Positions 1 through 64,000 of a stretch of DNA of 64,000 bases are shown piece after piece. Both the position numbers and the translations under genes were made by a program. The DNA comes from Enterococcus caccae ATCC BAA-1240 (GTDB taxonomy: Bacteria; Bacillota; Bacilli; Lactobacillales; Enterococcaceae), in contig NZ_KE136474.1 of assembly GCF_000407145.1 (NCBI RefSeq), forward strand, positions 186,001-250,000, read 5' to 3'. The notes beneath the pieces were generated by a model. That model worked only from the letters and a program-made list of their open reading frames with translations, had not been told where the DNA came from and did not search any database. How positions within the stretch are numbered: the stretch's first letter is position 1; each line of letters starts with the position of its first letter.

Positions 1-703
1 CTTGTTCAGCAATACGTGCTTGTTCTGCAATTGCTGCTTCTTTTTCTTTTACTAAGCCAGCTTTTTGATCTTCAGCAGTTGCTCTTTCAGCAGCTAATGT
101 TGTTTGTAATACAGTTAAATCAGCTTCTGCTTTAACTAGTTCACCTTTTTGAGCTTCCAGTTCTACTTGATTATCTTGTAATTCTTGTAATTTTGCTTCA
201 TTTTCAGTTTTCTTTGTTTCTACTGCTTTTTTGTCTTCTTGTTGTTGTTTCACTAAGTCATTATTTGCATTAACAATCGTAGACATCGCCGTTACACGAG
301 TAATAGCATCAGATACTGATTTTGCATTTAATAATGCATCCATATAGCTTGAGCTGCCACCGTTCACTTGTACGTCACGTGCTTGATTTTGAATAGCCAC
401 TTCACGTTTTTCAATACGTTTTGTTAATTGTGTAATTTCTTTTTCTAAGTTAGTAGAAGTTTTTCTTAATTTGCCTTGTTCAGCTAATAAAGTTTCTGCT
501 TTTTCATTAATAGAAGCCACTTGTTCTTGTACAGCAGCTACTTGACTTTGAGCGTCAGCTTCCTTAGATTTCAATCCTGAAATTGCTTGGTCTTTTTGTT
601 GAATTTTTGAATCCACTTCATCTGCCGATGCGATTGATGGTAATGCTACAGATGTAAGAACTAATGAGCAAGTCATTAATAATGGCAATATACTTTTCTT
701 CAC
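1..703 (-). CDS. SagA/PcsB-like secreted coiled-coil protein, partial (3' end outside window)
   Basis: This is the N-terminal part of a secreted cell-wall protein; the C-terminal domain lies beyond the window. The first ~27 residues form a signal peptide ending near SIASADE, followed by a long Glu/Lys/Gln-rich coiled coil. The start is GTG at 703, preceded by GGAGG; an ATG just after the GGAGG is out of frame. It is a clear paralogue of the complete gene immediately upstream: the starts MKKSIL, the segments RDVQV and SYLD/SYMD, and a ...VNANNDL(V/L)... segment are shared. PcsB/SagA family members are peptidoglycan hydrolases needed for septum separation. Which catalytic domain this copy has cannot be seen. 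Confidence 0.85.
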   Translation of the reverse strand, partial: MKKSILPLLMTCSLVLTSVALPSIASADEVDSKIQQKDQAISGLKSKEADAQSQVAAVQEQVASINEKAETLLAEQGKLRKTSTNLEKEITQLTKRIEKREVAIQNQARDVQVNGGSSSYMDALLNAKSVSDAITRVTAMSTIVNANNDLVKQQQEDKKAVETKKTENEAKLQELQDNQVELEAQKGELVKAEADLTVLQTTLAAERATAEDQKAGLVKEKEAAIAEQARIAEQ

Positions 704-784
704 TATTCATTCCTCCGACTTTTTACTTATCATATAATGGTTCATCTTTTGAGTAATTTTCATTCTATTATTGACAACGAAATC

Positions 785-828
785 ATTGTATCATAACCAC
801 ATGTCATACACATAAAAATAATGTTACA
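785..828 (-). promoter_or_regulatory. promoter with WalR-like box upstream of partial sagA-like gene
   Basis: Read on the minus strand there is a TACAAT -10 (785-790) with a poor -35. Upstream of it is TGTAAC-N5-TTTTAT (812-828), similar to the WalR/VicR consensus TGTWAH-N5-TGTWAH, although the second half deviates. The same arrangement is conserved ahead of the paralogue at 2424-2467. Control of pcsB/sagA-type hydrolases by WalRK is established in streptococci; its action here is inferred. Confidence 0.5.
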
Positions 829-951
829 GGAGTATTTCATTTTTGAAAGTTAACTATGATAGCTCATCATCAAATTAGGTTGCAATTAAATAAAAACACT
901 AAAATAAAACATTGGTTCTTTTACCATACTTCATTCAACGCCATATTACAA

Positions 952-996
952 ATAATCTCCACCAACAAAATCAACAGATTTTGCTAGTGGAGATTT
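952..996 (-). terminator. terminator-like hairpin after sagA-like gene
   Basis: AATCTCCAC plus CAAAATC pair with GATTTTG plus GTGGAGATT around a 4-nt loop. The hairpin lies 18 bp past the stop of the 1014-2339 gene. The U-tract is weak. Confidence 0.5.
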
Positions 997-1013
997 ACTC
1001 TTTTATCTAATAA

Positions 1014-2339
1014 TTAGCCTGGAAAACGCCATACAACTGCTCTGAAGTTTGCTGCATATGGGCTTGGTGTCCAACCTGTAGTTGTAGACACATAACCAGA
1101 ACCTGCTGGATTATTTGATTCAACGATTTGAACTGAACTACCGTTAACACCAACGACTAGAACTGTGTGAACGCCATCTAACCATGCATCTGGGCTAAGA
1201 GCATTCTCATATTGAACTACATCTCCGACCTGAACATCAGACCATGATACTTGAACTGCTCCAGATTGCGTATAGCCACTATGTGGACCTCCTGGAGAGA
1301 ATCTAATTCCCGCAGCATTTAACCAGTTTTGAACAGCTACAATACATTCACCACTTTGTCCCCAACCTGTTGGGTTTGTTTGCCCTACAGCATTTAAGGC
1401 GATTTGTGCAGCTCTTTTCTTCGCTTCTGACACGCCACCAGTACCAATGCTACTACCACCACCAGAATTATTACCATTAGGTTTTTCTGGTGTTGGTGCA
1501 GCAGGTGCAGTTGTTGTTGTACCATTTTCTTCTACCATATTCGTTCTCGCAAGACCTGGATTTGCAGCTTGTGCTTCTGCAAGTTTCATAGCCGCTTCTG
1601 CTTCTGCTTTTCTTTGTGCCTCAGCTTGTTTTGCTTGCTTTGCTTGTTCTTCTTCTAGTTTCTTTTGAGCTGCTGCTTTTTGTTCAACATACTCTGTTTT
1701 TTTACTTTCCTCTGTTGAACGTTGTGATTCTAACTCATTTTTCGCAATTTCTTGCTCCAGTTTTAAAGTATCCAATGAAGCTTGTTTAGCAGTTAGTTCT
1801 TTTGTAGAAGTTTCTAAAACAGAAATTTGAGTCTCAACTGTTTTAGTCTTTTTTTCCACGTCTTTTTTATCAGAGTTTTGTTGTTCTAATAAATCATTGT
1901 TCGCTTTGACCAATGTTGAAATTCCTTGTACACGACTGATCGCATCTGAAATTGATTCAGAATTAAGGATAACATCTAAGTAACTTGTACTTGTCCCACT
2001 AACTTGAACATCACGAGCTTGATTACGCATTTGAACTTCTCTTTTTTGAATACGAACATTCAAATCTGAAATCTCACCATACAATGTCGTGATCTCATCT
2101 TTAAGTGTTTTTTTCTTGTCTGTTAGTTCGTCGATTTTTGTCGCTGTACTCAGCATATCAGATTCAATCGCTGCTAATTTACTTGCAGCCTCTGATTCTT
2201 TTGTTTTTAATCCGTTAATGATTTCATCTTGCTGCTCTATCTTTTTATCATAGTCATCTGCAACTGCCGCAATAGGCAATACAGCTGAGGTAAGCGCGAT
2301 CGAACAAACCATCAGCGCTGATAATATACTTTTTTTCAC
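1014..2339 (-). CDS. SagA/PcsB-like secreted peptidoglycan hydrolase with CHAP-type domain
   Basis: This 441-residue secreted protein is probably a cell-separation peptidoglycan hydrolase. It has a signal peptide (1-27), a long coiled coil (~30-250), a Pro/Gly/Ser/Asn-rich linker (~265-305) and a C-terminal CHAP-like cysteine peptidase domain. Its probable catalytic Cys332 lies in SGECIVAVQNW and His391 in DGVHTVLVV. The start is GTG at 2339 behind GGAGG. It lies downstream of mreCD, the usual place for pcsB-type genes, and directly upstream of a paralogue. Its promoter carries a WalR-like box. E. faecium SagA has an NlpC/P60 domain instead, so this is closer to the SalA/SalB type of E. faecalis. 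The exact bond cleaved is unknown. Confidence 0.85.
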   Translation of the reverse strand: MKKSILSALMVCSIALTSAVLPIAAVADDYDKKIEQQDEIINGLKTKESEAASKLAAIESDMLSTATKIDELTDKKKTLKDEITTLYGEISDLNVRIQKREVQMRNQARDVQVSGTSTSYLDVILNSESISDAISRVQGISTLVKANNDLLEQQNSDKKDVEKKTKTVETQISVLETSTKELTAKQASLDTLKLEQEIAKNELESQRSTEESKKTEYVEQKAAAQKKLEEEQAKQAKQAEAQRKAEAEAAMKLAEAQAANPGLARTNMVEENGTTTTAPAAPTPEKPNGNNSGGGSSIGTGGVSEAKKRAAQIALNAVGQTNPTGWGQSGECIVAVQNWLNAAGIRFSPGGPHSGYTQSGAVQVSWSDVQVGDVVQYENALSPDAWLDGVHTVLVVGVNGSSVQIVESNNPAGSGYVSTTTGWTPSPYAANFRAVVWRFPG

Positions 2340-2423
2340 TCTTTATTCCTCCGGCATTTACTTTTATGTATTTTATAATTTCTGTGTATTGTTTTGGTCT
2401 TAGTTTAATTTAACAACGGGCTA

Positions 2424-2467
2424 ATTGTACCATAGCAGTATGACATACAGATAAAAAGGATATTACA
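2424..2467 (-). promoter_or_regulatory. promoter with WalR-like box upstream of sagA-like gene
   Basis: On the minus strand there is a TACAAT -10 (2424-2429), a weak -35, and TGTAAT-N5-TTTTAT (2451-2467) immediately upstream. The spacing and sequence closely match the 785-828 promoter of the paralogue. This supports a shared activator, possibly WalR. Confidence 0.5.
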
Positions 2468-2571
2468 AAAATATTTCACACAGCGAAATAAAATAACAAC
2501 CGTAATAGGCTGTAGCGCGGTCAACTTATGATTCTAAGCAACACTGCTTGTAATAAAACTGACGTTTTAAA

Positions 2572-2609
2572 AAAGAAAAAAGACTATTCATTAGCGAATA
2601 GTCTTTTTA
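2572..2609 (-). terminator. mreD terminator overlapping its stop codon
   Basis: AAAGACTATTC and GAATAGTCTTT form an 11-bp stem with a 6-nt loop, followed on the minus strand by a T-rich tract. The TAG stop codon of mreD lies in the hairpin. Confidence 0.8.
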
Positions 2610-3093
2610 ACGGATAAGAAAAAATAACAAATATCAACATGTTAAATAGTAATGTTGGCCCTAAAACTTTCGTGATAAATAATATTGGCGCTACGTTTGA
2701 TAGATGAAAAACCACTTGAAGTCCTACCGCAATCAACTCATAAGTTGTCACAAAAATGATCATTCCAAAAAAACCAGTCAACAAATTCGTATGGACTACT
2801 CGTTGAAAACGATACATCATCATAACCGTTGCTGCTAAGGCAACCGTGTAAATTCCTATGATTCCAATATAGTAACTGTCACAAATCATACCTAAGACCA
2901 CCGTTGTGATCAACAGGTACCGCTTAGACAAATTAGGAACTGCCATCAAAAAAGCCAGTAACATAAGATGAGCATTCGCAAAATAGACATTATCTGTTAA
3001 ATTTATCGCCGCCTGAGTCAATTGACCATCAATCAACATCAGCAGAAAGAAAACGACTGGTGCGTAGTATTTAACATTTTCTTTACGTATCAT
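2584..3093 (-). CDS. mreD: rod shape-determining protein MreD
   Basis: MreD is the integral membrane subunit of the elongasome, acting with MreC in peripheral wall synthesis. The 169-residue product is strongly hydrophobic with about five membrane segments and no large soluble domain, as is usual for MreD (~160-175 residues). The gene follows mreC by only 7 bp and is clearly co-transcribed. The motif-poor sequence alone would be weak evidence; the position behind mreC makes the call firm. A terminator overlaps its stop codon. Confidence 0.92.
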   Translation of the reverse strand: MIRKENVKYYAPVVFFLLMLIDGQLTQAAINLTDNVYFANAHLMLLAFLMAVPNLSKRYLLITTVVLGMICDSYYIGIIGIYTVALAATVMMMYRFQRVVHTNLLTGFFGMIIFVTTYELIAVGLQVVFHLSNVAPILFITKVLGPTLLFNMLIFVIFSYPLKRLFANE

Positions 3094-3100
3094 TGCTTCA

Positions 3101-3961
3101 TCATTCCCCCGCTCCAGCTAGTCGCTTGATGATTGTTACAACGGGTATTCCATACATATCAGCATAGGGTTTAACATAAACTTCTCTGTCTAAACCATAA
3201 CTATCTGGTTTAACTTTTTGAACTACTCCAACTGGTAAGTTCGCTGGAGAATTTTGTCCTAGTCCAGAAGTTTGAACGATATCCCCTTCTTTGATATCCA
3301 TATCCCCCACCAATTGGCTGATAATCAACGTATTTTCTTTATCGTCATAATTTTTCAAAAGGCCGTATGAATCACCTTTTTCAGAATTGATTTGAACTGG
3401 AAAATGATTGGAATTTTGATTTTTAGATGTTAATAGCTCTACTTTAGAGGAAGTCGCATTGACTTCGACTACGCGACCAATCAACCCTTTTTGCGCCATT
3501 ACTGCCATATTTGGTTCTATCCCATCGTTTGACCCGCGATCGACAATCAACAAATCTTGCCACATATCAGGCGAACGTGAAACAACTGTTGCTGTCACTT
3601 TCTCATAATTCCCCAAAGTCTCGTTCAGCTCTAGTTCTTTTTTCAATGTTTCGTTTTCTTTTTTTAAATTATCATTTTGAATCGATAATTCACCGTAGCC
3701 ATCGATTCGCTCTTTTAATCGTTGATTTTCATCGTAAGTGTTGAAAAGTGTACTGATCGATGATACACCACTACTGATCATCTTAGCTGGAAATGAAATA
3801 ACTTTGTCAACAAAACCTACACTATCGTTGACTGCAGATTGACCAAGATTAGATTTTCCATTATTTGCTCTATGAGCTGCGGTCAAACTTATGATCGTAA
3901 CCACGATAATCACTAGAATCAGCGTGATAATTATATTTTTATTTGGATTAAATTTTTTCAC
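3101..3961 (-). CDS. mreC: rod shape-determining protein MreC
   Basis: MreC is a bitopic protein that scaffolds the elongation machinery outside the membrane. The likely start is GTG at 3961, giving VKKFNPNKN (286 aa) behind GGGGTG; an upstream in-frame extension to 4021 lacks a good ribosome site. A membrane segment (~8-30) is followed by a coiled coil (~75-115) and the beta-rich MreC domain with the family-typical VIxRSPDMWQ and GLIGRVVEV stretches. mreD follows by 7 bp. The ovococcal lifestyle suggests a role in peripheral growth. Confidence 0.93.
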   Translation of the reverse strand: MKKFNPNKNIIITLILVIIVVTIISLTAAHRANNGKSNLGQSAVNDSVGFVDKVISFPAKMISSGVSSISTLFNTYDENQRLKERIDGYGELSIQNDNLKKENETLKKELELNETLGNYEKVTATVVSRSPDMWQDLLIVDRGSNDGIEPNMAVMAQKGLIGRVVEVNATSSKVELLTSKNQNSNHFPVQINSEKGDSYGLLKNYDDKENTLIISQLVGDMDIKEGDIVQTSGLGQNSPANLPVGVVQKVKPDSYGLDREVYVKPYADMYGIPVVTIIKRLAGAGE

Positions 3962-4076
3962 ATCGACACCCCGAATAATCTTTAGACTGATAGCAATAAT
4001 TTTACCACTAATTCTAAGCAAACAAAAGAGCTGTGATGCGTCTTTACATTTTTTTATTAAATAGTAGCCTTTTCAC

Positions 4077-4113
4077 AAAAAAACAGAGTAGGCTGAACAC
4101 CATACTCTGCTTT
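4077..4113 (-). terminator. pnp terminator
   Basis: On the minus strand GCAGAGTA ... TACTCTGT forms the stem, followed by TTTTTTT. It lies 34 bp past the pnp stop. Confidence 0.75.
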
Positions 4114-4147
4114 AATTAAATGTAAATTCAAAGCAAAATCCTCTTGC

Positions 4148-6262
4148 TTATTTTTCTTTATTTTCTTCAGTCAATAAAGCTTTACGTGAAACGTTCACAC
4201 GACCTTGTTTATCGATTTCAGTAACTTTCACAAGCACTTCATCTCCAAGTTTCACGATATCTTCAACGTTGTTTACACGTTCATTCGCCAATTGAGAGAT
4301 ATGAACTAATCCGTCTTTTCCTTTGATCAGGTTAACGAAGGCGCCAAATTTTTCAATGCGAACAACTTTACCAAGGTAAACTTGTCCTACTTCAACTTCT
4401 TTTGTTAGCTCTTCAATGATCTTGATTGCTTTTTTGATCATATCTGCATCAGCAGAGGCAATACTTACATTACCTTCTTGATCGATATCGATCTTCACGC
4501 CAGTTTCATCAATGATTCCGTTAATTGTTTCTCCACCTTTACCAATAACATCTTTGATTTTAGCTGGAGCGATTTGAATCATTTCGATTTTCGGTGCATA
4601 TTTGCTTAACTCTGTACGGGGTTCAGCAATTGTTGACGTTAATTCTGCAAGAATTTCCATACGGGCTTTTTTCGCTTGAGTCAATGCTTCTGTTAAGATT
4701 TGTTCAGTAATTCCTTGGATTTTGATATCCATTTGTAAAGCTGTGATTCCGTCTTTTGTTCCAGCAACTTTAAAGTCCATATCGCCTAAATGATCTTCTA
4801 GTCCTTGAATATCTGTTAAGATCGTATAGTTTTCACCATCACTGACAAGTCCCATAGCAATTCCGGCAACTGGTGCTTTAATTGGTACACCTGCATCCAT
4901 CAATGCTAAGATGCCTGCACAGATACTTGCTTGTGAAGAAGAACCGTTAGATTCTAAAACTTCAGAAACCACACGAATCATGTAAGGGAAATCTGCTTCA
5001 CTCGGAATAACTTGTGCCATCGCACGCTCACCTAAAGCGCCGTGTCCGATTTCACGACGACCTGGAGATCCTGCACGACCTGTTGAACCAACAGAGAATT
5101 GCGGGAAGTTATAATGATGAATAAAACGTTTGCTGTCTTCTACGCCTAAACCATCAATGATTTGATGTTCACCAAGTGGTGCTAATGTTACAACAGACAA
5201 AGCTTGTGTTTGCCCACGGGTAAATAATCCAGAACCATGAACACGTGGCAAAATGCCAGTCTCTGAAGCCAACGGACGGATTTCATCTAGTTTACGACCA
5301 TCAGGACGGATTTTATCGATCGTGATCAATTCACGAACAACATCTTTTTCTAAGTCTTCAGCAATTTGTTTTACTTCTTTTGCTACTTGATCTGCATCTT
5401 CGTGGCCAGCAAATTTTTCAGCATACGCTTCTTTTAGCTGGTCTTTGATTGCATCAATGTTCACTTCACGAGCTAGTTTTTCTTCGGTCATTACCGCTTC
5501 TTTCATTGAAGCGTAGTAAGCATCAAAGATTTCTTTTTTCAAGTCAGCGTCAACTTGTAATAATTTGATTTCCATTTTTTCTTTGCCGACTGCGGCAACG
5601 ATTTCTTCTTGGAAAGCAACTAATTCTTTGATAGCGTCAAAACCGAATAATAAAGCGCCAAGCATATCTTCCTCAGATACTTCTTTTGCACCACTTTCAA
5701 CCATGTTGATTGCTTTTTTCGTTCCAGCAACGGTTAATTCGATATCTGTTTTTTCAGATTGTTCAACGGTTGGGTTCAATACATACTCCCCATCAACACG
5801 ACCTACATCCACACCTGCGATTGGTCCGTCAAATGGAATATCAGAAATTGCCAAAGCTAAAGACGATCCGAACATTGCAGCCATTTCTGGTGTGCAATCT
5901 TGTTCCACACTCATCACTGTATTTGTGATTTGAACTTCATTACGGAAACCTTCCGCAAACATTGGACGAATTGGACGATCAATCAAACGAGCTGTTAATG
6001 TTGCACGTTCACTTGGGCGGCCTTCACGTTTGATAAATCCACCTGGAATCTTTCCTACAGCGTACATTTTTTCTTCATAATTGACTGTTAACGGAAAGAA
6101 ATCAAAGTCGCGCGCATCTTTTGAAGCTACTGCTGCACTTAATACTACAGTATCTCCATAACGAACTAATACAGCTCCGTTTGCTTGTTTGGCCAATTGA
6201 CCAACTTCAACTTGTAGAGGACGTCCGCCCCAAGTTGTTTTGAACACTTGTTTTTCTGTCAT
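4148..6262 (-). CDS. pnp: polyribonucleotide nucleotidyltransferase (PNPase)
   Basis: PNPase is a cytoplasmic phosphorolytic 3'-5' exoribonuclease of the mRNA degradosome. At 704 residues it has the full family architecture: two RNase PH domains, a KH domain ([16 protein letters not shown]), and a C-terminal S1 domain ([15 protein letters not shown] through [12 protein letters not shown]). The start ATG at 6262 follows GGAGAAG. It sits downstream of rpsO on the same strand, the conserved bacterial rpsO-pnp order, but a good terminator-like hairpin separates the two (6430-6463). Confidence 0.98.
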
Positions 6263-6429
6263 ATATCTCTTCTCCTTCGATTCTTCGGAAAAGTTAGATT
6301 GCTACTAAACAAATGAAAAGATTCAAAAAAATTGAGTCCTTTTATTTGGTTAGTAGATTCATTCAAACTTTCCAAAGATGATGTTTTTTTGGTATTTTAA
6401 GGATACTCAACCTTTGCTTTTAAATAAGC

Positions 6430-6463
6430 TAAAAAGCGAGGTTCGTTAAGAATCTCGCTTTTC
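6430..6463 (-). terminator. rpsO terminator / rpsO-pnp intercistronic hairpin
   Basis: AAAGCGAG and CTCGCTTT form the stem on the minus strand, followed by T residues, 11 bp past the rpsO stop. In other bacteria this position also holds processing sites for pnp mRNA. Confidence 0.75.
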
Positions 6464-6473
6464 TAGTGTTTGA

Positions 6474-6743
6474 TTAACGACGTAATCCTAAACGTTCGAT
6501 CAATACGCGGTAACGTTGGATGTCAGTCTTACGTAAGTAAGCTAACAAGTTACGACGGTGACCAATTTTTTTCATTAGTCCACGGTAAGAATGATGATCT
6601 TTTTTGTGAACGCGAGCGTGTTCATTCAAGTGATTGATATCAGCAGTTAATACAGCGATTTGTACTTCTGGTGAACCAGTATCTCCTTCATGACGAGCGT
6701 ATTCGCTAATGATTTCGTTTTTCTTTTCTTTTGACATTGCCAT
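6474..6743 (-). CDS. rpsO: 30S ribosomal protein S15
   Basis: S15 binds 16S rRNA early in assembly of the small subunit platform. Starting at ATG 6743 ([11 protein letters not shown]), behind AGAGGTG, it has 89 residues, the normal length. The family signature [14 protein letters not shown] and the [11 protein letters not shown] and [10 protein letters not shown] motifs are present. A longer in-frame opening to 6809 is not supported by homologue length. The region to 6840 is probably leader, where S15 autoregulation often acts. Confidence 0.98.
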
Positions 6744-7019
6744 GTTTTTCACCTCTTCTTTAATAGTCATCTTCTTACTGAGTAACGCGTTGGTGATTCG
6801 CACAACCAAGTAAAAGACGGTATGTTGCCATACGGATATACTTTACAGGAAAGTTGTTAAAAATGCAAGACCAAGGCTAATTCAGATCCGTGTTTTTTGA
6901 ACAATTTCTCCCCATTCTTATTGGTTTTATGATAAACTGTATAGGCATATACCTATATAAATGAAAAGTTTCTAGCTAAAGCTAGCCTAAACTTTTAACA
7001 ATAAAGGAGGAATTATCCC

Positions 7020-7583
7020 ATGATTACCATGAAGGATATTATCCGTGAAGGAAACCCAACTCTTAGAGCAGTAGCTAAAGAAGTCTCCGTACCGCTCTCT
7101 GATGAAGATATCAAATTAGGTAAAGATATGATGGAGTTCTTGAAAAATAGTCAAGATCCTGTCAAAGCAGAAGAACTAAAATTACGTGGCGGCGTGGGCT
7201 TAGCTGCTCCCCAGCTAGATATTTCTAAGAGAATCATCGCAGTTCATGTTCCAAATGGTGATCTAGAAAATCCAGAACCAACATTAAGTGCTGTGATGTA
7301 TAATCCTAAAATTTTAAGTCATTCTGTTCAAGATGCTTGTCTTGGCGAAGGGGAAGGTTGTTTATCTGTTGATCGTGAGGTACCAGGATATGTGGTACGT
7401 CACAACAAGATTACACTTTCTTATGTAGATGCTACAGGTGAAAAACAAAAAATTCGGTTGAAAAATTATGAAGCAATCGTCGTTCAACACGAAATCGATC
7501 ATTTGAATGGTGTTATGTTTTATGATCATATCAATCCAGAAAATCCATATGCGTTGAAAGATGGCGTTTTAGTGATTGAATAA
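7020..7583 (+). CDS. def: peptide deformylase
   Basis: This enzyme removes the formyl group from the N-terminal methionine of nascent proteins using a metal ion. The 187-residue protein has all three signature motifs: [14 protein letters not shown] (metal-binding Cys) and HEIDH (two metal-binding His plus catalytic Glu). The insertion between motifs 1 and 2 is typical of the type 2 enzymes of Gram-positive bacteria. AAAGGAGG precedes the ATG. It is a single gene, divergent from rpsO and closed by a strong terminator. Confidence 0.98.
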
Positions 7584-7589
7584 ACATAT

Positions 7590-7628
7590 AAAAAACCTAC
7601 GATTCTACTCTTCATCGTAGGTTTTTTA
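7590..7628. terminator. bidirectional terminator after def
   Basis: AAAAACCTACGAT and ATCGTAGGTTTTTT form a long stem. Its A/T flanks let it serve def on the plus strand and the converging gene ending at 7679. Confidence 0.85.
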
Positions 7629-7678
7629 CTATAGATTTTTTCTAAAATCAGCTTAACAGCCGTTTAATTTCCCTTTAC

Positions 7679-8650
7679 TTATTCAAATTTTATCCTTAAA
7701 ACTGGTTCCAATTCACCATAAATACTTACCCCTTCAGAATCAGTCCCCATGTATGTAATGGTGACAAATTTTTCTTTAAAGAAAGCGGCACTTGTCGTTG
7801 GAAGACTTTTTTGAGTTCCCTGAATTTCTCGATATGCTGCTTCTTTTGAAGTAGCATATGCCACATTTTCATCATAATAATCCATTCCCAGTACCTCTAG
7901 CAAATCAAAAATAAAGGTACTCTCTTCTTGTTTGACCGCATATTTCAACTTAACATTACTCGCTTGAAATATCACTTCTTTTTGGGTTAAATTCAGATCT
8001 AGAGTAAACTCCTTTTCATCTGGTAAAATTGTTATCAATTTGTCAATCGGCACTTCAAAATGCCCCAGTGTTTGCTCATCTAACACAATCATATCTGAAT
8101 AGCTTGATGAAGCCATAGTAGGCAGAGGACCAATGACTTCTACATTTATAAATTTTTCTTTTATATAAGAAAGAGCAACGTTGACATTTTTCGGCACACT
8201 TGATACTAGGAAAACATTACTAATGTTTTTTCGAATAGATTCTGGTGGCAGTATAATTTTCTGTAAATCATCATCCGTCGCGCCCAGTAGTTCAAAATCA
8301 GTAACATTTATAGCATATTCAAAACCTTGCCAATTTTTCACCGCCAAGTAGTGCTCGCTATAACCTCTTCTGTAGATTGGGTTCCCACCACGACTTCCAA
8401 ATGATCTCAATTCCTTTACACGCTCTTTGGTGATTTCTTTTACAGTTATTCCTAATGCATAAGCAACAGACTTCTGTAGATTTTTATCTGGCATCCATTG
8501 ATCTAAAGGTTCATCTTTTTCGTAATTCAATTTAGTGTCCTTTGTGGCTAGTTCTGCTCGAACTAGCCCATCTTGATTAACACCTATCAATGTAAAAAAT
8601 ACAACAACAGCTATCAAAAAATACCCTTTTATCCTTCTACTTTTTTTCAA
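7679..8650 (-). CDS. secreted protein with internalin/LRR-cap-like N-terminus, function unknown
   Basis: This 323-residue protein has an N-terminal signal peptide or anchor (1-33) and no LPXTG motif. Residues ~50-85 (QWMPDKNLQKSVAYALG, then VKEITKERVKELRSF) look like the cap that begins internalin-type leucine-rich-repeat domains. A short NWQGFEYAINVTDFELLG follows, resembling one LRR turn, but no extended repeat array is present. The rest is not recognised. It may be a degenerate or miniature LRR surface protein or a separate family using the same cap. It is monocistronic between two terminators. Confidence 0.6.
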   Translation of the reverse strand: MKKSRRIKGYFLIAVVVFFTLIGVNQDGLVRAELATKDTKLNYEKDEPLDQWMPDKNLQKSVAYALGITVKEITKERVKELRSFGSRGGNPIYRRGYSEHYLAVKNWQGFEYAINVTDFELLGATDDDLQKIILPPESIRKNISNVFLVSSVPKNVNVALSYIKEKFINVEVIGPLPTMASSSYSDMIVLDEQTLGHFEVPIDKLITILPDEKEFTLDLNLTQKEVIFQASNVKLKYAVKQEESTFIFDLLEVLGMDYYDENVAYATSKEAAYREIQGTQKSLPTTSAAFFKEKFVTITYMGTDSEGVSIYGELEPVLRIKFE

Positions 8651-8705
8651 ATTATTCCCTCCTTAACATCACTTACAATTGTAATAAAAAAAATACCAAA
8701 AGTAA

Positions 8706-8749
8706 ATAAAAAAAGACGGGAGTAAAACTCATTGAGTTCTATCCCCGTC
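8706..8749 (-). terminator. terminator after HAD phosphatase gene
   Basis: On the minus strand GACGGG and AACTC pair with GAGTT and CCCGTC, followed by TTTTTTTATTT. It lies ~110 bp past the stop at 8859. Confidence 0.8.
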
Positions 8750-8858
8750 ACATGGAATTTGGATAAACAATCAGACAGAAGTAGCGGCTTCGGAAATAAA
8801 CACTACCACTACAGCTTCTCTTTCTATTTTCAACTGTAAAAATTAGAGAATCTTATCT

Positions 8859-9635
8859 TTAAATCGCCTTTAATTCTTTCAGCGCTTTCCAAATACCATC
8901 ATTATCATTTGTATCAGTTACGATTGTTGCTTCTTTTTGAATATGAGGTAATGCATTGCCCATCGCTACACCGATACCTGCTTCTCGCAACATTTCACGA
9001 TCATTTTCACCATCGCCGAATGTGACGATATCCTCTCGAGCAATCCCCACTCGGTCTGCTAAATTCAGTAATGTGGCTGCTTTGGAGCCATTTTTAGGGA
9101 CAATATCCACACTTTCTGAATGCCAACGGATAAAGCGGAATTTAGAAAATTCACGATCAAACATACCATCTGCCGAATCATCGTAAAAAGCCAACGCTTG
9201 ATAAACATCGTTTTCTTTTTGGAAATTAAGGTCATATTCAGGCGCTTCAAAATCAATCGACCCCATAGCTTCAACCATTTGCGCACGGCGATGATGGTTA
9301 TTTTTCTTCACATCGTCTAGTCCAACATACGCCAAGCCAATTTCTCTTTTTTCCACTTCTGAAGCAAAGCGATTCAACTCATCTTCATCCAATAAGTTTT
9401 GATAATATTGCTCATGATCTAAAAACGCCGCCGCACCATTACATAGAACGTAATTAGAAAAATTTAAATCTAAAATAATATCTTGCGCCATAAATCGGCT
9501 CCGTCCCGTAGCAATAGTGACCAAATGACCTTGTTTTCTTAACATTTTCAGTGCTTCTCTTGTACTTTCTAACGGTTGTTTGTCGGTTCCAAGTAATGTT
9601 CCATCAATATCAAATGCAAAAAGTTTTCTTCTCAT
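8859..9635 (-). CDS. Cof-type HAD-IIB family phosphatase
   Basis: A 258-residue cytoplasmic sugar-phosphate or nucleotide phosphatase of the haloacid dehalogenase superfamily. Motif I is FDIDGTLL with nucleophile Asp9 and acid/base Asp11, motif II is TIATGRS, and motifs III/IV lie in GDGENDREMLREAGIGVAMGNA. The C2 cap between them is of the Cof/YbiV type. Substrates of such proteins cannot be predicted from sequence. It follows the AlkD-like gene by 22 bp and is probably co-transcribed with it. Confidence 0.92.
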   Translation of the reverse strand: MRRKLFAFDIDGTLLGTDKQPLESTREALKMLRKQGHLVTIATGRSRFMAQDIILDLNFSNYVLCNGAAAFLDHEQYYQNLLDEDELNRFASEVEKREIGLAYVGLDDVKKNNHHRRAQMVEAMGSIDFEAPEYDLNFQKENDVYQALAFYDDSADGMFDREFSKFRFIRWHSESVDIVPKNGSKAATLLNLADRVGIAREDIVTFGDGENDREMLREAGIGVAMGNALPHIQKEATIVTDTNDNDGIWKALKELKAI

Positions 9636-9657
9636 GGCGTAATAACTCGCTCGCTTT

Positions 9658-10305
9658 CTATGGTTTTGGCAAATATTTACTGCCTTCTCTAACAGCTAAT
9701 GGGCTTAAATCGATCTCTTCAAACAGTTTTTGGACCCAACTGGGATCTATTTTACTATATTGACGCAAAGACCAGCCGATTGCTTTTTGGATAAAGAACT
9801 CATCTGTAGTTTTATCATAAATAATGGCTTTTTTCAATAACGCAGTGTTTGTTTTTTCTTTATATAACAGTTGCAGATTGATTGCAATTCGTCGATGCCA
9901 GAAATTTTTTTCACCAAAGAAAGCATCAAATAACTGAGGCATCTCTTCAAAATGGTCAGAACCCCAAAGCCCAAAAAACTTACGCCAGGCGTCCACGCTA
10001 TCCCACCATGACTTCTCGACCACAAATGGTTTAAAGCGTAACAGCTCTTCAAAAGAGAAGCGCTTCACATTGACGATGGCCAAATCGATAGCTACGTATT
10101 GATATTCTCTTTCTGGTTTATCATAGTAAAACTTGATTAAGTTAAACAGCTCTTCAAACGGCAGTTTTTTACTTTCTTTTAAAAGATTTTTCTCTAACAA
10201 AGCCCGTTCAGGTGCACCGACACCTACAAAAGGAAAGAGATGCTTCATGTATGCAGCCATTTGCTCTGCTTTTGCTTTATTTTTCTGAAAAACAACTTCA
10301 TTCAT
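9658..10305 (-). CDS. DNA alkylation repair protein, AlkD-like HEAT-repeat family
   Basis: The 215-residue protein matches the all-helical HEAT-like AlkC/AlkD type of DNA glycosylase, which excises alkylated bases without base flipping. Supporting segments are FYDKPEREYQYVAIDL, KSWWDSVD, and the C-terminal FFIQKAIGWSLRQYSKIDP. The WWDSVD motif places a Trp pair and an Asp where AlkD has its catalytic residues. It is followed by the HAD phosphatase gene. Function in vivo is inferred from family membership. Confidence 0.88.
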   Translation of the reverse strand: MNEVVFQKNKAKAEQMAAYMKHLFPFVGVGAPERALLEKNLLKESKKLPFEELFNLIKFYYDKPEREYQYVAIDLAIVNVKRFSFEELLRFKPFVVEKSWWDSVDAWRKFFGLWGSDHFEEMPQLFDAFFGEKNFWHRRIAINLQLLYKEKTNTALLKKAIIYDKTTDEFFIQKAIGWSLRQYSKIDPSWVQKLFEEIDLSPLAVREGSKYLPKP

Positions 10306-10355
10306 ACTATTGCTCCCTTTTTTCCTTTATTTTACTCCAAATAGCCAATGACAGC

Positions 10356-10391
10356 AAAAAAGCTGAGAAGGAAATCACTCCATCTCAGCTG
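10356..10391 (-). terminator. terminator after formate/nitrite transporter gene
   Basis: On the minus strand AGCTGAGA pairs with TCTCAGCT, followed by TTTTTT, just past the stop at 10401. Confidence 0.75.
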
Positions 10392-10400
10392 TTGATTTAA

Positions 10401-11198
10401 TTAATCTAAATAATTTGTGTCTGCATTATTCAACCACGCATAACCCAAGCCCATTACTAAGCCACCACCGATAAAGTTACCGATCAAGGCAAAGAATAGA
10501 TTGTGTGCTACGCTACCCACAGTCATTGCGGCCATAGTTCCATGAGAAGCAAAGTACGCTAAACTAAAGGCAGGGAAATTTGCGATAACGTGCTCATAGC
10601 CTAAGAAAGCAAAAATAAAGATAATAAAAATGATTGCTGCCACTTTGCCGGCATCATCTTTCATACGCATACTTACTAGAACAGCTGTATTTACAACAAT
10701 ATTGGCAAAAATCGCTTCTACTAAAATCTGTGTCGTCGTTTTATTTAATTTCCCAGCAATTGATGTAAAGAAGAAACTATCTGACGCTAAATCTTGATAA
10801 GGAACGGTCAACGAAATCAAGTAGCCAAAAAGAACACCACCGACTAAGTTAAAGAAAATACACGCAACTAAAATTTTTGCTGCAAAAGAGAGGTTGATTT
10901 TTTTACGATAAACGCCAACCGTCATGTACAACATATTCGATGTACCCAACTCAGCATTCATATAAAGAATCATCACAAGTGACCAACTGAACATAAAGGC
11001 ATACAGCATCTTCCCTAAGCCATGTGCAATATCTTCACCTTTCATCGCAATCGCAAAAGCAACGGCCGTTCCTAGTGTTAAAAACATACAAGCTAGCATA
11101 GCCCGAAAAGCGTAACGCATAAAACTACTTTGAAATAAGTTCATCTTCTTATTGATTGATTTGTCGATCTGCTCAAATAATGGCGATACAGGTTTCAT
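10401..11198 (-). CDS. formate/nitrite transporter family channel
   Basis: A 265-residue integral membrane protein with six predicted transmembrane helices, the size and topology of the pentameric FNT channels (FocA, NirC, HSC). The ELGTSNMLYMTVGVYRKKI segment corresponds to the family signature at the end of helix 2 and following loop. FNT proteins carry formate, nitrite, hydrosulfide or lactate. With mixed-acid fermentation, formate is the likeliest substrate, but no pyruvate formate-lyase gene is nearby to support it. It is a single gene with its own terminator. Confidence 0.88.
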   Translation of the reverse strand: MKPVSPLFEQIDKSINKKMNLFQSSFMRYAFRAMLACMFLTLGTAVAFAIAMKGEDIAHGLGKMLYAFMFSWSLVMILYMNAELGTSNMLYMTVGVYRKKINLSFAAKILVACIFFNLVGGVLFGYLISLTVPYQDLASDSFFFTSIAGKLNKTTTQILVEAIFANIVVNTAVLVSMRMKDDAGKVAAIIFIIFIFAFLGYEHVIANFPAFSLAYFASHGTMAAMTVGSVAHNLFFALIGNFIGGGLVMGLGYAWLNNADTNYLD

Positions 11199-11431
11199 GT
11201 TTGTTTCTCCTTTTCAATTCGTTTTCATCTTATATTTTCAAAAATATCCTTTATCATTCTAAAGACCTGCAAGGATTTTGTCTAGTGCTTTTTCATAATA
11301 CTTTCAAAAATACTGCTAATTCCAACTTGGTTATAACAATTTTTTGAAGTAGTGATTGACATTCAGACAGTTTAAGTACATCCGAGAGCCTTAGATAATA
11401 AAATAGACCTAAAATTAAAAGCATATCCTTA

Positions 11432-11460
11432 TTGTCATTATGTTACAATAAAATTATAAC
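11432..11460 (+). promoter_or_regulatory. sigma-A promoter for the 26-residue peptide gene
   Basis: TTGTCA (11432-11437), a 17-bp spacer and TATAAC (11455-11460). The predicted start of transcription is about 23 nt ahead of the ATG at 11490. Confidence 0.7.
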
Positions 11461-11489
11461 ATATTCACAACAAAAGGAGGTGCATCAAC

Positions 11490-11570
11490 ATGGACACTAT
11501 ATCGATGTTTTTTTGGGGAATTTGGGGTGGCGGTTCTTCAGGTGGTGGCGGAGCATCCGGCAAATGGTAA
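11490..11570 (+). CDS. orphan 26-residue Gly/Trp-rich peptide
   Basis: A short open frame encodes 26 residues: an N-terminal MDTISMFFWGIWGGG, then SSGGGGASGKW and TAA. Three of the 26 residues are Trp and ten are Gly, and the last residue is Trp. Three signals argue that it is real: a near-consensus sigma-A promoter at 11432-11460, AAAGGAGGTG 9 bp ahead of the ATG, and a short leader. There is no other gene on its transcript before rpsD, which has its own promoter. No leader-cleavage motif, modification enzyme or transporter is adjacent. It could be a signalling peptide, a membrane-active peptide or a small toxin. I do not recognise its family. Confidence 0.6.
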   Translation: MDTISMFFWGIWGGGSSGGGGASGKW

Positions 11571-11596
11571 AGAGTAGCGTTTACTCAATAAAAAGC

Positions 11597-11625
11597 TTGA
11601 GTTATCCTCTATTTTGCGCTATACT
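11597..11625 (+). promoter_or_regulatory. rpsD promoter
   Basis: TTGAGT (11597-11602), a 17-bp spacer and TATACT (11620-11625). It lies ~200 bp ahead of rpsD, leaving a long untranslated leader. Confidence 0.6.
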
Positions 11626-11634
11626 ATGCTTTGT

Positions 11635-11827
11635 GTAAAATAATGCAGCAGAAAAATAGTAAACTCGTCAACAGTCCATTGCCTTGATATTTAGCTGATA
11701 AAGCTTTTCAGGTTCAATTGTGTAACCACGGCTGCAAAGGTGAAGGTTGAAGAATGAACTGAACGAATATGAATTTTTCAGAAGATTATTTTACTCCAAA
11801 AAACTTATTTTATTGGAGGAATTTTTA
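11635..11827 (+). promoter_or_regulatory. rpsD leader, probable S4 autoregulatory region
   Basis: The ~190 nt between the promoter and the rpsD ATG contains no convincing gene. Firmicute rpsD leaders bind S4 and repress translation. The length and position here fit, but I have not matched the pseudoknot. Confidence 0.4.
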
Positions 11828-12439
11828 ATGTCACGTTATACAGGACCATCATGGAAAATCTCTCGTCGTCTAGGTATCTCTCTATCAGGAACTGGTAAAG
11901 AACTAGCACGTCGCCCATACAAACCAGGACAACACGGACCAAACAGCCGTGGTAAAGTTTCTGAATATGGTATGCAATTAACTGAAAAACAAAAATTACG
12001 TCATATGTACGGTATGAACGAACGTCAATTCGTTAACTTGTTTATTAAAGCAAGCAAAATCAAAGAAGGTAAACATGGTGTTAACTTCATGATCTTGCTA
12101 GAACAACGTTTAGATAACGTCGTTTACCGTTTAGGTCTTGCAACTACTCGTCGTCAAGCACGTCAATTAGTAAACCACGGTCACGTTACTGTAGATGGTA
12201 AACGTGTAGATATCCCTTCATACCACGTTGAAGTTGGTCAAGTGATTTCTGTTCGTGAAAAATCTCAAAATGTTGTAACAATCAAAGAAGCTGTTGAAGC
12301 AACTGTTGGACGCCCAGCATTCGTTAGCTTTGATGCTGAAAAATTAGAAGGAAGCTTCACTCGTTTACCAGAACGTGATGAATTATATCCTGAAATCGAC
12401 GAAGCTCTTGTCGTTGAATACTACAACCAAAAACTTTAA
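11828..12439 (+). CDS. rpsD: 30S ribosomal protein S4
   Basis: S4 nucleates assembly of the 30S body. The start is ATG 11828 ([19 protein letters not shown]) behind TTGGAGG, giving 203 residues, the usual Gram-positive length; the frame opens further upstream without support. The [10 protein letters not shown] loop and the S4 RNA-binding domain ([29 protein letters not shown]) are intact. It is monocistronic. Confidence 0.98.
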
Positions 12440-12578
12440 GATTGGTATTAGGTTGGGTAAAAAGCCCCCAGCTCCGAGAAATAAGAAGGTCTTCGATAAA
12501 ATTGATTTTCAACTTTTATCAAACTTCAGCTTATTTCCGAAGCCATTGCTTTCAGCCCATCGTTCATCTAATCTTTGC

Positions 12579-12612
12579 AAACCTTGCTCACTTCGTTGGG
12601 CAAGGTTTTTTT
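12579..12612 (+). terminator. rpsD terminator
   Basis: AAACCTTGC and GCAAGGTTT form a 9-bp stem, followed by T residues. Confidence 0.85.
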
Positions 12613-12667
12613 GTGAAAAAAAATAAAGATGTAGAGACGCATCCACACCTTTATTCATCTGGCTACT

Positions 12668-13339
12668 TTATTTTTGCTTCTCCAAAACACCATCTTGCAT
12701 TACAAATACTTCATCACAAAAATCGAGCAAACGCTGATCGTGAGTCACCATAATTGTCGCTTTATTTTTTTCTTTTGTTTCTCTGGCTAATATTTTTACA
12801 ACTTCAAAGGCTCGATCAGAATCTAAACTTGCTGTTGGTTCGTCAGCTAAAATGATTGATGGATCATTATACAAAGCTCGAGCAATTGCCGCTCGTTGAC
12901 GTTCTCCTCCAGAAATTTCATCAGGATATTTATTCTTCAGTTTCTCAATCCCTAGCTCTGTTAGTAACTTATTGATTTTATCCACATTGGTCTGTTCATT
13001 CTTCACTTTATCGACCAGACGTAATTGCTTTTCCACAGTTAAAAATGGCACTAAATTAGATGCTTGTAAAATAAACCCAATTTCAGAAAAGCGGATCTTA
13101 GCACGGATTTTTTCATTTTCTTTGCTAAATGCTTCATTATTTATTTTGATCTCACCATTCGTTGGCGTTTGTAAGCCACCAGCAAGAGTTAAAAAGGTAC
13201 TTTTACCAGAACCACTAGGGCCGATCACGGCAACAAATTGACCCTTTTCCACAGAAAAATCTGTGGATTTCAGCGCCTCAATTGTCGTATCTCCATCTAA
13301 AAACTGTTTATCCACAGATAAAAATTCGATTGCACTCAT
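12668..13339 (-). CDS. ABC transporter ATP-binding protein (MacB/LolD type)
   Basis: A 223-residue ATPase subunit of an MacB/LolD/HrtA-type mechanotransmission ABC system. Walker A is GPSGSGKST, the signature SGGERQRAAIARAL, Walker B IILADEPTASLD, and the H-loop MVTHD. It follows its permease by 15 bp. This subfamily exports peptides, lipoproteins or haem, or moves signals across the membrane. The HrtA haem exporter is a possibility because of the form of its partner, but no haem regulator lies next to it. Confidence 0.93.
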   Translation of the reverse strand: MSAIEFLSVDKQFLDGDTTIEALKSTDFSVEKGQFVAVIGPSGSGKSTFLTLAGGLQTPTNGEIKINNEAFSKENEKIRAKIRFSEIGFILQASNLVPFLTVEKQLRLVDKVKNEQTNVDKINKLLTELGIEKLKNKYPDEISGGERQRAAIARALYNDPSIILADEPTASLDSDRAFEVVKILARETKEKNKATIMVTHDQRLLDFCDEVFVMQDGVLEKQK

Positions 13340-13354
13340 TTAACCTTCTCCTTT

Positions 13355-14440
13355 CTATCCAATTGCCTTCAACGGATCGATTTTAACAATCGTCCGAACT
13401 GAGAACAGTGCACCTAATACCGCAATGACTAACATTATGACGCCGATGGATAAGAAGAAGAACCAATTCGTTTGAAACGGAACAGCTGTTGGCAACACTA
13501 AAGAGGTTCCCACTGTACCAAGTAACCCTAAAGTTATCCCCAAAACAGCCAAAATAAACGTTTGAAGAATTACAGAAATAGCAATATAAAATCCAGAAAT
13601 CCCTTGTGCTTTCATGATTCCGAAAATGGTTGTTTTCTGCATAGTCAAAACATAGATAAAAATGCCAATCACAATGGCTGCGATCACAATCAAAAATCCA
13701 ATCATAAAACCAAAGGTCAGTACTTGAGCATTGTACCCTGGTAGTTTATTGATAAACGTTGCAATGCTATAGCTAGTTAGTCCGTCATCTTTTAAGTGAA
13801 CATTTTTTAGCGATCCATTTTTGGCACGAAAAACGATTGCGTTTACACGAGCATTTTCTGAAGTATCTGATTTTTCAAAGCGTATTTGTTGAAAAGCTGC
13901 TGTAGATACATATAAAACTGGTGCAACATTAAATTTAGCATTATCCGTAAAGCCAACGATTTTTAGCTTTTTATTGCTACCTGCTAACTTAATAATATCA
14001 CCAAGATTAATCTCCTTTTCTTTTTTCAAACTGTTATCTACAACGGTCTCGTCTTCATTGGTAAATGCTTTTCCTTCGACAATATTGGGCATTAAAAAGC
14101 CATCTTTATTAATACCAAAAAAGCTGGCATTGATTTTTTCTGCCCCCTTTTTATCTAATTGAATCACTGCTGCAGTTTGACCAAGTACTGCTTTTTCTTT
14201 TGTATCAATCTTGTCTATTGACTTAATGGGCATCATCGACATATTGATATTCGTGTTTGATTCATCTGAAAGTACAATGCCATCTGCTTGCCATTTATCC
14301 ACAGCCGTGCGATTGTCTTCCGCCAACCCATACGCTAAGCCTGTCAAAAAGAAGACTAAATACGAAATCAAAAACATCACACTAATGATCAGTGCATAAC
14401 GCAATTTTGAGCGGGTAATTTCATTCCAAGCTAAAAACAT
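13355..14440 (-). CDS. FtsX-like ABC transporter permease
   Basis: A 361-residue membrane protein with the MacB/FtsX layout: helix 1 (~15-37), a large extracytoplasmic domain (~40-235), then three C-terminal helices ending at SVRTIVKIDPLKAIG, the usual closing motif. The N-terminal MFLAWNEITRSKLRYALI and FLTGLAYGLAEDNRTAVDKW recall HrtB-type permeases of haem exporters, which is suggestive only. The ATPase gene follows directly. Upstream, lepB is divergent, so the promoter lies in 14441-14622. Confidence 0.88.
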   Translation of the reverse strand: MFLAWNEITRSKLRYALIISVMFLISYLVFFLTGLAYGLAEDNRTAVDKWQADGIVLSDESNTNINMSMMPIKSIDKIDTKEKAVLGQTAAVIQLDKKGAEKINASFFGINKDGFLMPNIVEGKAFTNEDETVVDNSLKKEKEINLGDIIKLAGSNKKLKIVGFTDNAKFNVAPVLYVSTAAFQQIRFEKSDTSENARVNAIVFRAKNGSLKNVHLKDDGLTSYSIATFINKLPGYNAQVLTFGFMIGFLIVIAAIVIGIFIYVLTMQKTTIFGIMKAQGISGFYIAISVILQTFILAVLGITLGLLGTVGTSLVLPTAVPFQTNWFFFLSIGVIMLVIAVLGALFSVRTIVKIDPLKAIG

Positions 14441-14581
14441 TCATCCACCTCCTCCTTATCAGTCGATAAGTTTCGTAAAAAGTATAACAAATTTTAGAAC
14501 TTACAACAAAACATCTGCTCCACCCTTCACTAAAAAATCCACATATTTATCTATGTTTCTTCTTATCTATCCAAATTTTTC

Positions 14582-14590
14582 TGATATACT
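14582..14590 (+). promoter_or_regulatory. lepB promoter, extended -10
   Basis: TG-A-TATACT (14582-14590) forms an extended -10 about 30 bp ahead of lepB. The -35 region is weak. Confidence 0.5.
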
Positions 14591-14622
14591 AGAATAAACA
14601 ATACGTAATAAGGAGTTTAATT

Positions 14623-15168
14623 ATGAAAAAGAAATACAGCACATTTCATACAGTACTACAATTTTCAATGATTTTACTATTTGTACTTTTTTTGCGGAAA
14701 TTTATTTTGACACCTATAGAAGTTGTCGGCATTTCGATGGAGCCTACTTATCATGAATCGGATCGTTTATGGCAAACATCTTTAGTGACTCCAAAACGTT
14801 TTGATATTGCAACATTTCCGAGTCCTCGCGATGGAAAGCGAATTGTTAAGCGTGTGATTGGTTTACCTGGTGACACAATTCGAATGGAGAATGATCAATT
14901 GTATATAAACGATAAAAAATATGATGAACCTTATTTAGATGAATTCAAACATGCTTTGACAGATGGAATGCCTTTGACTGCTGATTTTACCTTAGCCAAT
15001 AGTGCGGCCGGTCCTGCCACTGTTGTTCCAAAGGGGAAATATTTTGTATTGGGAGATAATCGGCGCAAAGCGGATGATAGCCGTTATTTTGGTTTTGTGG
15101 ACGAAGATGCTATTGTAGGGGTTGTTTATTTTCGGTATTATCCACTGAATAAGATTGGTGTTCAATAA
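14623..15168 (+). CDS. lepB: signal peptidase I
   Basis: A membrane-bound serine protease that removes signal peptides from secreted proteins, including the several in this window. The 181-residue protein has one N-terminal membrane anchor (~11-30), box B GISMEPTY with nucleophile Ser38, box D IVKRVIGLPGD with general-base Lys76, and box E GDNRRKADDSRYFG. It is monocistronic, with a strong terminator 3'. Enterococci often have more than one such gene. Confidence 0.96.
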   Translation: MKKKYSTFHTVLQFSMILLFVLFLRKFILTPIEVVGISMEPTYHESDRLWQTSLVTPKRFDIATFPSPRDGKRIVKRVIGLPGDTIRMENDQLYINDKKYDEPYLDEFKHALTDGMPLTADFTLANSAAGPATVVPKGKYFVLGDNRRKADDSRYFGFVDEDAIVGVVYFRYYPLNKIGVQ

Positions 15169-15211
15169 AAAAAAGTAGCGACTTCAGATTGAAAAAGTCG
15201 CTACTTTTTTT
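15168..15211. terminator. bidirectional terminator between lepB and the UPF0637 gene
   Basis: AAAGTAGCGACTT and AAGTCGCTACTTT form a perfect 13-bp stem flanked by A and T runs. Confidence 0.9.
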
Positions 15212-15821
15212 ATTGTTCACTTGCTAGTTTATATAAAGGCAATAATTCCTCATACGTCTTCAACATATAGTCGCGTGCTCTTTCAGGTTCGTTCAACAAA
15301 TCGTCCGTCTTTCGAATGATTCGACCAATTTGGAATTCCCCTTTTTTCACATCACGAAAACGAATAAGATGTTTCTTCAAATCTGCTTCATTCAACCGCT
15401 CAATTTCAGGTTGCGTATGATCAATCGACAAATAAAAATCATTATCTAATTGCTCGAATAATGCTTGATTCTCTAAAAAAGCTTGTGCGATTTCCTTTTC
15501 ATTTTTAGGATTATCGATCAGTGATAGCCACATAAAAAGATAATCCGGCCAAATGCCTAATTGAAAATGGGGTTCCATTTTATAACCACGTTTTTTCTGG
15601 CTGAGCGCTGACCAAGTATTTTCTGGTGGATAAACGGTTCTACGGCGATGTTGCGCAATATGAACAAAAAAATCTGTTTCTAATGTTTCACCCAATTTTT
15701 CAGCAAAATAATCATCTAACTCTTGAAATTTTGGTTGGATCGTTGAACGAATACCAGCCATTCTCGGGTCTAAGCCTTCTATCTTGAAGACGTCAAAATC
15801 TTTTTCAGTAAACATCAACAT
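15210..15821 (-). CDS. UPF0637 / DUF1054 family protein
   Basis: A 203-residue cytoplasmic protein of the UPF0637 (YktB-like) family, recognised by FTEKDFDVFKIEGLDPRMAGIR and the HIAQHRRRTVYPPENTW motif. Its function is not established. The start at ATG 15821 behind AGAGGGG gives the family length; longer readings would overlap the upstream GNAT gene by 73 bp without a ribosome site. It probably shares a transcript with the GNAT gene. Confidence 0.88.
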   Translation of the reverse strand: MLMFTEKDFDVFKIEGLDPRMAGIRSTIQPKFQELDDYFAEKLGETLETDFFVHIAQHRRRTVYPPENTWSALSQKKRGYKMEPHFQLGIWPDYLFMWLSLIDNPKNEKEIAQAFLENQALFEQLDNDFYLSIDHTQPEIERLNEADLKKHLIRFRDVKKGEFQIGRIIRKTDDLLNEPERARDYMLKTYEELLPLYKLASEQ

Positions 15822-15853
15822 GTTGTTATTTCCCCTCTGAACTGTTCTATAGT

Positions 15854-16423
15854 TTAACGGTGTACTTTCTGCCATTCCTCTAACGTGATGCCAAGCATCG
15901 CATCTGTCACGACTTTTCCTTTCCACATACGAGCATTTGGAATTCTGCCTTCCACTTTCATACCGATTTTTTCCATCACTCGACCAGATTTAGGGTTGTC
16001 GACATCATGGGTAGCAAAAATACGCATCAATTGTAACTCTTCAAAACCAAAACGCAAGATTTCACTAGCTGCTTCTGGCATGTATCCTTTGCCCCAATAG
16101 TTTCGATTCAACGCGTAGCCGATTTCTGCAATATTATGCTGATCTTCCACACGTAAATCGATCGTTCCGATCAGTTTACCCGTTTCTTTTAATTCGACAC
16201 CGTATTTTCCAAATGGTGCTGACATAAAGTAATTAGAAATGCTGTCTTGTGTATCTTTCAAAGACTGATGGATTGGAAAAACGTGGGTAACTGTTTCATC
16301 ATCGGATGCATATTCGTACATATCATTAGCATCACTTAGCGTTACAGGTCGCAGTTTTAAGCGGTCTGTTTCTAAATATTGATTTTGTGCAAAAACTAAA
16401 TTGCGATTGATAAGAATTTCCAT
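15854..16423 (-). CDS. GNAT family N-acetyltransferase, RimJ/RimL type
   Basis: A 189-residue acetyl-CoA-dependent acetyltransferase. The N-terminal ETDRLKLRPVTLSDANDMYEY is typical of RimJ/RimL-like members. The acetyl-CoA-binding region is IGYALNRNYWGKGYMPEAA, and the late NPKSGRVMEKIGMKVEGR is the usual final motif. Possible substrates include ribosomal proteins, other N-termini or small amines. AGGTG precedes the ATG. Confidence 0.9.
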   Translation of the reverse strand: MEILINRNLVFAQNQYLETDRLKLRPVTLSDANDMYEYASDDETVTHVFPIHQSLKDTQDSISNYFMSAPFGKYGVELKETGKLIGTIDLRVEDQHNIAEIGYALNRNYWGKGYMPEAASEILRFGFEELQLMRIFATHDVDNPKSGRVMEKIGMKVEGRIPNARMWKGKVVTDAMLGITLEEWQKVHR

Positions 16424-16505
16424 AATTACACCTACTTTTCATACTACTTTACAGAAAGAAGCGCTCAGAGGCAAGGGGCAAAATGAAAAAATCAACAATC
16501 TAAAA

Positions 16506-17273
16506 CTATTTGTTTACTGCTTCTTCAACAAAGACTTTAACTTCTGCTTTTCTTCCCTCACTCAGAAGCTGAACAATTTTACTTCCAACAATGACACCAG
16601 CACAGCTTTTCCGAAAACGATCAACATGTTCTTTAGTAGACACACCAAATCCTGCTAGAACTGGCTTATCACTCACTTTTTGAATATAAGCTAAATGCTC
16701 ATCTAAAGTTTCTTGATAGTTTCGACCAATTCCAGTTACACCATTGACTGCAACTGCGTAAATAAAACCTTCTCCTGCTTCTACTAATTCTGGAATTCGT
16801 TCTTTAGGGGTTGTCAAAGCCACTAAAGGAATCAATGAAATATCACTATCTTTTAGTAATGGTGTTAGCAACGCTTGATGTTCATATGGCAAATCTGGAA
16901 TAATCAACCCTAAAACATTCGTCTCTGCTAAGTCCTGAATAAACGTTTCTAAGCCATAATGAAACATTGGATTGAAATAAGTCATAATCACTAGAGGAGT
17001 TGGTGTTTTGACCTGTTTTAGTTGTTGAATTATTTTTCGTAATGTTACTTTTTTTTGTAGCGCCTTTAAACCTGCCTGTTGGATGACTGGACCGTCGGCA
17101 ACTGGATCTGAAAAAGGAATTCCTAACTCAATTGCACTCGCTCCCGCCTCTGTCAGCAATTGAATTTCATCGGCTAATTGCTCTAACCCTTGTGCCCCAG
17201 CCATAATATACGGCACAAAAATTGTTTCATCTGCTTGTTGCTTTTCCTTTAATAGTTTTGTTAATGATTTCAT
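16506..17273 (-). CDS. trpA: tryptophan synthase alpha subunit
   Basis: TrpA cleaves indole-3-glycerol phosphate to indole and glyceraldehyde-3-phosphate, channelling indole to TrpB. The 255-residue TIM barrel has the [14 protein letters not shown] motif with the catalytic Glu (ELGIPF) and Asp (DPVADG). [10 protein letters not shown] and [10 protein letters not shown] form the phosphate site. Its ATG overlaps the trpB stop by 4 bp (ATGA). It is the last gene of the trp operon. No strong terminator was found in the 82 bp that follow. Confidence 0.97.
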
Positions 17274-18463
17274 TGGTTTGCCTCCTGTTCAACTAATCCT
17301 TTGATTTGCTGTACATCTTTATCGCCGCGACCTGACAGACAAACAATGATTTGCTTCTCTGTTCCAAGTTTCTTCGCAACTTTGATTGCGTGACTAATGG
17401 CATGAGCACTTTCTAATGCAGGTATAATTCCTTCTGTTTGACATAGAATTTTAAAGGCTTCCAACGCTTCTTGATCGGTCACCGATTCATAGCTTGCTCT
17501 ACGTGTTTCATTTAAATGACAATGCTCTGGACCAAGTCCAGGATAATCTAACCCAGCCGAAATCGAGAATGCTTCTAAAATTTGTCCATCGTCATCTTGA
17601 AGCAATTTCATCATCGCTCCATGCAGGACACCGGTTTTCCCCTTATTGATCGATGCGGCATGTGACTCTGTGTCCAATCCTAACCCTGCTGCTTCAACAC
17701 CAATCAACGCAACATCATCATTGATAAACGGATAGAAAATCCCCATTGCATTACTGCCACCACCCACACAAGCAACAACTGCATCAGGCAGTTTATTTTC
17801 CGCTTCTAAAAATTGACGTCTCGCTTCGATTCCGATAATACTTTGGTAATCTCGCACAATTTCAGGGAACGGATGCGGACCTAAAACTGATCCCATCACA
17901 TAATGAGTGTCTTCTACATTTGCAACCCAAAAACGTAATGCTTCGTTAACTGCATCTTTTAATGTCTCACTGCCAGAACTAACGCTTTTAACTTCCGCTC
18001 CTAACAATTCCATTCGAAACACATTCAACGATTGACGAGCTACATCAATTGCTCCCATAAAAATCGTACATTCCATCCCAAACAACGCAGCGACTGTAGC
18101 GGTTGCAACGCCATGTTGACCTGCTCCTGTTTCAGCAACAACTTTTTTCTTACCCATTTTTTTTGCTAATAAAATTTGACCGATCGTATTGTTGATTTTA
18201 TGCGCTCCGGTATGGTTTAAGTCTTCTCTTTTTAGATAAATCTTAGCGCCACCCGCATAATCTGTTAAACGTTCTGCAAAATACAACGGATTCTCTCGCC
18301 CTACATATTGTTTCAAATAGTAATTCAGTTCTGTTTGGAATGCTTCATCTTCTTTCGATGCTTGATAAACTTCCTCTAATTCTTTGACAGCATACATCAA
18401 TGTTTCCGGAACAAATTGCCCTCCGAATTCTCCGTAAAATCCTTCTTTTGGTTGATTATACAT
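17270..18463 (-). CDS. trpB: tryptophan synthase beta subunit
   Basis: TrpB is the PLP enzyme that condenses indole with serine. The 397-residue protein has the PLP lysine in HTGAHKINN, the phosphate-binding GGGSNAMG, and GRGDKD near the end. AAGGAGG precedes the ATG. It is separated from trpF by 608 bp of tandem repeats, unlike the tight coupling of every other gene pair in this operon. Expression therefore depends on readthrough of the repeats or on a promoter within them. Confidence 0.98.
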
Positions 18464-18482
18464 AACTTTCCTCCTTGTAATT

Positions 18483-19079
18483 AAAGCTGAATGAGCCGAT
18501 TAGCATCGACGAAAAAATAGGAAAACATGGAAGTGACGCTCTTTGTCACATTCAGGTTTTATCTTTTTTCCGAGATTCTGGCTCATGAAGCTAGATAGTT
18601 TTTAAAGCTGAATGGGCTCGTTTAGCCTTGACTGAAAAATATGTTTGTGACGCTTTTTGTCACAGGCATATTTTATCTTTTTTCCGAAAGGCTAGCCCGT
18701 GAAGCTAGATAGTTTTTAAAGCTGACTGGGCTCGTTCAGGTTCGACAAGAAAATAGGAAAAATCGACTGTGACGCTTTTTGTCACAGGCATATTTTATCT
18801 TTTTTCCGAAAGGCTAGCCCATGAAGCTAGATAGTTTTTAAAGCTGAATGGGCTCGTTTAGATTCGACAAGAAAATAGGAAAAATTGACTGTGACGCTTT
18901 CTATCACTTTCTATTTTTATCTTTTTCTCGAGAACCTAGCTCATGAAGCTAGATAAATTTAAAAGCTGAATGGGCTTGATCAGGTTCGACAAGAAAATAG
19001 GAAAAATTGACTGTGACGCTTTTTGTCACTTTCTATTTTTATCTTTTTTCTCGAGAACCTAGCCCATGAAGCTAGATAG
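18483..19079. repeat. five tandem ~120 bp imperfect repeats between trpF and trpB
   Basis: Five units start at AAAGCTGA near 18483, 18604, 18718, 18840 and 18962 (spacing 121, 114, 122, 122). Each begins AAAGCTGAATGGGCTCG, has a central GTGACGCTTTTTGTCAC palindrome and ends AGCCCATGAAGCTAGATAG. The two ends are complementary (AGCTGAATGGGCT against AGCTTCATGGGCT), so a unit can fold into one long hairpin. The trpF stop codon TAG lies in the last unit. Related pieces occur at 30462-30537, 33220-33250 and 61240-61412. This is a MITE- or BIME-like family by structure. No protein is encoded. Confidence 0.85.
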
Positions 19080-19662
19080 CGCTCTTCAAAAAAGTAATGA
19101 TTTTTTTTAAATCTTTTTCCCCATTTGTCTCAACACCACTTGATACATCTACCGCATATGGATTAAATGTTTGTTTAGCTTTTTGGACATTTTCTGGAGT
19201 TAGACCCCCAGCAATGATAATTTTCTTGTTTTTAATGGCGCTTGTATCAAGATATTCCCAATCAAATACCTCTCCGTTGCCTCCAACAAATTGCTTTGGT
19301 GGCGCATCGAACAGTATGAATTCTGTTGCTGTTGCTTGAATCCGTTTTTCTTGTACTGCTCCATCTACTGGTATCGCTCGAATCAGTGGAACTGAAAACC
19401 GCTCTACTGCTAAATCTCCGTGAATCTGTACCATATCCAGACCAGCTTGTTGAATGATCATTTCGACATCTGACAAACGGGGAGAAACAAAGACACCTAC
19501 TTTTTTAACTTTTTCCGGTACATGTTTTGTAATTTCTTTTGCTTTTTCAGGAGTAATTCGACGTTTACTTTCTGCAAAAACAAAACCAAGATATTCGGCA
19601 CCATATGTTACTGCTGTATCTACTTGTTCTATTGTCTTTAGACCACAAATTTTCACTTTCAT
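19072..19662 (-). CDS. trpF: phosphoribosylanthranilate isomerase
   Basis: TrpF performs the Amadori rearrangement of phosphoribosylanthranilate to CdRP. The 196-residue TIM barrel has VKICGLKT with the catalytic Cys, the catalytic Asp region in FILFDAPP, and the phosphate site IIAGGLTPENV with VDVSSGVE. Its ATG overlaps the trpC stop (ATGA). Its TAG stop lies in the edge of the tandem-repeat array, although the C-terminus looks normal for the family. Confidence 0.97.
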   Translation of the reverse strand: MKVKICGLKTIEQVDTAVTYGAEYLGFVFAESKRRITPEKAKEITKHVPEKVKKVGVFVSPRLSDVEMIIQQAGLDMVQIHGDLAVERFSVPLIRAIPVDGAVQEKRIQATATEFILFDAPPKQFVGGNGEVFDWEYLDTSAIKNKKIIIAGGLTPENVQKAKQTFNPYAVDVSSGVETNGEKDLKKIITFLKSAI

Positions 19663-20417
19663 CGAAGGACCTGCAGTTCTTTGACTTTGGCTTTAGGATC
19701 GTTTTCTCGCATCAAGCCTTCACCAACTAAAATTGCTTGATAATTCTCTTTTACCAGTTTGACTTGTTCAGCATTTGAAAAACCTGATTCACTGATATAA
19801 ATTGCATCTGTTTCTTGTTTTTCACCTAATATTTGGCTAACGCTAAGTGAAACTTTAAATGTTTTCAAATTGCGATTATTTACACCAATCAAACGCACTG
19901 ACAATTCTTCTGCGATTCTTAATTCCTGCTCATCATGAACTTCCACAAGGACTTCTAAACCGAGTGCTGTAGCTTTGGTATACAGTTCTGCTAACTTTTG
20001 TTTAGATAATGCCGCAACAATCAATAGTACGATTGTCGCTCCAGCATTTCTTGCCCGAATTAGTTGTTTTTCATCAATGATAAAATCCTTACATAAAACT
20101 GGAATGTTCACTTGTCCAGCAACTTGACGTAAGTCTTCAATCGATCCTTTGAAGAAATGTTCGTCTGTCAATACAGAAATAGCTGTAACGCCTGCCTGCT
20201 CATATGCTTTGGCCTGCTCGATGACATCCACTGATAAATTGATTGCACCTTTAGAAGGAGACGCGCGTTTAACTTCTCCGATAATATGCATTTTTTCAGG
20301 ATGGTCTTTGATTTGTTGATAAAATGAATACGTTTCTCGCAGTGGTTGGACTATTTCTAAAGGCATCTTCTTTACTTCTTGTTGTTTTTCATTGATAATT
20401 TTTTCTAGAAAATCCAT
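19659..20417 (-). CDS. trpC: indole-3-glycerol phosphate synthase
   Basis: TrpC closes the indole ring from CdRP. The 252-residue protein has IGEVKRASPSKG (catalytic Lys), VLCKDFIID, LEVLVEVHDE and the RLIGVNNRNLKTF motif, with ISESGFSN near the C-terminus. The likely start is ATG 20417, 9 bp after AAGGAGG and 1 bp after the trpD stop. A TTG nine bases upstream is in frame but less likely. It is a separate, monofunctional protein here, not fused to trpF. Confidence 0.96.
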   Translation of the reverse strand: MDFLEKIINEKQQEVKKMPLEIVQPLRETYSFYQQIKDHPEKMHIIGEVKRASPSKGAINLSVDVIEQAKAYEQAGVTAISVLTDEHFFKGSIEDLRQVAGQVNIPVLCKDFIIDEKQLIRARNAGATIVLLIVAALSKQKLAELYTKATALGLEVLVEVHDEQELRIAEELSVRLIGVNNRNLKTFKVSLSVSQILGEKQETDAIYISESGFSNAEQVKLVKENYQAILVGEGLMRENDPKAKVKELQVLR

Positions 20418-20418
20418 C

Positions 20419-21432
20419 TTATGCAACCTCCTTTTGTACTTGTATCAATTGCTCTAATTTATCTAAAGCTGCTCCACTTGCCACACAATCTTTGGCTAAT
20501 ATAATTCCTTCTTGAATGGTTTCCACTTTACCATTACTGAAAAAACCTAATCCAGCATTCAGTAAAACAGTATCCAAGTATGGGCTTGCTTGATTTTTCA
20601 AAACTGACAATAGTGTATCTGTATTTTGTTTTGCATTACCTCCACGAATAGCTTCTATAGGAAGACGAGTAAAGCCAAATTCTTCTGGTTCGATCGTATG
20701 CATCGTGATTTTTTTCTCTTCCAGTAATGCAAAATGCGTCGTTCCTGCAAGAGATGCTTCATCCAATCCGCCTGCTCCGTTTACAACTATTGCGCGGCTT
20801 CGGCCTAATTCACTCAAGGTTTTTGCCGTTTCTTCCAACAAATCTCGACGATATGTCCCCATTAATTGCGAGTTCAAGGATACAGGATTTGTTAATGGTC
20901 CGATTAAATTTAAAATGGTTGGTGTTCCTAATTCTTTGCGGACGTTCATGACATATTTCATTTTTGGATGCATCTGAGGAGCAAATAGAAACGCTAATCC
21001 TACTTCATTTAGTACAAAACTTGTTTTTTCAGGTGAAAGGCTGATATCTACACCTAGACATTCAAAGATATCTGCACTCCCTGATTTACTGGAAATACTG
21101 CGATTGCCGTGCTTCGCAACTGTTACACCACCAGCTGCTAAAACAAATGCTGCAGTTGTACTAATATTGAAACTACCTGATTGATCCCCGCCCGTCCCAC
21201 AATTGTCCATTACATTTTCTTTTTGACAATCGATCATCACAGCTTTTCTCTGAATCGTATCAGCGATTCCCGCCATTTCTTCTGCTGTTTCACCTTTGCA
21301 TTTTAGCGCTGTTAGAAAGGCCGCAATTTGGCTATCCGTTAATTGACCTTCAAAGATTTTTTCCGCAACTTGCGCAGCTTCGATCCGTGTGAGATGTTCA
21401 TTACTATATACTTTTTCAAATAGTTCATGCAT
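20419..21432 (-). CDS. trpD: anthranilate phosphoribosyltransferase
   Basis: TrpD transfers phosphoribose from PRPP to anthranilate. The 337-residue protein carries the PRPP-binding DNCGTGGDQSGSFNIST and the KHGNRSISSKSGSADIFE motif, at the usual family length (~335-345). Its ATG overlaps the end of trpG by 8 bp, with GGAGG inside trpG. It is separate from TrpG, unlike the fused enterobacterial protein. Confidence 0.97.
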   Translation of the reverse strand: MHELFEKVYSNEHLTRIEAAQVAEKIFEGQLTDSQIAAFLTALKCKGETAEEMAGIADTIQRKAVMIDCQKENVMDNCGTGGDQSGSFNISTTAAFVLAAGGVTVAKHGNRSISSKSGSADIFECLGVDISLSPEKTSFVLNEVGLAFLFAPQMHPKMKYVMNVRKELGTPTILNLIGPLTNPVSLNSQLMGTYRRDLLEETAKTLSELGRSRAIVVNGAGGLDEASLAGTTHFALLEEKKITMHTIEPEEFGFTRLPIEAIRGGNAKQNTDTLLSVLKNQASPYLDTVLLNAGLGFFSNGKVETIQEGIILAKDCVASGAALDKLEQLIQVQKEVA

Positions 21433-22009
21433 AGTATGTTTCCTCCATTAGTTGGATAAAATTTTTGATGATTGCAGCTCCGCTTGGCGTTCCAATTGAT
21501 TCTGGATGAAATTGAAGCCCGAAGATCGGGTAGTCTTGATGCTCGATTGCCATGATTTCCTGATCATCTGTAGCTGTTGCTGTAATCAAAAATCCTTCAG
21601 GTATTGTTTTTGGATCAATGACCAGAGAATGATAACGCATCACAGAAGGGTCAAAATCCCTCTCTTTAAAAAGCTTACTATCTTTATGCGTCGTAATGAC
21701 TGACTGTTTACCATGTCGAATTTTTTTAGCTATTATCACTTGTGCGCCAAATACTTCTCCGATTGTTTGATGACCTAAACAAATCCCTAATAATGGTTTC
21801 TGTTGATAAAATTGTTGGATCACTTCTTTTACATAACCCGTTTCTGCTGGCGTTCCAGGACCTGGTGAAATAACAATTGCTGCAGCTTGTTCTGCTAGTT
21901 GAAAAATAGCATCTGAATCATTTCGAACGATCACTACTTCTTGTTCCTCCCCAATCAATTGGGCAAGATTATGTGTAAATGAATCATAATTATCAATTAA
22001 TAAAATCAT
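21425..22009 (-). CDS. trpG: anthranilate synthase component II (glutamine amidotransferase)
   Basis: TrpG supplies ammonia from glutamine to TrpE. The 194-residue class I amidotransferase begins ILLIDNYDSFTHNL. The nucleophile Cys is in GICLGHQTIGE, and the His-Glu pair is in LQFHPESIGTPSG. The ATG overlaps the trpE stop (ATGA). In some bacteria such a subunit also serves para-aminobenzoate synthesis; the operon position points to tryptophan. Confidence 0.96.
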   Translation of the reverse strand: MILLIDNYDSFTHNLAQLIGEEQEVVIVRNDSDAIFQLAEQAAAIVISPGPGTPAETGYVKEVIQQFYQQKPLLGICLGHQTIGEVFGAQVIIAKKIRHGKQSVITTHKDSKLFKERDFDPSVMRYHSLVIDPKTIPEGFLITATATDDQEIMAIEHQDYPIFGLQFHPESIGTPSGAAIIKNFIQLMEETYYA

Positions 22010-23370
22010 TTTCCCACCTCCAAAAGTGCTTTGGCTTTTTGTAACGTCTCTTCATATTCCTTTGTAGGCTCAGAATCATAAACAATACCTGCACCGGCTT
22101 GGACATATGCTTTATTTTTATGGATGACCATTGTTCGAATCGCGATAGCAAAATCCGCCTGGTCATTTTTCGATAAATAGCCCACTGCACCAGCATAGAT
22201 GTTTCGTTTGACTGGCTCGATTTCGTAAATACGCTGCATTGCTCGGATTTTCGGTGCACCGCTAACTGTTCCTGCAGGTAATGTTGATTTTAATGCATCC
22301 ATTGCAGTCAATTCTTGTTTTAGTTTTCCAGTCACGACTGAAACTAGATGCATCACAAATCGATATTTCTCGACAATCATATAGACAGGTACTTCAACAG
22401 AACCGATTTCACTGACTTTTCCTACATCGTTACGACCTAAATCGATCAACATCAAGTGTTCTGCACGTTCCTTTTCATCTGTGAGTAGTTCTTGTTCTAA
22501 GGTTGCATCTTGCTCCACTGTTTGTCCTCTTTTACGCGTTCCTGCTATTGGATTAGTTGTGACGAGTTGATTTTTCACACTAACTAAACTTTCTGGCGAA
22601 GAACCGATAACGTAAGTTTCACCAAAATCTAGGAAATACAGGTAAGTTGAAGGATTAGTAACACGTAATCTGCGGTAATAATCAAACGGCTCTTCTTCAA
22701 AATCAGCTGTCAAACGTTGTGAAGGAACCATTTGAAATAGGTCTCCTTGTTTGATATAGCCTTTGATTTTGGCGACGGCTGCTTCAAAACTCGCTTGTGT
22801 GAAGTTGCTTTGATAAGTTAAATTTTTTAAACGCAGCTCTTTTTGTTCGTCTTCACTTGGTGTTTGTAGTTCTTTTATTTTTCGAGTGATTGCTTCTTTT
22901 AATGCCTCTTCACTTCGATTTGAATAGCTATCAGCTTCGACCAAAAAGATTTTTTCCCCAACATGATCAAAGATCAAGTAAGAGTCAAACAAATAAAAAT
23001 GAATATCAGGAACATTCAACTCATCAAAAGGAGGCTGCCCTAAGTCTTCATAACAAGCAATCACATCATAGCCAACATAGCCGATTGCCCCACCTTGAAA
23101 GGGTAATTCTTCTGAAATTTCTTCTTTTTTCAAGACATGTTTTTCGATTTCTTTCAGTGGATCTTTTGCTGTGACTCTTTTTCCATCAATCGTTAGTTCG
23201 TGACCATAACAAGTGATTTCAGAGACCGCATCCCAAGCAATGATCGAATAGCGTCCTTTGCTTTTATCTCTAGGAATGCTTTCTAAAAGGCATTTGTTTG
23301 TTCCTTGAATTCTTAAAAAGGCGGATATCGCCGTTAGATAATCTGCTTGGATTTCTTTGATCAATTGCAT
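22006..23370 (-). CDS. trpE: anthranilate synthase component I
   Basis: TrpE converts chorismate to anthranilate. The 454-residue protein has the tryptophan-binding LLES motif at residues 28-31, expected to give feedback inhibition. The C-terminal chorismate-binding domain includes ESLVSV, NPIAGTRKRG, DLGRNDVGKV and TLPAGTVSGAPKIRAM. It is the first gene of the operon. Between its ATG and the last T-box terminator lie about 390 bp, mostly four 78 bp repeats. Confidence 0.97.
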   Translation of the reverse strand: MQLIKEIQADYLTAISAFLRIQGTNKCLLESIPRDKSKGRYSIIAWDAVSEITCYGHELTIDGKRVTAKDPLKEIEKHVLKKEEISEELPFQGGAIGYVGYDVIACYEDLGQPPFDELNVPDIHFYLFDSYLIFDHVGEKIFLVEADSYSNRSEEALKEAITRKIKELQTPSEDEQKELRLKNLTYQSNFTQASFEAAVAKIKGYIKQGDLFQMVPSQRLTADFEEEPFDYYRRLRVTNPSTYLYFLDFGETYVIGSSPESLVSVKNQLVTTNPIAGTRKRGQTVEQDATLEQELLTDEKERAEHLMLIDLGRNDVGKVSEIGSVEVPVYMIVEKYRFVMHLVSVVTGKLKQELTAMDALKSTLPAGTVSGAPKIRAMQRIYEIEPVKRNIYAGAVGYLSKNDQADFAIAIRTMVIHKNKAYVQAGAGIVYDSEPTKEYEETLQKAKALLEVGK

Positions 23371-23431
23371 GTGATTTCCTCTTTTCTAGTTTTTTTGTTT
23401 TAGGGTTTGATAGGAGCGAAACTTGGTGTAG

Positions 23432-23745
23432 TGATTCGCTAGTACGGTTACTTCTCTCGCTTTGCTCGCCAAGTACTGTTCATCATCTACTCTGGCATTG
23501 CCAGTCGTTGTGATTCCTAGTATGGTTACTTCTCTCACTTCGGTCGCCAAGTACTGTTCAGCATCTACTCTGGCATTGCCAGTCGTAGTGATTCCTAGTA
23601 TGGTTACTTCTCTCACTTCGGTCGCCAAGTACTGTTCATCATCTACTCTGGCATTGCCAGTCATAGTGATTCCTAGTATGGTTACTTCTCTCACTTCGGT
23701 CGCCAAGTACTGTTCAGCATCTACTCTGGCATTGCCAGTCGTAGT
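23432..23745. repeat. four tandem 78 bp repeats between the trp T-box leader and trpE
   Basis: Units begin with TGATTC at 23432, 23511, 23589, 23667 and a truncated fifth at 23745 (spacing 79, 78, 78, 78). The minus-strand unit reads GAGAGAAGTAACC, TACTAGGAATCAC, a ~27-nt spacer with CTGGCAATGCCAG, TGAACAG and TTGGCGACC. The same order of blocks occurs in the Stem I half of the adjacent T-box (23846-23930) and in two copies at 27325-27541. The unit is divisible by three and so leaves open frames on both strands, which I regard as accidental. Confidence 0.9.
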
Positions 23746-23759
23746 GATTCACAGCAAAA

Positions 23760-23977
23760 AGCCCTCACAAAACAGACTTCTATCTGTTTTGTGAGGGCGA
23801 ATAATAGTATCCACGGTACCACCTCAATGAAAAAAATTCTTTTATCGTAACCTTGGAATCGCTGTTCACTATTGATCAGTTGGGATCAGAGTGTTTGGTG
23901 ATTTCTAGTAAGGTTACTTCTCTCTCCTTAGCACACCTTTTACTGTAAACCACTTTTTTCATGCTTTACAATAAAAT
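23760..23977 (-). promoter_or_regulatory. second trp T-box leader (degenerate Stem I)
   Basis: The minus strand has the T-box core GAGGTGGTACCGTGG (23811-23826). A strong terminator follows: GCCCTCACAAAACAGA with TCTGTTTTGTGAGGGC (23761-23798), then TTTTT. Stem I is shortened. AGTAACCTT pairs with AAGGTTAC, and no UGG is found where the specifier should lie. It may be uncharged-tRNA-insensitive, or may act as an ordinary attenuator or a relic of duplication. Confidence 0.75.
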
Positions 23978-24243
23978 AAGCCCCCAAACCACACAAAATC
24001 TGTGGTTTGAGGGCGAATAATTCACGGTGCCACCTCAAGTTTGAAAGAAATTCTTTCCTCTTATCAGTCGTCTATCAACGACCTTACTCTATAACGGGAG
24101 TTCCCGAAAATGCCTACTAAGGTTCAACATTTTGCTCGAAAGTCCATTCACAACCCATCCCTTACTGATTCGCAGTCCCATCAGCTCTCTGAAAAGTTCC
24201 AGTGTTGTTACTCCTCTTTCTCAAAGCTTTACTATTGAGGATA
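23978..24243 (-). promoter_or_regulatory. first trp T-box riboswitch, tRNA-Trp specifier UGG
   Basis: This is a full T-box leader. Stem I has AGTA opposite GAA-UGG-A, with UGG at 24144-24146, between helices ACAAC/GTTGT and GAAAG/CTTTC. The antiterminator core is GAGGTGGCACCGTG (24023-24037). The terminator stem is GCCCCCAAACCACA with TGTGGTTTGAGGGC (23980-24014). Uncharged tRNA-Trp should stabilise the antiterminator and allow trp transcription. It is followed by a second, degenerate T-box. Confidence 0.88.
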
Positions 24244-24272
24244 ATCATATTAGAAATTTCTAATTTTGTCAA
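24244..24272 (-). promoter_or_regulatory. trp operon promoter
   Basis: On the minus strand TTGACA (24267-24272), a 17-bp spacer and TATGAT (24244-24249). It begins 8 bp after the pepT stop, so pepT transcripts may run into it. Confidence 0.85.
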
Positions 24273-24280
24273 CTGTTTTT

Positions 24281-25516
24281 TTAATTTTTCGACTTAGCAA
24301 CGTTTTCTTTGATGATTTCTACTATTGTTTTGGCTGCTAATTCCATCGATTCCAACGTAATAAATTCATATTGTCCATGGAAGTTTTCGCCACCTGTAAA
24401 TAAATTAGGGGTTGGTATTCCCATAAATGAAATCTTAGATCCATCGGTTCCACCACGGAAAGGTTGAATATCAGGTTTTATGCTTAGGTTTTCCATGGCT
24501 TTGACCGCAAGCTCTACAGGCATCATATCTTTTTCGATAATTTCACCCATATTGTAATATTGGTCTAGAAACTCTATTGTAATTCGTTCTTTGTCCAGGG
24601 AGTTATTTAATCTATTAATGATCTCAACAAGTTTTTGTTTTCTTTTTTGAAATAATTTTTTATCGTGATCTCGAATAATATAGGTCAATTCAGCATAATC
24701 TAAACTCCCACTAAATTTCGTCAATAAGTAAAAGCCTTCATATCCTCGCGTTTTTTCAGGTACTTCCTCTTGTGGCAATTGGGCATCAATATTCTCGCCT
24801 AACTTGATTGCATTAACCATTACTCCATAAGCAGTTCCCGGATGAACACTGGTTCCTTCAACTTTGATCACCGCTTGCGCTGCATTGAACGTTTCATATT
24901 CAAAACAGCCTACTCTACCACTGTCTATTGTGTAGGCAAAATCCGCTGGAAAATTCGGCGCATCAAAACGATCAGCGCCACGTCCAATTTCTTCATCTGG
25001 TCCAAACGCAAGCAGGATTTTTCCATGAGGAATTTCAGGATGTGCCAATAAATATTCAACTGCATCTAAAATTTCTACGATTCCCGCTTTGTCATCCGCA
25101 CCTAATAAAGTCGTACCATCTGTTGTAATCAAGGTTTGTCCGATATAATCTTTCAGATTGGGAAACTCTTCAACTTCCATGACGATTCCCAGATTTTTAT
25201 TTAGCACAACATCTTGACCATCATAATTTGAAAAAATATTCGGTTGAATATTCTCAGCATTATAATCTGCCGTATCTAAATGAGCAATAAATCCAATCGT
25301 CGGTACCTCTTCTTTGGTTGTTGCAGGTAAAACAGCGGTCAAAAATCCGTTTTTTTCATTGTACTGAATATCAGAAAGTCCAATTTCCACTAATTCTTTT
25401 TCAATGATTTTTGCAAATACTACTTGTCCTTGTGTTGTTGGAACTGTCTGACTAGCTGCATCAGAGCGTGTGTTGACTTTGACATATCGGATAAATCGTT
25501 CTAATAATTGACTCAT
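24281..25516 (-). CDS. pepT: peptidase T (aminotripeptidase)
   Basis: A cytoplasmic M20-family zinc tripeptidase of 411 residues. Metal-ligand motifs are IAHLDTADY, LGADDKAGI, GPDEEIGRGAD (catalytic Glu) and IDSGRVG, with the C-terminal RGGTDGSKISFMG and NFHGQYEF. It follows a peptide-binding lipoprotein by 23 bp and is probably co-transcribed under T-box control. This would couple capture of peptides with release of the limiting amino acid. Confidence 0.97.
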   Translation of the reverse strand: MSQLLERFIRYVKVNTRSDAASQTVPTTQGQVVFAKIIEKELVEIGLSDIQYNEKNGFLTAVLPATTKEEVPTIGFIAHLDTADYNAENIQPNIFSNYDGQDVVLNKNLGIVMEVEEFPNLKDYIGQTLITTDGTTLLGADDKAGIVEILDAVEYLLAHPEIPHGKILLAFGPDEEIGRGADRFDAPNFPADFAYTIDSGRVGCFEYETFNAAQAVIKVEGTSVHPGTAYGVMVNAIKLGENIDAQLPQEEVPEKTRGYEGFYLLTKFSGSLDYAELTYIIRDHDKKLFQKRKQKLVEIINRLNNSLDKERITIEFLDQYYNMGEIIEKDMMPVELAVKAMENLSIKPDIQPFRGGTDGSKISFMGIPTPNLFTGGENFHGQYEFITLESMELAAKTIVEIIKENVAKSKN

Positions 25517-25539
25517 TATTTGCTCCTCCGTGAAACTGA

Positions 25540-27186
25540 TTAATCTTCTAAATAGGCTGTTCTCAGATTGAAATAATCACCATATAAGTGATAGCTGATT
25601 CCTTTGATTTTTGAGTTGATCAAGTAGTTAGATGCACTTTGATAAAGCGGTACTTGCGCTGCATCTTGATCTAGTAAAATATCTTCTGCTTCTTTGTAGT
25701 TATCAAATTGTTTACTCGGTTTATTGGCATTCACCGTACGTGCATCTGTGATCAGTTTATCGTAGTCAGTATTTTTATATGACCCATAATTATAAGCAGA
25801 TTCTCCAGCATATAAATTAAAGTAAGAATCTAAATCACTGCTACCTGCGATCCAACCAGATAACGATAGTTCGTAGTCTTTATCTTTACGCGTTTGTAAA
25901 ACATTATTTTTTGGTTGCGCATTGATTGTGATTTCGATACCTTTTAAGTTTTCTTGCAATTGACTTTGGACATATTCTGAGATTTTCTTTCCATTATCAT
26001 CGTCAGAAACTAAAAGCGATAACTTGATTTTATCTCCTAGATCAGCTTTGGCTTTTTCCCACTCTGCTTGTGCTTTTTTTACGTCATGAACTAAATGGTC
26101 ACCACTAAATTTTCTAAAGTCTTCAGAAGTTTCAGGATTTTTGTAAAGGTTACTTGGAATCAAGCCATTTAATGGTTTTGATCCATCGTTTAGCACGTTT
26201 TTGGTTAAGGCATCTTTGTCGATTGCTTGGGCGATCGCTTTTCTAAGATGGATATTTGCTGGCGCTGTTCCTTCTTTTTTATTGAAATCTAAATAATAAT
26301 TGGCAACATCTGAATGTGTGACATAGCCTGCATCGTCGCTATATTGTTGAACATATTGACCACTGATCCGAACTAGATCCAACTCATTTGACTGGTATAA
26401 ATTAATCCCGGTATTCTCTTCTTTGATTGTATTGACTTTGACCTCTTCTAGTTTTACTTTATCAGCATCATAATATTCAGAATTTTTCTTTAATGTCCAT
26501 GTATCTGATGATGCATCCCAGTCAGTTAAGATAAACGGTCCACTATAAATCAAATGGTCGCTGTCTGTCGCATAATCTTTGCCTTGTTTTTCAACATAAG
26601 CTTGATTTTGTGGTGCTAACCAACCAATCGATACGACTGTTAAAAATGATGGCTGTGCCTGTTCTAATGTGACCTCAAATTCTTTATCACTTGGTGCGGA
26701 TAGACCGATTTCGTCTACTGATTTTTCACCATTGCGAATTGCCTTGCTATTTTTTACATTGTCTAACAAGTATGCATTTGGTCCGATTGTTGCTGGTGTT
26801 ACTAATTTTTTCCACGAATATAGAAAGTCTTGAGCTGTAATCGGCTCGCCATTGCTCCATTTTATGTTATCTTTTAATGTAAATTTATACGTTAAACCAT
26901 CTTCGCTGATTTCTGCTTTTTCTGCTAGTCCTGGAATTGGTGTACTGTCGTCATCAAAACGATACAGTCCTTCAAAAAGATGCTGAACGATCGTAAAGGT
27001 GTTTTTATCCATTGTTTGTGTTGTATCTAAAGTCGAAAGCGGTGCTGGTGAACTGATTTCGATTTTTTGACTTGCCGCGATTGTCCCGTCTTCGCTTTTA
27101 GTCGTTTCTTTTTTATCGTTGCCCCCACATGCTGTTAGTAATAATCCCGTTAATACTGCACTTACGACTAATAACTTTTTCTTCAT
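25540..27186 (-). CDS. oligopeptide ABC transporter substrate-binding lipoprotein (OppA family)
   Basis: A 548-residue SBP family 5 protein. The start is ATG 27186 (MKKKLLVVSAVLTG) behind AGGGGGAA. The signal peptide ends in the lipobox LTAC, so the protein is lipid-anchored outside the membrane. SNGEPITAQDFLYSWKKLV and HLRKAIAQAIDKDAL are typical of OppA. No permease or ATPase genes accompany it, so it probably feeds the oppDFBCA system at 49.9-55.6 kb or another. It is preceded by a T-box leader and followed by pepT. Confidence 0.93.
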   Translation of the reverse strand: MKKKLLVVSAVLTGLLLTACGGNDKKETTKSEDGTIAASQKIEISSPAPLSTLDTTQTMDKNTFTIVQHLFEGLYRFDDDSTPIPGLAEKAEISEDGLTYKFTLKDNIKWSNGEPITAQDFLYSWKKLVTPATIGPNAYLLDNVKNSKAIRNGEKSVDEIGLSAPSDKEFEVTLEQAQPSFLTVVSIGWLAPQNQAYVEKQGKDYATDSDHLIYSGPFILTDWDASSDTWTLKKNSEYYDADKVKLEEVKVNTIKEENTGINLYQSNELDLVRISGQYVQQYSDDAGYVTHSDVANYYLDFNKKEGTAPANIHLRKAIAQAIDKDALTKNVLNDGSKPLNGLIPSNLYKNPETSEDFRKFSGDHLVHDVKKAQAEWEKAKADLGDKIKLSLLVSDDDNGKKISEYVQSQLQENLKGIEITINAQPKNNVLQTRKDKDYELSLSGWIAGSSDLDSYFNLYAGESAYNYGSYKNTDYDKLITDARTVNANKPSKQFDNYKEAEDILLDQDAAQVPLYQSASNYLINSKIKGISYHLYGDYFNLRTAYLED

Positions 27187-27304
27187 TTTGTTTCCCCCTT
27201 CAGTATCTGTATACATTAACTACTCCTACCTTTTTGTGTAGATGTCAGAAAAGCTGAGTATTGTTTATCATCGAATCACTTTGTTCTTCGTGTTTTACAA
27301 CAAT

Positions 27305-27541
27305 GAGTTCGAAACGAAGGCCCGTGATTCACTAGTATGGTCACTTCTCTCCCTTTGCACGCCTTGTATTGTTCATCATCTACTCTGGCGGATCCCTGTC
27401 AGAGGCCTTCCATTCTTTAAGTTTTTGCTCTTAGAATTTGGGAGTTCGAAACGGAGTACCGTGATTCACTAGTATGGGCACTTCTCTCCCTTTGGTCGCC
27501 AAGTATTGTTCATCATCTACTCTGGCGGAGCCAATCGTAGT
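27305..27541. repeat. two copies of the T-box-associated repeat module upstream of the peptide-binding gene
   Basis: Copies start TGATTCACTAGTATGG at 27325 and 27462, each preceded by GAGTTCGAAACG (27305, 27443), giving a 137 bp period. The second runs into TGATTCACAAC at 27541. They match the four 78 bp repeats at 23432-23745. The stretch GTGATTCACTAGTATGG, then ACTTCTCTC, also matches part of the second trp T-box. The whole array lies between a T-box terminator and the start codon, as in trp. Confidence 0.85.
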
Positions 27542-27551
27542 GATTCACAAC

Positions 27552-27830
27552 AAAAAAACTCCCATCCTACTAAAAGGACGAGAGTTTTAAACTTTCGCGG
27601 TACCACCTTCAATTGACTTTATAAAAAGTCCACTCTTTCAGTACAACCATACTGAGGCGCTATAACAGGCGCACCTGAATTGATCTCAACGTATTCGATC
27701 AATTTGTTCAAAGGCCATTTTCTTTTCCAACTTCGCTATCTCTTCCCACCAACAGAGACTCTCTTTAAGCTATCTGAAAAATACTTTCCTTATCTTCACA
27801 TTTAATTTTAATAGATAATGTATTACAAGG
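27552..27830 (-). promoter_or_regulatory. T-box riboswitch upstream of peptide-binding protein and pepT
   Basis: The minus strand has the T-box core GGTGGTACCGCG (27596-27607), a terminator stem with TTTTTTT (27552-27588), and an AGTA loop with CAGATAGC in Stem I. The specifier side reads GAAAATGGCCTTT. It can be read as UGG (27715-27717) or as AUG followed by a purine (27716-27718). AUG fits the usual purine after the specifier better; UGG would match the neighbouring trp leader. Tryptophan and methionine are both possible. Confidence 0.85.
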
Positions 27831-27860
27831 ATTGTAGCATACAAAAATAGGGAGCGTCAA
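27831..27860 (-). promoter_or_regulatory. promoter of T-box/peptide-binding/pepT transcript
   Basis: On the minus strand TTGACG (27855-27860), an 18-bp spacer and TACAAT (27831-27836), with TG one base ahead of the -10. Confidence 0.8.
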
Positions 27861-28099
27861 CTGACGTTTTAGTTTTTTAGTTTTTTATCTCACGACTCAT
27901 CCTATCTCCTTATGATATAAACACTATTTTACACTCCAAACCATGTAAAACAAACAAGACTTAGAGACTTCAATTCTTTTCTCCATTCTCTATTTCTTGG
28001 AAAAAAAATTGTTTTTTTGATAAAAACCTTACTCTTCTAAATGATATAATTTAAATAGTATTATAATATTTTAATACTAAAAAGGGAGGAAATGGGAAA
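27861..28099. other. intergenic region with divergent promoters
   Basis: The stretch between the T-box promoter and the LPXTG gene holds an extended -10 (TGATATAAT, 28042-28050) for the latter. No gene or notable structure is seen in the rest. Confidence 0.5.
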
Positions 28100-29356
28100 A
28101 TGAAAAGAAATAAAAAATTTGCTAGTCTAGCGTTGGTATCGCTACTAGCACCAACGTTGTTGAATGCTCAACAGGTATTAGCAGAGGAAACACAAACAGC
28201 ACCTGTTGAACAACAAGAAGTCGTTCCTGAAAAAGAACAACCTGAAGCTGAAAAAGAGGTTGAGGTTGAGACACAACCCGAAGCTGACAAGGAAGTACCT
28301 AAGGAAGACGCTAAACCTGAGAGCAAACCTGAACAAGAAGTGCCCAAAGAAGAAGCTAAACCTGAAACTACACCCGATACTGAAAAAGACAAAACACCAA
28401 ACAAAGAGGAAGCTGATACGAAAGTAACAGTACACGTTAGTGTTTTTGATGAAACCGAAGGCCTGATCAAAACTCTTTCTTTCACTGATGAAGCGGGTTC
28501 TACTCGTACTTATGCACTAGAATTAACACCAGGTGCGTATACTCTTGTTTCTACTTCAGATCCAATGGCGATTCCTGCTGCGGATGAGTTTGGTAATCTA
28601 GGTGTACAAATCACCATGCCAACGGCTACTTCAGGTACCCATTCTATTTCTGTTACTGTAAAAAAACTTGAGGGTACCATTGGTGGAAATGTTTATGTTG
28701 CTCACATTGATGATCGCGGCTTTGAGATAACGCAGGCAGTGACTATTATGGGTGGCTTTGTTGGAGATCGTTACACGACCACACCTAAAAATGTGCCTGG
28801 TTATTTCTTAGTAAATACACCCGCTAATCATGAAGGTTATTTCAATGAAACTAATCAAGAAGTCATTTATCGCTATGATCGTGTTCAAACAAATGTTAGT
28901 GTCGTTTGTGTTGATGAGAATGGTACACCTCTAGGAGAAGTTGTATCTAGATCAGGTAAATTCGAGGACACATTCACGATTACAGCACCTGAAGTGCCTG
29001 GTTATGAATACTTAGGTATTTCTCAAGCTGCCTACTCAGCAAATCCATCTATGACTTTTGAAGGAACATACGGAGTAGAAGATCAAAGCTTTGTTGCTAC
29101 TTATAGAAAAATTGTAGAGGTTCCTGCGATACCTACTGCTCCAACGCCAGATATCGAAACAGCTGCAATACCAAATCTATTACCAACACCAATCAAAACA
29201 GATCTTGTCAAAAAAGAGTCTGTTAAAAAAGAGCATAAAAAATTGCCTGAAACAGGTGAAGCTGAAACAAGTTCTTTCGTAGCTTCAGTTGGGTTGACAA
29301 TCATTGCAGCAGTTTATTTCACTAAGAAAAAACGCGAAGATGAATTTAGCCTATAA
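28100..29356 (+). CDS. LPXTG-anchored surface protein with MucBP-like domains
   Basis: A 418-residue sortase-anchored protein. It has a signal peptide (1-29, ending VLAEE), then a Pro/Glu/Lys-rich spacer with PEADKEVPKEDAKPE-type repeats (~30-110), a beta-rich domain (~112-195), and two MucBP-like modules. The first (~197-265) holds VPGYFLVNTP and the second (~266-340) VPGYEYLGIS; each ends in a YRYD or TYRK strand. The wall-sorting signal is LPETG (382-386), a hydrophobic segment and KKKRED. MucBP modules bind mucins in lactobacilli, so a host-adhesion role is plausible but unproven. AGGGAGG precedes the ATG. Confidence 0.9.
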   Translation: MKRNKKFASLALVSLLAPTLLNAQQVLAEETQTAPVEQQEVVPEKEQPEAEKEVEVETQPEADKEVPKEDAKPESKPEQEVPKEEAKPETTPDTEKDKTPNKEEADTKVTVHVSVFDETEGLIKTLSFTDEAGSTRTYALELTPGAYTLVSTSDPMAIPAADEFGNLGVQITMPTATSGTHSISVTVKKLEGTIGGNVYVAHIDDRGFEITQAVTIMGGFVGDRYTTTPKNVPGYFLVNTPANHEGYFNETNQEVIYRYDRVQTNVSVVCVDENGTPLGEVVSRSGKFEDTFTITAPEVPGYEYLGISQAAYSANPSMTFEGTYGVEDQSFVATYRKIVEVPAIPTAPTPDIETAAIPNLLPTPIKTDLVKKESVKKEHKKLPETGEAETSSFVASVGLTIIAAVYFTKKKREDEFSL

Positions 29357-29375
29357 TCGTTTTAAATAATACATT

Positions 29376-29418
29376 AAAAAGGAATATAAGTCAGCATATA
29401 GACTTATATTCCTTTTTT
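29376..29418. terminator. bidirectional terminator
   Basis: AAAGGAATATAAGTC and GACTTATATTCCTTT form a 15-bp stem with A and T flanks, between the converging surface-protein and siderophore-binding genes. Confidence 0.9.
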
Positions 29419-29428
29419 ATTTCGATAT

Positions 29429-30391
29429 TTATTTCAATGCTTTTTGCACATCTTCAATCATCAAGTGAGTAGACTCTAATCCTCCGCCACTCAAGTACCA
29501 AACATCTGGTTGCAACGTGATTACTTTGCTGTTTTTACCTGCATTTGTTTGCTTAACCAATTCATTATTCTCTACATTATCGTTTGTATCGTCTCCGCCG
29601 ATTGCTTTTGTACGATCAACAACAAACAAAATATCCGGATTTTTTTCTAAGACATATTCATAAGAGACACTTTGACCATGAGTAGATGCTTCAATGGCGT
29701 CATCTGCTTGTTTAAAGCCAAAGGTATCATGAACGATCCCAAACCGTGAACCCTTTCCATAAGCTGAAAGTTGTCCTTCATTAACTAACACAACCAACGC
29801 TTTTTCATCACTTGCCTCTGCTTTTTCTTTAACAGCTGCTATTTCTTTTTCTAAATCAGTGATTTTTGTTTTCGCTTCATCCTTTTTATCAAAAATTTCA
29901 GCTAAAGTTTCAATGTTTTTCTTTGTAGAGTTCCATGTATCTTTAGCATCTACTGATAGATAAATCGTGGGAGCAATCTTGCTTAGTTTATCTTGGAAAT
30001 CTTTTTGGCGACCAGAAATGATAATCATATCTGGTTTTAATTGGTTGATTTTTTCTAAATCCGGTTCTTTGATTCCTCCTGCTGATTCTACTTTTTTATA
30101 TTCAGACAGGTATTTAGGTAAATTTTTCGTTGGTGCTCCGACAACAGCTTTTCCAACTCCCAAAGCATCCAGCGTATCCAATGAGCCGTTATCAAAAACA
30201 ACCACTTTTTTCGGATTCTTCGGTACTTCAACAGAACCATTTGAATCTTTCACCATCAGTGTTTTTGCTTCTTTACTTACATCATTTGAGTTCGATCCGT
30301 CGGTAGTTTTTTTATCATTACTTCCACATGCACCTAAAGTAAGTAAGGCAATCATTGAAATTGATGCAATGGCTAAGAATTTCTTTTTCAT
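29429..30391 (-). CDS. siderophore ABC transporter substrate-binding lipoprotein
   Basis: A 320-residue SBP of the FatB/CeuE type for ferric catecholate siderophores. The signal peptide ends in the lipobox LGAC. PKKVVVFDNGSLDTLDALGVGKAVVG opens the first lobe, and KINQLKPDMIIISGRQ is the usual inter-lobe motif. It is the last gene of the importer operon, separated from the ATPase gene by 148 bp that contain a repeat fragment. In E. faecalis the operon in the same relative place has been described as the FitABCD iron transporter. Confidence 0.92.
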   Translation of the reverse strand: MKKKFLAIASISMIALLTLGACGSNDKKTTDGSNSNDVSKEAKTLMVKDSNGSVEVPKNPKKVVVFDNGSLDTLDALGVGKAVVGAPTKNLPKYLSEYKKVESAGGIKEPDLEKINQLKPDMIIISGRQKDFQDKLSKIAPTIYLSVDAKDTWNSTKKNIETLAEIFDKKDEAKTKITDLEKEIAAVKEKAEASDEKALVVLVNEGQLSAYGKGSRFGIVHDTFGFKQADDAIEASTHGQSVSYEYVLEKNPDILFVVDRTKAIGGDDTNDNVENNELVKQTNAGKNSKVITLQPDVWYLSGGGLESTHLMIEDVQKALK

Positions 30392-30461
30392 TTTATTTCC
30401 CCCAATTATTATTTTTTAAATTTTTCCGTCATAATTTAACATGTTTGATCCGCTTCTCTTC

Positions 30462-30537
30462 TAATCTAGCTTCACGAACTAGCTCTTCAAAAAAGAGGAA
30501 TACTATTTGTTCAAGAGCCAAACAATGCTCTCAACTT
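30462..30537 (-). repeat. short diverged copy of the trpF-trpB repeat family
   Basis: On the minus strand it opens AAGTTGAGAGCATTGTTTGG and closes GCTAGTTCGTGAAGCTAGAT. These resemble the two ends of the ~120 bp units at 18483-19079, with most of the middle missing. It lies inside the siderophore operon, between the ATPase and binding-protein genes. Confidence 0.5.
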
Positions 30538-30539
30538 TT

Positions 30540-31298
30540 CTAATTAAAATACATACAAAATCGTTTTCCTTCAATTTCACAAATCCGGATATTCATATCG
30601 TAAAGCTTATTCAACACTTCTGATTGAATAATGTCATCTGTACTCCCATGGGTAAATAGCCGCCCCTCTTTCATTGCTACGATTTCATCTGCATAGCTCG
30701 CTGCAAAATTGATATCATGTAACACGATAATAACCGTTTTACCAAATTCATCCACCAAACGACGTAATGTTTGCATCATTTGAACTGCAAAATTCATATC
30801 TAAATTATTCAATGGTTCATCTAACAAAATATAATCTGTATCCTGCGCTAAAACCATCGCAATATAAACACGTTGTAATTGTCCTCCTGACAAAGTATCG
30901 ATCAGTTCATCTGCTAAATCCAATAAGCCAAGATTTTTCATTGCTTCTTCGACTTTCTCATGATCCTCTTTCTTCAAACGACCTTTGCTATAAGGAAAGC
31001 GACCAAAATTAACTAGCTCTCTGACAGTGATTTTTAGATTGATTCCATTCGTTTGTTTTAAAATCGATAGTTTTTTAGATAATTCACTTTGTTTCCAGGT
31101 TTTCACTTCGTTGTGATCTAAATATATTTCACCCGTATCTTTTGGAATCAATCGGCTCATCATTGAAAGCAGCGTACTTTTCCCTGCCCCATTCGGACCG
31201 ATAAAAGCGGTCAATTTTTGCTCTGTAATCGGCAATTGAACCTCTGAAACAACAATCTTTTCACCATATCTTTTTGATACATTTTTGATTTCGATCAT
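30540..31298 (-). CDS. siderophore ABC transporter ATP-binding protein
   Basis: A 252-residue FecE/CeuD-type ATPase. Walker A is GPNGAGKSTLL, the signature LSGGQLQRVYIAMVL, Walker B YILLDEPLNNLD, and the H-loop VLHDI. Its start overlaps the end of the second permease gene by 4 bp. It powers import by the two FecCD-type permeases encoded upstream. Confidence 0.95.
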   Translation of the reverse strand: MIEIKNVSKRYGEKIVVSEVQLPITEQKLTAFIGPNGAGKSTLLSMMSRLIPKDTGEIYLDHNEVKTWKQSELSKKLSILKQTNGINLKITVRELVNFGRFPYSKGRLKKEDHEKVEEAMKNLGLLDLADELIDTLSGGQLQRVYIAMVLAQDTDYILLDEPLNNLDMNFAVQMMQTLRRLVDEFGKTVIIVLHDINFAASYADEIVAMKEGRLFTHGSTDDIIQSEVLNKLYDMNIRICEIEGKRFCMYFN

Positions 31299-32263
31299 CT
31301 GCGCTGCTTCCTTTCACTAATAATTTTTCCAACAAAATAAACGCCGCCGCCAAATTCAATCACAATACTTAACGTCGTATTCAATTGAAAAACTTGTTCT
31401 ACAAGAAACTGTCCAAATACAAGCAGTAAGATAGACAACAAGCTACCACCTAAAAACAATGCTCGATGTTTATACGTCCCCATCAATTGATAGCTCATAT
31501 TGGCTACAATAAATCCAAGGAACGTAACTGGTCCAACTAAGGCAGTTGACAATCCGATCAACGCACTAATCACAGTCAATAGGACAAACTGAAATCTCGG
31601 AACATTGATTCCTAAACTCGTTGCTTGATCATTCCCTAGATGAAGAACATCTAACGCATGACTTTTCACCCATAAAAAACCAGCTAAAAAGGCAATCAAT
31701 ATCCCTGCAATAAGCAGATGTTGGCTATTCACATTACCAAAACTAGCAAATAATTTCCCTTGTAGTAAGTCATACTCATTCGGATCCATCACGACTTGTA
31801 AAAAAGTACTAATACTATTGAAAAATGTTCCTAAAATAATCCCAATCATCAATAATAAAAATAGATCGTTTCCACCCTTTTTCAACAAGAAGCGAGATAA
31901 TATAATACTGGCACTTACCATCAATAAAACATTTATAAGAAATGTGGCAATCGTTTCATTGCCTAAAAGCTGCTGCCCACCTAAAAAGAAAAACAACAAG
32001 GTCTGAATAAAAACATACAGTGAATCTAAGCCCAAAATATTTGGTGTTAAAAAATGATTTTGGGTCATTGTCTGAAAACTAATCGTTGAAAATGTAGCAG
32101 CGATGCCTACAAAAACAAAAGCAAGTAGTTTTTTCCCTCTAAGTTCCAGAGCAAAAGCCCAATTTCCATATGTTTTATAAGACAAATACAAAGCACAAAC
32201 TATAATAACTGCAATCAATAATAACAAAATTTTTATCACTGATGAATGGAAGAATTTTTTCAT
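31295..32263 (-). CDS. siderophore ABC transporter permease, FecCD family (second)
   Basis: A 322-residue membrane protein with about nine hydrophobic segments. TPNILGLDSLYVFIQ and FLGFIVANMSYQLMGTYKHR are the FecCD hallmarks, the latter being the coupling region that contacts the ATPase. It overlaps both neighbours by 4 bp. With the first permease it forms the heterodimeric channel. Confidence 0.94.
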   Translation of the reverse strand: MKKFFHSSVIKILLLLIAVIIVCALYLSYKTYGNWAFALELRGKKLLAFVFVGIAATFSTISFQTMTQNHFLTPNILGLDSLYVFIQTLLFFFLGGQQLLGNETIATFLINVLLMVSASIILSRFLLKKGGNDLFLLLMIGIILGTFFNSISTFLQVVMDPNEYDLLQGKLFASFGNVNSQHLLIAGILIAFLAGFLWVKSHALDVLHLGNDQATSLGINVPRFQFVLLTVISALIGLSTALVGPVTFLGFIVANMSYQLMGTYKHRALFLGGSLLSILLLVFGQFLVEQVFQLNTTLSIVIEFGGGVYFVGKIISERKQRR

Positions 32264-33207
32264 GCTGTTTTCCTCCTCATCAATAATGCGATAAAGATAA
32301 CGCTACCTAACACACCGACTACAACACTTACCGGAACCTCATAAGGTGCAATCACTACACGTGCTAAAACATCACATGCCAGCAAGAAAATACTTCCGCC
32401 AACAGCTGTGATCGCCAATGTATTTTTCATATGATCACCATAACGCATCGATACTAGATTGGGAACAATCACCCCTAAAAATGGAATATTGCCCACCATA
32501 ATCAAAACGACTGCACTGGACAACGCCACAATCCCTAATCCGAACAATTGAATACGCTGATAATTTAGTCCTAGGTTGGTCGCCATATCTTCCCCCATAC
32601 CGACTACTGTAAAACGATAGGCAAAAAGATAGGTGATGATCAATAATGGAATCGTCAGATAAAGCAGTTCATAGTTGCCTTTCATCACTGTGGAAAAATT
32701 TCCTTGCAGCCACGAAGACATATTTTGAACGAGCTGAAATTGATACGCAAAAAAAGTTGCTACTGAACCAATGATATTTCCAAACATCACACCGATCAGC
32801 GGGATCATAACTTGATTTTTTGCAGGTAAAAAACGTGTTAAATAAATAAACGCTAACGTCCCACCAAATGCAAACAAGAATGCGATAAAAGAGCGGAACA
32901 ATAGTGGTGCACTCGGAAAAAAGATCATAACGACTAAAATACCCAATCGTGCGCTGTCCATCGTACCTGCCGTACTTGGCGAAACAAATTTATTTTGTGT
33001 TAAATGTTGCATGATCAACCCAGAGATACTGATCGTACTTCCGGCAATAACTAAACTGATCGTTCGAGGTATCCTCGTTGTTAACAATACTAATTGTTGC
33101 TGTGAATCCCATTGAAATAATTGTGTCAGAGAAATATCTTTCACTCCGACAAAAACCGATAATACAATCAAAAGGAGTAAGAGAACAAATAGGCCTATTT
33201 TTTTCAT
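32260..33207 (-). CDS. siderophore ABC transporter permease, FecCD family (first)
   Basis: A 315-residue FecCD-type permease and first gene of the operon. The N-terminal RIPRTISLVIAGSTISISGL and PSTAGTMDSARLG motifs and the late FLGVIVPNLVSMRYGDHMKN are typical. It is preceded by a promoter overlapped or followed by a Fur-like box, so iron limitation should induce the whole operon. Confidence 0.94.
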   Translation of the reverse strand: MKKIGLFVLLLLLIVLSVFVGVKDISLTQLFQWDSQQQLVLLTTRIPRTISLVIAGSTISISGLIMQHLTQNKFVSPSTAGTMDSARLGILVVMIFFPSAPLLFRSFIAFLFAFGGTLAFIYLTRFLPAKNQVMIPLIGVMFGNIIGSVATFFAYQFQLVQNMSSWLQGNFSTVMKGNYELLYLTIPLLIITYLFAYRFTVVGMGEDMATNLGLNYQRIQLFGLGIVALSSAVVLIMVGNIPFLGVIVPNLVSMRYGDHMKNTLAITAVGGSIFLLACDVLARVVIAPYEVPVSVVVGVLGSVIFIALLMRRKTA

Positions 33208-33258
33208 ATACTTGCTCCATTTTTCTAGCTGTCTAGCTTTACAAGCTAACTTTCTAAT

Positions 33259-33279
33259 TGAGAATGATTTTCATTCTTA
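33259..33279 (-). promoter_or_regulatory. Fur box of the siderophore operon
   Basis: TGAGAATGATTTTCATTCTTA contains the palindrome AGAATGA-TTT-TCATTCT, close to the Fur consensus TGATAATNATTATCA. It lies just downstream of the predicted -10, where bound Fur would block transcription. Confidence 0.8.
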
Positions 33280-33285
33280 CTTATT

Positions 33286-33314
33286 AGTCTATGCGAAATT
33301 TGGGATAAAAGCAA
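33286..33314 (-). promoter_or_regulatory. promoter of the siderophore operon
   Basis: On the minus strand TTGCTT (33309-33314), a 17-bp spacer and TAGACT (33286-33291). Confidence 0.55.
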
Positions 33315-33433
33315 TACTTTTTTGCCTTTTATTCATACTCAATTAAAGAGTATCTTCTACTTTACCAAAGGTTTCAGACTTGTTCTATGCTATAATTTGA
33401 AGTAAGACTAGATGGAAGCAGGTTAGATAATTA

Positions 33434-33880
33434 ATGGCACAAGATGACTTACAGAAACATTTAGATAATGCAATGTATGGCACCCCGCTGCTGAAACCCG
33501 AAGAACAGCGCAAATACATGGGCACCTTCCGTGAAAGATGTTATCTGACAATGACGATTGAACAAATGAAAAATACAGAAGATAAGGCGAACTTTTTAAA
33601 AGAGCTAGAGCAACATCCTAATGCCACTGTTTTATTAAATGGTGCAATGGCAATCGATTTACAGTCTGCTTATATTAAATTGATCAATGAGCGGCAAATA
33701 AAATTTACAGTGGTCAATGATTTTGTAGAAAATACGCCGGATTCTTTCGGGATCGTTTTAACTGCAAGTGAAGCTGTAAATGAACCAATTATCGATATTG
33801 AACAAAAACATCCTAAGCAAACTTCAACGAATCAAACAGAGCAACCTAAAAAAGGATTCTGGCATAAATTATTTCATTAA
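33434..33880 (+). CDS. YueI family protein (DUF1694)
   Basis: A 148-residue cytoplasmic protein of the YueI family, seen in HLDNAMYGTPLLKPEEQRKYMGTFRERCYL and the ATVLLNGAMAIDLQSAYIKLI stretch. Its function is unknown. The first ~40 codons after ATG are oddly GC-rich (CCG CTG CTG, CCC, CGC, GGC ACC TTC) against the AT-rich rest of the gene. It is a single gene converging on gshF. Confidence 0.85.
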   Translation: MAQDDLQKHLDNAMYGTPLLKPEEQRKYMGTFRERCYLTMTIEQMKNTEDKANFLKELEQHPNATVLLNGAMAIDLQSAYIKLINERQIKFTVVNDFVENTPDSFGIVLTASEAVNEPIIDIEQKHPKQTSTNQTEQPKKGFWHKLFH

Positions 33881-33982
33881 ACAATAGACTTTGATTGGTT
33901 GTTGCAGAAATGATAAAAGGCTGATACAACAGCGTTTAGCTCCGAAGAAGTTGCTTTTTTCTCACCGTTTATTCAGATTTAA

Positions 33983-34026
33983 AGCCCGAAACAAAACTAA
34001 TTTTTCGTTTTGTTTCGGGCTCTTAT
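33983..34026. terminator. bidirectional terminator between yueI and gshF
   Basis: AGCCCGAAACAAAAC and GTTTTGTTTCGGGCT form a perfect 15-bp stem followed by T residues. Confidence 0.92.
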
Positions 34027-34033
34027 TTTATAC

Positions 34034-36304
34034 TTATTCAAATACTTCTGGATATAACATTTTCAATACGTCCATTGTCAAATGACGTCCTTGACCTGAA
34101 TGAGGATATGCATGCATATGCATCGCAGGATTAAAATTGGCTTCTATGATCCCATAGGTACGACTATTCTTCATTCCTTTAATTGTTTTATCAGGAACAA
34201 TCAAATCGATCCCACAAATTTTTGCGCCTAAAGCTCGAACCGCTTCAATAGCGATTTGTTTATAGCTTTCGTCAAAGTTATCTGTTACATCGATCGAGTC
34301 GCCGCCAGTACTGACATTAGAATTTTCTCTTAGGTAAACGATTTGATCTTTTTCTGGAACTGATGTCGTTAAAAGATTTTGCTCTTTTAACATCAATCGC
34401 TCTACATCCCCTAGCTGGATCAACTCTAGTGGTGACCGATGATGTGTTCCTCTCAGTGGATCAAGATTTTTTTCCGCCACTAGTGCTTCAACTGAACGAA
34501 CACCATCGCCTACAACATTTGCTGGTACCCGTAACATGATGGCCCGCACTTGGTCATCTAAAACAAAGAAACGATATTCTGTCCCAGGCAAGAATTCTTC
34601 AATCAAAACAGCGGAATCTTCTTTAAAAGCCAAATTCAGCGCTTCTGTGTAATCAGCTAATGAAGCCCCGTCTTTAAAGATCGTGATCCCTAGCCCATAA
34701 TTCGTTGTTTTGGGTTTGATCACAAATGCTTTTTCTGAATATTTGATATAGGCTTGTTCTGCCCTTTCTATCGTATCAAATTCATCTCCTGCTGGGACTG
34801 TAAAACCAGCATCTGCTAGAACTTTTTTAGTGACTGTTTTATTTTCCATAATCAATGGCACAATATAGCTATCTTTACCTGTCATATTCGCATTTTTAAC
34901 ATATTCAATATGATCTTTGTGTTTAAGTTTTAAAAATTGTTCTTGTTCATCTAATAGTTCAACTTCCACACCTTTTTGAATGACATCAAATAAAAACAAC
35001 TGTGTAGATAGTTCCATATTTCTAAAACCAGCTAATTGATAAGGTCGCTCAAACGCCATCCCTTGATATTCTTTTCCAAAAATAATCCCCAGTTCTTGAT
35101 TCGAATTACTTTCAATGATCGTCCACATTTTTCCAGCAATGGTCAAATCTGGTGTTCTTAATTGCGCGCGATGAACTTCCAATGATTTCTTCAATCTAAA
35201 CAACCCTAAAGATTCGATCATTTCATCCATTTCAGCAAAAATACGGTCCCCTTCGGCTAAAAGTTTTACTTGAGCAAAAGGATGTCCTAACGCGACTTGT
35301 TCATTTAAGAAATCGCCTGTCGCTACCCAATCATTCGGCGCTTCTTTTTCATCTGTCCATAATAAATACAACATAAACAAGTGAATAAATTCCAATGACT
35401 CTTCGTCTACCCCTAATGGCGCAAACGGGTTTAAGTCTAGATTTCTTAATTCGATATAGCGAATACCCGTTTTAGGTAAATCAGCCATTTGTTTACCGCC
35501 GCGCAGTCTGACAGCTGAATAAAATTCTTTTTCTTCAGATAAGATACCATTTTCAACCATTCGGTGAATGTCATTGATATAGTGTTGCAAAGATTCATAG
35601 GATACTTTGACATTTTCATTATTTTTATAGCCGAATGAACTGTTGCGCAAACTTCTCACTGGTTCTTTTGGTCGTTCTTCCCGCTCCGTAAAATATCCTG
35701 ATTCGCTGACTGGCGATGCTCCAAATAGATAGGTAATCAACCAACGGTAACGTAAATAATTACGCGAAACTTTCATATAAAGGATGTTTTTGAACTCTTC
35801 GATCGTTTCGTATTCCGTTTGCTGTGAAAAAAGTTGTCGAACCAATTCTATATCATATTCAAAATTAAAGTGAATACCACTGACCATTTGCTTGCGTTTT
35901 CCGTATTCTCTCGCCAAATAACGACGGTACAAAATTCCTTCAAACTGATCCAATTTGGCAATTTTTATGTCTTCATCTTTTAACGGCAATTTTGGCGGCA
36001 TACTTAGCGGCCAAAGCATTTCATGTTTATTCATTGAGCGCAATGCTACGTCATGGATTGCTGCTAGATAGCGCAACATTTCATGGATGGAATTTGCCAC
36101 AGGCGTAATCAGCTCCATCTGCGACTCACTAAAATCTGTTTGAATATATGGATGGTATGAACGATTCCCCAAAACTTCTGGATGATCCGTCGTTGCTAAT
36201 TGACCATCAAATGTCGTACGCTGACTTTCTTTCTCTAATCCAAATCGTGCCGCCATAACATAGGGACGTACACTTTTTTGTTGTAGTAATTCTTTAAATT
36301 TCAT
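34034..36304 (-). CDS. gshF: bifunctional glutathione synthetase (glutamate-cysteine ligase / glutathione synthase)
   Basis: A fused enzyme making glutathione from glutamate, cysteine and glycine. The likely start is ATG 36304 (MKFKELLQQ) after GAAAGGCG, giving 756 residues, the usual GshF length. The N-terminal half is a class I GshA-like ligase (FGLEKESQR, QTDFSESQMELITP, RYIELRNLDLNPF). The C-terminal ATP-grasp half has KTTNYGLGITIF, VLIEEFLPGTEYRFFVL, and EANFNPAMHMHAYP. It is monocistronic. Enterococci use glutathione against oxidative stress. Confidence 0.97.
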   Translation of the reverse strand: MKFKELLQQKSVRPYVMAARFGLEKESQRTTFDGQLATTDHPEVLGNRSYHPYIQTDFSESQMELITPVANSIHEMLRYLAAIHDVALRSMNKHEMLWPLSMPPKLPLKDEDIKIAKLDQFEGILYRRYLAREYGKRKQMVSGIHFNFEYDIELVRQLFSQQTEYETIEEFKNILYMKVSRNYLRYRWLITYLFGASPVSESGYFTEREERPKEPVRSLRNSSFGYKNNENVKVSYESLQHYINDIHRMVENGILSEEKEFYSAVRLRGGKQMADLPKTGIRYIELRNLDLNPFAPLGVDEESLEFIHLFMLYLLWTDEKEAPNDWVATGDFLNEQVALGHPFAQVKLLAEGDRIFAEMDEMIESLGLFRLKKSLEVHRAQLRTPDLTIAGKMWTIIESNSNQELGIIFGKEYQGMAFERPYQLAGFRNMELSTQLFLFDVIQKGVEVELLDEQEQFLKLKHKDHIEYVKNANMTGKDSYIVPLIMENKTVTKKVLADAGFTVPAGDEFDTIERAEQAYIKYSEKAFVIKPKTTNYGLGITIFKDGASLADYTEALNLAFKEDSAVLIEEFLPGTEYRFFVLDDQVRAIMLRVPANVVGDGVRSVEALVAEKNLDPLRGTHHRSPLELIQLGDVERLMLKEQNLLTTSVPEKDQIVYLRENSNVSTGGDSIDVTDNFDESYKQIAIEAVRALGAKICGIDLIVPDKTIKGMKNSRTYGIIEANFNPAMHMHAYPHSGQGRHLTMDVLKMLYPEVFE

Positions 36305-36530
36305 ACTGTCGCCTTTCTTCCCTGTTTTTATTCCATTACTAATCATTATATAGAAAAAGAGAAGCAAAAAGAATATATTAGCTTAAATTTTGTCAAAAGG
36401 AACTAAACTTTTTAATTGGTCTAAAGTATCTCTGGCTATGTTTTTCTTGTTCCTAACGTAGATTCTTTTCAGTCATGTGACTTCGTTGTATACTAGAGAG
36501 AAAAAATAATTTAAATCAAAGGAGAACTTC

Positions 36531-37028
36531 ATGCATCCTACTACAGCCTTGATCGTCATCGATCTTCAAAATGGTCTAAATCATGTTGGATCTGGTTTGT
36601 TCCAACTAACAGATATACTCACCGGTGTAAATCAACGTATTGCAGAGTATCGCAACAATCATCTACCCATTATATTTATTCAACATGAAGATGCTGATTT
36701 AGTGGTTGGAAGTCACAATTGGCAACTATTTAAACAACTTGATGCCCAATCAAAGGACTTCTACATTAGAAAAACACACGCCAATTCTTTTTACCAAACA
36801 AATCTAAAAGAGCTTTTAGATAAACTCTCCATCTCCGAACTTGAATTTTGTGGTGCACAGACAGAATACTGTGTCGATACCACCATTCGTATGGCCCATG
36901 GCTTAGGGTATTCTTGTTTTATGAAACGAGGCCTTAGTACTACCTTGAACAACGATTTTTTAGGCGCACAAACGATTATTCAACATCATGAATCATTATG
37001 GGACCGACGCTTTTTGACCTTTATTTGA
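36531..37028 (+). CDS. isochorismatase-family cysteine hydrolase
   Basis: A 165-residue hydrolase of the isochorismatase/nicotinamidase superfamily. The catalytic triad is visible as Asp11 in VIDLQNG, Lys in IRKTHANSF and Cys in GAQTEYCVDTT. Substrates of stand-alone members are varied (amides, nicotinamide, streptothricin) and none can be chosen here. AAAGGAG precedes the ATG. Confidence 0.92.
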   Translation: MHPTTALIVIDLQNGLNHVGSGLFQLTDILTGVNQRIAEYRNNHLPIIFIQHEDADLVVGSHNWQLFKQLDAQSKDFYIRKTHANSFYQTNLKELLDKLSISELEFCGAQTEYCVDTTIRMAHGLGYSCFMKRGLSTTLNNDFLGAQTIIQHHESLWDRRFLTFI

Positions 37029-37213
37029 TTAAATATGTTCTGTTTTTCTATTCTCTATGATTTTACCATACTCAGCGAATAAAAAATTAAAATTATCTCA
37101 TGATATCTGTTAGTCATTCATGATAGTATGACTAGGGGCTATTATTTTATGCACTTATTGATCGTTCAACAGGGATATCTCAACATTTTTAGAAACGGAG
37201 GAAGTAAATAGAA

Positions 37214-38092
37214 ATGAAATTTACAAAACAACAAATCCAAGACACTTTATATGTGACAATTGGTTCGTTTATTTTAGCAATCTCAATCAATTCGATTTTA
37301 TTACCAAATAAAATCGTAGCAGGCGGTGCTAACGGAATCAGCGTAGTGATCAACTACCTTTTCGGTCTTAATCCTGCTTTGGTTTTATATGCAATCAATC
37401 TACCTTTATTAGTTCTTTGTTTTTTGCTACTAGGAAAAGAAGTTGGGATCAAAACGATTTACGGTAGTTTAATTTATCCATTTTTTGTTGGAATTACAAC
37501 CCACTTACCTGTATTGACTCATAATATTTTTCTAGCAACAATTTTTGGCGGGATTTTAACCGGGATTGGCTTAGGATTAGAATTTCGAGGAAATGCCTCA
37601 ACAGGTGGAACTGCAATCATTTCTCAAATTGTCAATAAGTACTTTAAAGTTTCACTCGGTGTATCGATTTTATTTGTTGATGGTTTAGTGATTTTATCAG
37701 CCTTATTTGTTTTTAATACTGATACGGTCTTGTTCTCTCTGATTTGCTTATACCTGATTGGACGTGTAGTAGATATGGTTCAAGTTGGTTTTGTACGTTC
37801 GAAAAACGTGATGATCATTTCACCAAAATATGCGGAAATCAAAGAGAAAATTTTGGTCGATATGGATAAGGGATTAACGATGATTCCGATTGAAGGTGGT
37901 TATCAAAAAAATCCAAGTATGCTGATGATGACTGTTGTGAGTGAAAAAGATTTTTCTAGAATCAAAGAAAGTGTCTTAGCTATTGACGAAGAAGCATTTG
38001 TGGTGTCGATGAATGCCAGTGAAGTTTTTGGCCGCGGTTTTAGTTTAAAAAAAATAGCGGAAGACTATGGGATTGAAACAAATAATTTGTAA
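37214..38092 (+). CDS. YitT family membrane protein
   Basis: A 292-residue protein with five or six N-terminal membrane helices (~12-200). GGANGISVVINYLFGLNPALVLYAI and FRGNASTGGTAIISQIVNKY are typical. A C-terminal DUF2179 cytoplasmic domain holds GLTMIPIEGGYQ and ASEVFGRGF. The family is widespread in Firmicutes and its transport role is not settled. GGAGG precedes the ATG. Confidence 0.92.
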   Translation: MKFTKQQIQDTLYVTIGSFILAISINSILLPNKIVAGGANGISVVINYLFGLNPALVLYAINLPLLVLCFLLLGKEVGIKTIYGSLIYPFFVGITTHLPVLTHNIFLATIFGGILTGIGLGLEFRGNASTGGTAIISQIVNKYFKVSLGVSILFVDGLVILSALFVFNTDTVLFSLICLYLIGRVVDMVQVGFVRSKNVMIISPKYAEIKEKILVDMDKGLTMIPIEGGYQKNPSMLMMTVVSEKDFSRIKESVLAIDEEAFVVSMNASEVFGRGFSLKKIAEDYGIETNNL

Positions 38093-38199
38093 GTAATAAT
38101 TGAAATAACGCTATTCATATCTCCTTATATTTTTAACCTCAACTTATTTCATATATTATATTTCAAAAGAAGATGAAACGAAGTATCCAGTTCTGAAAA

Positions 38200-38467
38200 A
38201 AGAGCCTGGGACGGAATAATGTGCCCCCAACAAATTGTACGTGAAAAATACAATTTGTTGGGGGTATTTTTTATGAAGTAGAATTCAAACTAAAACTAGT
38301 AAAAGAATACCTAGAAGGGCCTCTTGGTAGACACGCATTGCTAAAAAATATGAACTCTCGTCAAATACTTTCCCAAATAATTGGAAAAACACCTACTAAG
38401 CAAAAAAAGAAGGCGATAGAGGAACTGATTCAACTAATTGGCGCACATCATTCTGTCCCAACCTCTT
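38200..38467 (+). mobile_element. IS3-derived MITE-like remnant with ~25 bp inverted ends
   Basis: The ends are imperfect inverted repeats: AAGAGCCTGGGACGGAAT (from 38200) against the complement of ATTCTGTCCCAACCTCTT (to 38467). Inside lies a 16-bp perfect stem CCCCCAACAAATTGTA (38224-38264) followed by TATTTTTT. A short frame (38272-38455) encodes EFKLKLVKEYLEGPLGR, the start of an IS3/IS150-type OrfA helix-turn-helix, then unrelated-looking KKKAIEELIQ. The rest of the transposase is gone, so movement would need enzyme from elsewhere. Confidence 0.75.
38272..38455 (+). pseudogene. IS3-family transposase OrfA fragment
   Basis: About 60 codons without a start codon in frame. The residues VEFKLKLVKEYLEGPLG match the N-terminal end of IS150-group OrfA proteins; the remainder (KTPTKQKKKAIEELIQLIG) is a deleted or fused part. 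It is a remnant and should not be functional. Confidence 0.65.
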
Positions 38468-38503
38468 ATGTTTTTTAAATCGTTTTCTATACTATACGTT
38501 CTC

Positions 38504-38866
38504 TCAACTATCACAATTCAAACTAATCGCTTCACCATTATCAATCAAATGATTCGCATGTGTTTCTCCCCAAGAACAAAGTAAATCAAGAATTTCCCCT
38601 AAAGATTCGCCATAATCACTCAGGCTATATTCAACTTTCGGCGGGATTTGGTTGTAGGACTTTCGATCAACAATATTATCTTGTTCTAATTCACGTAATT
38701 GCTGCGTCAACATTTTTTGTGAGATATTTGGGATTGCTCTAAGTAATTCACTTGTGCGCATGACTTGATGCCTTAAATTACAAAGAATGATCGGTTTCCA
38801 TTTGCCACCAATCACATCCATCGTAACTTCTACACCTATATTATATCTTTTTTCAATTGATTCCAT
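38504..38866 (-). CDS. HxlR family transcriptional regulator
   Basis: A 120-residue winged-helix regulator. VTMDVIGGKWKPIILCNLRHQVMRTSELLRAIPNISQKMLTQQLRELEQD is split by the family's standard MxxGGKWxxxIL motif, and EYSLSDYGESL follows. The start is ATG 38866 behind AAAGGA. HxlR/YodB proteins often sense aldehydes, quinones or disulfide stress. It is divergent from an aldo/keto reductase and an SDR gene that it probably controls, with a palindrome in between. One Cys lies in the N-terminal half and two in the C-terminal half. Confidence 0.92.
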   Translation of the reverse strand: MESIEKRYNIGVEVTMDVIGGKWKPIILCNLRHQVMRTSELLRAIPNISQKMLTQQLRELEQDNIVDRKSYNQIPPKVEYSLSDYGESLGEILDLLCSWGETHANHLIDNGEAISLNCDS

Positions 38867-38940
38867 AAACAACGCGTCCTTTCTTGATTTATTTAAACAA
38901 AAAAAGGTTGAAAAATCAATTAATTACTTTTTCGTTCGTA

Positions 38941-38962
38941 TAGCACTTTAAAGTACGTACTA
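38941..38962. promoter_or_regulatory. candidate HxlR operator
   Basis: GCACTTTAAAGTACGTAC contains the 10-bp palindrome ACTTTAAAGT with GTA/TAC flanks, like HxlR/YodB-type operators. It is in the 150 bp between the divergent regulator and aldo/keto reductase genes. Confidence 0.4.
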
Positions 38963-39022
38963 GTCATTTATACCTGCTGCTGTTACCATAGATTTACTTT
39001 AAACGTGAAAGGAAGAGAAGCG

Positions 39023-39865
39023 ATGATTGAATCATTAACAGATACAGTTTTATTAAATAACGAAGTAAGGATGCCAGGATTTGGTCTGGGTGTCTTTCAA
39101 GTAAGCAACGAAGATACTGTTTTATCTGTGCAAAAAGCAATCGAAGCAGGTTATGTCAGCATTGATACCGCACAAATTTACGGCAATGAAGCCGGTGTCG
39201 GCGAAGGGATCAGACGAGGGCTAGCTTCAACTGGTAAAAAACGTGAAGAGTTGTTTATCACAACGAAGCTGTGGAATCATCATTTAGACTACGATCAAAC
39301 TATTACTGAATTTAACGATAGCCTAGTAAAATTAGGATTGGATTACTTGGATTTGTACTTGATCCACTGGCCTGGAAATAACGAATTCTTAGAACCTTGG
39401 ACAGCGATGGAGGACTTATATCTTAGTGGAAAAATCAAAGCGCTCGGTGTCAGTAACTTTGAGATTCATCATTTAAAAACACTCCTAGAAACCACCCGAA
39501 TCAAACCTGTAATCAATCAAGTGGAACTTCATCCAAGAATGGCGCAAAACGAAATCCGCGCCTTTGGAAAAGAACATGAAATTCTAACGGAAGCATGGTC
39601 ACCTTTGATGCAAGGTAAATTACTAGAAGATGACACAATTTTAAATCTTGCCTCAAAACACAACAAATCAGCAGCTCAAATCATTTTAAGATGGCATATC
39701 CAAAATGATATTATCGTTATACCAAAATCTGTTAAAGAAGCTCGAATCAAAAGTAATGCAGCGATTTTTGATTTTGAATTATCAAAAGATGATTTGGCTA
39801 TGATCGATCAATTAGATGACGGAACTCGAGTTGGTCCCAATCCGGATACATTCTTTTTTGAATAA
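39023..39865 (+). CDS. aldo/keto reductase
   Basis: A 280-residue NADPH-dependent reductase of the AKR5-like group (2,5-diketogluconate reductase/glyoxal reductase type). The catalytic tetrad is seen in DTAQIYGNE (Asp, Tyr), TTKLWNHH (Lys) and LIHWPG (His). The coenzyme site is VIPKSVKEARIKSNA. The start is ATG 39023 after AAAGGAAGAG. It is 22 bp ahead of an SDR gene and divergent from an HxlR regulator. Reactive aldehyde detoxification is a reasonable role. Confidence 0.94.
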   Translation: MIESLTDTVLLNNEVRMPGFGLGVFQVSNEDTVLSVQKAIEAGYVSIDTAQIYGNEAGVGEGIRRGLASTGKKREELFITTKLWNHHLDYDQTITEFNDSLVKLGLDYLDLYLIHWPGNNEFLEPWTAMEDLYLSGKIKALGVSNFEIHHLKTLLETTRIKPVINQVELHPRMAQNEIRAFGKEHEILTEAWSPLMQGKLLEDDTILNLASKHNKSAAQIILRWHIQNDIIVIPKSVKEARIKSNAAIFDFELSKDDLAMIDQLDDGTRVGPNPDTFFFE

Positions 39866-39887
39866 AATTTAGTGAGGAGATAGCATC

Positions 39888-40682
39888 ATGGAAATGAATA
39901 TCAAAGGAAAAACAGCTTTAGTCACGGGATCTACCAAAGGAATCGGTAAAGCCATTGCGATTGAATTAGCTAAAGAAGGCGTAAATGTCTTAGTCAACGG
40001 GCGCAATAAACAAGAAGTCACAGCTCTCGTTACACAACTAAAAGAACATTTTCCAGAAACCACACCGCAATCGGCTGTTGGTGATATTGTCTCACCAGAA
40101 AATCGCCAATCATTATTCGATACATTTCCTCACGTGGATATTCTTGTTAATAACATGGGTATTTTTCAACCAATGGCGTATGAAACTATTGAGGATGAAA
40201 CTTGGGAAAAATTCTTTCGGACAAATGTACTTGCCGCCAATTCTCTCGTCAAATTTTATCTGCCTAAAATGTTAAAAGTAAACTTCGGCAGAATCATTTT
40301 TATTGCCAGCGAAGAGGCGGTCATGCCCTCAGGTGAAATGCCACAATATAGTATGACAAAAACCATGCAGCTTTCTTTAGCGAAAAGCTTGTCTAAGTTA
40401 ACCAAAGGAACACAAGTAACCGTTAATACAATCATGCCAGGCTCGACCATGACCGAAGGCGTACGTGATATGCTCGAAAAAATGTACCCCGATCCAGCTA
40501 TGTCTTTAGCCGATAAAGAGAAATTATTTATGGCAAACAACCGTCCGTTATCTCAAATCCAACGTTTGATCGATCCGAGTGAAATCGGACGATTAGCTGC
40601 ATTTATCAGCAGTCCTTATGCCACAGCCTTCAGTGGCGCAGCGATTCGGATGGATGGCGGTATGGTTCCAACAATAGTTTAA
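39888..40682 (+). CDS. SDR family oxidoreductase
   Basis: A 264-residue short-chain dehydrogenase/reductase. The NAD(P)-binding motif is TGSTKGIGKAIA, the structural motif NNMGIF, and the catalytic Ser-Tyr-Lys is in ASEEAVMPSGEMPQYSMTK. The C-terminal FISSPYATAFSGAAIRMDGG is typical of classical SDRs. It follows the aldo/keto reductase gene and shares its transcript. The NNMG in place of NNAG is a common variant. Substrate unknown. Confidence 0.94.
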   Translation: MEMNIKGKTALVTGSTKGIGKAIAIELAKEGVNVLVNGRNKQEVTALVTQLKEHFPETTPQSAVGDIVSPENRQSLFDTFPHVDILVNNMGIFQPMAYETIEDETWEKFFRTNVLAANSLVKFYLPKMLKVNFGRIIFIASEEAVMPSGEMPQYSMTKTMQLSLAKSLSKLTKGTQVTVNTIMPGSTMTEGVRDMLEKMYPDPAMSLADKEKLFMANNRPLSQIQRLIDPSEIGRLAAFISSPYATAFSGAAIRMDGGMVPTIV

Positions 40683-40687
40683 CCAAT

Positions 40688-40736
40688 AAAAAACCTTTTG
40701 AATGTCTACTCAATGTAGTCACTCAAAAGGTTTTTG
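40688..40736. terminator. bidirectional terminator between SDR gene and ftsY
   Basis: AAAAACCTTTTGA and TCAAAAGGTTTTT form a 13-bp stem. Confidence 0.85.
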
Positions 40737-40744
40737 CTATTTCT

Positions 40745-41974
40745 TTAATCTTCGACTTTCAGTAAGCCTTTAAATAATCCAATTGCAAAATCGTTCGCAT
40801 CAAACGGCTCTAAATCATCGATTCCTTCACCTAATCCAACTAATTTCACTGGCAAATGCAGCTCATTACGAATGGCTAAAACGATTCCGCCTTTTGCTGT
40901 ACCATCCAGTTTAGTTAAGACTAAACCAGTGACATCTGTCGTTTCTTTGAATTGTTTTGCTTGTGACATTGCATTCTGCCCTGTCGTTGCATCTACTACA
41001 AGCAACACTTCATGAGGCGCATCCGGCAATTCACGCTGAATCACACGCTTGATTTTTTCTAATTCGTTCATCAAATTGACTTTGTTTTGCAAGCGACCTG
41101 CTGTATCGACAAGTAAGATATCCGCATTCTCCGTTTTAGCACGTTCTACTGCATCAAAAACGACTGCAGCAGGATCTCCTCCAGCATTGCCGCGAACAAC
41201 TTCAACCCCCGCACGTTCGCCCCAGACCACTAATTGATCGATGGCTCCTGCTCTAAAGGTATCCGCTGCTGCCATTAAGACTTTTTTTCCGTCTTGTTTG
41301 AATTCATGGGCTAGTTTACCGATACTGGTTGTTTTACCAACACCGTTAACTCCCACGAACAACATCACGGTTAAGCCATTTTCCTGAATGTTCAAAGCGT
41401 TATTTTCTTCGATACCTTCTGCTTCATACAAATCAACCATTTTTTCAATGATCGTATTTTGAACGGCAGCTGGTTTTTTCACATTACGTAATTTGACTTC
41501 TTGGCGTAGAGATTCAGTAATTTTAATCGCTGTATCAAACCCAACGTCCGCACCAATCAAGGTTTCTTCTAATTCTTCAAAGAAGTCTTCATCCACTGAA
41601 CGGAAATTCGCAAATAATTCATTCAAACGTTCGCCGAAAGTCTTACGAGTTTTTTCTAGCCCTTTTTCATACTTTTCTTGTACGATGATTTCCTCTTGTT
41701 GTTCCTCAATAATTTCAGGATCAACCAGTTCTTCTGCTTGGGTAACAGGATTTACTGTAATCAGAGGGGCGATTTCTGGTTCTTGTTCTTTTTCAGGCTT
41801 TTCTGTTGCTTCAAAAATCTCCTCTTGGACTTGCTCTAGTGATTCCGTATCAGCTTGTTTTTCTTCTGGCATTACTTCAACGGACTCGATGACTTCTTCA
41901 TCTGTCTTGATTTCAGCTGGTGGTGTTTCTTTTTCGTTCATAAAAGCTTTTTTTATTTTATCGAAAAATCCCAT
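40745..41974 (-). CDS. ftsY: signal recognition particle receptor FtsY
   Basis: FtsY is the SRP receptor GTPase that brings ribosomes to the translocon. The 409-residue protein has a Glu-rich acidic A domain (~1-105), then the N and G domains with [39 protein letters not shown] and [16 protein letters not shown]. It ends the rnc-smc-HAD-ftsY cluster, a conserved order in lactic acid bacteria. Confidence 0.97.
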
Positions 41975-42802
41975 TTAATTCCCTCCTTCCAATGGTTCTA
42001 AAACAAATTTTTCAACGGCTTGTGCGACTCCGTCATTGTCGTTTGTGTCTGTGATTACGTCTGCCAAGTCTTTCACTCTAGGAACGGCATTTTCCATTGC
42101 TACACCAAGACCTGCGTATTCGATCATCGGCAAATCATTTTCTTCATCGCCAATCGTCATGATCTCTTCTTGTTTAATGCCTAAATCTCTAGCTAATAAT
42201 GAAATACCATATGCTTTTGTGATTCCTTTAGGCATAAACTCTAGTAGGTTACTTCTAGTTTTGATGATTTCATAGCGATCGTAAAACGGATCAGGTATTT
42301 TTTGGATCTGTTCATCTAGATACGTTTGATCTACTGCAATCACGGCTTTATTGTAGATTCTATCAGCAGTCAATTGAGCTAACTCGTGAGACTCATATGT
42401 CAGTAATTTATTTAGCTGACTATACAATGATTCATAATCCTTTGTCGTTGGTAGCTGCAACACCAGCCCATCAGATAAAATATCCAAAGGTACATTCAAT
42501 GAGGAAGCTAATTCAAACAAATCATGGACATTTTCTAAAGGCATCGTTGCTTTTTCAATAATTTCACCTGTATCATTTTTTTGAACCAAACCACCATTGA
42601 AGGTAATACTGTAATCACCATTGTCACGTAAATTCAAGGCATCTAAATAAATACCGATGGCTGCCAATGGTCGACCTGTACAAATAACGATTTTAACACC
42701 TGCAGCTTTTGCTTGTGCCAAAGCTTCTTTGTTTCTTGCAGAGATTTCCTTTTTACTATCTAAAAGCGTGCCATCTAAATCAATAGCGACTAATTTAATC
42801 AT
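41975..42802 (-). CDS. Cof-type HAD-IIB family phosphatase
   Basis: A 275-residue HAD phosphatase related to E. coli YidA. Motif I is AIDLDGTLLDS (Asp8/Asp10), motif II VICTGRP, and motifs III-IV are in KEEIMTIGDEENDLPMIEYAGLGVAMENA-like sequence (GDEENDLPMIEYAGLGVAMEN). It sits between smc and ftsY, abutting ftsY with no gap. Physiological substrate unknown. Confidence 0.93.
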   Translation of the reverse strand: MIKLVAIDLDGTLLDSKKEISARNKEALAQAKAAGVKIVICTGRPLAAIGIYLDALNLRDNGDYSITFNGGLVQKNDTGEIIEKATMPLENVHDLFELASSLNVPLDILSDGLVLQLPTTKDYESLYSQLNKLLTYESHELAQLTADRIYNKAVIAVDQTYLDEQIQKIPDPFYDRYEIIKTRSNLLEFMPKGITKAYGISLLARDLGIKQEEIMTIGDEENDLPMIEYAGLGVAMENAVPRVKDLADVITDTNDNDGVAQAVEKFVLEPLEGGN

Positions 42803-42825
42803 TTTATTACTCCTATCATATACCC

Positions 42826-45800
42826 CTAAGTTTCAGCGACGATCGCGCCGCCTTCTTTGACTTCTTCTAAGCGAACCGAAACAATCTTCGACACACCAGA
42901 TTCCTGCATTGTCACACCATACAGCACATCTGCCGCTTCCATCGTTCCTTTACGGTGAGTCACCACAATAAATTGCGTATCATCTTCAAATTCGCTTAAA
43001 TAATGACCAAAACGAGAAACGTTCGCATCATCCAACGCCGCTTCAACTTCATCTAAGACACAGAAAGGTACTGGTCTAACGCGAATAATGGAGAATAGCA
43101 ACGCAATCGCTGTTAAGGCGCGCTCACCACCAGAAAGTAAGCTTAGATTTTGTAATTTTTTACCTGGAGGTTGTGCTTCGATTTCGACCCCAGTATTCAA
43201 TAAGTCTTCTGGGTTAGTTAAAATCAATTCTGCTCGACCACCGCCAAACATATTTGGAAATACCACTTTAAACTGGGCACGGATCGCTTCAAAAACTTCA
43301 CTAAAGCGAGCTTTGACTTCTTCATCCATTTCACCCATTGTTTCGAACAACTGCTCTTTGGCATCTAACAAGTCATCACGTTGAGAAACTAGAAATTCAT
43401 GGCGTTCATTGACTTGCTCGTATTGTTCAATCGCATTAAGATTGACTGGTCCTAAGCGTTCGATAGCCTGTTTCAAGCGTTTGACTTCGATTTTCGCTTG
43501 CTCTTTATCGATCGTCAGTTCATAGTCTTCGTTGGCACGTTCAAAGGTCAAACTGTATTCTTCTTGTAAATATTGCAAAGAATTGTCTAATTTGATTTCT
43601 GAGCGATTTTTCTCAACTTCGATTTTTGTTTGTTCCGTTAGTAAATGTTGTTGCTGCTTATTTTCTTCTGCTAAACCTGTGTCAATTTGATCGACTTGCT
43701 CTTGTAATTGTTGACGAGCTGTTTTAGCTTCTAGAATGCTTATTTGTAGTTGCTCTTTTTTCTCAGCTAATTGTTCCAGCTGAACCGCCAAGCTTTCTTC
43801 TGTGACTTGATGATCGCTTGAATTGTCATTCAATTGTTGTAATTGCTGACGCAACGCTGTTTCTCTTGCTAAGAATTCATCTAACTGGGTTTGTTTTTCT
43901 GCTACTTGTTCAGTTAAATGAGCCAATTGTTCACTGGCAACAGCTTTATCTGCTTGTACTTGATTGAATCGCTCAAATGCTTCTGCTCGCAACGTTTCCA
44001 TTTGGCTTGCTTCTTGATCCACTTGTTTCATTTCTTGATCTAAACGGTCTTTGGTAGCATTTAGTTCTTGTTGCTGCTGCGTTAGTTCTTCTTTTCTTGT
44101 TTGGTATTCCGTTAAAAATTGATGCAATTCACGGGCTTCAAATTCAAACAGACGTTGTTCTTTCGTTAAACGAGTAATTGTTTCTTCTTGATTCGTTAGT
44201 TTGTTTTGTAATTCCTGCTGTTTCAGGCGGCTTGTTTCTCCAGTTGAACGCAATTGTTCTAGTTTTTCGTTTAGTTCTTTGACTTCTTCGGTCAACTGTT
44301 GGACTTCTTTTTCGTTGACTGTTAATTGTTTTTCAACACGTTCCATTTGTTCAGTCAGCGTTTGAAGTTCTTGTGTTTGAGAGAATAAGCTACCTTGATT
44401 GCCTCGTTTATTGGCACCACCTGTCATCGATCCTCCTGAGTTCATGACATCACCCTCTAAAGAAACGACGCGGTATTGGTAGTTTACAGCCTTCGCTAAC
44501 TGATTGGCACTTTCTAATGTCGCTGCTAATAAGGTCACACCTAAAAGATTTTGGATTACATTGCTGACATCCTCTGAAAAGTGGACTAACTCGCTGGCAA
44601 TTCCTAGAAATCCTTGAACATTGCTAACTCGATCACGAACTGCACTAGAAACGGTTCTTGGTTTAATTGTCGTTAGTGGTAAGAATGTTGCTCGACCGCT
44701 ATGTTGTTGTTTCAAGAATGTGATCCCTGCACGCCCATCTTTTTCAGTTTCTACAACGACATGCTGTGCTGCTCCACCTAAAGCTGTCTCGATCGCTAAA
44801 GTATAGTCTTTCGGCACTTCAATCAACTCAGCAACAGCTCCAACGATACCAGTTAACTGATCTTTGTGTTTTAACACTGCTCGAACGCCTTGATAAAATC
44901 CTGAGTAATTCTCTTGGATTTCTTGTAAGCTTTTTTGACGAGCTTTCGCTTGTTGTACTTGATTCATCGCTTGATACATTTGCTTTTGCTTTACAGCTAA
45001 TTGTCCTTGCTTTTGCTCTAGCTGATGTTTCAATTGGGTGTATTCTTCTCTTTGATCTGATAACGATTGTTCGGAGGAAACTACACTTGCTTCTAGTTGT
45101 TCTTTCTCCGCTAAAGCATCGCTCATTTGTTTTTCTAACGCTTCGTGCTTTTGAATGGATTGTTGGTTTTTAGCCGTTTCTTGTTGATATTGACGTTCTA
45201 AATACTTTAGATCATTGGTAGTATTGGCTTGTTCTTGCATGACTTCAACATATTGACTGCGTAGCTCTTCCAATAATTCTTTTGAAGATTTGCTGTATTT
45301 TTCAACCTCTAACTCAGACACTTTGATTGCTTCAACTAGTGATTCGCGTTGAGCTTTTTTCTCCGTAACTTTTGCTTGTAAGTCTTGAACTTCTTCTCGA
45401 TAGCGAGTGATTTTTTCAGCATTCTCTTCTAAAGATTGTTGGTACTCACTGGTCGTTTGCATCGTATGTTTTGAGCGTTCAACTAAGACATTTTTTTGTC
45501 CTTCTGTTTGTTTCAACGCTTCTGTGATTTGTAATAGTTGCTGTTGTTCTGTTTCGATTTGCTCATCCAATTTATTGCGTTTACCCCGCAGTTGGAATAA
45601 TTCATCCTCTGAATCACGAATTTTTTTGCTAGCAATCTGCAACTTTTCTTCAATTACAGTAAGTTCAGCTGCCTTGATTTCCCAAACTTCTTTGGCTGAT
45701 TCGATTTCAGTTACTGTTAAACTAACATCAATTTCTGTCAAAGTCTCTTTAAGTTTCAAAAACTCCTTGGCCGCTTCGCTTTGTGCAGCTAGAGGAGTCA

Positions 45801-46401
45801 ATTGATCTTCTAATTCATAGATGATATCTTGCACGCGGCTTAAATTATCTTCTGTTTCAAACAGTTTTTGTTCTGCTTTTTTCTTACGCTGTTTATACTT
45901 CAAAACGCCTGCGGCTTCTTCAAAAATTCCCCGACGATCTTCAGGCTTACTATTAAAAATCGCTTCCACTTTCCCTTGAGAAATGATTGAAAATGATTCT
46001 TTTCCTAAACCAGAATCCATAAATAGATCGTGGATATCTTTTAAACGGCAAGCTTGTTTATTGATGTAAAAATCACTTTCACCTGTCCGACGATAGCGAC
46101 GTGTCACACTAATTTCAGTAAAATCTAACGGTAAAAAATGATCACTATTATCCAAGACAACCGTTACTTCGGCAATATTCAACGCTTTACGACCTTCAGA
46201 ACCAGCGAAAATAATATCCGGCATTTTACCACCACGAAGACTTTTAGCAGATTGCTCGCCTAAAACCCAGCGAATCGCTTCAGTGATATTACTTTTTCCG
46301 CTGCCATTTGGTCCAACGACAGCCGTCACACCATTTTCAAACTCTATAACGGTTCGATCCGCAAAGGATTTAAATCCTGCGATCTCAATTCGTTTTAAAT
46401 A
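42826..46401 (-). CDS. smc: chromosome partition protein SMC
   Basis: SMC is the condensin ATPase that organises the chromosome with ScpA/ScpB. The likely start is GTG 46401 (VYLKRIEIAGFKSF) after AAGGAGC, giving 1191 residues; a TTG upstream at 46425 overlaps the ribosome site and is unlikely. Walker A is GPNGSGKSN. Two long coiled coils flank the hinge (~515-640, with GAVAELIEV through GGSMTGGA). The C-terminal signature is LLSGGERALTAIALL and Walker B is FCVLDEVEAALDD. It follows rnc by 26 bp. Confidence 0.98.
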   Translation of the reverse strand, partial: YLKRIEIAGFKSFADRTVIEFENGVTAVVGPNGSGKSNITEAIRWVLGEQSAKSLRGGKMPDIIFAGSEGRKALNIAEVTVVLDNSDHFLPLDFTEISVTRRYRRTGESDFYINKQACRLKDIHDLFMDSGLGKESFSIISQGKVEAIFNSKPEDRRGIFEEAAGVLKYKQRKKKAEQKLFETEDNLSRVQDIIYELEDQLTPLAAQSEAAKEFLKLKETLTEIDVSLTVTEIESAKEVWEIKAAELTVIEEKLQIASKKIRDSEDELFQLRGKRNKLDEQIETEQQQLLQITEALKQTEGQKNVLVERSKHTMQTTSEYQQSLEENAEKITRYREEVQDLQAKVTEKKAQRESLVEAIKVSELEVEKYSKSSKELLEELRSQYVEVMQEQANTTNDLKYLERQYQQETAKNQQSIQKHEALEKQMSDALAEKEQLEASVVSSEQSLSDQREEYTQLKHQLEQKQGQLAVKQKQMYQAMNQVQQAKARQKSLQEIQENYSGFYQGVRAVLKHKDQLTGIVGAVAELIEVPKDYTLAIETALGGAAQHVVVETEKDGRAGITFLKQQHSGRATFLPLTTIKPRTVSSAVRDRVSNVQGFLGIASELVHFSEDVSNVIQNLLGVTLLAATLESANQLAKAVNYQYRVVSLEGDVMNSGGSMTGGANKRGNQGSLFSQTQELQTLTEQMERVEKQLTVNEKEVQQLTEEVKELNEKLEQLRSTGETSRLKQQELQNKLTNQEETITRLTKEQRLFEFEARELHQFLTEYQTRKEELTQQQQELNATKDRLDQEMKQVDQEASQMETLRAEAFERFNQVQADKAVASEQLAHLTEQVAEKQTQLDEFLARETALRQQLQQLNDNSSDHQVTEESLAVQLEQLAEKKEQLQISILEAKTARQQLQEQVDQIDTGLAEENKQQQHLLTEQTKIEVEKNRSEIKLDNSLQYLQEEYSLTFERANEDYELTIDKEQAKIEVKRLKQAIERLGPVNLNAIEQYEQVNERHEFLVSQRDDLLDAKEQLFETMGEMDEEVKARFSEVFEAIRAQFKVVFPNMFGGGRAELILTNPEDLLNTGVEIEAQPPGKKLQNLSLLSGGERALTAIALLFSIIRVRPVPFCVLDEVEAALDDANVSRFGHYLSEFEDDTQFIVVTHRKGTMEAADVLYGVTMQESGVSKIVSVRLEEVKEGGAIVAET

Positions 46402-46427
46402 CACGAATAAAACGGCTCCTTCCAAGC

Positions 46428-47120
46428 TTACTCAGGATTTTGTTTCAGCGCTTTTTCAGCGGCATCCTGTTCTGCTAATTTCTTCGATTTCCCTTGACCT
46501 GTTCCGATCAACTTTTCATTGACATACACTTCAACAAAAAAGATTCGATCATGGGCAGGTCCTTCCTCATTAACTAAACGGTAGTCAATATTGACATCCC
46601 CTTGGCGTTGCAAAACTTCTTGTAAATGTGTTTTGTGATCCATCTCATGTGAAAAAGCACCGGCATCGATTTTAGGAAAAATGACTTCTGCAATAAATTT
46701 TTTGACTGCATCCACTTTTTGATCTAAGAACAAAGCACCTAAAAATGCTTCAAATAAATCACAAAGTAACGCTGGACGTGTTCGCCCGCCAGAATTTTCT
46801 TCCCCTTTGCCCAGAAGAATATATTGGTCAAAATGACATTCTTTCGCAAACTTGGATAAACTATCTTCACGAACGATCGCTGCTCTCATTTTTGTCAATT
46901 TGCCCTCTGGCATTTCTGGGAATTGTTTATACAAATATTGAGAAACCAATAATTCTAAAACGGCATCTCCTAAAAATTCTAATCGTTCATTGTCAGATAG
47001 TTTTAAGTATCGATGCTCATTCACATAGGATGAATGGGTAAAAGCCTGTTCTAATAGGTTGACATCATGGAAAACAATGCCGTAACGTTCTTTCAATTCG
47101 GTAGTTAACTGATTGTCCAT
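46428..47120 (-). CDS. rnc: ribonuclease III
   Basis: RNase III cuts double-stranded RNA in rRNA precursors and regulatory RNAs. The 230-residue protein has the signature [17 protein letters not shown] with its acidic metal ligands, [14 protein letters not shown], and a C-terminal double-stranded RNA-binding domain ([10 protein letters not shown] to [13 protein letters not shown]). It leads the rnc-smc-HAD-ftsY cluster. Confidence 0.97.
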
Positions 47121-47311
47121 TGGCTACATTCCTTTAAGTTTATTTACAACCTTCTCTATTATACTTTTTTTTGTTAGATTTTTAAATGGTTAGGTGGGAA
47201 TTGCCCTAAATTGACTACTTAATTCATAGTATTTGAAGAATTTCCTAATGATTTTAGCGTATTTTTATCATAAACCGCGAAATCCCTCACATTCTTTCAA
47301 CTTAAAAAGAC

Positions 47312-47352
47312 AAAAAGCGTTCAAGATCGTTAAAAAATCTTGATACGCTTTT
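47312..47352 (-). terminator. ndk terminator
   Basis: On the minus strand AAAAGCGTATCAAGAT pairs with ATCTTGAACGCTTTTT around an A-rich loop, 13 bp past the ndk stop. Confidence 0.8.
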
Positions 47353-47365
47353 GGTTTAATTGGTT

Positions 47366-47764
47366 TCAGTAAAAAAATCGTTTGATTTCTACTTCGGCTG
47401 CTTCTGATGAATCTGAAGCATGAATAATATTTTCATAACTATTGGCACCATAATCTCCTCGAATCGTTCCCGGTTCAGCCTCTAAGCAATTCGTCGCCCC
47501 GATCATTTTCCGAACAGTTTTAATGACACTTGGTCCTTCTAAAACAAGATAAACGACTTCTGATGAGGTCATATATGTCATCATGTCTTCAAAGAAATCA
47601 AATTTTTTCACATGTGCATAGTGTTCTTCTGCTAATTCTCGGGACATTTTTGCTACTTTTAATTGGCTTAATTTTAATTGTTTTTTCTCAAATCGTTGAA
47701 GGATTTCTCCAACTAATTTACGTGAAACGCCATCTGGCTTGATGATAACGAGTGTTTGCTCCAT
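47366..47764 (-). CDS. ndk: nucleoside diphosphate kinase
   Basis: NDK balances nucleoside triphosphates by transferring the gamma phosphate through a His. The active-site motif is NIIHASDSSEAAE with His115. EQTLVIIKPDGV opens the protein, and GPSVIKTVRKMIGATN with EPGTIRGDYG is typical. At 132 residues it is shorter at the C-terminus than the common ~140-150 form. It is monocistronic. Confidence 0.95.
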   Translation of the reverse strand: MEQTLVIIKPDGVSRKLVGEILQRFEKKQLKLSQLKVAKMSRELAEEHYAHVKKFDFFEDMMTYMTSSEVVYLVLEGPSVIKTVRKMIGATNCLEAEPGTIRGDYGANSYENIIHASDSSEAAEVEIKRFFY

Positions 47765-47949
47765 TTGATTTCTCTCCTTGCTATTGTTTATCGTCTTATT
47801 GAAAGCGCATACTAGAAAGCGCTTAACAACAAGATTATCATTAGGAGAATCTACTGTCTAGTATATAAGTGACAAAAAAAGAACGTTCTTTGTCACTGTT
47901 AGATATAAGTCTTTTCAGCAGCGAGTGATAAAGAGGTTATTATCGCGAA

Positions 47950-48335
47950 CTATTTGTCTATCTTCCGGAAATATACACATTCTAATTTTGTGGTATCTGT
48001 CAGTTCTTGGTTGTATTTTGATAAAAGATTCGTATAGTATTTCCAATGAATATCATACCAATTCTGGAAACGTTGATCTCCTTCTTTGACGGCAAAATCA
48101 TTCGTTATTGAACCAAAAGTTTTGATTGTTACCTCATCAACTTTCACTTCACACACTTTTCTATTTTGACTATCTTGAATAATCCATTTGTCTCCCACTT
48201 TAGTTGGTTCTTTTACCCGATTTCTTGTAAGTATAACAGTGAAGATGTCGCAACTTTTATCCCACTATCGACGAGATCTGCAAGTTGGTCCTGTTCATTT
48301 TCTTTTTCACCAAATTTAATTACTTTGTGGCCCAT
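47950..48335 (-). pseudogene. ASCH domain protein, frameshifted
   Basis: Two adjoining frames encode parts of one ASCH-domain protein, a putative RNA-binding fold. The 5' part (48335-48213) gives KFGEKENEQDQLADLVDSG and KVATSSLLYLQEIG, then a stop. The 3' part (~48217-47950), in another frame, gives RVKEPTKVGDKWIIQDSQN, VTNDFAVKEGD-like sequence and CVYFRKIDK. A change of one base near 48216 would join them. The N-terminus also looks short. A sequencing error is the alternative explanation. Confidence 0.65.
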
Positions 48336-48390
48336 TCTGTCATTCTCTTTAATTTTCGTTATAATCGTTCTTGTACGCTAAATATAAAAG

Positions 48391-48424
48391 CGAGTAGTTA
48401 TGAACTCTACTTCATAACTACTCA
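48391..48424 (-). terminator. terminator after MFS transporter gene
   Basis: GAGTAGTTATGAA and TTCATAACTACTC form a perfect 13-bp stem; on the minus strand GCTTTTATATTT follows. Confidence 0.75.
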
Positions 48425-48458
48425 CTGTTTCCCTCTTACATAGTATCTCCACTAAAAA

Positions 48459-49655
48459 TTATTCATCAAATAATGACTCTTTATTCTTCGCTATCATAGC
48501 GACGACAAATAATAAAATTCCCGATAAGACAAATACTGTTCTCACACCAAGATACTCTGAAACTAGTCCCATAGAGACCGAAGCCAAGGCAAATGTCCCT
48601 GTATAAAGCACATTCATCGAAGCATAAATCGAAGCAAGTTTATCTTTTGGAATCTTCTGTTGTATAGCAGTCGCTTGAGGAATATTTTTGATTTGAGAAA
48701 ATATCCCTACAAAGACAGAACAAATCAAAATAAAAATGGGATGCCACCCTGGAACAACTAAAAAGGTTACAATAGCACCAAACAACGAACCTGTAATAAC
48801 TGCTTTTGATTTATTTTGATTGATCCAATTTGAATGTCTCATCACAATAATACTTCCAAGCATAGCTCCAGCAAAGTAAGTGGCATTTATATACCCCCAC
48901 CAACTTTCAGAAACGTGTAAAACTTCTTTCACGTAAACTAACACGATCGCTGAAACCCAAGCTGTATTCGCAATATTCTCAAGAATATCCATCCTAACAA
49001 CCACACGAACAAGCGACTGCTTACGAATCCCTTGCCAACCTATAAGAAAATTTTCCCATTCATTTTTTTCTGATTCTACGCGTTTAGTAACTTTGGGCAA
49101 CAGCCATAAAATAATAGCTGAAATCGCAAATACTCCTACATCCAACCACAAAAGATTCATCACCGAAAAAATAATCAATAATGACGATCCAATCGCCCAA
49201 CTACCTATGCTGACAACTTGTAACATGGTATTAAAAATACTATTGGCTCGAATCAAATAATGCTCACTAACATAGTGTGGTATTAAAGCTGTACTAACTG
49301 GTTCAGCACATCCGTCTAAAAAAGCAATACCTGCAATAAATACGTATAAAATGGTTAAATCAAGATGCTCGACATTCAACTGTAAATAAGTCGCTAAGCC
49401 CGCTAAAATAATTGTCTTAAACAATTGGCTTACCTGCAAAATTTTTGATAGTGATACACGCACAACGATCAATGGTGTCAACAATCCTGACAGAACCATA
49501 CTCCCTGTGATAATGACGGGGACAGTTGAGGCTGCTAATGCAGAATTCGTTAATGAAAAGACAGAGCTCACGATCGCAATCGTATAAATAGTATCACCAA
49601 TATTAGAAATCATTTGACCTACAATTAGTTTGTTGAACGCTTTATTTTTATTCAT
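48459..49655 (-). CDS. MFS transporter, macrolide-efflux-like
   Basis: A 398-residue major facilitator with about twelve helices, of the MefA/MFS_3-like drug efflux type. The N-terminal LIVGQMISNIGDTIYTIAI and IAFLDGCAEPVSTALIPHYV are typical. The start is ATG 49655 after AAGGTGAG; an upstream GTG overlaps that site. Substrate cannot be deduced. It is a single gene. Confidence 0.9.
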   Translation of the reverse strand: MNKNKAFNKLIVGQMISNIGDTIYTIAIVSSVFSLTNSALAASTVPVIITGSMVLSGLLTPLIVVRVSLSKILQVSQLFKTIILAGLATYLQLNVEHLDLTILYVFIAGIAFLDGCAEPVSTALIPHYVSEHYLIRANSIFNTMLQVVSIGSWAIGSSLLIIFSVMNLLWLDVGVFAISAIILWLLPKVTKRVESEKNEWENFLIGWQGIRKQSLVRVVVRMDILENIANTAWVSAIVLVYVKEVLHVSESWWGYINATYFAGAMLGSIIVMRHSNWINQNKSKAVITGSLFGAIVTFLVVPGWHPIFILICSVFVGIFSQIKNIPQATAIQQKIPKDKLASIYASMNVLYTGTFALASVSMGLVSEYLGVRTVFVLSGILLFVVAMIAKNKESLFDE

Positions 49656-49845
49656 TTTTCTCACCTTCACTTAGAAGAAACGAAAATTTCGTTCTTCATT
49701 TTTTTCGTTCTTGACCAAGTGAAGTATTTTAAATATTCATAGGTGATGTCCTCCAGATTTTATAAAAATTAGCATATCCTTTTATTTCTGCTAACTTTTA
49801 TAATCATTTTCTCATATAAATGCTTTTAGTTCAACCATCCAACGT

Positions 49846-49886
49846 AAAAAAGACACTTCCAAATACTGATGGAAGTGTCTTTTTTA
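49846..49886 (-). terminator. opp operon terminator
   Basis: AAAAAGACACTTCC and GGAAGTGTCTTTTT form a 14-bp stem, ~20 bp past the oppA stop. Confidence 0.88.
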
Positions 49887-49906
49887 CTATCTTCTAGCTC
49901 AATAAA

Positions 49907-51685
49907 TTAACGTTTTTCAGCTGTCAATTCAATATCATAGAAGTCTCTTGTTTCTTCATAATTCCAAGTAAATGATTTCACACGATCATTAACTGGCATG
50001 ATTTCGTTACGATATAATGTTGGAATAACTGGTGCTTGTTCAAACATATATTCTTGCCATGCATCGTATGCTTCTTTACGTTTTTTATCGTCAAATGACG
50101 CTTTTGAATCAATTGCTTTTAACAGTTTGTCATTTTCTTCTGAAGCAAAACGTGAGTAGTTGAATGCTGCGTTACGACTATATAATCCTGCCGGAGATGG
50201 CGCACTGTTGACACCCCAAGCAGCTTGGAATACGTCGATTTCTGGATCATCATTTTTGATTTTATCGTAGAACGCTTGGAAATCGATTAAACGGCCTGTT
50301 GCTAATTTCACATCTAAACCAATTTCTTTCCATTGTTGTAGATAGTAATCTGCTAAAGGTTGAGCTGTTTCGCCACCTGCCATTGAAGCAAAGTTGATGG
50401 TTAATTTTTCACCCTTAGGATTTTCTCTAAGGCCATCGCCATCTGTATCTTTATAACCAGCGTCATCTAAAATTTTCTTCGCTTTATCTAAATCATATTG
50501 ATAGCCTTTAACATCTGTATTGTGCAATGTTTTGAAGATCGGTGGAATCAACGTTGTTGCACCAGTACGTAAGCCATTGTAGAATTTTTGTCCGATTGCA
50601 TCATTATCCATTGCATAGCCCATTGCTTGACGTAATTTCACATCAGCCATTTTTGCATCTGGATTCATAATAACTTCGCCTTTTTCTTTATCAAATGTTC
50701 CTAATTTAAATCCAACATATGTGTATGCTAATTCTTCACGTCCTAGCATTTGGTACCCTTCTGAATCTTTGTATGTTGGATAGTTATCTGTCGGCATTGA
50801 GTAAACCATATCATATTTTTTCGCTTTTACAGCTTCAACGATAGATGCTGTTGGTACGTTTGTAAATACGATTTTGTCTAGTTTAAGTTTGCCTTTATAG
50901 TAGTGCTCATTCGGCAAGTATTCCACTGATTCTCCGGTTACAATCTTACTCATGTAGTAAGGACCAAATGTTACAGGATTTTTGCGGACAGCGTCACTTT
51001 TTTCTTGGTCTTTGATTGGAATATCTTTAAAGACATGTTTCGGCATTGCACTTGTATAAACACCACCGCTTAATTGCAACATGCCTGGATTCATTTCTTT
51101 ATATGTTATTTCGATTGTTTGATCGTCTACTTTTTTGATACCAGAAATAGTATCGGCTTTTCCATCATGGTATTCTTCCATACCCACAACATTTGTAAAG
51201 TCGTCATCGTAACGAATCCCTGTATAGTCTTTATTCCCAATTACTTCGTATGGATAAACAAGATCATCTGCAGTTACGGCTTCACCATCTGACCATTTAA
51301 CGTCTTTTTTCAATGTGATCGTTGCTTTTTTATTGTCAACGTCTAAATCTAATTTAGCAACCCCATCATCTGTAATCACAAAGTCTTCATCATACGAAAA
51401 TAATCCTTCATGTGATGGACGCATATAATAATTATCATACGAATCTTGATAATAGACTTCTGAAAATAACCCTTTAAACTGAGTATCAGAAGCCACTGCT
51501 ACATCCAAAGTCCCGCCTTTGATAGCCTCTTTGTCATTTTTGACCTTCATTGTAAATTTACTGATATCTTCAGTTTCTACATTCTTGTTGCCTGAATCTG
51601 ATTTCTTGCCTCCACCGCACGCAGCTAATGTTACAGCTACCACTGCTGTTAATGTAATTAAACCCAAAAGTTTTTTGCTCTTCAC
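49907..51685 (-). CDS. oppA: oligopeptide-binding lipoprotein OppA
   Basis: A 592-residue SBP family 5 lipoprotein, lipobox TLAACGGG. KDVKWSDGEAVTADDLVYPYEVI and DVKLRQAMGYAMDNDAIGQKFYNG are the standard motifs. It ends the oppDFBCA operon. In Gram-positive bacteria Opp imports nutritional peptides and, in enterococci, signalling peptides. It is only distantly similar to the second, orphan peptide-binding protein at 25.5 kb. Confidence 0.95.
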   Translation of the reverse strand: MKSKKLLGLITLTAVVAVTLAACGGGKKSDSGNKNVETEDISKFTMKVKNDKEAIKGGTLDVAVASDTQFKGLFSEVYYQDSYDNYYMRPSHEGLFSYDEDFVITDDGVAKLDLDVDNKKATITLKKDVKWSDGEAVTADDLVYPYEVIGNKDYTGIRYDDDFTNVVGMEEYHDGKADTISGIKKVDDQTIEITYKEMNPGMLQLSGGVYTSAMPKHVFKDIPIKDQEKSDAVRKNPVTFGPYYMSKIVTGESVEYLPNEHYYKGKLKLDKIVFTNVPTASIVEAVKAKKYDMVYSMPTDNYPTYKDSEGYQMLGREELAYTYVGFKLGTFDKEKGEVIMNPDAKMADVKLRQAMGYAMDNDAIGQKFYNGLRTGATTLIPPIFKTLHNTDVKGYQYDLDKAKKILDDAGYKDTDGDGLRENPKGEKLTINFASMAGGETAQPLADYYLQQWKEIGLDVKLATGRLIDFQAFYDKIKNDDPEIDVFQAAWGVNSAPSPAGLYSRNAAFNYSRFASEENDKLLKAIDSKASFDDKKRKEAYDAWQEYMFEQAPVIPTLYRNEIMPVNDRVKSFTWNYEETRDFYDIELTAEKR

Positions 51686-51702
51686 ACTACTTCCTCCTCT
51701 TC

Positions 51703-52608
51703 TTAACCTAAACGTTGTCTAGCATCTGCTGAACGTTTAAACGCTTGGCCAATATAATTTATACATAACATCATTACCAAAATCAGCACTGATGCAGGTA
51801 CCCAAATCCATGTTTTATTTGCTAAAACATCACCATTGCTGGCATATCCGATCAACGTTCCTAAACTAGGTACATTTGTCGGCAAACCAAATCCTAAGAA
51901 CGTCAATGTTGTTTCGATCCCGATATTTGCCGCAAAGTTGATCGTTAAGTTCGTGATGATCAACGAACTTAGATTTGGCATAATTTCTCGAAACATGATT
52001 TTAAAATCACTTGTGCCTAACGTTTTCGAGGCACTCACATAGTCTCTGCGAACCTCAGATAATGTTTTACTTCTAAACAGCCGGGCTTTTGCGACCCAAT
52101 AAAAGGCACTCATGATCCCCACAAAAGACCAAACATTATAATTAGGAATGATTGTAACAAATACAATGATGATCATCATAATCGGTAAAATCATAATAAA
52201 GTCGACCACACGCATCACTGCATTATCAAACATTCCGCCATAATAACCTGAAACAATACCAATACCTACACCGATGATCGATGTTAGAATCGTGATCGCA
52301 AAACCGATCACAACAGAATTGCGAGCACCAATGATCAATTGACCAAGCACGTCACGTCCGCCTTCATCTGCTCCTAATATGAAATTTCCACCAGGCTCGG
52401 CATATTTATCTAAAATACTCACCGTCATTACTTTGTCTTGATCAGTCAATAGAGCACCAATAAAAACAACTAGTAAAATGGCGACTAACAATACAAGTGA
52501 GAAAATCGCTAATTTATCTTTTTTGAATTCTCTTGCGATCATTCGAAATCCCATCGGCGGGATTGTTTCTGGTACAGCAACTGCTACATTTTCTTTATTT
52601 TTATCCAT
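51703..52608 (-). CDS. oppC: oligopeptide transport permease OppC
   Basis: A 301-residue permease with six helices. Its N-terminal cytoplasmic segment PPMGFRMIAREFKKDKLAIFSLVLL and ILGADEGGRDVLGQLIIGARNSVVIG are typical of OppC. The EAA coupling loop is YVSASKTLGTSDFKIMFREIMPN. It is 17 bp ahead of oppA. Confidence 0.95.
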   Translation of the reverse strand: MDKNKENVAVAVPETIPPMGFRMIAREFKKDKLAIFSLVLLVAILLVVFIGALLTDQDKVMTVSILDKYAEPGGNFILGADEGGRDVLGQLIIGARNSVVIGFAITILTSIIGVGIGIVSGYYGGMFDNAVMRVVDFIMILPIMMIIIVFVTIIPNYNVWSFVGIMSAFYWVAKARLFRSKTLSEVRRDYVSASKTLGTSDFKIMFREIMPNLSSLIITNLTINFAANIGIETTLTFLGFGLPTNVPSLGTLIGYASNGDVLANKTWIWVPASVLILVMMLCINYIGQAFKRSADARQRLG

Positions 52609-52639
52609 CTCGTCTCTTCCTCTCCTTAAAATTGATTTT

Positions 52640-53602
52640 CTATTGAACCCGAATCCGCGGATCTACAAGACTCATCACGATATCTGAAATCAGATTTCCA
52701 ACGAGTGTCGCAACTCCTAAAATCAATACTAAGGCGGTGATTACTGCGTAATCCCGTTGTCCGATCGAGTCGATAAATAATTTTCCAATTCCTGGATAAC
52801 CAAAGATCTTTTCGATAACTACTGAACCACTGATTAAAGCTGTGATTTCGTAGCTAAGTTGAGAAACGATTGGTAAAGAAGCATTTCTGAAAATATGTCT
52901 TGTATAGACTTTATTGGTCGGTACCCCTTTTGAACGAGCCGTCCGAACATAATCCAGCGATTGAGAATCAATCACTTCATTACGTAAATATTGAATCGTG
53001 ATTGCCGTTCCTAAAAGTGCTTGAGACAATGCTGGTAAAATCAAATGATAGAACCGATCCCAGATATAGGCACCCGTCCCCGGCTCAACACCACTGGAAA
53101 TCGAACCTGTCGTCGGGAACCAATCTAAACGGTACCCAAAAACAAATAGCATAACAAGCGCAAAAATAAATGGTGGTACGGCAAAACTGAAAAAGTTATA
53201 GATTACAACAAATTTGTCTAGAATAGAGTTTTGATAACGACCTGACAAAACACCTAGCGGCAAAGCGATCGCATACATGATCACAACTGTTACTAAAGAC
53301 AGAAGGATCGTATTAACTGCACGACTGCCGATCAAGGTTGAGACTGGTAACTTAAATATAAAACTCTCACCAAAATCACCATGGAAAACATTGACAATCC
53401 AACGAACATATTGTGTTGTCCAAGGATCATTCAATCCAGCTGATTCACGCATTTTCTCAATGACAGCCGGATCAGTATTTGGATTGATTAGACCAGTAAA
53501 AGGATCTCCTGGCATCATTTTGGCTAACATGAAAATCAAGACGCTTAAAATCAAGATTTGAGGAATCATAAAGAGTACACGTCGTAAAATCGTCTTCCAC
53601 AT
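52640..53602 (-). CDS. oppB: oligopeptide transport permease OppB
   Basis: A 320-residue permease. The N-terminus MWKTILRRVLFMIPQILILS and PGDPFTGLINPNTDP are typical of OppB. The coupling loop is YVRTARSKGVPTNKVYTRHIFRNA. Its start overlaps the oppF stop by one base. Confidence 0.95.
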   Translation of the reverse strand: MWKTILRRVLFMIPQILILSVLIFMLAKMMPGDPFTGLINPNTDPAVIEKMRESAGLNDPWTTQYVRWIVNVFHGDFGESFIFKLPVSTLIGSRAVNTILLSLVTVVIMYAIALPLGVLSGRYQNSILDKFVVIYNFFSFAVPPFIFALVMLFVFGYRLDWFPTTGSISSGVEPGTGAYIWDRFYHLILPALSQALLGTAITIQYLRNEVIDSQSLDYVRTARSKGVPTNKVYTRHIFRNASLPIVSQLSYEITALISGSVVIEKIFGYPGIGKLFIDSIGQRDYAVITALVLILGVATLVGNLISDIVMSLVDPRIRVQ

Positions 53603-54546
53603 TAGACTGCACCTCCATCTTTTAACGCGACTTGATGTGTATCACTGATCGTACGTAAGTCATACACACGACCATTTTGATCGTAATAATCTTTTTGATT
53701 CTCAATATACTCTTTCTCCACCAGACGACGTTGCGCTTTGTGCTCTTCACGATGTGCAACATCGATTTTAGGAATTGCAGATAGTAAGCGTTTGGTATAA
53801 ATGTGCTGTGGATTTGTATAAATATCCTGACGAGTACCGATTTCGACAAATCGGCCTTTGTACATGATCGCAATATTATCACACATATGTTTTACAACAC
53901 CTAAATCATGTGAAATGAATAAATAACTCAAGCCATATTCTTCTTGAATATTTTTCATAAAATTCAATACTTGTGCTTGAACAGATAAATCTAAGGCAGA
54001 AACTGGTTCATCTGCAATAATCAACTTAGGATTTGTCGCAACAGCTCTAGCCACGCCTAAACGCTGACGTTGCCCACCTGAAAATTCATGAGGATATTTA
54101 TAGAGTGCATCCTCTGGCATTCCAACAATATCTAAAAGCCCTTTAACTTTTTTCTTTTCTTCTTGATCGCTCAAACGTTCAAAATTCCGAATTGGTTCAG
54201 CGATGATATCCAGTACTCGTTTCTTTGGATTTAAACTAGACATTGAATCTTGGAAAATCATTTGAACATCTTTATTATATTTCATGGCTTTACGATTGTG
54301 AGCTCTTGTCACATCTTGATCTTGATATAAGATACTTCCGCTGGTCACTTTTTCTAAACCAATGATTGCTTTACCTGTGGTAGATTTCCCAGACCCAGAT
54401 TCACCAACTAAGCCGTATGTTTTACCTTTTTCGATAATAAAATCAACGCCATCAACTGCCAATACATGATCAGTCACTCTGTTAAAAAAGCCGCTACGGA
54501 TAGGATAATGAACTTTCAAGTCTTTGATTTGAATGATTTCTGCCAT
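53602..54546 (-). CDS. oppF: oligopeptide transport ATP-binding protein OppF
   Basis: A 314-residue ATPase. Walker A is GESGSGKST, the signature FSGGQRQRLGVARAV, and Walker B LIIADEPVSALD. The C-terminal oligopeptide/dipeptide extension holds the NPQHIYTKRLLSAIP motif. It overlaps oppD and oppB by one base each. Confidence 0.96.
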   Translation of the reverse strand: MAEIIQIKDLKVHYPIRSGFFNRVTDHVLAVDGVDFIIEKGKTYGLVGESGSGKSTTGKAIIGLEKVTSGSILYQDQDVTRAHNRKAMKYNKDVQMIFQDSMSSLNPKKRVLDIIAEPIRNFERLSDQEEKKKVKGLLDIVGMPEDALYKYPHEFSGGQRQRLGVARAVATNPKLIIADEPVSALDLSVQAQVLNFMKNIQEEYGLSYLFISHDLGVVKHMCDNIAIMYKGRFVEIGTRQDIYTNPQHIYTKRLLSAIPKIDVAHREEHKAQRRLVEKEYIENQKDYYDQNGRVYDLRTISDTHQVALKDGGAV

Positions 54547-55553
54547 TATACTTCCTCCTGATCGTCTCTAAAATGGAAATGCTGATAACATGTACAACGG
54601 ACAAAATGTCCCTCTGACACTTCATGCAATGTCGGTTCTGCTTCGTGAGCATCTTCTGGAATCCAAGGAATTCTCGGCGCAAAGCGGCAACCTTCTCTTG
54701 GTAATTTGCTCAATGAAGGAACAACTCCTTCAATCACGTGTAGTTGACTATCATCTGAATTTTCTTGAGGGATAGACTGTAATAAAGAACGTGTATATGG
54801 ATGCTTTGGATTGTTGAACAATTCTTCGGCAGTCGCAACTTCAACAAATTGCCCTGCGTACATCACAGCCACCTTATCTGCCATTTCAGCTACTACTCCT
54901 AAATCATGTGTGATCAAAATGATTCCTGAACCCGTTTCCTCTTGTAAGTCTTTTAGCAAATCTAAAATTTGCGCTTGAATCGTTACATCTAATGCTGTCG
55001 TCGGCTCATCCGCAATAATGATGGCTGGCTTACATGCAATTGCAATAGCAATGATTACACGTTGGCGCATTCCTCCAGATAGCTCGTGAGGATATTGTTT
55101 TCCTACTCGTTCAGGATTGGGAATACCCACTTGAGTCAATAGTTCGATTACACGAGCTTGTTTTTGCTCAGCAGTCATATCCGTATGGTAGGTTAGACTT
55201 TCTTTGATCTGATCTTCAATTCTCATCAATGGATTCAGCGCTGATAAAGGATCTTGAAAAATCATTCCAATATCGTTCCCCCGAACCTTATTATATAATT
55301 GCTCGTTGAACGTCGTTAAATTTAAGTCCTTGTATAGGATTTCTCCAGTTACACGTGTATTATTGGCATCGTGTAGCCCAATAATCGTTGTGGCCAACGT
55401 ACTTTTCCCACAACCTGATTCACCAACGATCGCTAAAATTTCATTTTTTCCTAATTCAAATGATACATCATCAACCGCATCATAGTACTCGTCTTTGATA
55501 CGAAAACCTGTATGCAGATGCTGAACGTCTAACAATTGATTGCTGTCACTCAC
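54546..55553 (-). CDS. oppD: oligopeptide transport ATP-binding protein OppD
   Basis: An ATPase of about 335 residues. Walker A is GESGCGKST, the signature [14 protein letters not shown], and Walker [13 protein letters not shown]. The C-terminal extension has [15 protein letters not shown] and the cysteines [10 protein letters not shown] and RCTCYQH, possible iron-sulfur ligands as in dipeptide transporters. The better start is GTG 55553 ([10 protein letters not shown]), 9 bp after GGAGGAG; an ATG at 55571 overlaps that ribosome site. It is the first gene of the operon. Confidence 0.95.
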
Positions 55554-55701
55554 TTCAATACACTCCTCCATGTTCAGTCAAATAACGTATTACAACAAGA
55601 AATCTTATTGAAAAATCGTTGTTTTTTAATAATTATTCTTTCTATACTCATTGTAATCGTTTTTAATAAACCCATATTCTCATTGTACTCATATTTAAGC
55701 A

Positions 55702-55730
55702 ATTGTATATAAAATTTGTAAAAATTGCAA
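55702..55730 (-). promoter_or_regulatory. opp operon promoter
   Basis: On the minus strand TTGCAA (55725-55730), a 17-bp spacer and TACAAT (55702-55707). It leaves a leader of about 140 nt before oppD. Confidence 0.65.
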
Positions 55731-55762
55731 CATTTTGGTAATGTAAATTTTTCCAAATAAGC

Positions 55763-55807
55763 AAAAAAGCAGAACAAAACAGGATTTGTTTTGCTCTACT
55801 TTTTTCA
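55763..55807 (-). terminator. acpP terminator
   Basis: An imperfect stem AAAAGTAGAGCAAAAC with GTTTTGTTCTGCTTTT is followed on the minus strand by T residues, 8 bp after the acpP stop. Confidence 0.75.
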
Positions 55808-55814
55808 TTTCAAC

Positions 55815-56054
55815 TTATAAGTTATTCATAATATAATCTACAGCGGCACCTACTGTTTCAATTTGCTCTGCATCTTCATCAGAAATTTCTGTACCAAACT
55901 CATCTTCAAGCTCTAAAACAAATTCCATTACACTAATTGAATCTGCATTCAAGTCATCTTTAATGTTTAATTGATCTGTCACTTTCTCAGCTTCAATATC
56001 AAAGTGGTTTGAGATAATCTTCGCTACTTTTTCAAGTACTTCTTCACGAGTCAA
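55815..56054 (-). CDS. acpP: acyl carrier protein
   Basis: A 79-residue acidic carrier protein. The phosphopantetheine attachment Ser39 is in [11 protein letters not shown], where the usual DSL is DSI. It follows plsX, an arrangement that links ACP with phosphatidic acid synthesis. Enterococci often have a second acp gene in the fatty acid operon, so this copy may serve phospholipid synthesis. Confidence 0.93.
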
Positions 56055-56197
56055 CTGTATTCACCTCCACTGCTTTTGAAAAGCGTTTCTCACGATTGAG
56101 TTAAACGCTATGATACATTGTACTCACATTTGATCGATTTGTCCATCTTTTTTTGCAAAAGCATTACAATGCAATTGCAAACAGGTTTCGCATCTGC

Positions 56198-57196
56198 TTA
56201 TTCTTTTGCTTCATAATAACGAACTAATTGGGGTACAACTTCTGTTTTCAACATTGTATGAATCTGGCGGATCGTATAGCGAACAGCCTCTGGACCTGTC
56301 GATCCATGCGTTTTGATGACGGGTGCTTTTAAGCCAAAAAGAACGGCTCCTCCGTGTTTCGAGTAATCCATTTCATCTTTCATACCACGCAGTGCATTTT
56401 TTAAAAGCAACGCGCCCATTTTCCCTTTAAATCCTTCTGCAAGAATTGACGATTTTAACAGTCCCATCATATTCAAGGCTGTTCCTTCTATTGATTTCAA
56501 GACAGCATTTCCTGTAAAACCATCTGTCACAACAACGTCAGCTGCCCCACTAAGTAAATCACGTGCTTCCACATTACCAATAAAATGAATACCTTCTTCT
56601 TCTGAAAGCAATTCAAACGCTTTTTTCGTCAACTCGCTACCTTTAGTTTCTTCAGAACCATTATTCAAAAGCGCTACACGCGGCTTCGTGATATTTCTAA
56701 CTTTTTCGGCATAAAAAGAACCTAGCACTGCATATTGAACAAGGTGCTCTGGCTTATTATCGGCATTCGCTCCTAAATCCAACATATCAAATCCGCCATC
56801 TGGTTGACCAATAACTGGCAACGTCGACATCAAACCTGGGCGTTCCACATTTTTGATTCGCCCAACGATAAATAGTCCAGCGGCTAGTAACGCGCCTGTG
56901 TTACCTGCAGAAAAAATCGCATCAGCTTCACCATTTTTCACTGCCTGAGCTGCTAACACCATGGAAGCTGTTTTTTTACGGCGGATCGCCTTCACTGGTT
57001 CATCATCACTATTGATTTTTTCATCCGTATGGATAATCGTAATGTTCGTTTCATCTGTTACATATTTTTTAATTTCAGACTCTTTTCCATAAAGTAAAAA
57101 CTCAATCTCTGGAAAATCCTGTTTGGCTAACATCACGCCTTCAACAATTGCTTGGGGCGCATGATCGCCACCCATTGCATCAACTGCAATCTTCAT
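56198..57196 (-). CDS. plsX: phosphate acyltransferase PlsX
   Basis: PlsX makes acyl-phosphate from acyl-ACP, the first step of phospholipid synthesis in Gram-positive bacteria. The start is ATG 57196 ([14 protein letters not shown]) after AGGAGGG, giving 332 residues. [25 protein letters not shown] and [14 protein letters not shown] are the family motifs. acpP follows at 143 bp. Confidence 0.97.
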
Positions 57197-57394
57197 AACA
57201 TAGTCCCTCCTAGGTAAATTACAATAAGTAGTATAACATATCGAAAAGCGGAACAAAGCGTTTAACTCTCATGAAACCAAATCCTTCAATTCTTAGTGTC
57301 TTTGACACTTAGAGATTGATGAGATCGAAATGAAATGTAGTAGGTACCTATAGTTCATTCCTTGAGAGTTGCTTCATACAGTTCCAAATCTTTT

Positions 57395-59434
57395 TTAATC
57401 AAAAAATTGCTGCTCACCATCATTTGGTTTGATTTTATCTGCAACTCCACGATACTCCGGCAACACCCACCATTGTTCTTTTTTCCAAATAGCGCTAGCC
57501 TCTTGACGAGCAACTTCAAGAATATTGAAGTCCGTCACAATATCTCCTACAGCAAACTGTGGAATACCAGATTGCCTAGCACCAAATACTTCCCCTGGAC
57601 CTCGTAATTCTAAGTCCTTTTCACTCAAGACAAAACCATTATTCGTTTCAGTCATGATTTTCATCCGTTCCACACCCATTTCATTTTTCGGGTTAGCAAC
57701 TAAGATACAATACGACGCTTCTGAGCCACGACCGACACGGCCACGAAGTTGATGCAACTGGGCCAAACCAAAGCGATCAGCATCCATGATTAGCATCACC
57801 GTTGCATTAGGAACATTAACCCCAACTTCAATTACAGTTGTTGAAACTAAGAGCTGAAGATTATTTTCTTTAAACTCCTGCATGATCTCTTCTTTTTCCT
57901 GATTTTTCATTTTCCCATGAAGTAAACCAACCTGATAAGTAGGATTGAAAAAAGCTGTCATATGTTCAAAAATTTCTGTGGCGTTTTTAACATCTAATGC
58001 TTCGGACTCTTCGATCAGCGGACAAATTACATATGCTTGATGACCACGAGCCAGTTCTTTTTCCATCCACTCTAAAACTGTATCTAATTGCGGCGGACGA
58101 ATCCAACGAGTTTCTATCGGAATACGACCAGCTGGCATTTCATCAATGATCGAAACATCCATTTCACCAAAAGCTGTAATGGCCAGGGTTCTAGGAATGG
58201 GCGTCGCTGTCATAAATAAGACATCTGGTTTCAATCCTTTTTCTCTTAAGATTCGCCGTTGATTCACACCAAACCGATGTTGTTCATCCGTGATTACCAA
58301 ACCTAAGCGACGAAACAGAACATCTTCTTGAATCAACGCATGCGTTCCAATGATGATGTCAATTTCACCTGTTGCTAATTGTTCCAGAATTTCTCGACGT
58401 TCTTTCGTCTTAGTCGATCCAGTCAATAACGCTGTACGGACTTCTAAGGGATCAAATAGTTGCTGGAGACTTTCCATATGTTGCTGTGCTAAAATCTCCG
58501 TTGGTACCATTAAAGCCCCCTGAAAACCAGCTGTCATCGTTGCATACAGAGCAATTGCCGCAACAACAGTTTTACCACTCCCTACATCCCCTTGTAATAA
58601 ACGTTGCATATGATTTGGGCTCATTAAATCTCGACAAATTTCATTTGTTACTTTTTTTTGGGCTGCAGTCAGTTCAAACGGTAGTTTTTGCGTAAACGTT
58701 TTAAGTCGATCCACATCATACTGAATGACCAATCCATTTTTCTCAGCTTTTTCTTGCCTCTTCAACCCTTGCATTTTCAATTGGAACAAGAAAAATTCTT
58801 CAAAAACAACACGCCGCTTTGCTTGGTGGCTTTCTTCTGGATCACTAGGGAAATGCATCGCAAACATTGCTTCTTTTCTTGGCATCAAACGATATTTCTC
58901 TAGTAACTCTTCTGGTAGAATTTCTTGAATAAGGTCACCATATTTTTCAAATCCAGTACGAATTAGCTGAATCAAACTACTTTGTCGAACTTTCTTATTT
59001 ACATGATAAATCGGAGCAAAGTCTTCGCCATCATTTTTAGCTGCTAAAATCTTCATACCATTCAATGATTTGCGTTTTGCATCCCATTTACCATATACTG
59101 CTATTTCTTCGGAGAGAACGATTTTATCTTTTAAATACGGCTGATTAAAGAAGGAAACATTGATTACCGCATGGTCCTGCATCATCCGAAACATCATGCG
59201 ACTTTTTTTATAACCATAACGGCTCACGACGGGTTCAGATACCACTAATCCTTTTAAGGTGACTTTTTCTTGATCTTGGATTTCATTTAGCTCTTTTTCT
59301 TGGATATCGTCATACCGGAAAGGGTAATAGGTTAACAAATCTTCAATGGTCTGAATGCCTAATTCTTTTAAATTTTCTGCACGTTTTGGACCAACCCCGG
59401 TCAAGAAACCTATATCATCTGACAAGTTCACCAC
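57395..59434 (-). CDS. recG: ATP-dependent DNA helicase RecG
   Basis: RecG reverses stalled forks and processes branched DNA. The 679-residue protein has an N-terminal wedge/OB domain (to ~250) and helicase motifs GDVGSGKTVVA, ITDEQHRFGV, TATPIPRTLA and QLRGRVGRG, with the C-terminal GARQSGIP. The start is GTG 59434 behind GGAGG, followed by a second GTG. It follows fakA by 100 bp. Confidence 0.97.
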   Translation of the reverse strand: MVNLSDDIGFLTGVGPKRAENLKELGIQTIEDLLTYYPFRYDDIQEKELNEIQDQEKVTLKGLVVSEPVVSRYGYKKSRMMFRMMQDHAVINVSFFNQPYLKDKIVLSEEIAVYGKWDAKRKSLNGMKILAAKNDGEDFAPIYHVNKKVRQSSLIQLIRTGFEKYGDLIQEILPEELLEKYRLMPRKEAMFAMHFPSDPEESHQAKRRVVFEEFFLFQLKMQGLKRQEKAEKNGLVIQYDVDRLKTFTQKLPFELTAAQKKVTNEICRDLMSPNHMQRLLQGDVGSGKTVVAAIALYATMTAGFQGALMVPTEILAQQHMESLQQLFDPLEVRTALLTGSTKTKERREILEQLATGEIDIIIGTHALIQEDVLFRRLGLVITDEQHRFGVNQRRILREKGLKPDVLFMTATPIPRTLAITAFGEMDVSIIDEMPAGRIPIETRWIRPPQLDTVLEWMEKELARGHQAYVICPLIEESEALDVKNATEIFEHMTAFFNPTYQVGLLHGKMKNQEKEEIMQEFKENNLQLLVSTTVIEVGVNVPNATVMLIMDADRFGLAQLHQLRGRVGRGSEASYCILVANPKNEMGVERMKIMTETNNGFVLSEKDLELRGPGEVFGARQSGIPQFAVGDIVTDFNILEVARQEASAIWKKEQWWVLPEYRGVADKIKPNDGEQQFFD

Positions 59435-59492
59435 TTTTCCTCCTCTCTTTACTAGATACGTGTTTTATTTTTCATTTAGTTATTTTCTATAG

Positions 59493-59522
59493 AAAAAGCC
59501 AAACAACGAGTGTCTGGCTTCG
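59493..59522 (-). terminator. hairpin between fakA and recG
   Basis: On the minus strand AAGCCAGAC pairs with GTTTGGCTT, followed by TTTCTATAG. It lies just past the fakA stop and may only attenuate. Confidence 0.6.
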
Positions 59523-59534
59523 ATAAGTCATTTA

Positions 59535-61208
59535 TTATTCAGCTGAAAATAGGTAAGGATAAACTGGTTGTCCACCTTCGTGAAGTTCTGTTTCTAGATC
59601 CTCATATTCAGCAGTTAACGTAGCTGCAAATTTTTCAGCTTCTTTCATTGTACCACCATCGCCAACAATGATCGTAACGATCTCTGTATCTTCATCGATC
59701 ATGCGTTTTAGTGTATCCAATGATGCTTCGTACATATCAGGTTCAGATACAACGATTTTGCCGTCGATCATTCCTAGATAGTCATCTTTTTTGATTTCAA
59801 CATTGTCGATTGTTGTGTCACGCACAGCTGTTGTTACTTGTCCGCTAACTACGCTTTCAATCATTTCTGTCATCGTTGTTTTATTTTCTTCAAGGGTTTG
59901 TTGATCGTTAAACGCTAGCATCGCTGTCATTCCTTGAGAGATTGTTTTAGTTGGTACGACTACTACTGGAATATCTGCGACTTCAGCTGCTTGATCTGCT
60001 GCCATGAAGATATTTTTATTGTTAGGTAAGATAATCACTTGGTCAGCGTTAACTTCTTTAACAGCCTTCAAGATGTCTTCAGTACTTGGATTCATTGTTT
60101 GACCACCACTGATGATATAGCTTGCCCCGAGACTGCGGAATAATTCTTGAACACCGTCTCCAGCTGCAATTGCAATAACTGCATAAGGTACACGTGCTTT
60201 TTGTGCAACTGCTGCTTGCGCGTCATGTTCAACCAATGTTTCATGTTGTAAACGCATATTGTCAACTTTGATTTTCACTAATGAACCAAATTTTTGACCG
60301 TAGTTCATAACTTCACCAGGATGTTCTGTATGCACGTGAACTTTGATGATTTCATCGTCATTTACAACAAGCAAAGAATCACCTAATTCGTTCAAGTAAT
60401 TTCTAAAGGTTTCATAATCGAAATCGCTGTCTACAGTTGGGCCTTCACCGATTTGAACCATGATCTCTGTACAATACCCGAACTTGATATCTTCTGTTGC
60501 TACATGTCCACTAACACCGCGATGATGTTCAGCATTGACCATCTCATCCATTTCACCTGGACTTGGTTCATAAACTTCGGATGCTAAAAATTCACCAGAT
60601 AGCGCTTCTAAAAAGCCTTCATAAATAAATAACAAACCTTGGCCACCACTATCCACAACACCAACTTCTTTTAACACAGGTAAAAGATCTGGTGTTTTCG
60701 CTAACGCACGTTTGGCACCTTTCACAACAGCTTCCATCACTTCGATACAGTCGTCTGTTTCTTTGGCTTTACGTTCTCCAGAACGAGCGGCTTCACGGGA
60801 AACAGTCAAAATCGTCCCTTCTACTGGCTTCATGACTGCTTTATAGGCAGTCTCTACACCATGCGTAAAAGCTGCTGCTAAATCTTTTGCATTTAGCGTC
60901 ACAACATCTGGAATTTGTTTAGAAAATCCACGGAATAATTGTGATAAGATAACACCAGAGTTCCCTCTAGCACCCATCAATAATCCCTTTGAAAGAATCG
61001 TTGTTAATTCTCCAACTTTTTCAGAACGAGAATCGGCTACAGCCTTCGCTCCACTAGTCATCGATAAGTTCATATTTGTTCCTGTATCCCCATCGGGTAC
61101 AGGGAAAACGTTCAATGAGTTGACATACTCTGCATTCACATGCAAACGACTCGCACCAGCCTGAACCATCTCTTGGAACTGACTTGCACTGATTTCTGTT
61201 ACATTCAC
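59535..61208 (-). CDS. fakA: fatty acid kinase catalytic subunit FakA (DAK2/DhaL and DegV-like)
   Basis: FakA phosphorylates fatty acids held by FakB partner proteins, feeding PlsX/PlsY. The 557-residue protein has an N-terminal DhaL-type kinase domain (PVPDGDTGTNMNLSM with nucleotide/Mg ligands, GARGNSGVILSQLFRG), a middle domain, and a DegV-like C-terminus. It is preceded by an asp23-like gene, the yloU-yloV order of Bacillus. It lies near plsX and acpP, in keeping with its role. Confidence 0.93.
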   Translation of the reverse strand: MNVTEISASQFQEMVQAGASRLHVNAEYVNSLNVFPVPDGDTGTNMNLSMTSGAKAVADSRSEKVGELTTILSKGLLMGARGNSGVILSQLFRGFSKQIPDVVTLNAKDLAAAFTHGVETAYKAVMKPVEGTILTVSREAARSGERKAKETDDCIEVMEAVVKGAKRALAKTPDLLPVLKEVGVVDSGGQGLLFIYEGFLEALSGEFLASEVYEPSPGEMDEMVNAEHHRGVSGHVATEDIKFGYCTEIMVQIGEGPTVDSDFDYETFRNYLNELGDSLLVVNDDEIIKVHVHTEHPGEVMNYGQKFGSLVKIKVDNMRLQHETLVEHDAQAAVAQKARVPYAVIAIAAGDGVQELFRSLGASYIISGGQTMNPSTEDILKAVKEVNADQVIILPNNKNIFMAADQAAEVADIPVVVVPTKTISQGMTAMLAFNDQQTLEENKTTMTEMIESVVSGQVTTAVRDTTIDNVEIKKDDYLGMIDGKIVVSEPDMYEASLDTLKRMIDEDTEIVTIIVGDGGTMKEAEKFAATLTAEYEDLETELHEGGQPVYPYLFSAE

Positions 61209-61239
61209 CTAAAAAATCCTCCTTTGAGATTCACTGTTG

Positions 61240-61412
61240 CATAGAAAAGCGAAACGAACTGCTTAGACCTCGAACAACCGAGTAGGTACCTTTTTACATC
61301 AACTTATTTTTATTCGTTGTGTGTCAAGGCAATTAGGAAAATGCTGGAAAGATCCTTTTTGTCTTTTCGGCATTTTATCTATTTGTTGAGAGGGCTGGTT
61401 CGTGGAGCTAGA
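61240..61412. repeat. diverged copy of the trpF-trpB repeat family
   Basis: It begins AAAAGCGAAACGAACTGCTTAG and ends GGGCTGGTTCGTGGAGCTAG. The middle TTAGGAAAATG, CCTTTTTGTC and TTTTATCT blocks occur in the order of the ~120 bp units at 18483-19079. GAGTAGGTACCT inside it recurs at 57347-57355 as GTAGGTACC. It fills most of the 259 bp between fakA and the asp23-like gene. Confidence 0.5.
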
Positions 61413-61467
61413 TCAATAAAAAATGAAACGATCACATCCAGCTAAACTCTTGCTAACAGCTGGCTAC

Positions 61468-61830
61468 CTAGTCAGGCAACACACGAACACCTTGTACAAA
61501 TACGTTGACTGAATTAGCTGTCACGCCTAGTAGTGTTTCAAGGTTATATTTTACTTTTTCTTGTACATTACGAGATACTTCTGAAATTTTTGTTCCATAA
61601 CTTACAATAGTATATACGTCGACCGCAACGCCATTTTCTTCTTGACGCACGACAACACCTTTAGAATAGTTTTCTTTACGCAAAATGCCATTTAAATTAT
61701 CTTTGATTTGGTTTTTACTAGCCATACCGACGATTCCGTAGATATCTGTCGCAGCGCCGCCAACAACTGTGGCGATAACCTCATTGGTAATCTCAATGGT
61801 ACCTGCTGGTGTTTTGATTTTTACAGCCAT
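61468..61830 (-). CDS. Asp23/Gls24 family protein (YloU-like)
   Basis: A 120-residue protein of the Asp23/Gls24 envelope-stress family. The start is ATG 61830 (MAVKIKTPAGTIEITNEVIA) after AAGGAGG. GIVGMASK, the VDVYTIVSYGTKISEVSRNVQEKVK segment and VNVFVQGVRV are typical. It precedes fakA as yloU precedes yloV. Family members are membrane-associated through partners; the specific role here is unknown. Confidence 0.92.
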   Translation of the reverse strand: MAVKIKTPAGTIEITNEVIATVVGGAATDIYGIVGMASKNQIKDNLNGILRKENYSKGVVVRQEENGVAVDVYTIVSYGTKISEVSRNVQEKVKYNLETLLGVTANSVNVFVQGVRVLPD

Positions 61831-62096
61831 TGATGAAAGCCTCCTTAAAGAGCACAATTGCCCTATTTTCTTCTATAATATTTTAACATAGCCGTACCTC
61901 AATGAAAAGGAAGTTAGTCAGATTATTATAGAGCGTCTCATCAAATTTACCAATAATTGTATAATTTACATCGTTTATGGGAAAATGTCAAACAGATTTG
62001 AAAATCCTCTTGCAAAAAACTGCTTTCTATGATAAATTAAGTTAGTATGAGCTGAAAACTATCGCTCCGAGATCAAAGCAAAGGAGGAAACTAAAA

Positions 62097-62285
62097 ATGG
62101 CAAAAGTATGTTACTTTACTGGTCGTAAGACAAGCAGCGGCAATAACCGCTCACATGCAATGAACGCTACTAAACGTACTGTTAAACCTAACTTGCAAAA
62201 AGTTCGCGTATTAATAGACGGTAAACCTAAAAAAGTTTGGGTGTCAACTCGTGCTTTGAAATCTGGTAAAATCGAGCGTGTTTAA
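62097..62285 (+). CDS. rpmB: 50S ribosomal protein L28
   Basis: A 62-residue, basic ribosomal protein. [20 protein letters not shown] and [16 protein letters not shown] are the family motifs. The first Cys is present but the full zinc ribbon is not. AAAGGAGG precedes the ATG. It is monocistronic and divergent from the asp23-like gene. Confidence 0.97.
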
Positions 62286-62297
62286 TAGAACGTAATC

Positions 62298-62332
62298 AAA
62301 AAGCTGAACGGCGTGCCGTTCAGCTTTTTTTA
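62298..62332. terminator. bidirectional terminator between rpmB and thiN
   Basis: AAAAAGCTGAACGG and CCGTTCAGCTTTTT form a 14-bp stem with a 4-nt loop. Confidence 0.92.
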
Positions 62333-62971
62333 TTTGTCGCGACTTTGAATCACCGCTATCATTCCTGTATCGAAAGAAAACGTAGCCGTTTCGCCAACAA
62401 ATTCATTACTGGCATAAGAAGTCGGGATTACAACATTCACATGATCTAACGTATATTTACTTTTTGTTAAAGTCAGGTTTTTAATGGGTGTTAAACAGCA
62501 ATAAGCTAAATAATCCATGCTTGCTTCTTTTTTCACCACATATTCTCCTGGAAGATAATAGGCGATACTATTTTGATGATCTTTTACTTTTATTTGATGC
62601 GCAAAATCTTGAAAACGTGGTTCCAATGGTAGCCACAGATTCGCTAAAAAGTGATCCAAGCGACCTCCTGTTGCACCGATAAGCATGATTTCCGATTCTG
62701 GAAATGATTGAATAGCCAGCCCCAAAGCTAGTTGGGTATCGGTATCATCTTTTTCTGCTTGTGCCCGTTTCAATTCTTTCGCTTTTTCTTGAATACGCTG
62801 CTGCTCGTCCATCGTTAATGAATCAAAATCTCCCACTGCCAAATCTAACGGCCAATCCCGCTCTACAATATATAGGCTGCCTCGGTCGATTCCTACAAAA
62901 TAATCAAAATCAGCTGAGGAAAATTCTGGCCACTCATCAGGCGATCCACCTGCCACAAGAAGTATCTTCAT
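62330..62971 (-). CDS. thiN: thiamine pyrophosphokinase
   Basis: ThiN converts thiamine to thiamine diphosphate with ATP. The 213-residue protein has GIDRGSLYIVER, LAVGDFDSLT, EKDDTDTQLAL and IGATGGRLDHFLANLW motifs. It overlaps the rpe stop by one base, completing an rsgA-rpe-thiN operon as in many Firmicutes. Confidence 0.95.
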   Translation of the reverse strand: MKILLVAGGSPDEWPEFSSADFDYFVGIDRGSLYIVERDWPLDLAVGDFDSLTMDEQQRIQEKAKELKRAQAEKDDTDTQLALGLAIQSFPESEIMLIGATGGRLDHFLANLWLPLEPRFQDFAHQIKVKDHQNSIAYYLPGEYVVKKEASMDYLAYCCLTPIKNLTLTKSKYTLDHVNVVIPTSYASNEFVGETATFSFDTGMIAVIQSRDK

Positions 62972-63621
62972 TAATCCAACACAGCTCTCAATGCATCGAT
63001 ACGCTCTTTAGGACTTTCTGAATCATAGATATAAGAACCTGCTACAAAAACATTAGCACCCGCTTCTTTACAGCGTTTAGCCGTTTCAGGAATGATCCCT
63101 CCATCTACTTCGATATCATACGTAAAGCCTTTTGTTTCTTTCCACTCTTTTAATTGAGCAATTTTATCTAGTGAGCTTTCAATGAACGATTGCCCTCCAA
63201 AACCAGGGTTGACTGTCATGATCAAAACTTGATCCACTAAATCCAAAACGTATTCAATCGCTGACAACGGTGTTCCAGGATTGATCACTACTCCTGCTTT
63301 TACACCAGCCGCCTTGATCATTTGAACTGCTCGATGAATATGCGGTGTTGATTCTTCATGAACTGTGATAATATCTGCTCCTGCTTTAGCAAAGGCTTCA
63401 ATATAATTTTCTGGTTGAACGATCATCAAGTGAACATCTAACGGCAATTTTGTGACGGGCCGAATCGCTGAAACTACATTAGGTCCTAAAGTAATATTGG
63501 GTACGAATTGACCATCCATCACATCCACATGAATATAATCTGCTCCCAATTTTTCAACTAATTGAATATCTCTTTCTAAATTGGCAAAGTCGGCACTTAA
63601 AATCGATGGTGCTAGTTTCAT
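62971..63621 (-). CDS. rpe: ribulose-phosphate 3-epimerase
   Basis: A TIM-barrel enzyme of the pentose phosphate pathway. The start ATG 63621 ([12 protein letters not shown]) after GAGGAG gives 216 residues; an upstream GTG overlaps the ribosome site. Metal and catalytic residues are in [29 protein letters not shown] and IEVDGGI. Confidence 0.97.
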
Positions 63622-63634
63622 TAAAGTCACTCCT

Positions 63635-64000
63635 CTATTTTTTCTTATATATTGGTCTGCGATTTTCTATTTCTAGTAAGAATTGCAGATAATTATCGTA
63701 ACGTGTCTGAGCGATCGTGCCAGCTTCTACACGACTTTTCACTTCGCAGCCTGGTTCTTTGCGATGCATACACTCGCGAAACTTACAAGATACCGAAGCT
63801 TCTACAAATTCAGGAAATTGTTTTGGCAATTCTGTTGTTTCCATTTCTAAAAAGTCTATCGAGCTAAATCCTGGGGTGTCAGCAACTAAACCATCGTATA
63901 AAGGTAATAATTCTACATGACGTGTTGTATGTTTCCCACGACCCAATGACTCTGAGATTTCATCAGTAGCTAACTGCAAATCAGGTGATATTTTGTTTAA
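63635..64000 (-). CDS. rsgA: ribosome small subunit-dependent GTPase RsgA, partial (5' end outside window)
   Basis: The C-terminal ~121 residues of RsgA, a circularly permuted GTPase of 30S maturation. [15 protein letters not shown] and VADTPGFSS are the switch and G3 regions. The zinc site is [17 protein letters not shown] (three Cys, one His). The frame is open to the window edge. It is followed by rpe and thiN. Confidence 0.95.

Follow-up and report, generated by a model that had tools for sequence, protein, structure and literature searches.

The 78-bp repeat unit that lies in tandem ahead of trpE in Enterococcus caccae ATCC BAA-1240 belongs to a family of dispersed hairpin elements in Enterococcus. 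The array itself is very probably the result of local tandem amplification of this one modular family member, and we take this to be the identity and anatomy in the best explanation. A typical copy begins within the U-run of a stem-loop that was already there, in many cases an intrinsic terminator, and contributes a conserved hairpin oriented along transcription. Both terminators of the trp leader have the element docked to them, one diverged copy at the first and four copies at the second.

The trp leader and its tandem array

Coordinates refer to the window, by which we mean the whole stretch of 64,000 nucleotides that was analyzed. Copies of the element were located with R1, a covariance model built from A1, an alignment of 20 first copies (17 from this genome and three from the trp leaders of relatives). 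Read 5' to 3', the trp leader holds a complete T-box, a terminator, a block of shared motifs, a second antiterminator with its terminator, the array, and trpE:

24006-24233, minus strand: first trp T-box, complete (RF00230, 131.2 bits; specifier TGG (Trp), read by eye)
23980-24014, minus strand: terminator of the first trp T-box, where the single element copy docks (terminator scan)
23897-23977, minus strand: one element copy, diverged, that follows the first trp terminator and was originally described as the Stem I part of the second T-box (R1, 34.2 bits, E 5e-7, model positions 1-97)
23761-23860, minus strand: second T-box, lacking Stem I, with a stem III-like remnant, the antiterminator GAGGTGGTACCGTG, and a terminator (RF00230, 26.4 bits)
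23798-23761, minus strand: second trp terminator (terminator scan)
23428-23750, minus strand: four-copy tandem element array, behind the second trp terminator and before trpE (Tandem Repeats Finder and four R1 matches in the genome search)
22006-23370, minus strand: trpE, the first gene behind the array (TIGR00564, 596 bits, cut-off 517.7)

Tandem Repeats Finder resolves the array into 4.1 copies of the 78-bp unit (95% matches, 0% indels), confirming the four units that the original prediction had placed between the last T-box terminator and trpE, with bounds of 23428-23750 in place of 23432-23745. The matches listed for the array in the window-level R1 search are 23665-23760 (104.6 bits) and 23430-23522 (79.3 bits) only. 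The 13-mer GAGAGAAGTAACC occurs exactly, on the minus strand, at 23446, 23524, 23602, 23680, and 23912 (the last copy covering 23912-23924); with up to two mismatches the window holds seven matches against 1.37 expected, and seven were reached in none of 100 shuffles. The claim that the array shares a block with the region ahead of the second T-box therefore held up against a shuffled control, and the fifth copy of the 13-mer does precede a second antiterminator and terminator, as had been described. The block is shared because 23897-23977 is itself a full-length, diverged copy of the element.

The second trp T-box has no Stem I and amounts to half a module. Its RF00230 score of 26.4 bits compares with a cut-off of 93, and Stem I is misaligned; the 3' part alone aligns confidently, with broken pairs and low posterior values further 5'. 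In none of the nine named relatives does the second trp T-box exceed the RF00230 cut-off, and the antiterminator motif occurs twice in all ten trp leaders, as GAGGTGGCACCGTG in the first module and GAGGTGGTACCGTG in the second. These three observations lead us to the half-module assignment. In each of the ten leaders GAGGTGGTACCGTG is followed by a terminator, recognized by pattern, so that an antiterminator with a competing terminator is present throughout, at 50 to 269 nt from the first terminator to the second antiterminator. The base after TGG is consistently C in the first module and T in the second in all ten. Between the two T-box motifs, R1 matches were found in eight of the nine named relatives (L053-L059 and L061; 18.1 to 55.0 bits, the weakest being L058 at 18.1 bits and E 0.033). 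The ninth, Enterococcus sp. 5H (L060), has no R1 match between the two motifs, and its second antiterminator lies 50 nt behind the first terminator.

These results bear on two other readings of the array. According to one, a T-box Stem I was amplified behind its own terminator and provides the 5' UTR of trpE with additional sites for tRNA binding, and the GAGAGAAGTAACC and TACTAG(G)AATCAC blocks common to the array and the region upstream of the second T-box speak for it. The unit is nevertheless found at many sites free of T-boxes, the block that precedes the second T-box is an element copy of full length, where Stem I is unsupported, and L060 has a second antiterminator without the block. 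The repeat unit also lacks the Stem I and overall architecture of RF00230, with no match in the array either at the gathering score or, for the array-bearing locus L025, at E<=0.1; tRNA binding by the element copies finds no support. Duplication of Stem I is rejected in view of the dispersed family, the element copy at 23897-23977, and the failed Stem I alignment, which leaves this reading a negligible probability. The original proposal that the sensing half of a T-box was amplified behind its terminator is accordingly not supported, since the unit belongs to a family that also occupies sites without a T-box. The companion proposal, of a dispersed hairpin recruited as Stem I, was right about the dispersed hairpin; nothing shows a Stem I function, and the antiterminator of L060 stands without the element. 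The other reading takes the array to encode a repeat peptide, the 78 bp being 26 codons with the frame open throughout: an ORF at 23386-23706 (minus strand, 106 aa) has a TTG start, and the array of G018 is open too. That start lies inside the repeat, however, with no ribosome-binding site by eye, and other arrays of the family are spaced 79, 135-139, and 145-147 bp, not all multiples of three. We reject this highly improbable coding repeat and regard the open frame as likely due to chance.

Elsewhere, another tandem repeat of five copies of about 122 bp occupies 18481-19079 of the window, between trpF and trpB (names by eye). This repeat type (TTATCTAGCTTC..GCTAG, GTGACAAAAAGCGTCAC) was partly seen at L075 and L077 and also behind serS-like T-boxes of G001 and G017. 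At 6085-6392, plus strand, the window matches the Listeria sRNA rliD (RF01494; 69.9 bits, cut-off 50).

A dispersed family often docked behind stem-loops

When used as a DNA query against its own genome, the array unit gave 50 matches, many at distant loci, and R1 gave 71 at E<=0.1. At E<=0.001, among the matches listed, 24 of 41 genomes contain at least one match, including all 22 of Enterococcus (this one included) and two of the 19 others; the other 21 genomes of the genus have six to 76 each among the matches listed. The consensus consists of a 5' arm, TTG(C/T)TGTGAATCACTAC, a 3' arm, GTAGATGATGAACA(G/A)TAC, and a 3' domain, at the end of which many copies have a second (GT)GAATCAC. This end repeat is the likely seed of tandem copies. 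The weak R1 matches L081, L082, L084, and L086 have in common a near-identical longer repeat (TCGGAAATAAG..ATTGCTGTAAAACACAACGAGGAA).

Plasmid-borne spread was rejected, with no match among 72,556 plasmid records. Four of 50,697 phage records match (L063-L066), all without annotation. L063 carries rplA- and rplJ-like genes, L064 glyQ, and L065 a T-box recognized by eye; the sequence of L066 is identical to that of L063 for 300 bases around the match. On account of these host genes, the T-box, and that identity, we read the four records as host DNA in lysate assemblies and not as phage carriage. Both the contig L064, labeled as E. faecalis, and L065, labeled as an Enterococcus phage, contain the family. 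In L064 the element is flanked by a T-box terminator, identified by eye, and glyQ.

To describe docking we used 38 first-copy sites in the genome of E. caccae, obtained from the 71 matches by removing 27 later array copies and six matches at E>0.001. A hairpin with a score of at least 9 lies directly upstream of 24 of the 38, where letter-shuffled flanks would give 1.1. R1 itself was built in part from 17 of these 38 sites, and it favors docked copies because the T-run is included in it. The 14 sites without a clear upstream hairpin include two in a tRNA cluster. In that cluster (L021, G000:C2:800-2500), two near-identical stretches carry one element each between tRNA genes, with no evident terminator.

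Half of the docked sites (12/24) are attenuators. Those of the T-box type belong to leuS, argS, hisS, ileS, an OppA-like gene, and one further T-box, together with both trp terminators; the remainder are two M-boxes (of six), the L10 leader, and the FMN riboswitch. The genome was counted as having 33 attenuator terminators of the T-box, M-box, FMN, and L10 classes, other riboswitch classes being left out: 24 T-boxes (E<=1e-10), six M-boxes, one FMN, one L10, and the second trp terminator. By chance, 12 attenuators among 24 sites would have a P of 4e-5 if the genome held 200 terminators, 5e-7 with 300, and 2e-12 with 890, the figure of about 890 being an extrapolation from 15 strong hairpins (at least 11 pairs) in 60 kb scanned. 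NCBIfam backs the names argS, leuS, hisS, ileS, glyQ, rplJ, and trpE, for the first four through short N-terminal pieces that score below the whole-protein cut-off; other gene names were given by eye from translations. The OppA-like leader also lies in the window:

27571-27805, minus strand: T-box ahead of the OppA-like lipoprotein gene (RF00230, 133.2 bits)
27460-27556, minus strand: element copy docked at the terminator of this T-box (R1, 114.6 bits)
27323-27419, minus strand: further element copy (R1, 33.9 bits)
27253-27302: partial third element match (R1, 22.9 bits)
25540-27216: OppA-like lipoprotein gene (best match is an OppA model, below its cut-off)

The same association was seen across five genomes. 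An element at E<=0.001 lies 12-49 nt downstream of at least 40 of 122 T-boxes, on the same strand (G000 7/24, G001 at least 8/25, G011 8/25, G017 at least 9/24, G018 8/24), and upstream on the same strand of two of the 122 among the matches listed. On the opposite strand the matches listed include none downstream and none upstream of the 122. Merged element sites in these genomes number at least 226, of which at least 40 are behind T-boxes. The original prediction had allowed for a generic repeat, present at many places unrelated to T-boxes, that invaded the leader: many sites are indeed unrelated, yet T-boxes are strongly over-represented. Since 82 of the 122 T-boxes have no element at E<=0.001 among the matches listed, the element is not needed for T-box control.

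Occupancy was compared, from coordinates, in 18 ortholog groups, defined as T-box groups present once in each of the five genomes. Among the matches listed, 14 of the 18 are occupied in all genomes or in none, against a shuffled mean of 2.2 and a value as high in none of 2000 shuffles. The argS, ileS, hisS, and OppA-like T-boxes are filled in all five genomes and ten groups in none, again among the matches listed, and the remaining four are filled in one, two, four, and four of the five. The trp group was split in clustering (G018 apart); its first terminator is filled in all five genomes. Four loci of E. caccae (L031, L032, L038, and L048) were clustered in stored orientation, and three of them joined their orthologs, L032 being the exception. 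The gly T-box group of the five genomes has no element among the matches listed. Occupancy that is consistent over species shows old residence; function is not proved by that alone.

Other sites vary. The second trp terminator is empty in three of the nine named relatives (quebecensis, moraviensis, and termitis), with 35-36 nt to trpE, and filled in the other six and in the window, with 135-528 nt; the array behind it ranges from one copy (L055) to nine (G018). The L10 leader, judged by eye, is filled in ten of 15 genomes of the genus (G014 being doubtful) and empty in five, and the hairpin is therefore dispensable there. Filled and empty versions of one site, as looked for in a mobile element, are thus both present, in a comparison that does not tell loss from gain. 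By eye, the 5' arm of some filled L10 sites (leaders L089-L107) resembles the sequence of empty sites, and the resemblance is as if the 3' arm of the element matched a host target.

Pairing of the stem and possible roles of the hairpin

The stem of the element at single loci changes by paired substitutions. On A1, RNAalifold predicts one stem of 19 pairs, beginning in the T-run, in which eight pairs have double-sided changes (eight reached in one of 500 shuffles) and 96.0% of cells pair; this percentage and the covariation score were reached by none of 500 shuffles, and the number of pair types was not above them (343/500). The L10 leader stem alone, in an alignment of nine distinct filled leaders (eight genus rows and L063, with G014 left out), has double changes in seven of 16 pairs, a count reached in two of 500 shuffles, and 86.8% of its cells are paired against 75.3 in shuffles. 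Again none of 500 shuffles reached the percentage or the score, and the pair-type number was not above them (258/500); when the partner was shifted by one, two, or three columns, no more than 47.8% of cells paired. Alignment A3, which was fitted to the model, covers 11 orthologous loci in 51 distinct rows, two of which (L117 and L198) are remnants of deletion and contain few letters. In it, 839 of 875 cells are paired. Double changes occur at 32 pair positions; shuffling within loci gave 14.4 (sd 2.6), and none of 1000 shuffles reached 32. Among the 11, the valS and thrS loci have no double changes.

The shuffles in these tests do not remove the relatedness of the copies. The paired substitutions could be due partly to re-insertion or to gene conversion between the subtypes TTGT/ACAA and CTGT/ACAG, and in the argS or ileS stems exchange of a whole subtype could pass for compensation. 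Such exchange is less of a concern for the L10, cluster-1, and metN-like stems, since their letters depart from the usual family consensus. Compared with shuffles, single copies have only a moderate folding advantage, with z of -1.8 for the trp unit and -2.3, -2.9, and -5.8 for three others. In the metN-like T-box leader of E. caccae (L037), the post-terminator hairpin appears by eye as a near-perfect palindrome that includes the T-run (CTTTTTGCATGTTCAACATCA..TGATGTTGAACATGCAAAAAG).

Our tentative reading is that the post-terminator hairpin is a module of leader RNA on T-box, M-box, FMN, and L10 attenuators, present only in read-through transcripts, spread as a repeat, and selected locus by locus. 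The elements would have spread by a mobile-element-like process that recognizes stem-loops, and they may multiply locally through their GAATCAC end repeats. In leaders, the hairpin would act only in RNA made after read-through of the attenuator, and such an action might be why elements are retained there. A role as RNA in read-through mRNA seems possible, if short of probable. The most likely effect of a 5'-UTR hairpin would be to set the processing or stability of that mRNA, a proposal that we make with some reserve and on the model of 5' hairpins in Gram-positive mRNAs.

A repeat that is purely selfish has about the same probability as an RNA role. It would be an EFAR-type miniature element inserting beside stem-loops, with a hairpin that serves its own spread and has no host function, a credible reading in which the excess of attenuators might come from highly transcribed genes or from 5' leaders that tolerate insertion. 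Dispersal, modularity, variable copy number, and empty and filled sites between species are all in keeping with it, and several occupied sites follow genes that are usually highly expressed, such as rpmH, metK, atpE, tRNA genes, and a cspA-like gene (named by eye and by Rfam, the match of the cspA-like gene being below cut-off). Fixed copies of a selfish repeat would, however, be expected to decay, yet the L10, cluster-1, and metN-like stems have kept their pairing while moving away from the family consensus. T-box occupancy that is consistent over five species also speaks against it, although vertical inheritance alone would give the same. The hairpin might instead tune read-through of the attenuator, by weakening the pairing of the U-run or by stopping RNA polymerase from backtracking. 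An effect on U-run pairing is conceivable because the 5' arm begins in the U-run: a T-run column starts the stem in all 20 copies of A1 (columns 5-59 and 6-58 paired), and the stem of the metN-like leader in E. caccae appears by eye to cover the whole T-run. We consider tuning unlikely, as the hairpin forms only once the polymerase is past the terminator, only one U of the run is paired in the consensus, and ordinary gene-end stem-loops precede elements as well.

Should selection act on the hairpin, many unrelated riboswitch-type leaders would have received the same 5'-UTR part from one repeat family, and this would be a way for mobile repeats to give rise to regulatory RNA. Leaders that carry the element offer a test bed for events downstream of an attenuator after read-through, and the one to nine copies behind the second trp terminator form a natural series on leader hairpins and mRNA fate.

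Comparison with known leaders and repeats

The trp leader is like the T-box class (RF00230) in having one complete T-box with an extra antiterminator and terminator, and differs from it in the repeat unit, which matches no T-box part. The trp leaders can be described as partially tandem T-boxes with one sensor and two terminators; the passage of a 2020 review that deals with partially tandem T-boxes calls their mode of action unknown (PMC7583486). Among the matches listed from a partial literature (titles and starts of abstracts), there was no report of repeats docked behind T-boxes or other attenuators. Because this coverage is partial, the absence of reports argues only weakly for novelty; E. 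faecalis is already known to have families of hairpin repeats, and the docking behind attenuators is what may be new.

BOX and REP/BIME sequences are dispersed intergenic hairpins, modular or clustered, and in these respects they are like the element; to our knowledge, docking at the U-run of an attenuator in one orientation has not been described for them. Group IIC introns and some insertion sequences insert immediately beside intrinsic terminators, a position that they share with the element, whose copies are about 100 bp and show no obvious coding sequence or ribozyme.

The best identity for the family is an EFAR/Efa-1-like modular hairpin repeat, likened by description, which docks at terminators and which leaders retain. 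The EFAR repeats of Venditti et al. 2007 are said to show modular assembly, with palindromic, stem-loop-forming sequences as integration targets, and we know of no report of EFAR being over-represented at leader attenuators. Efa-1, a hairpin repeat of E. faecalis, is given in the relevant row as '163, 65 (18)', which we take as length and number, and as 'a pair of adjacent SLSs', in a source that also names BOX and PU-BIME (Petrillo et al. 2008, PMC2267715). In these portions of its description, EFAR/Efa-1 is like the element in belonging to Enterococcus, in lying between genes, and in forming dozens of stem-loop copies, a trait that the present family has. The difference, as far as descriptions can be compared, is that here the terminators are intact and leader attenuators are strongly over-represented.
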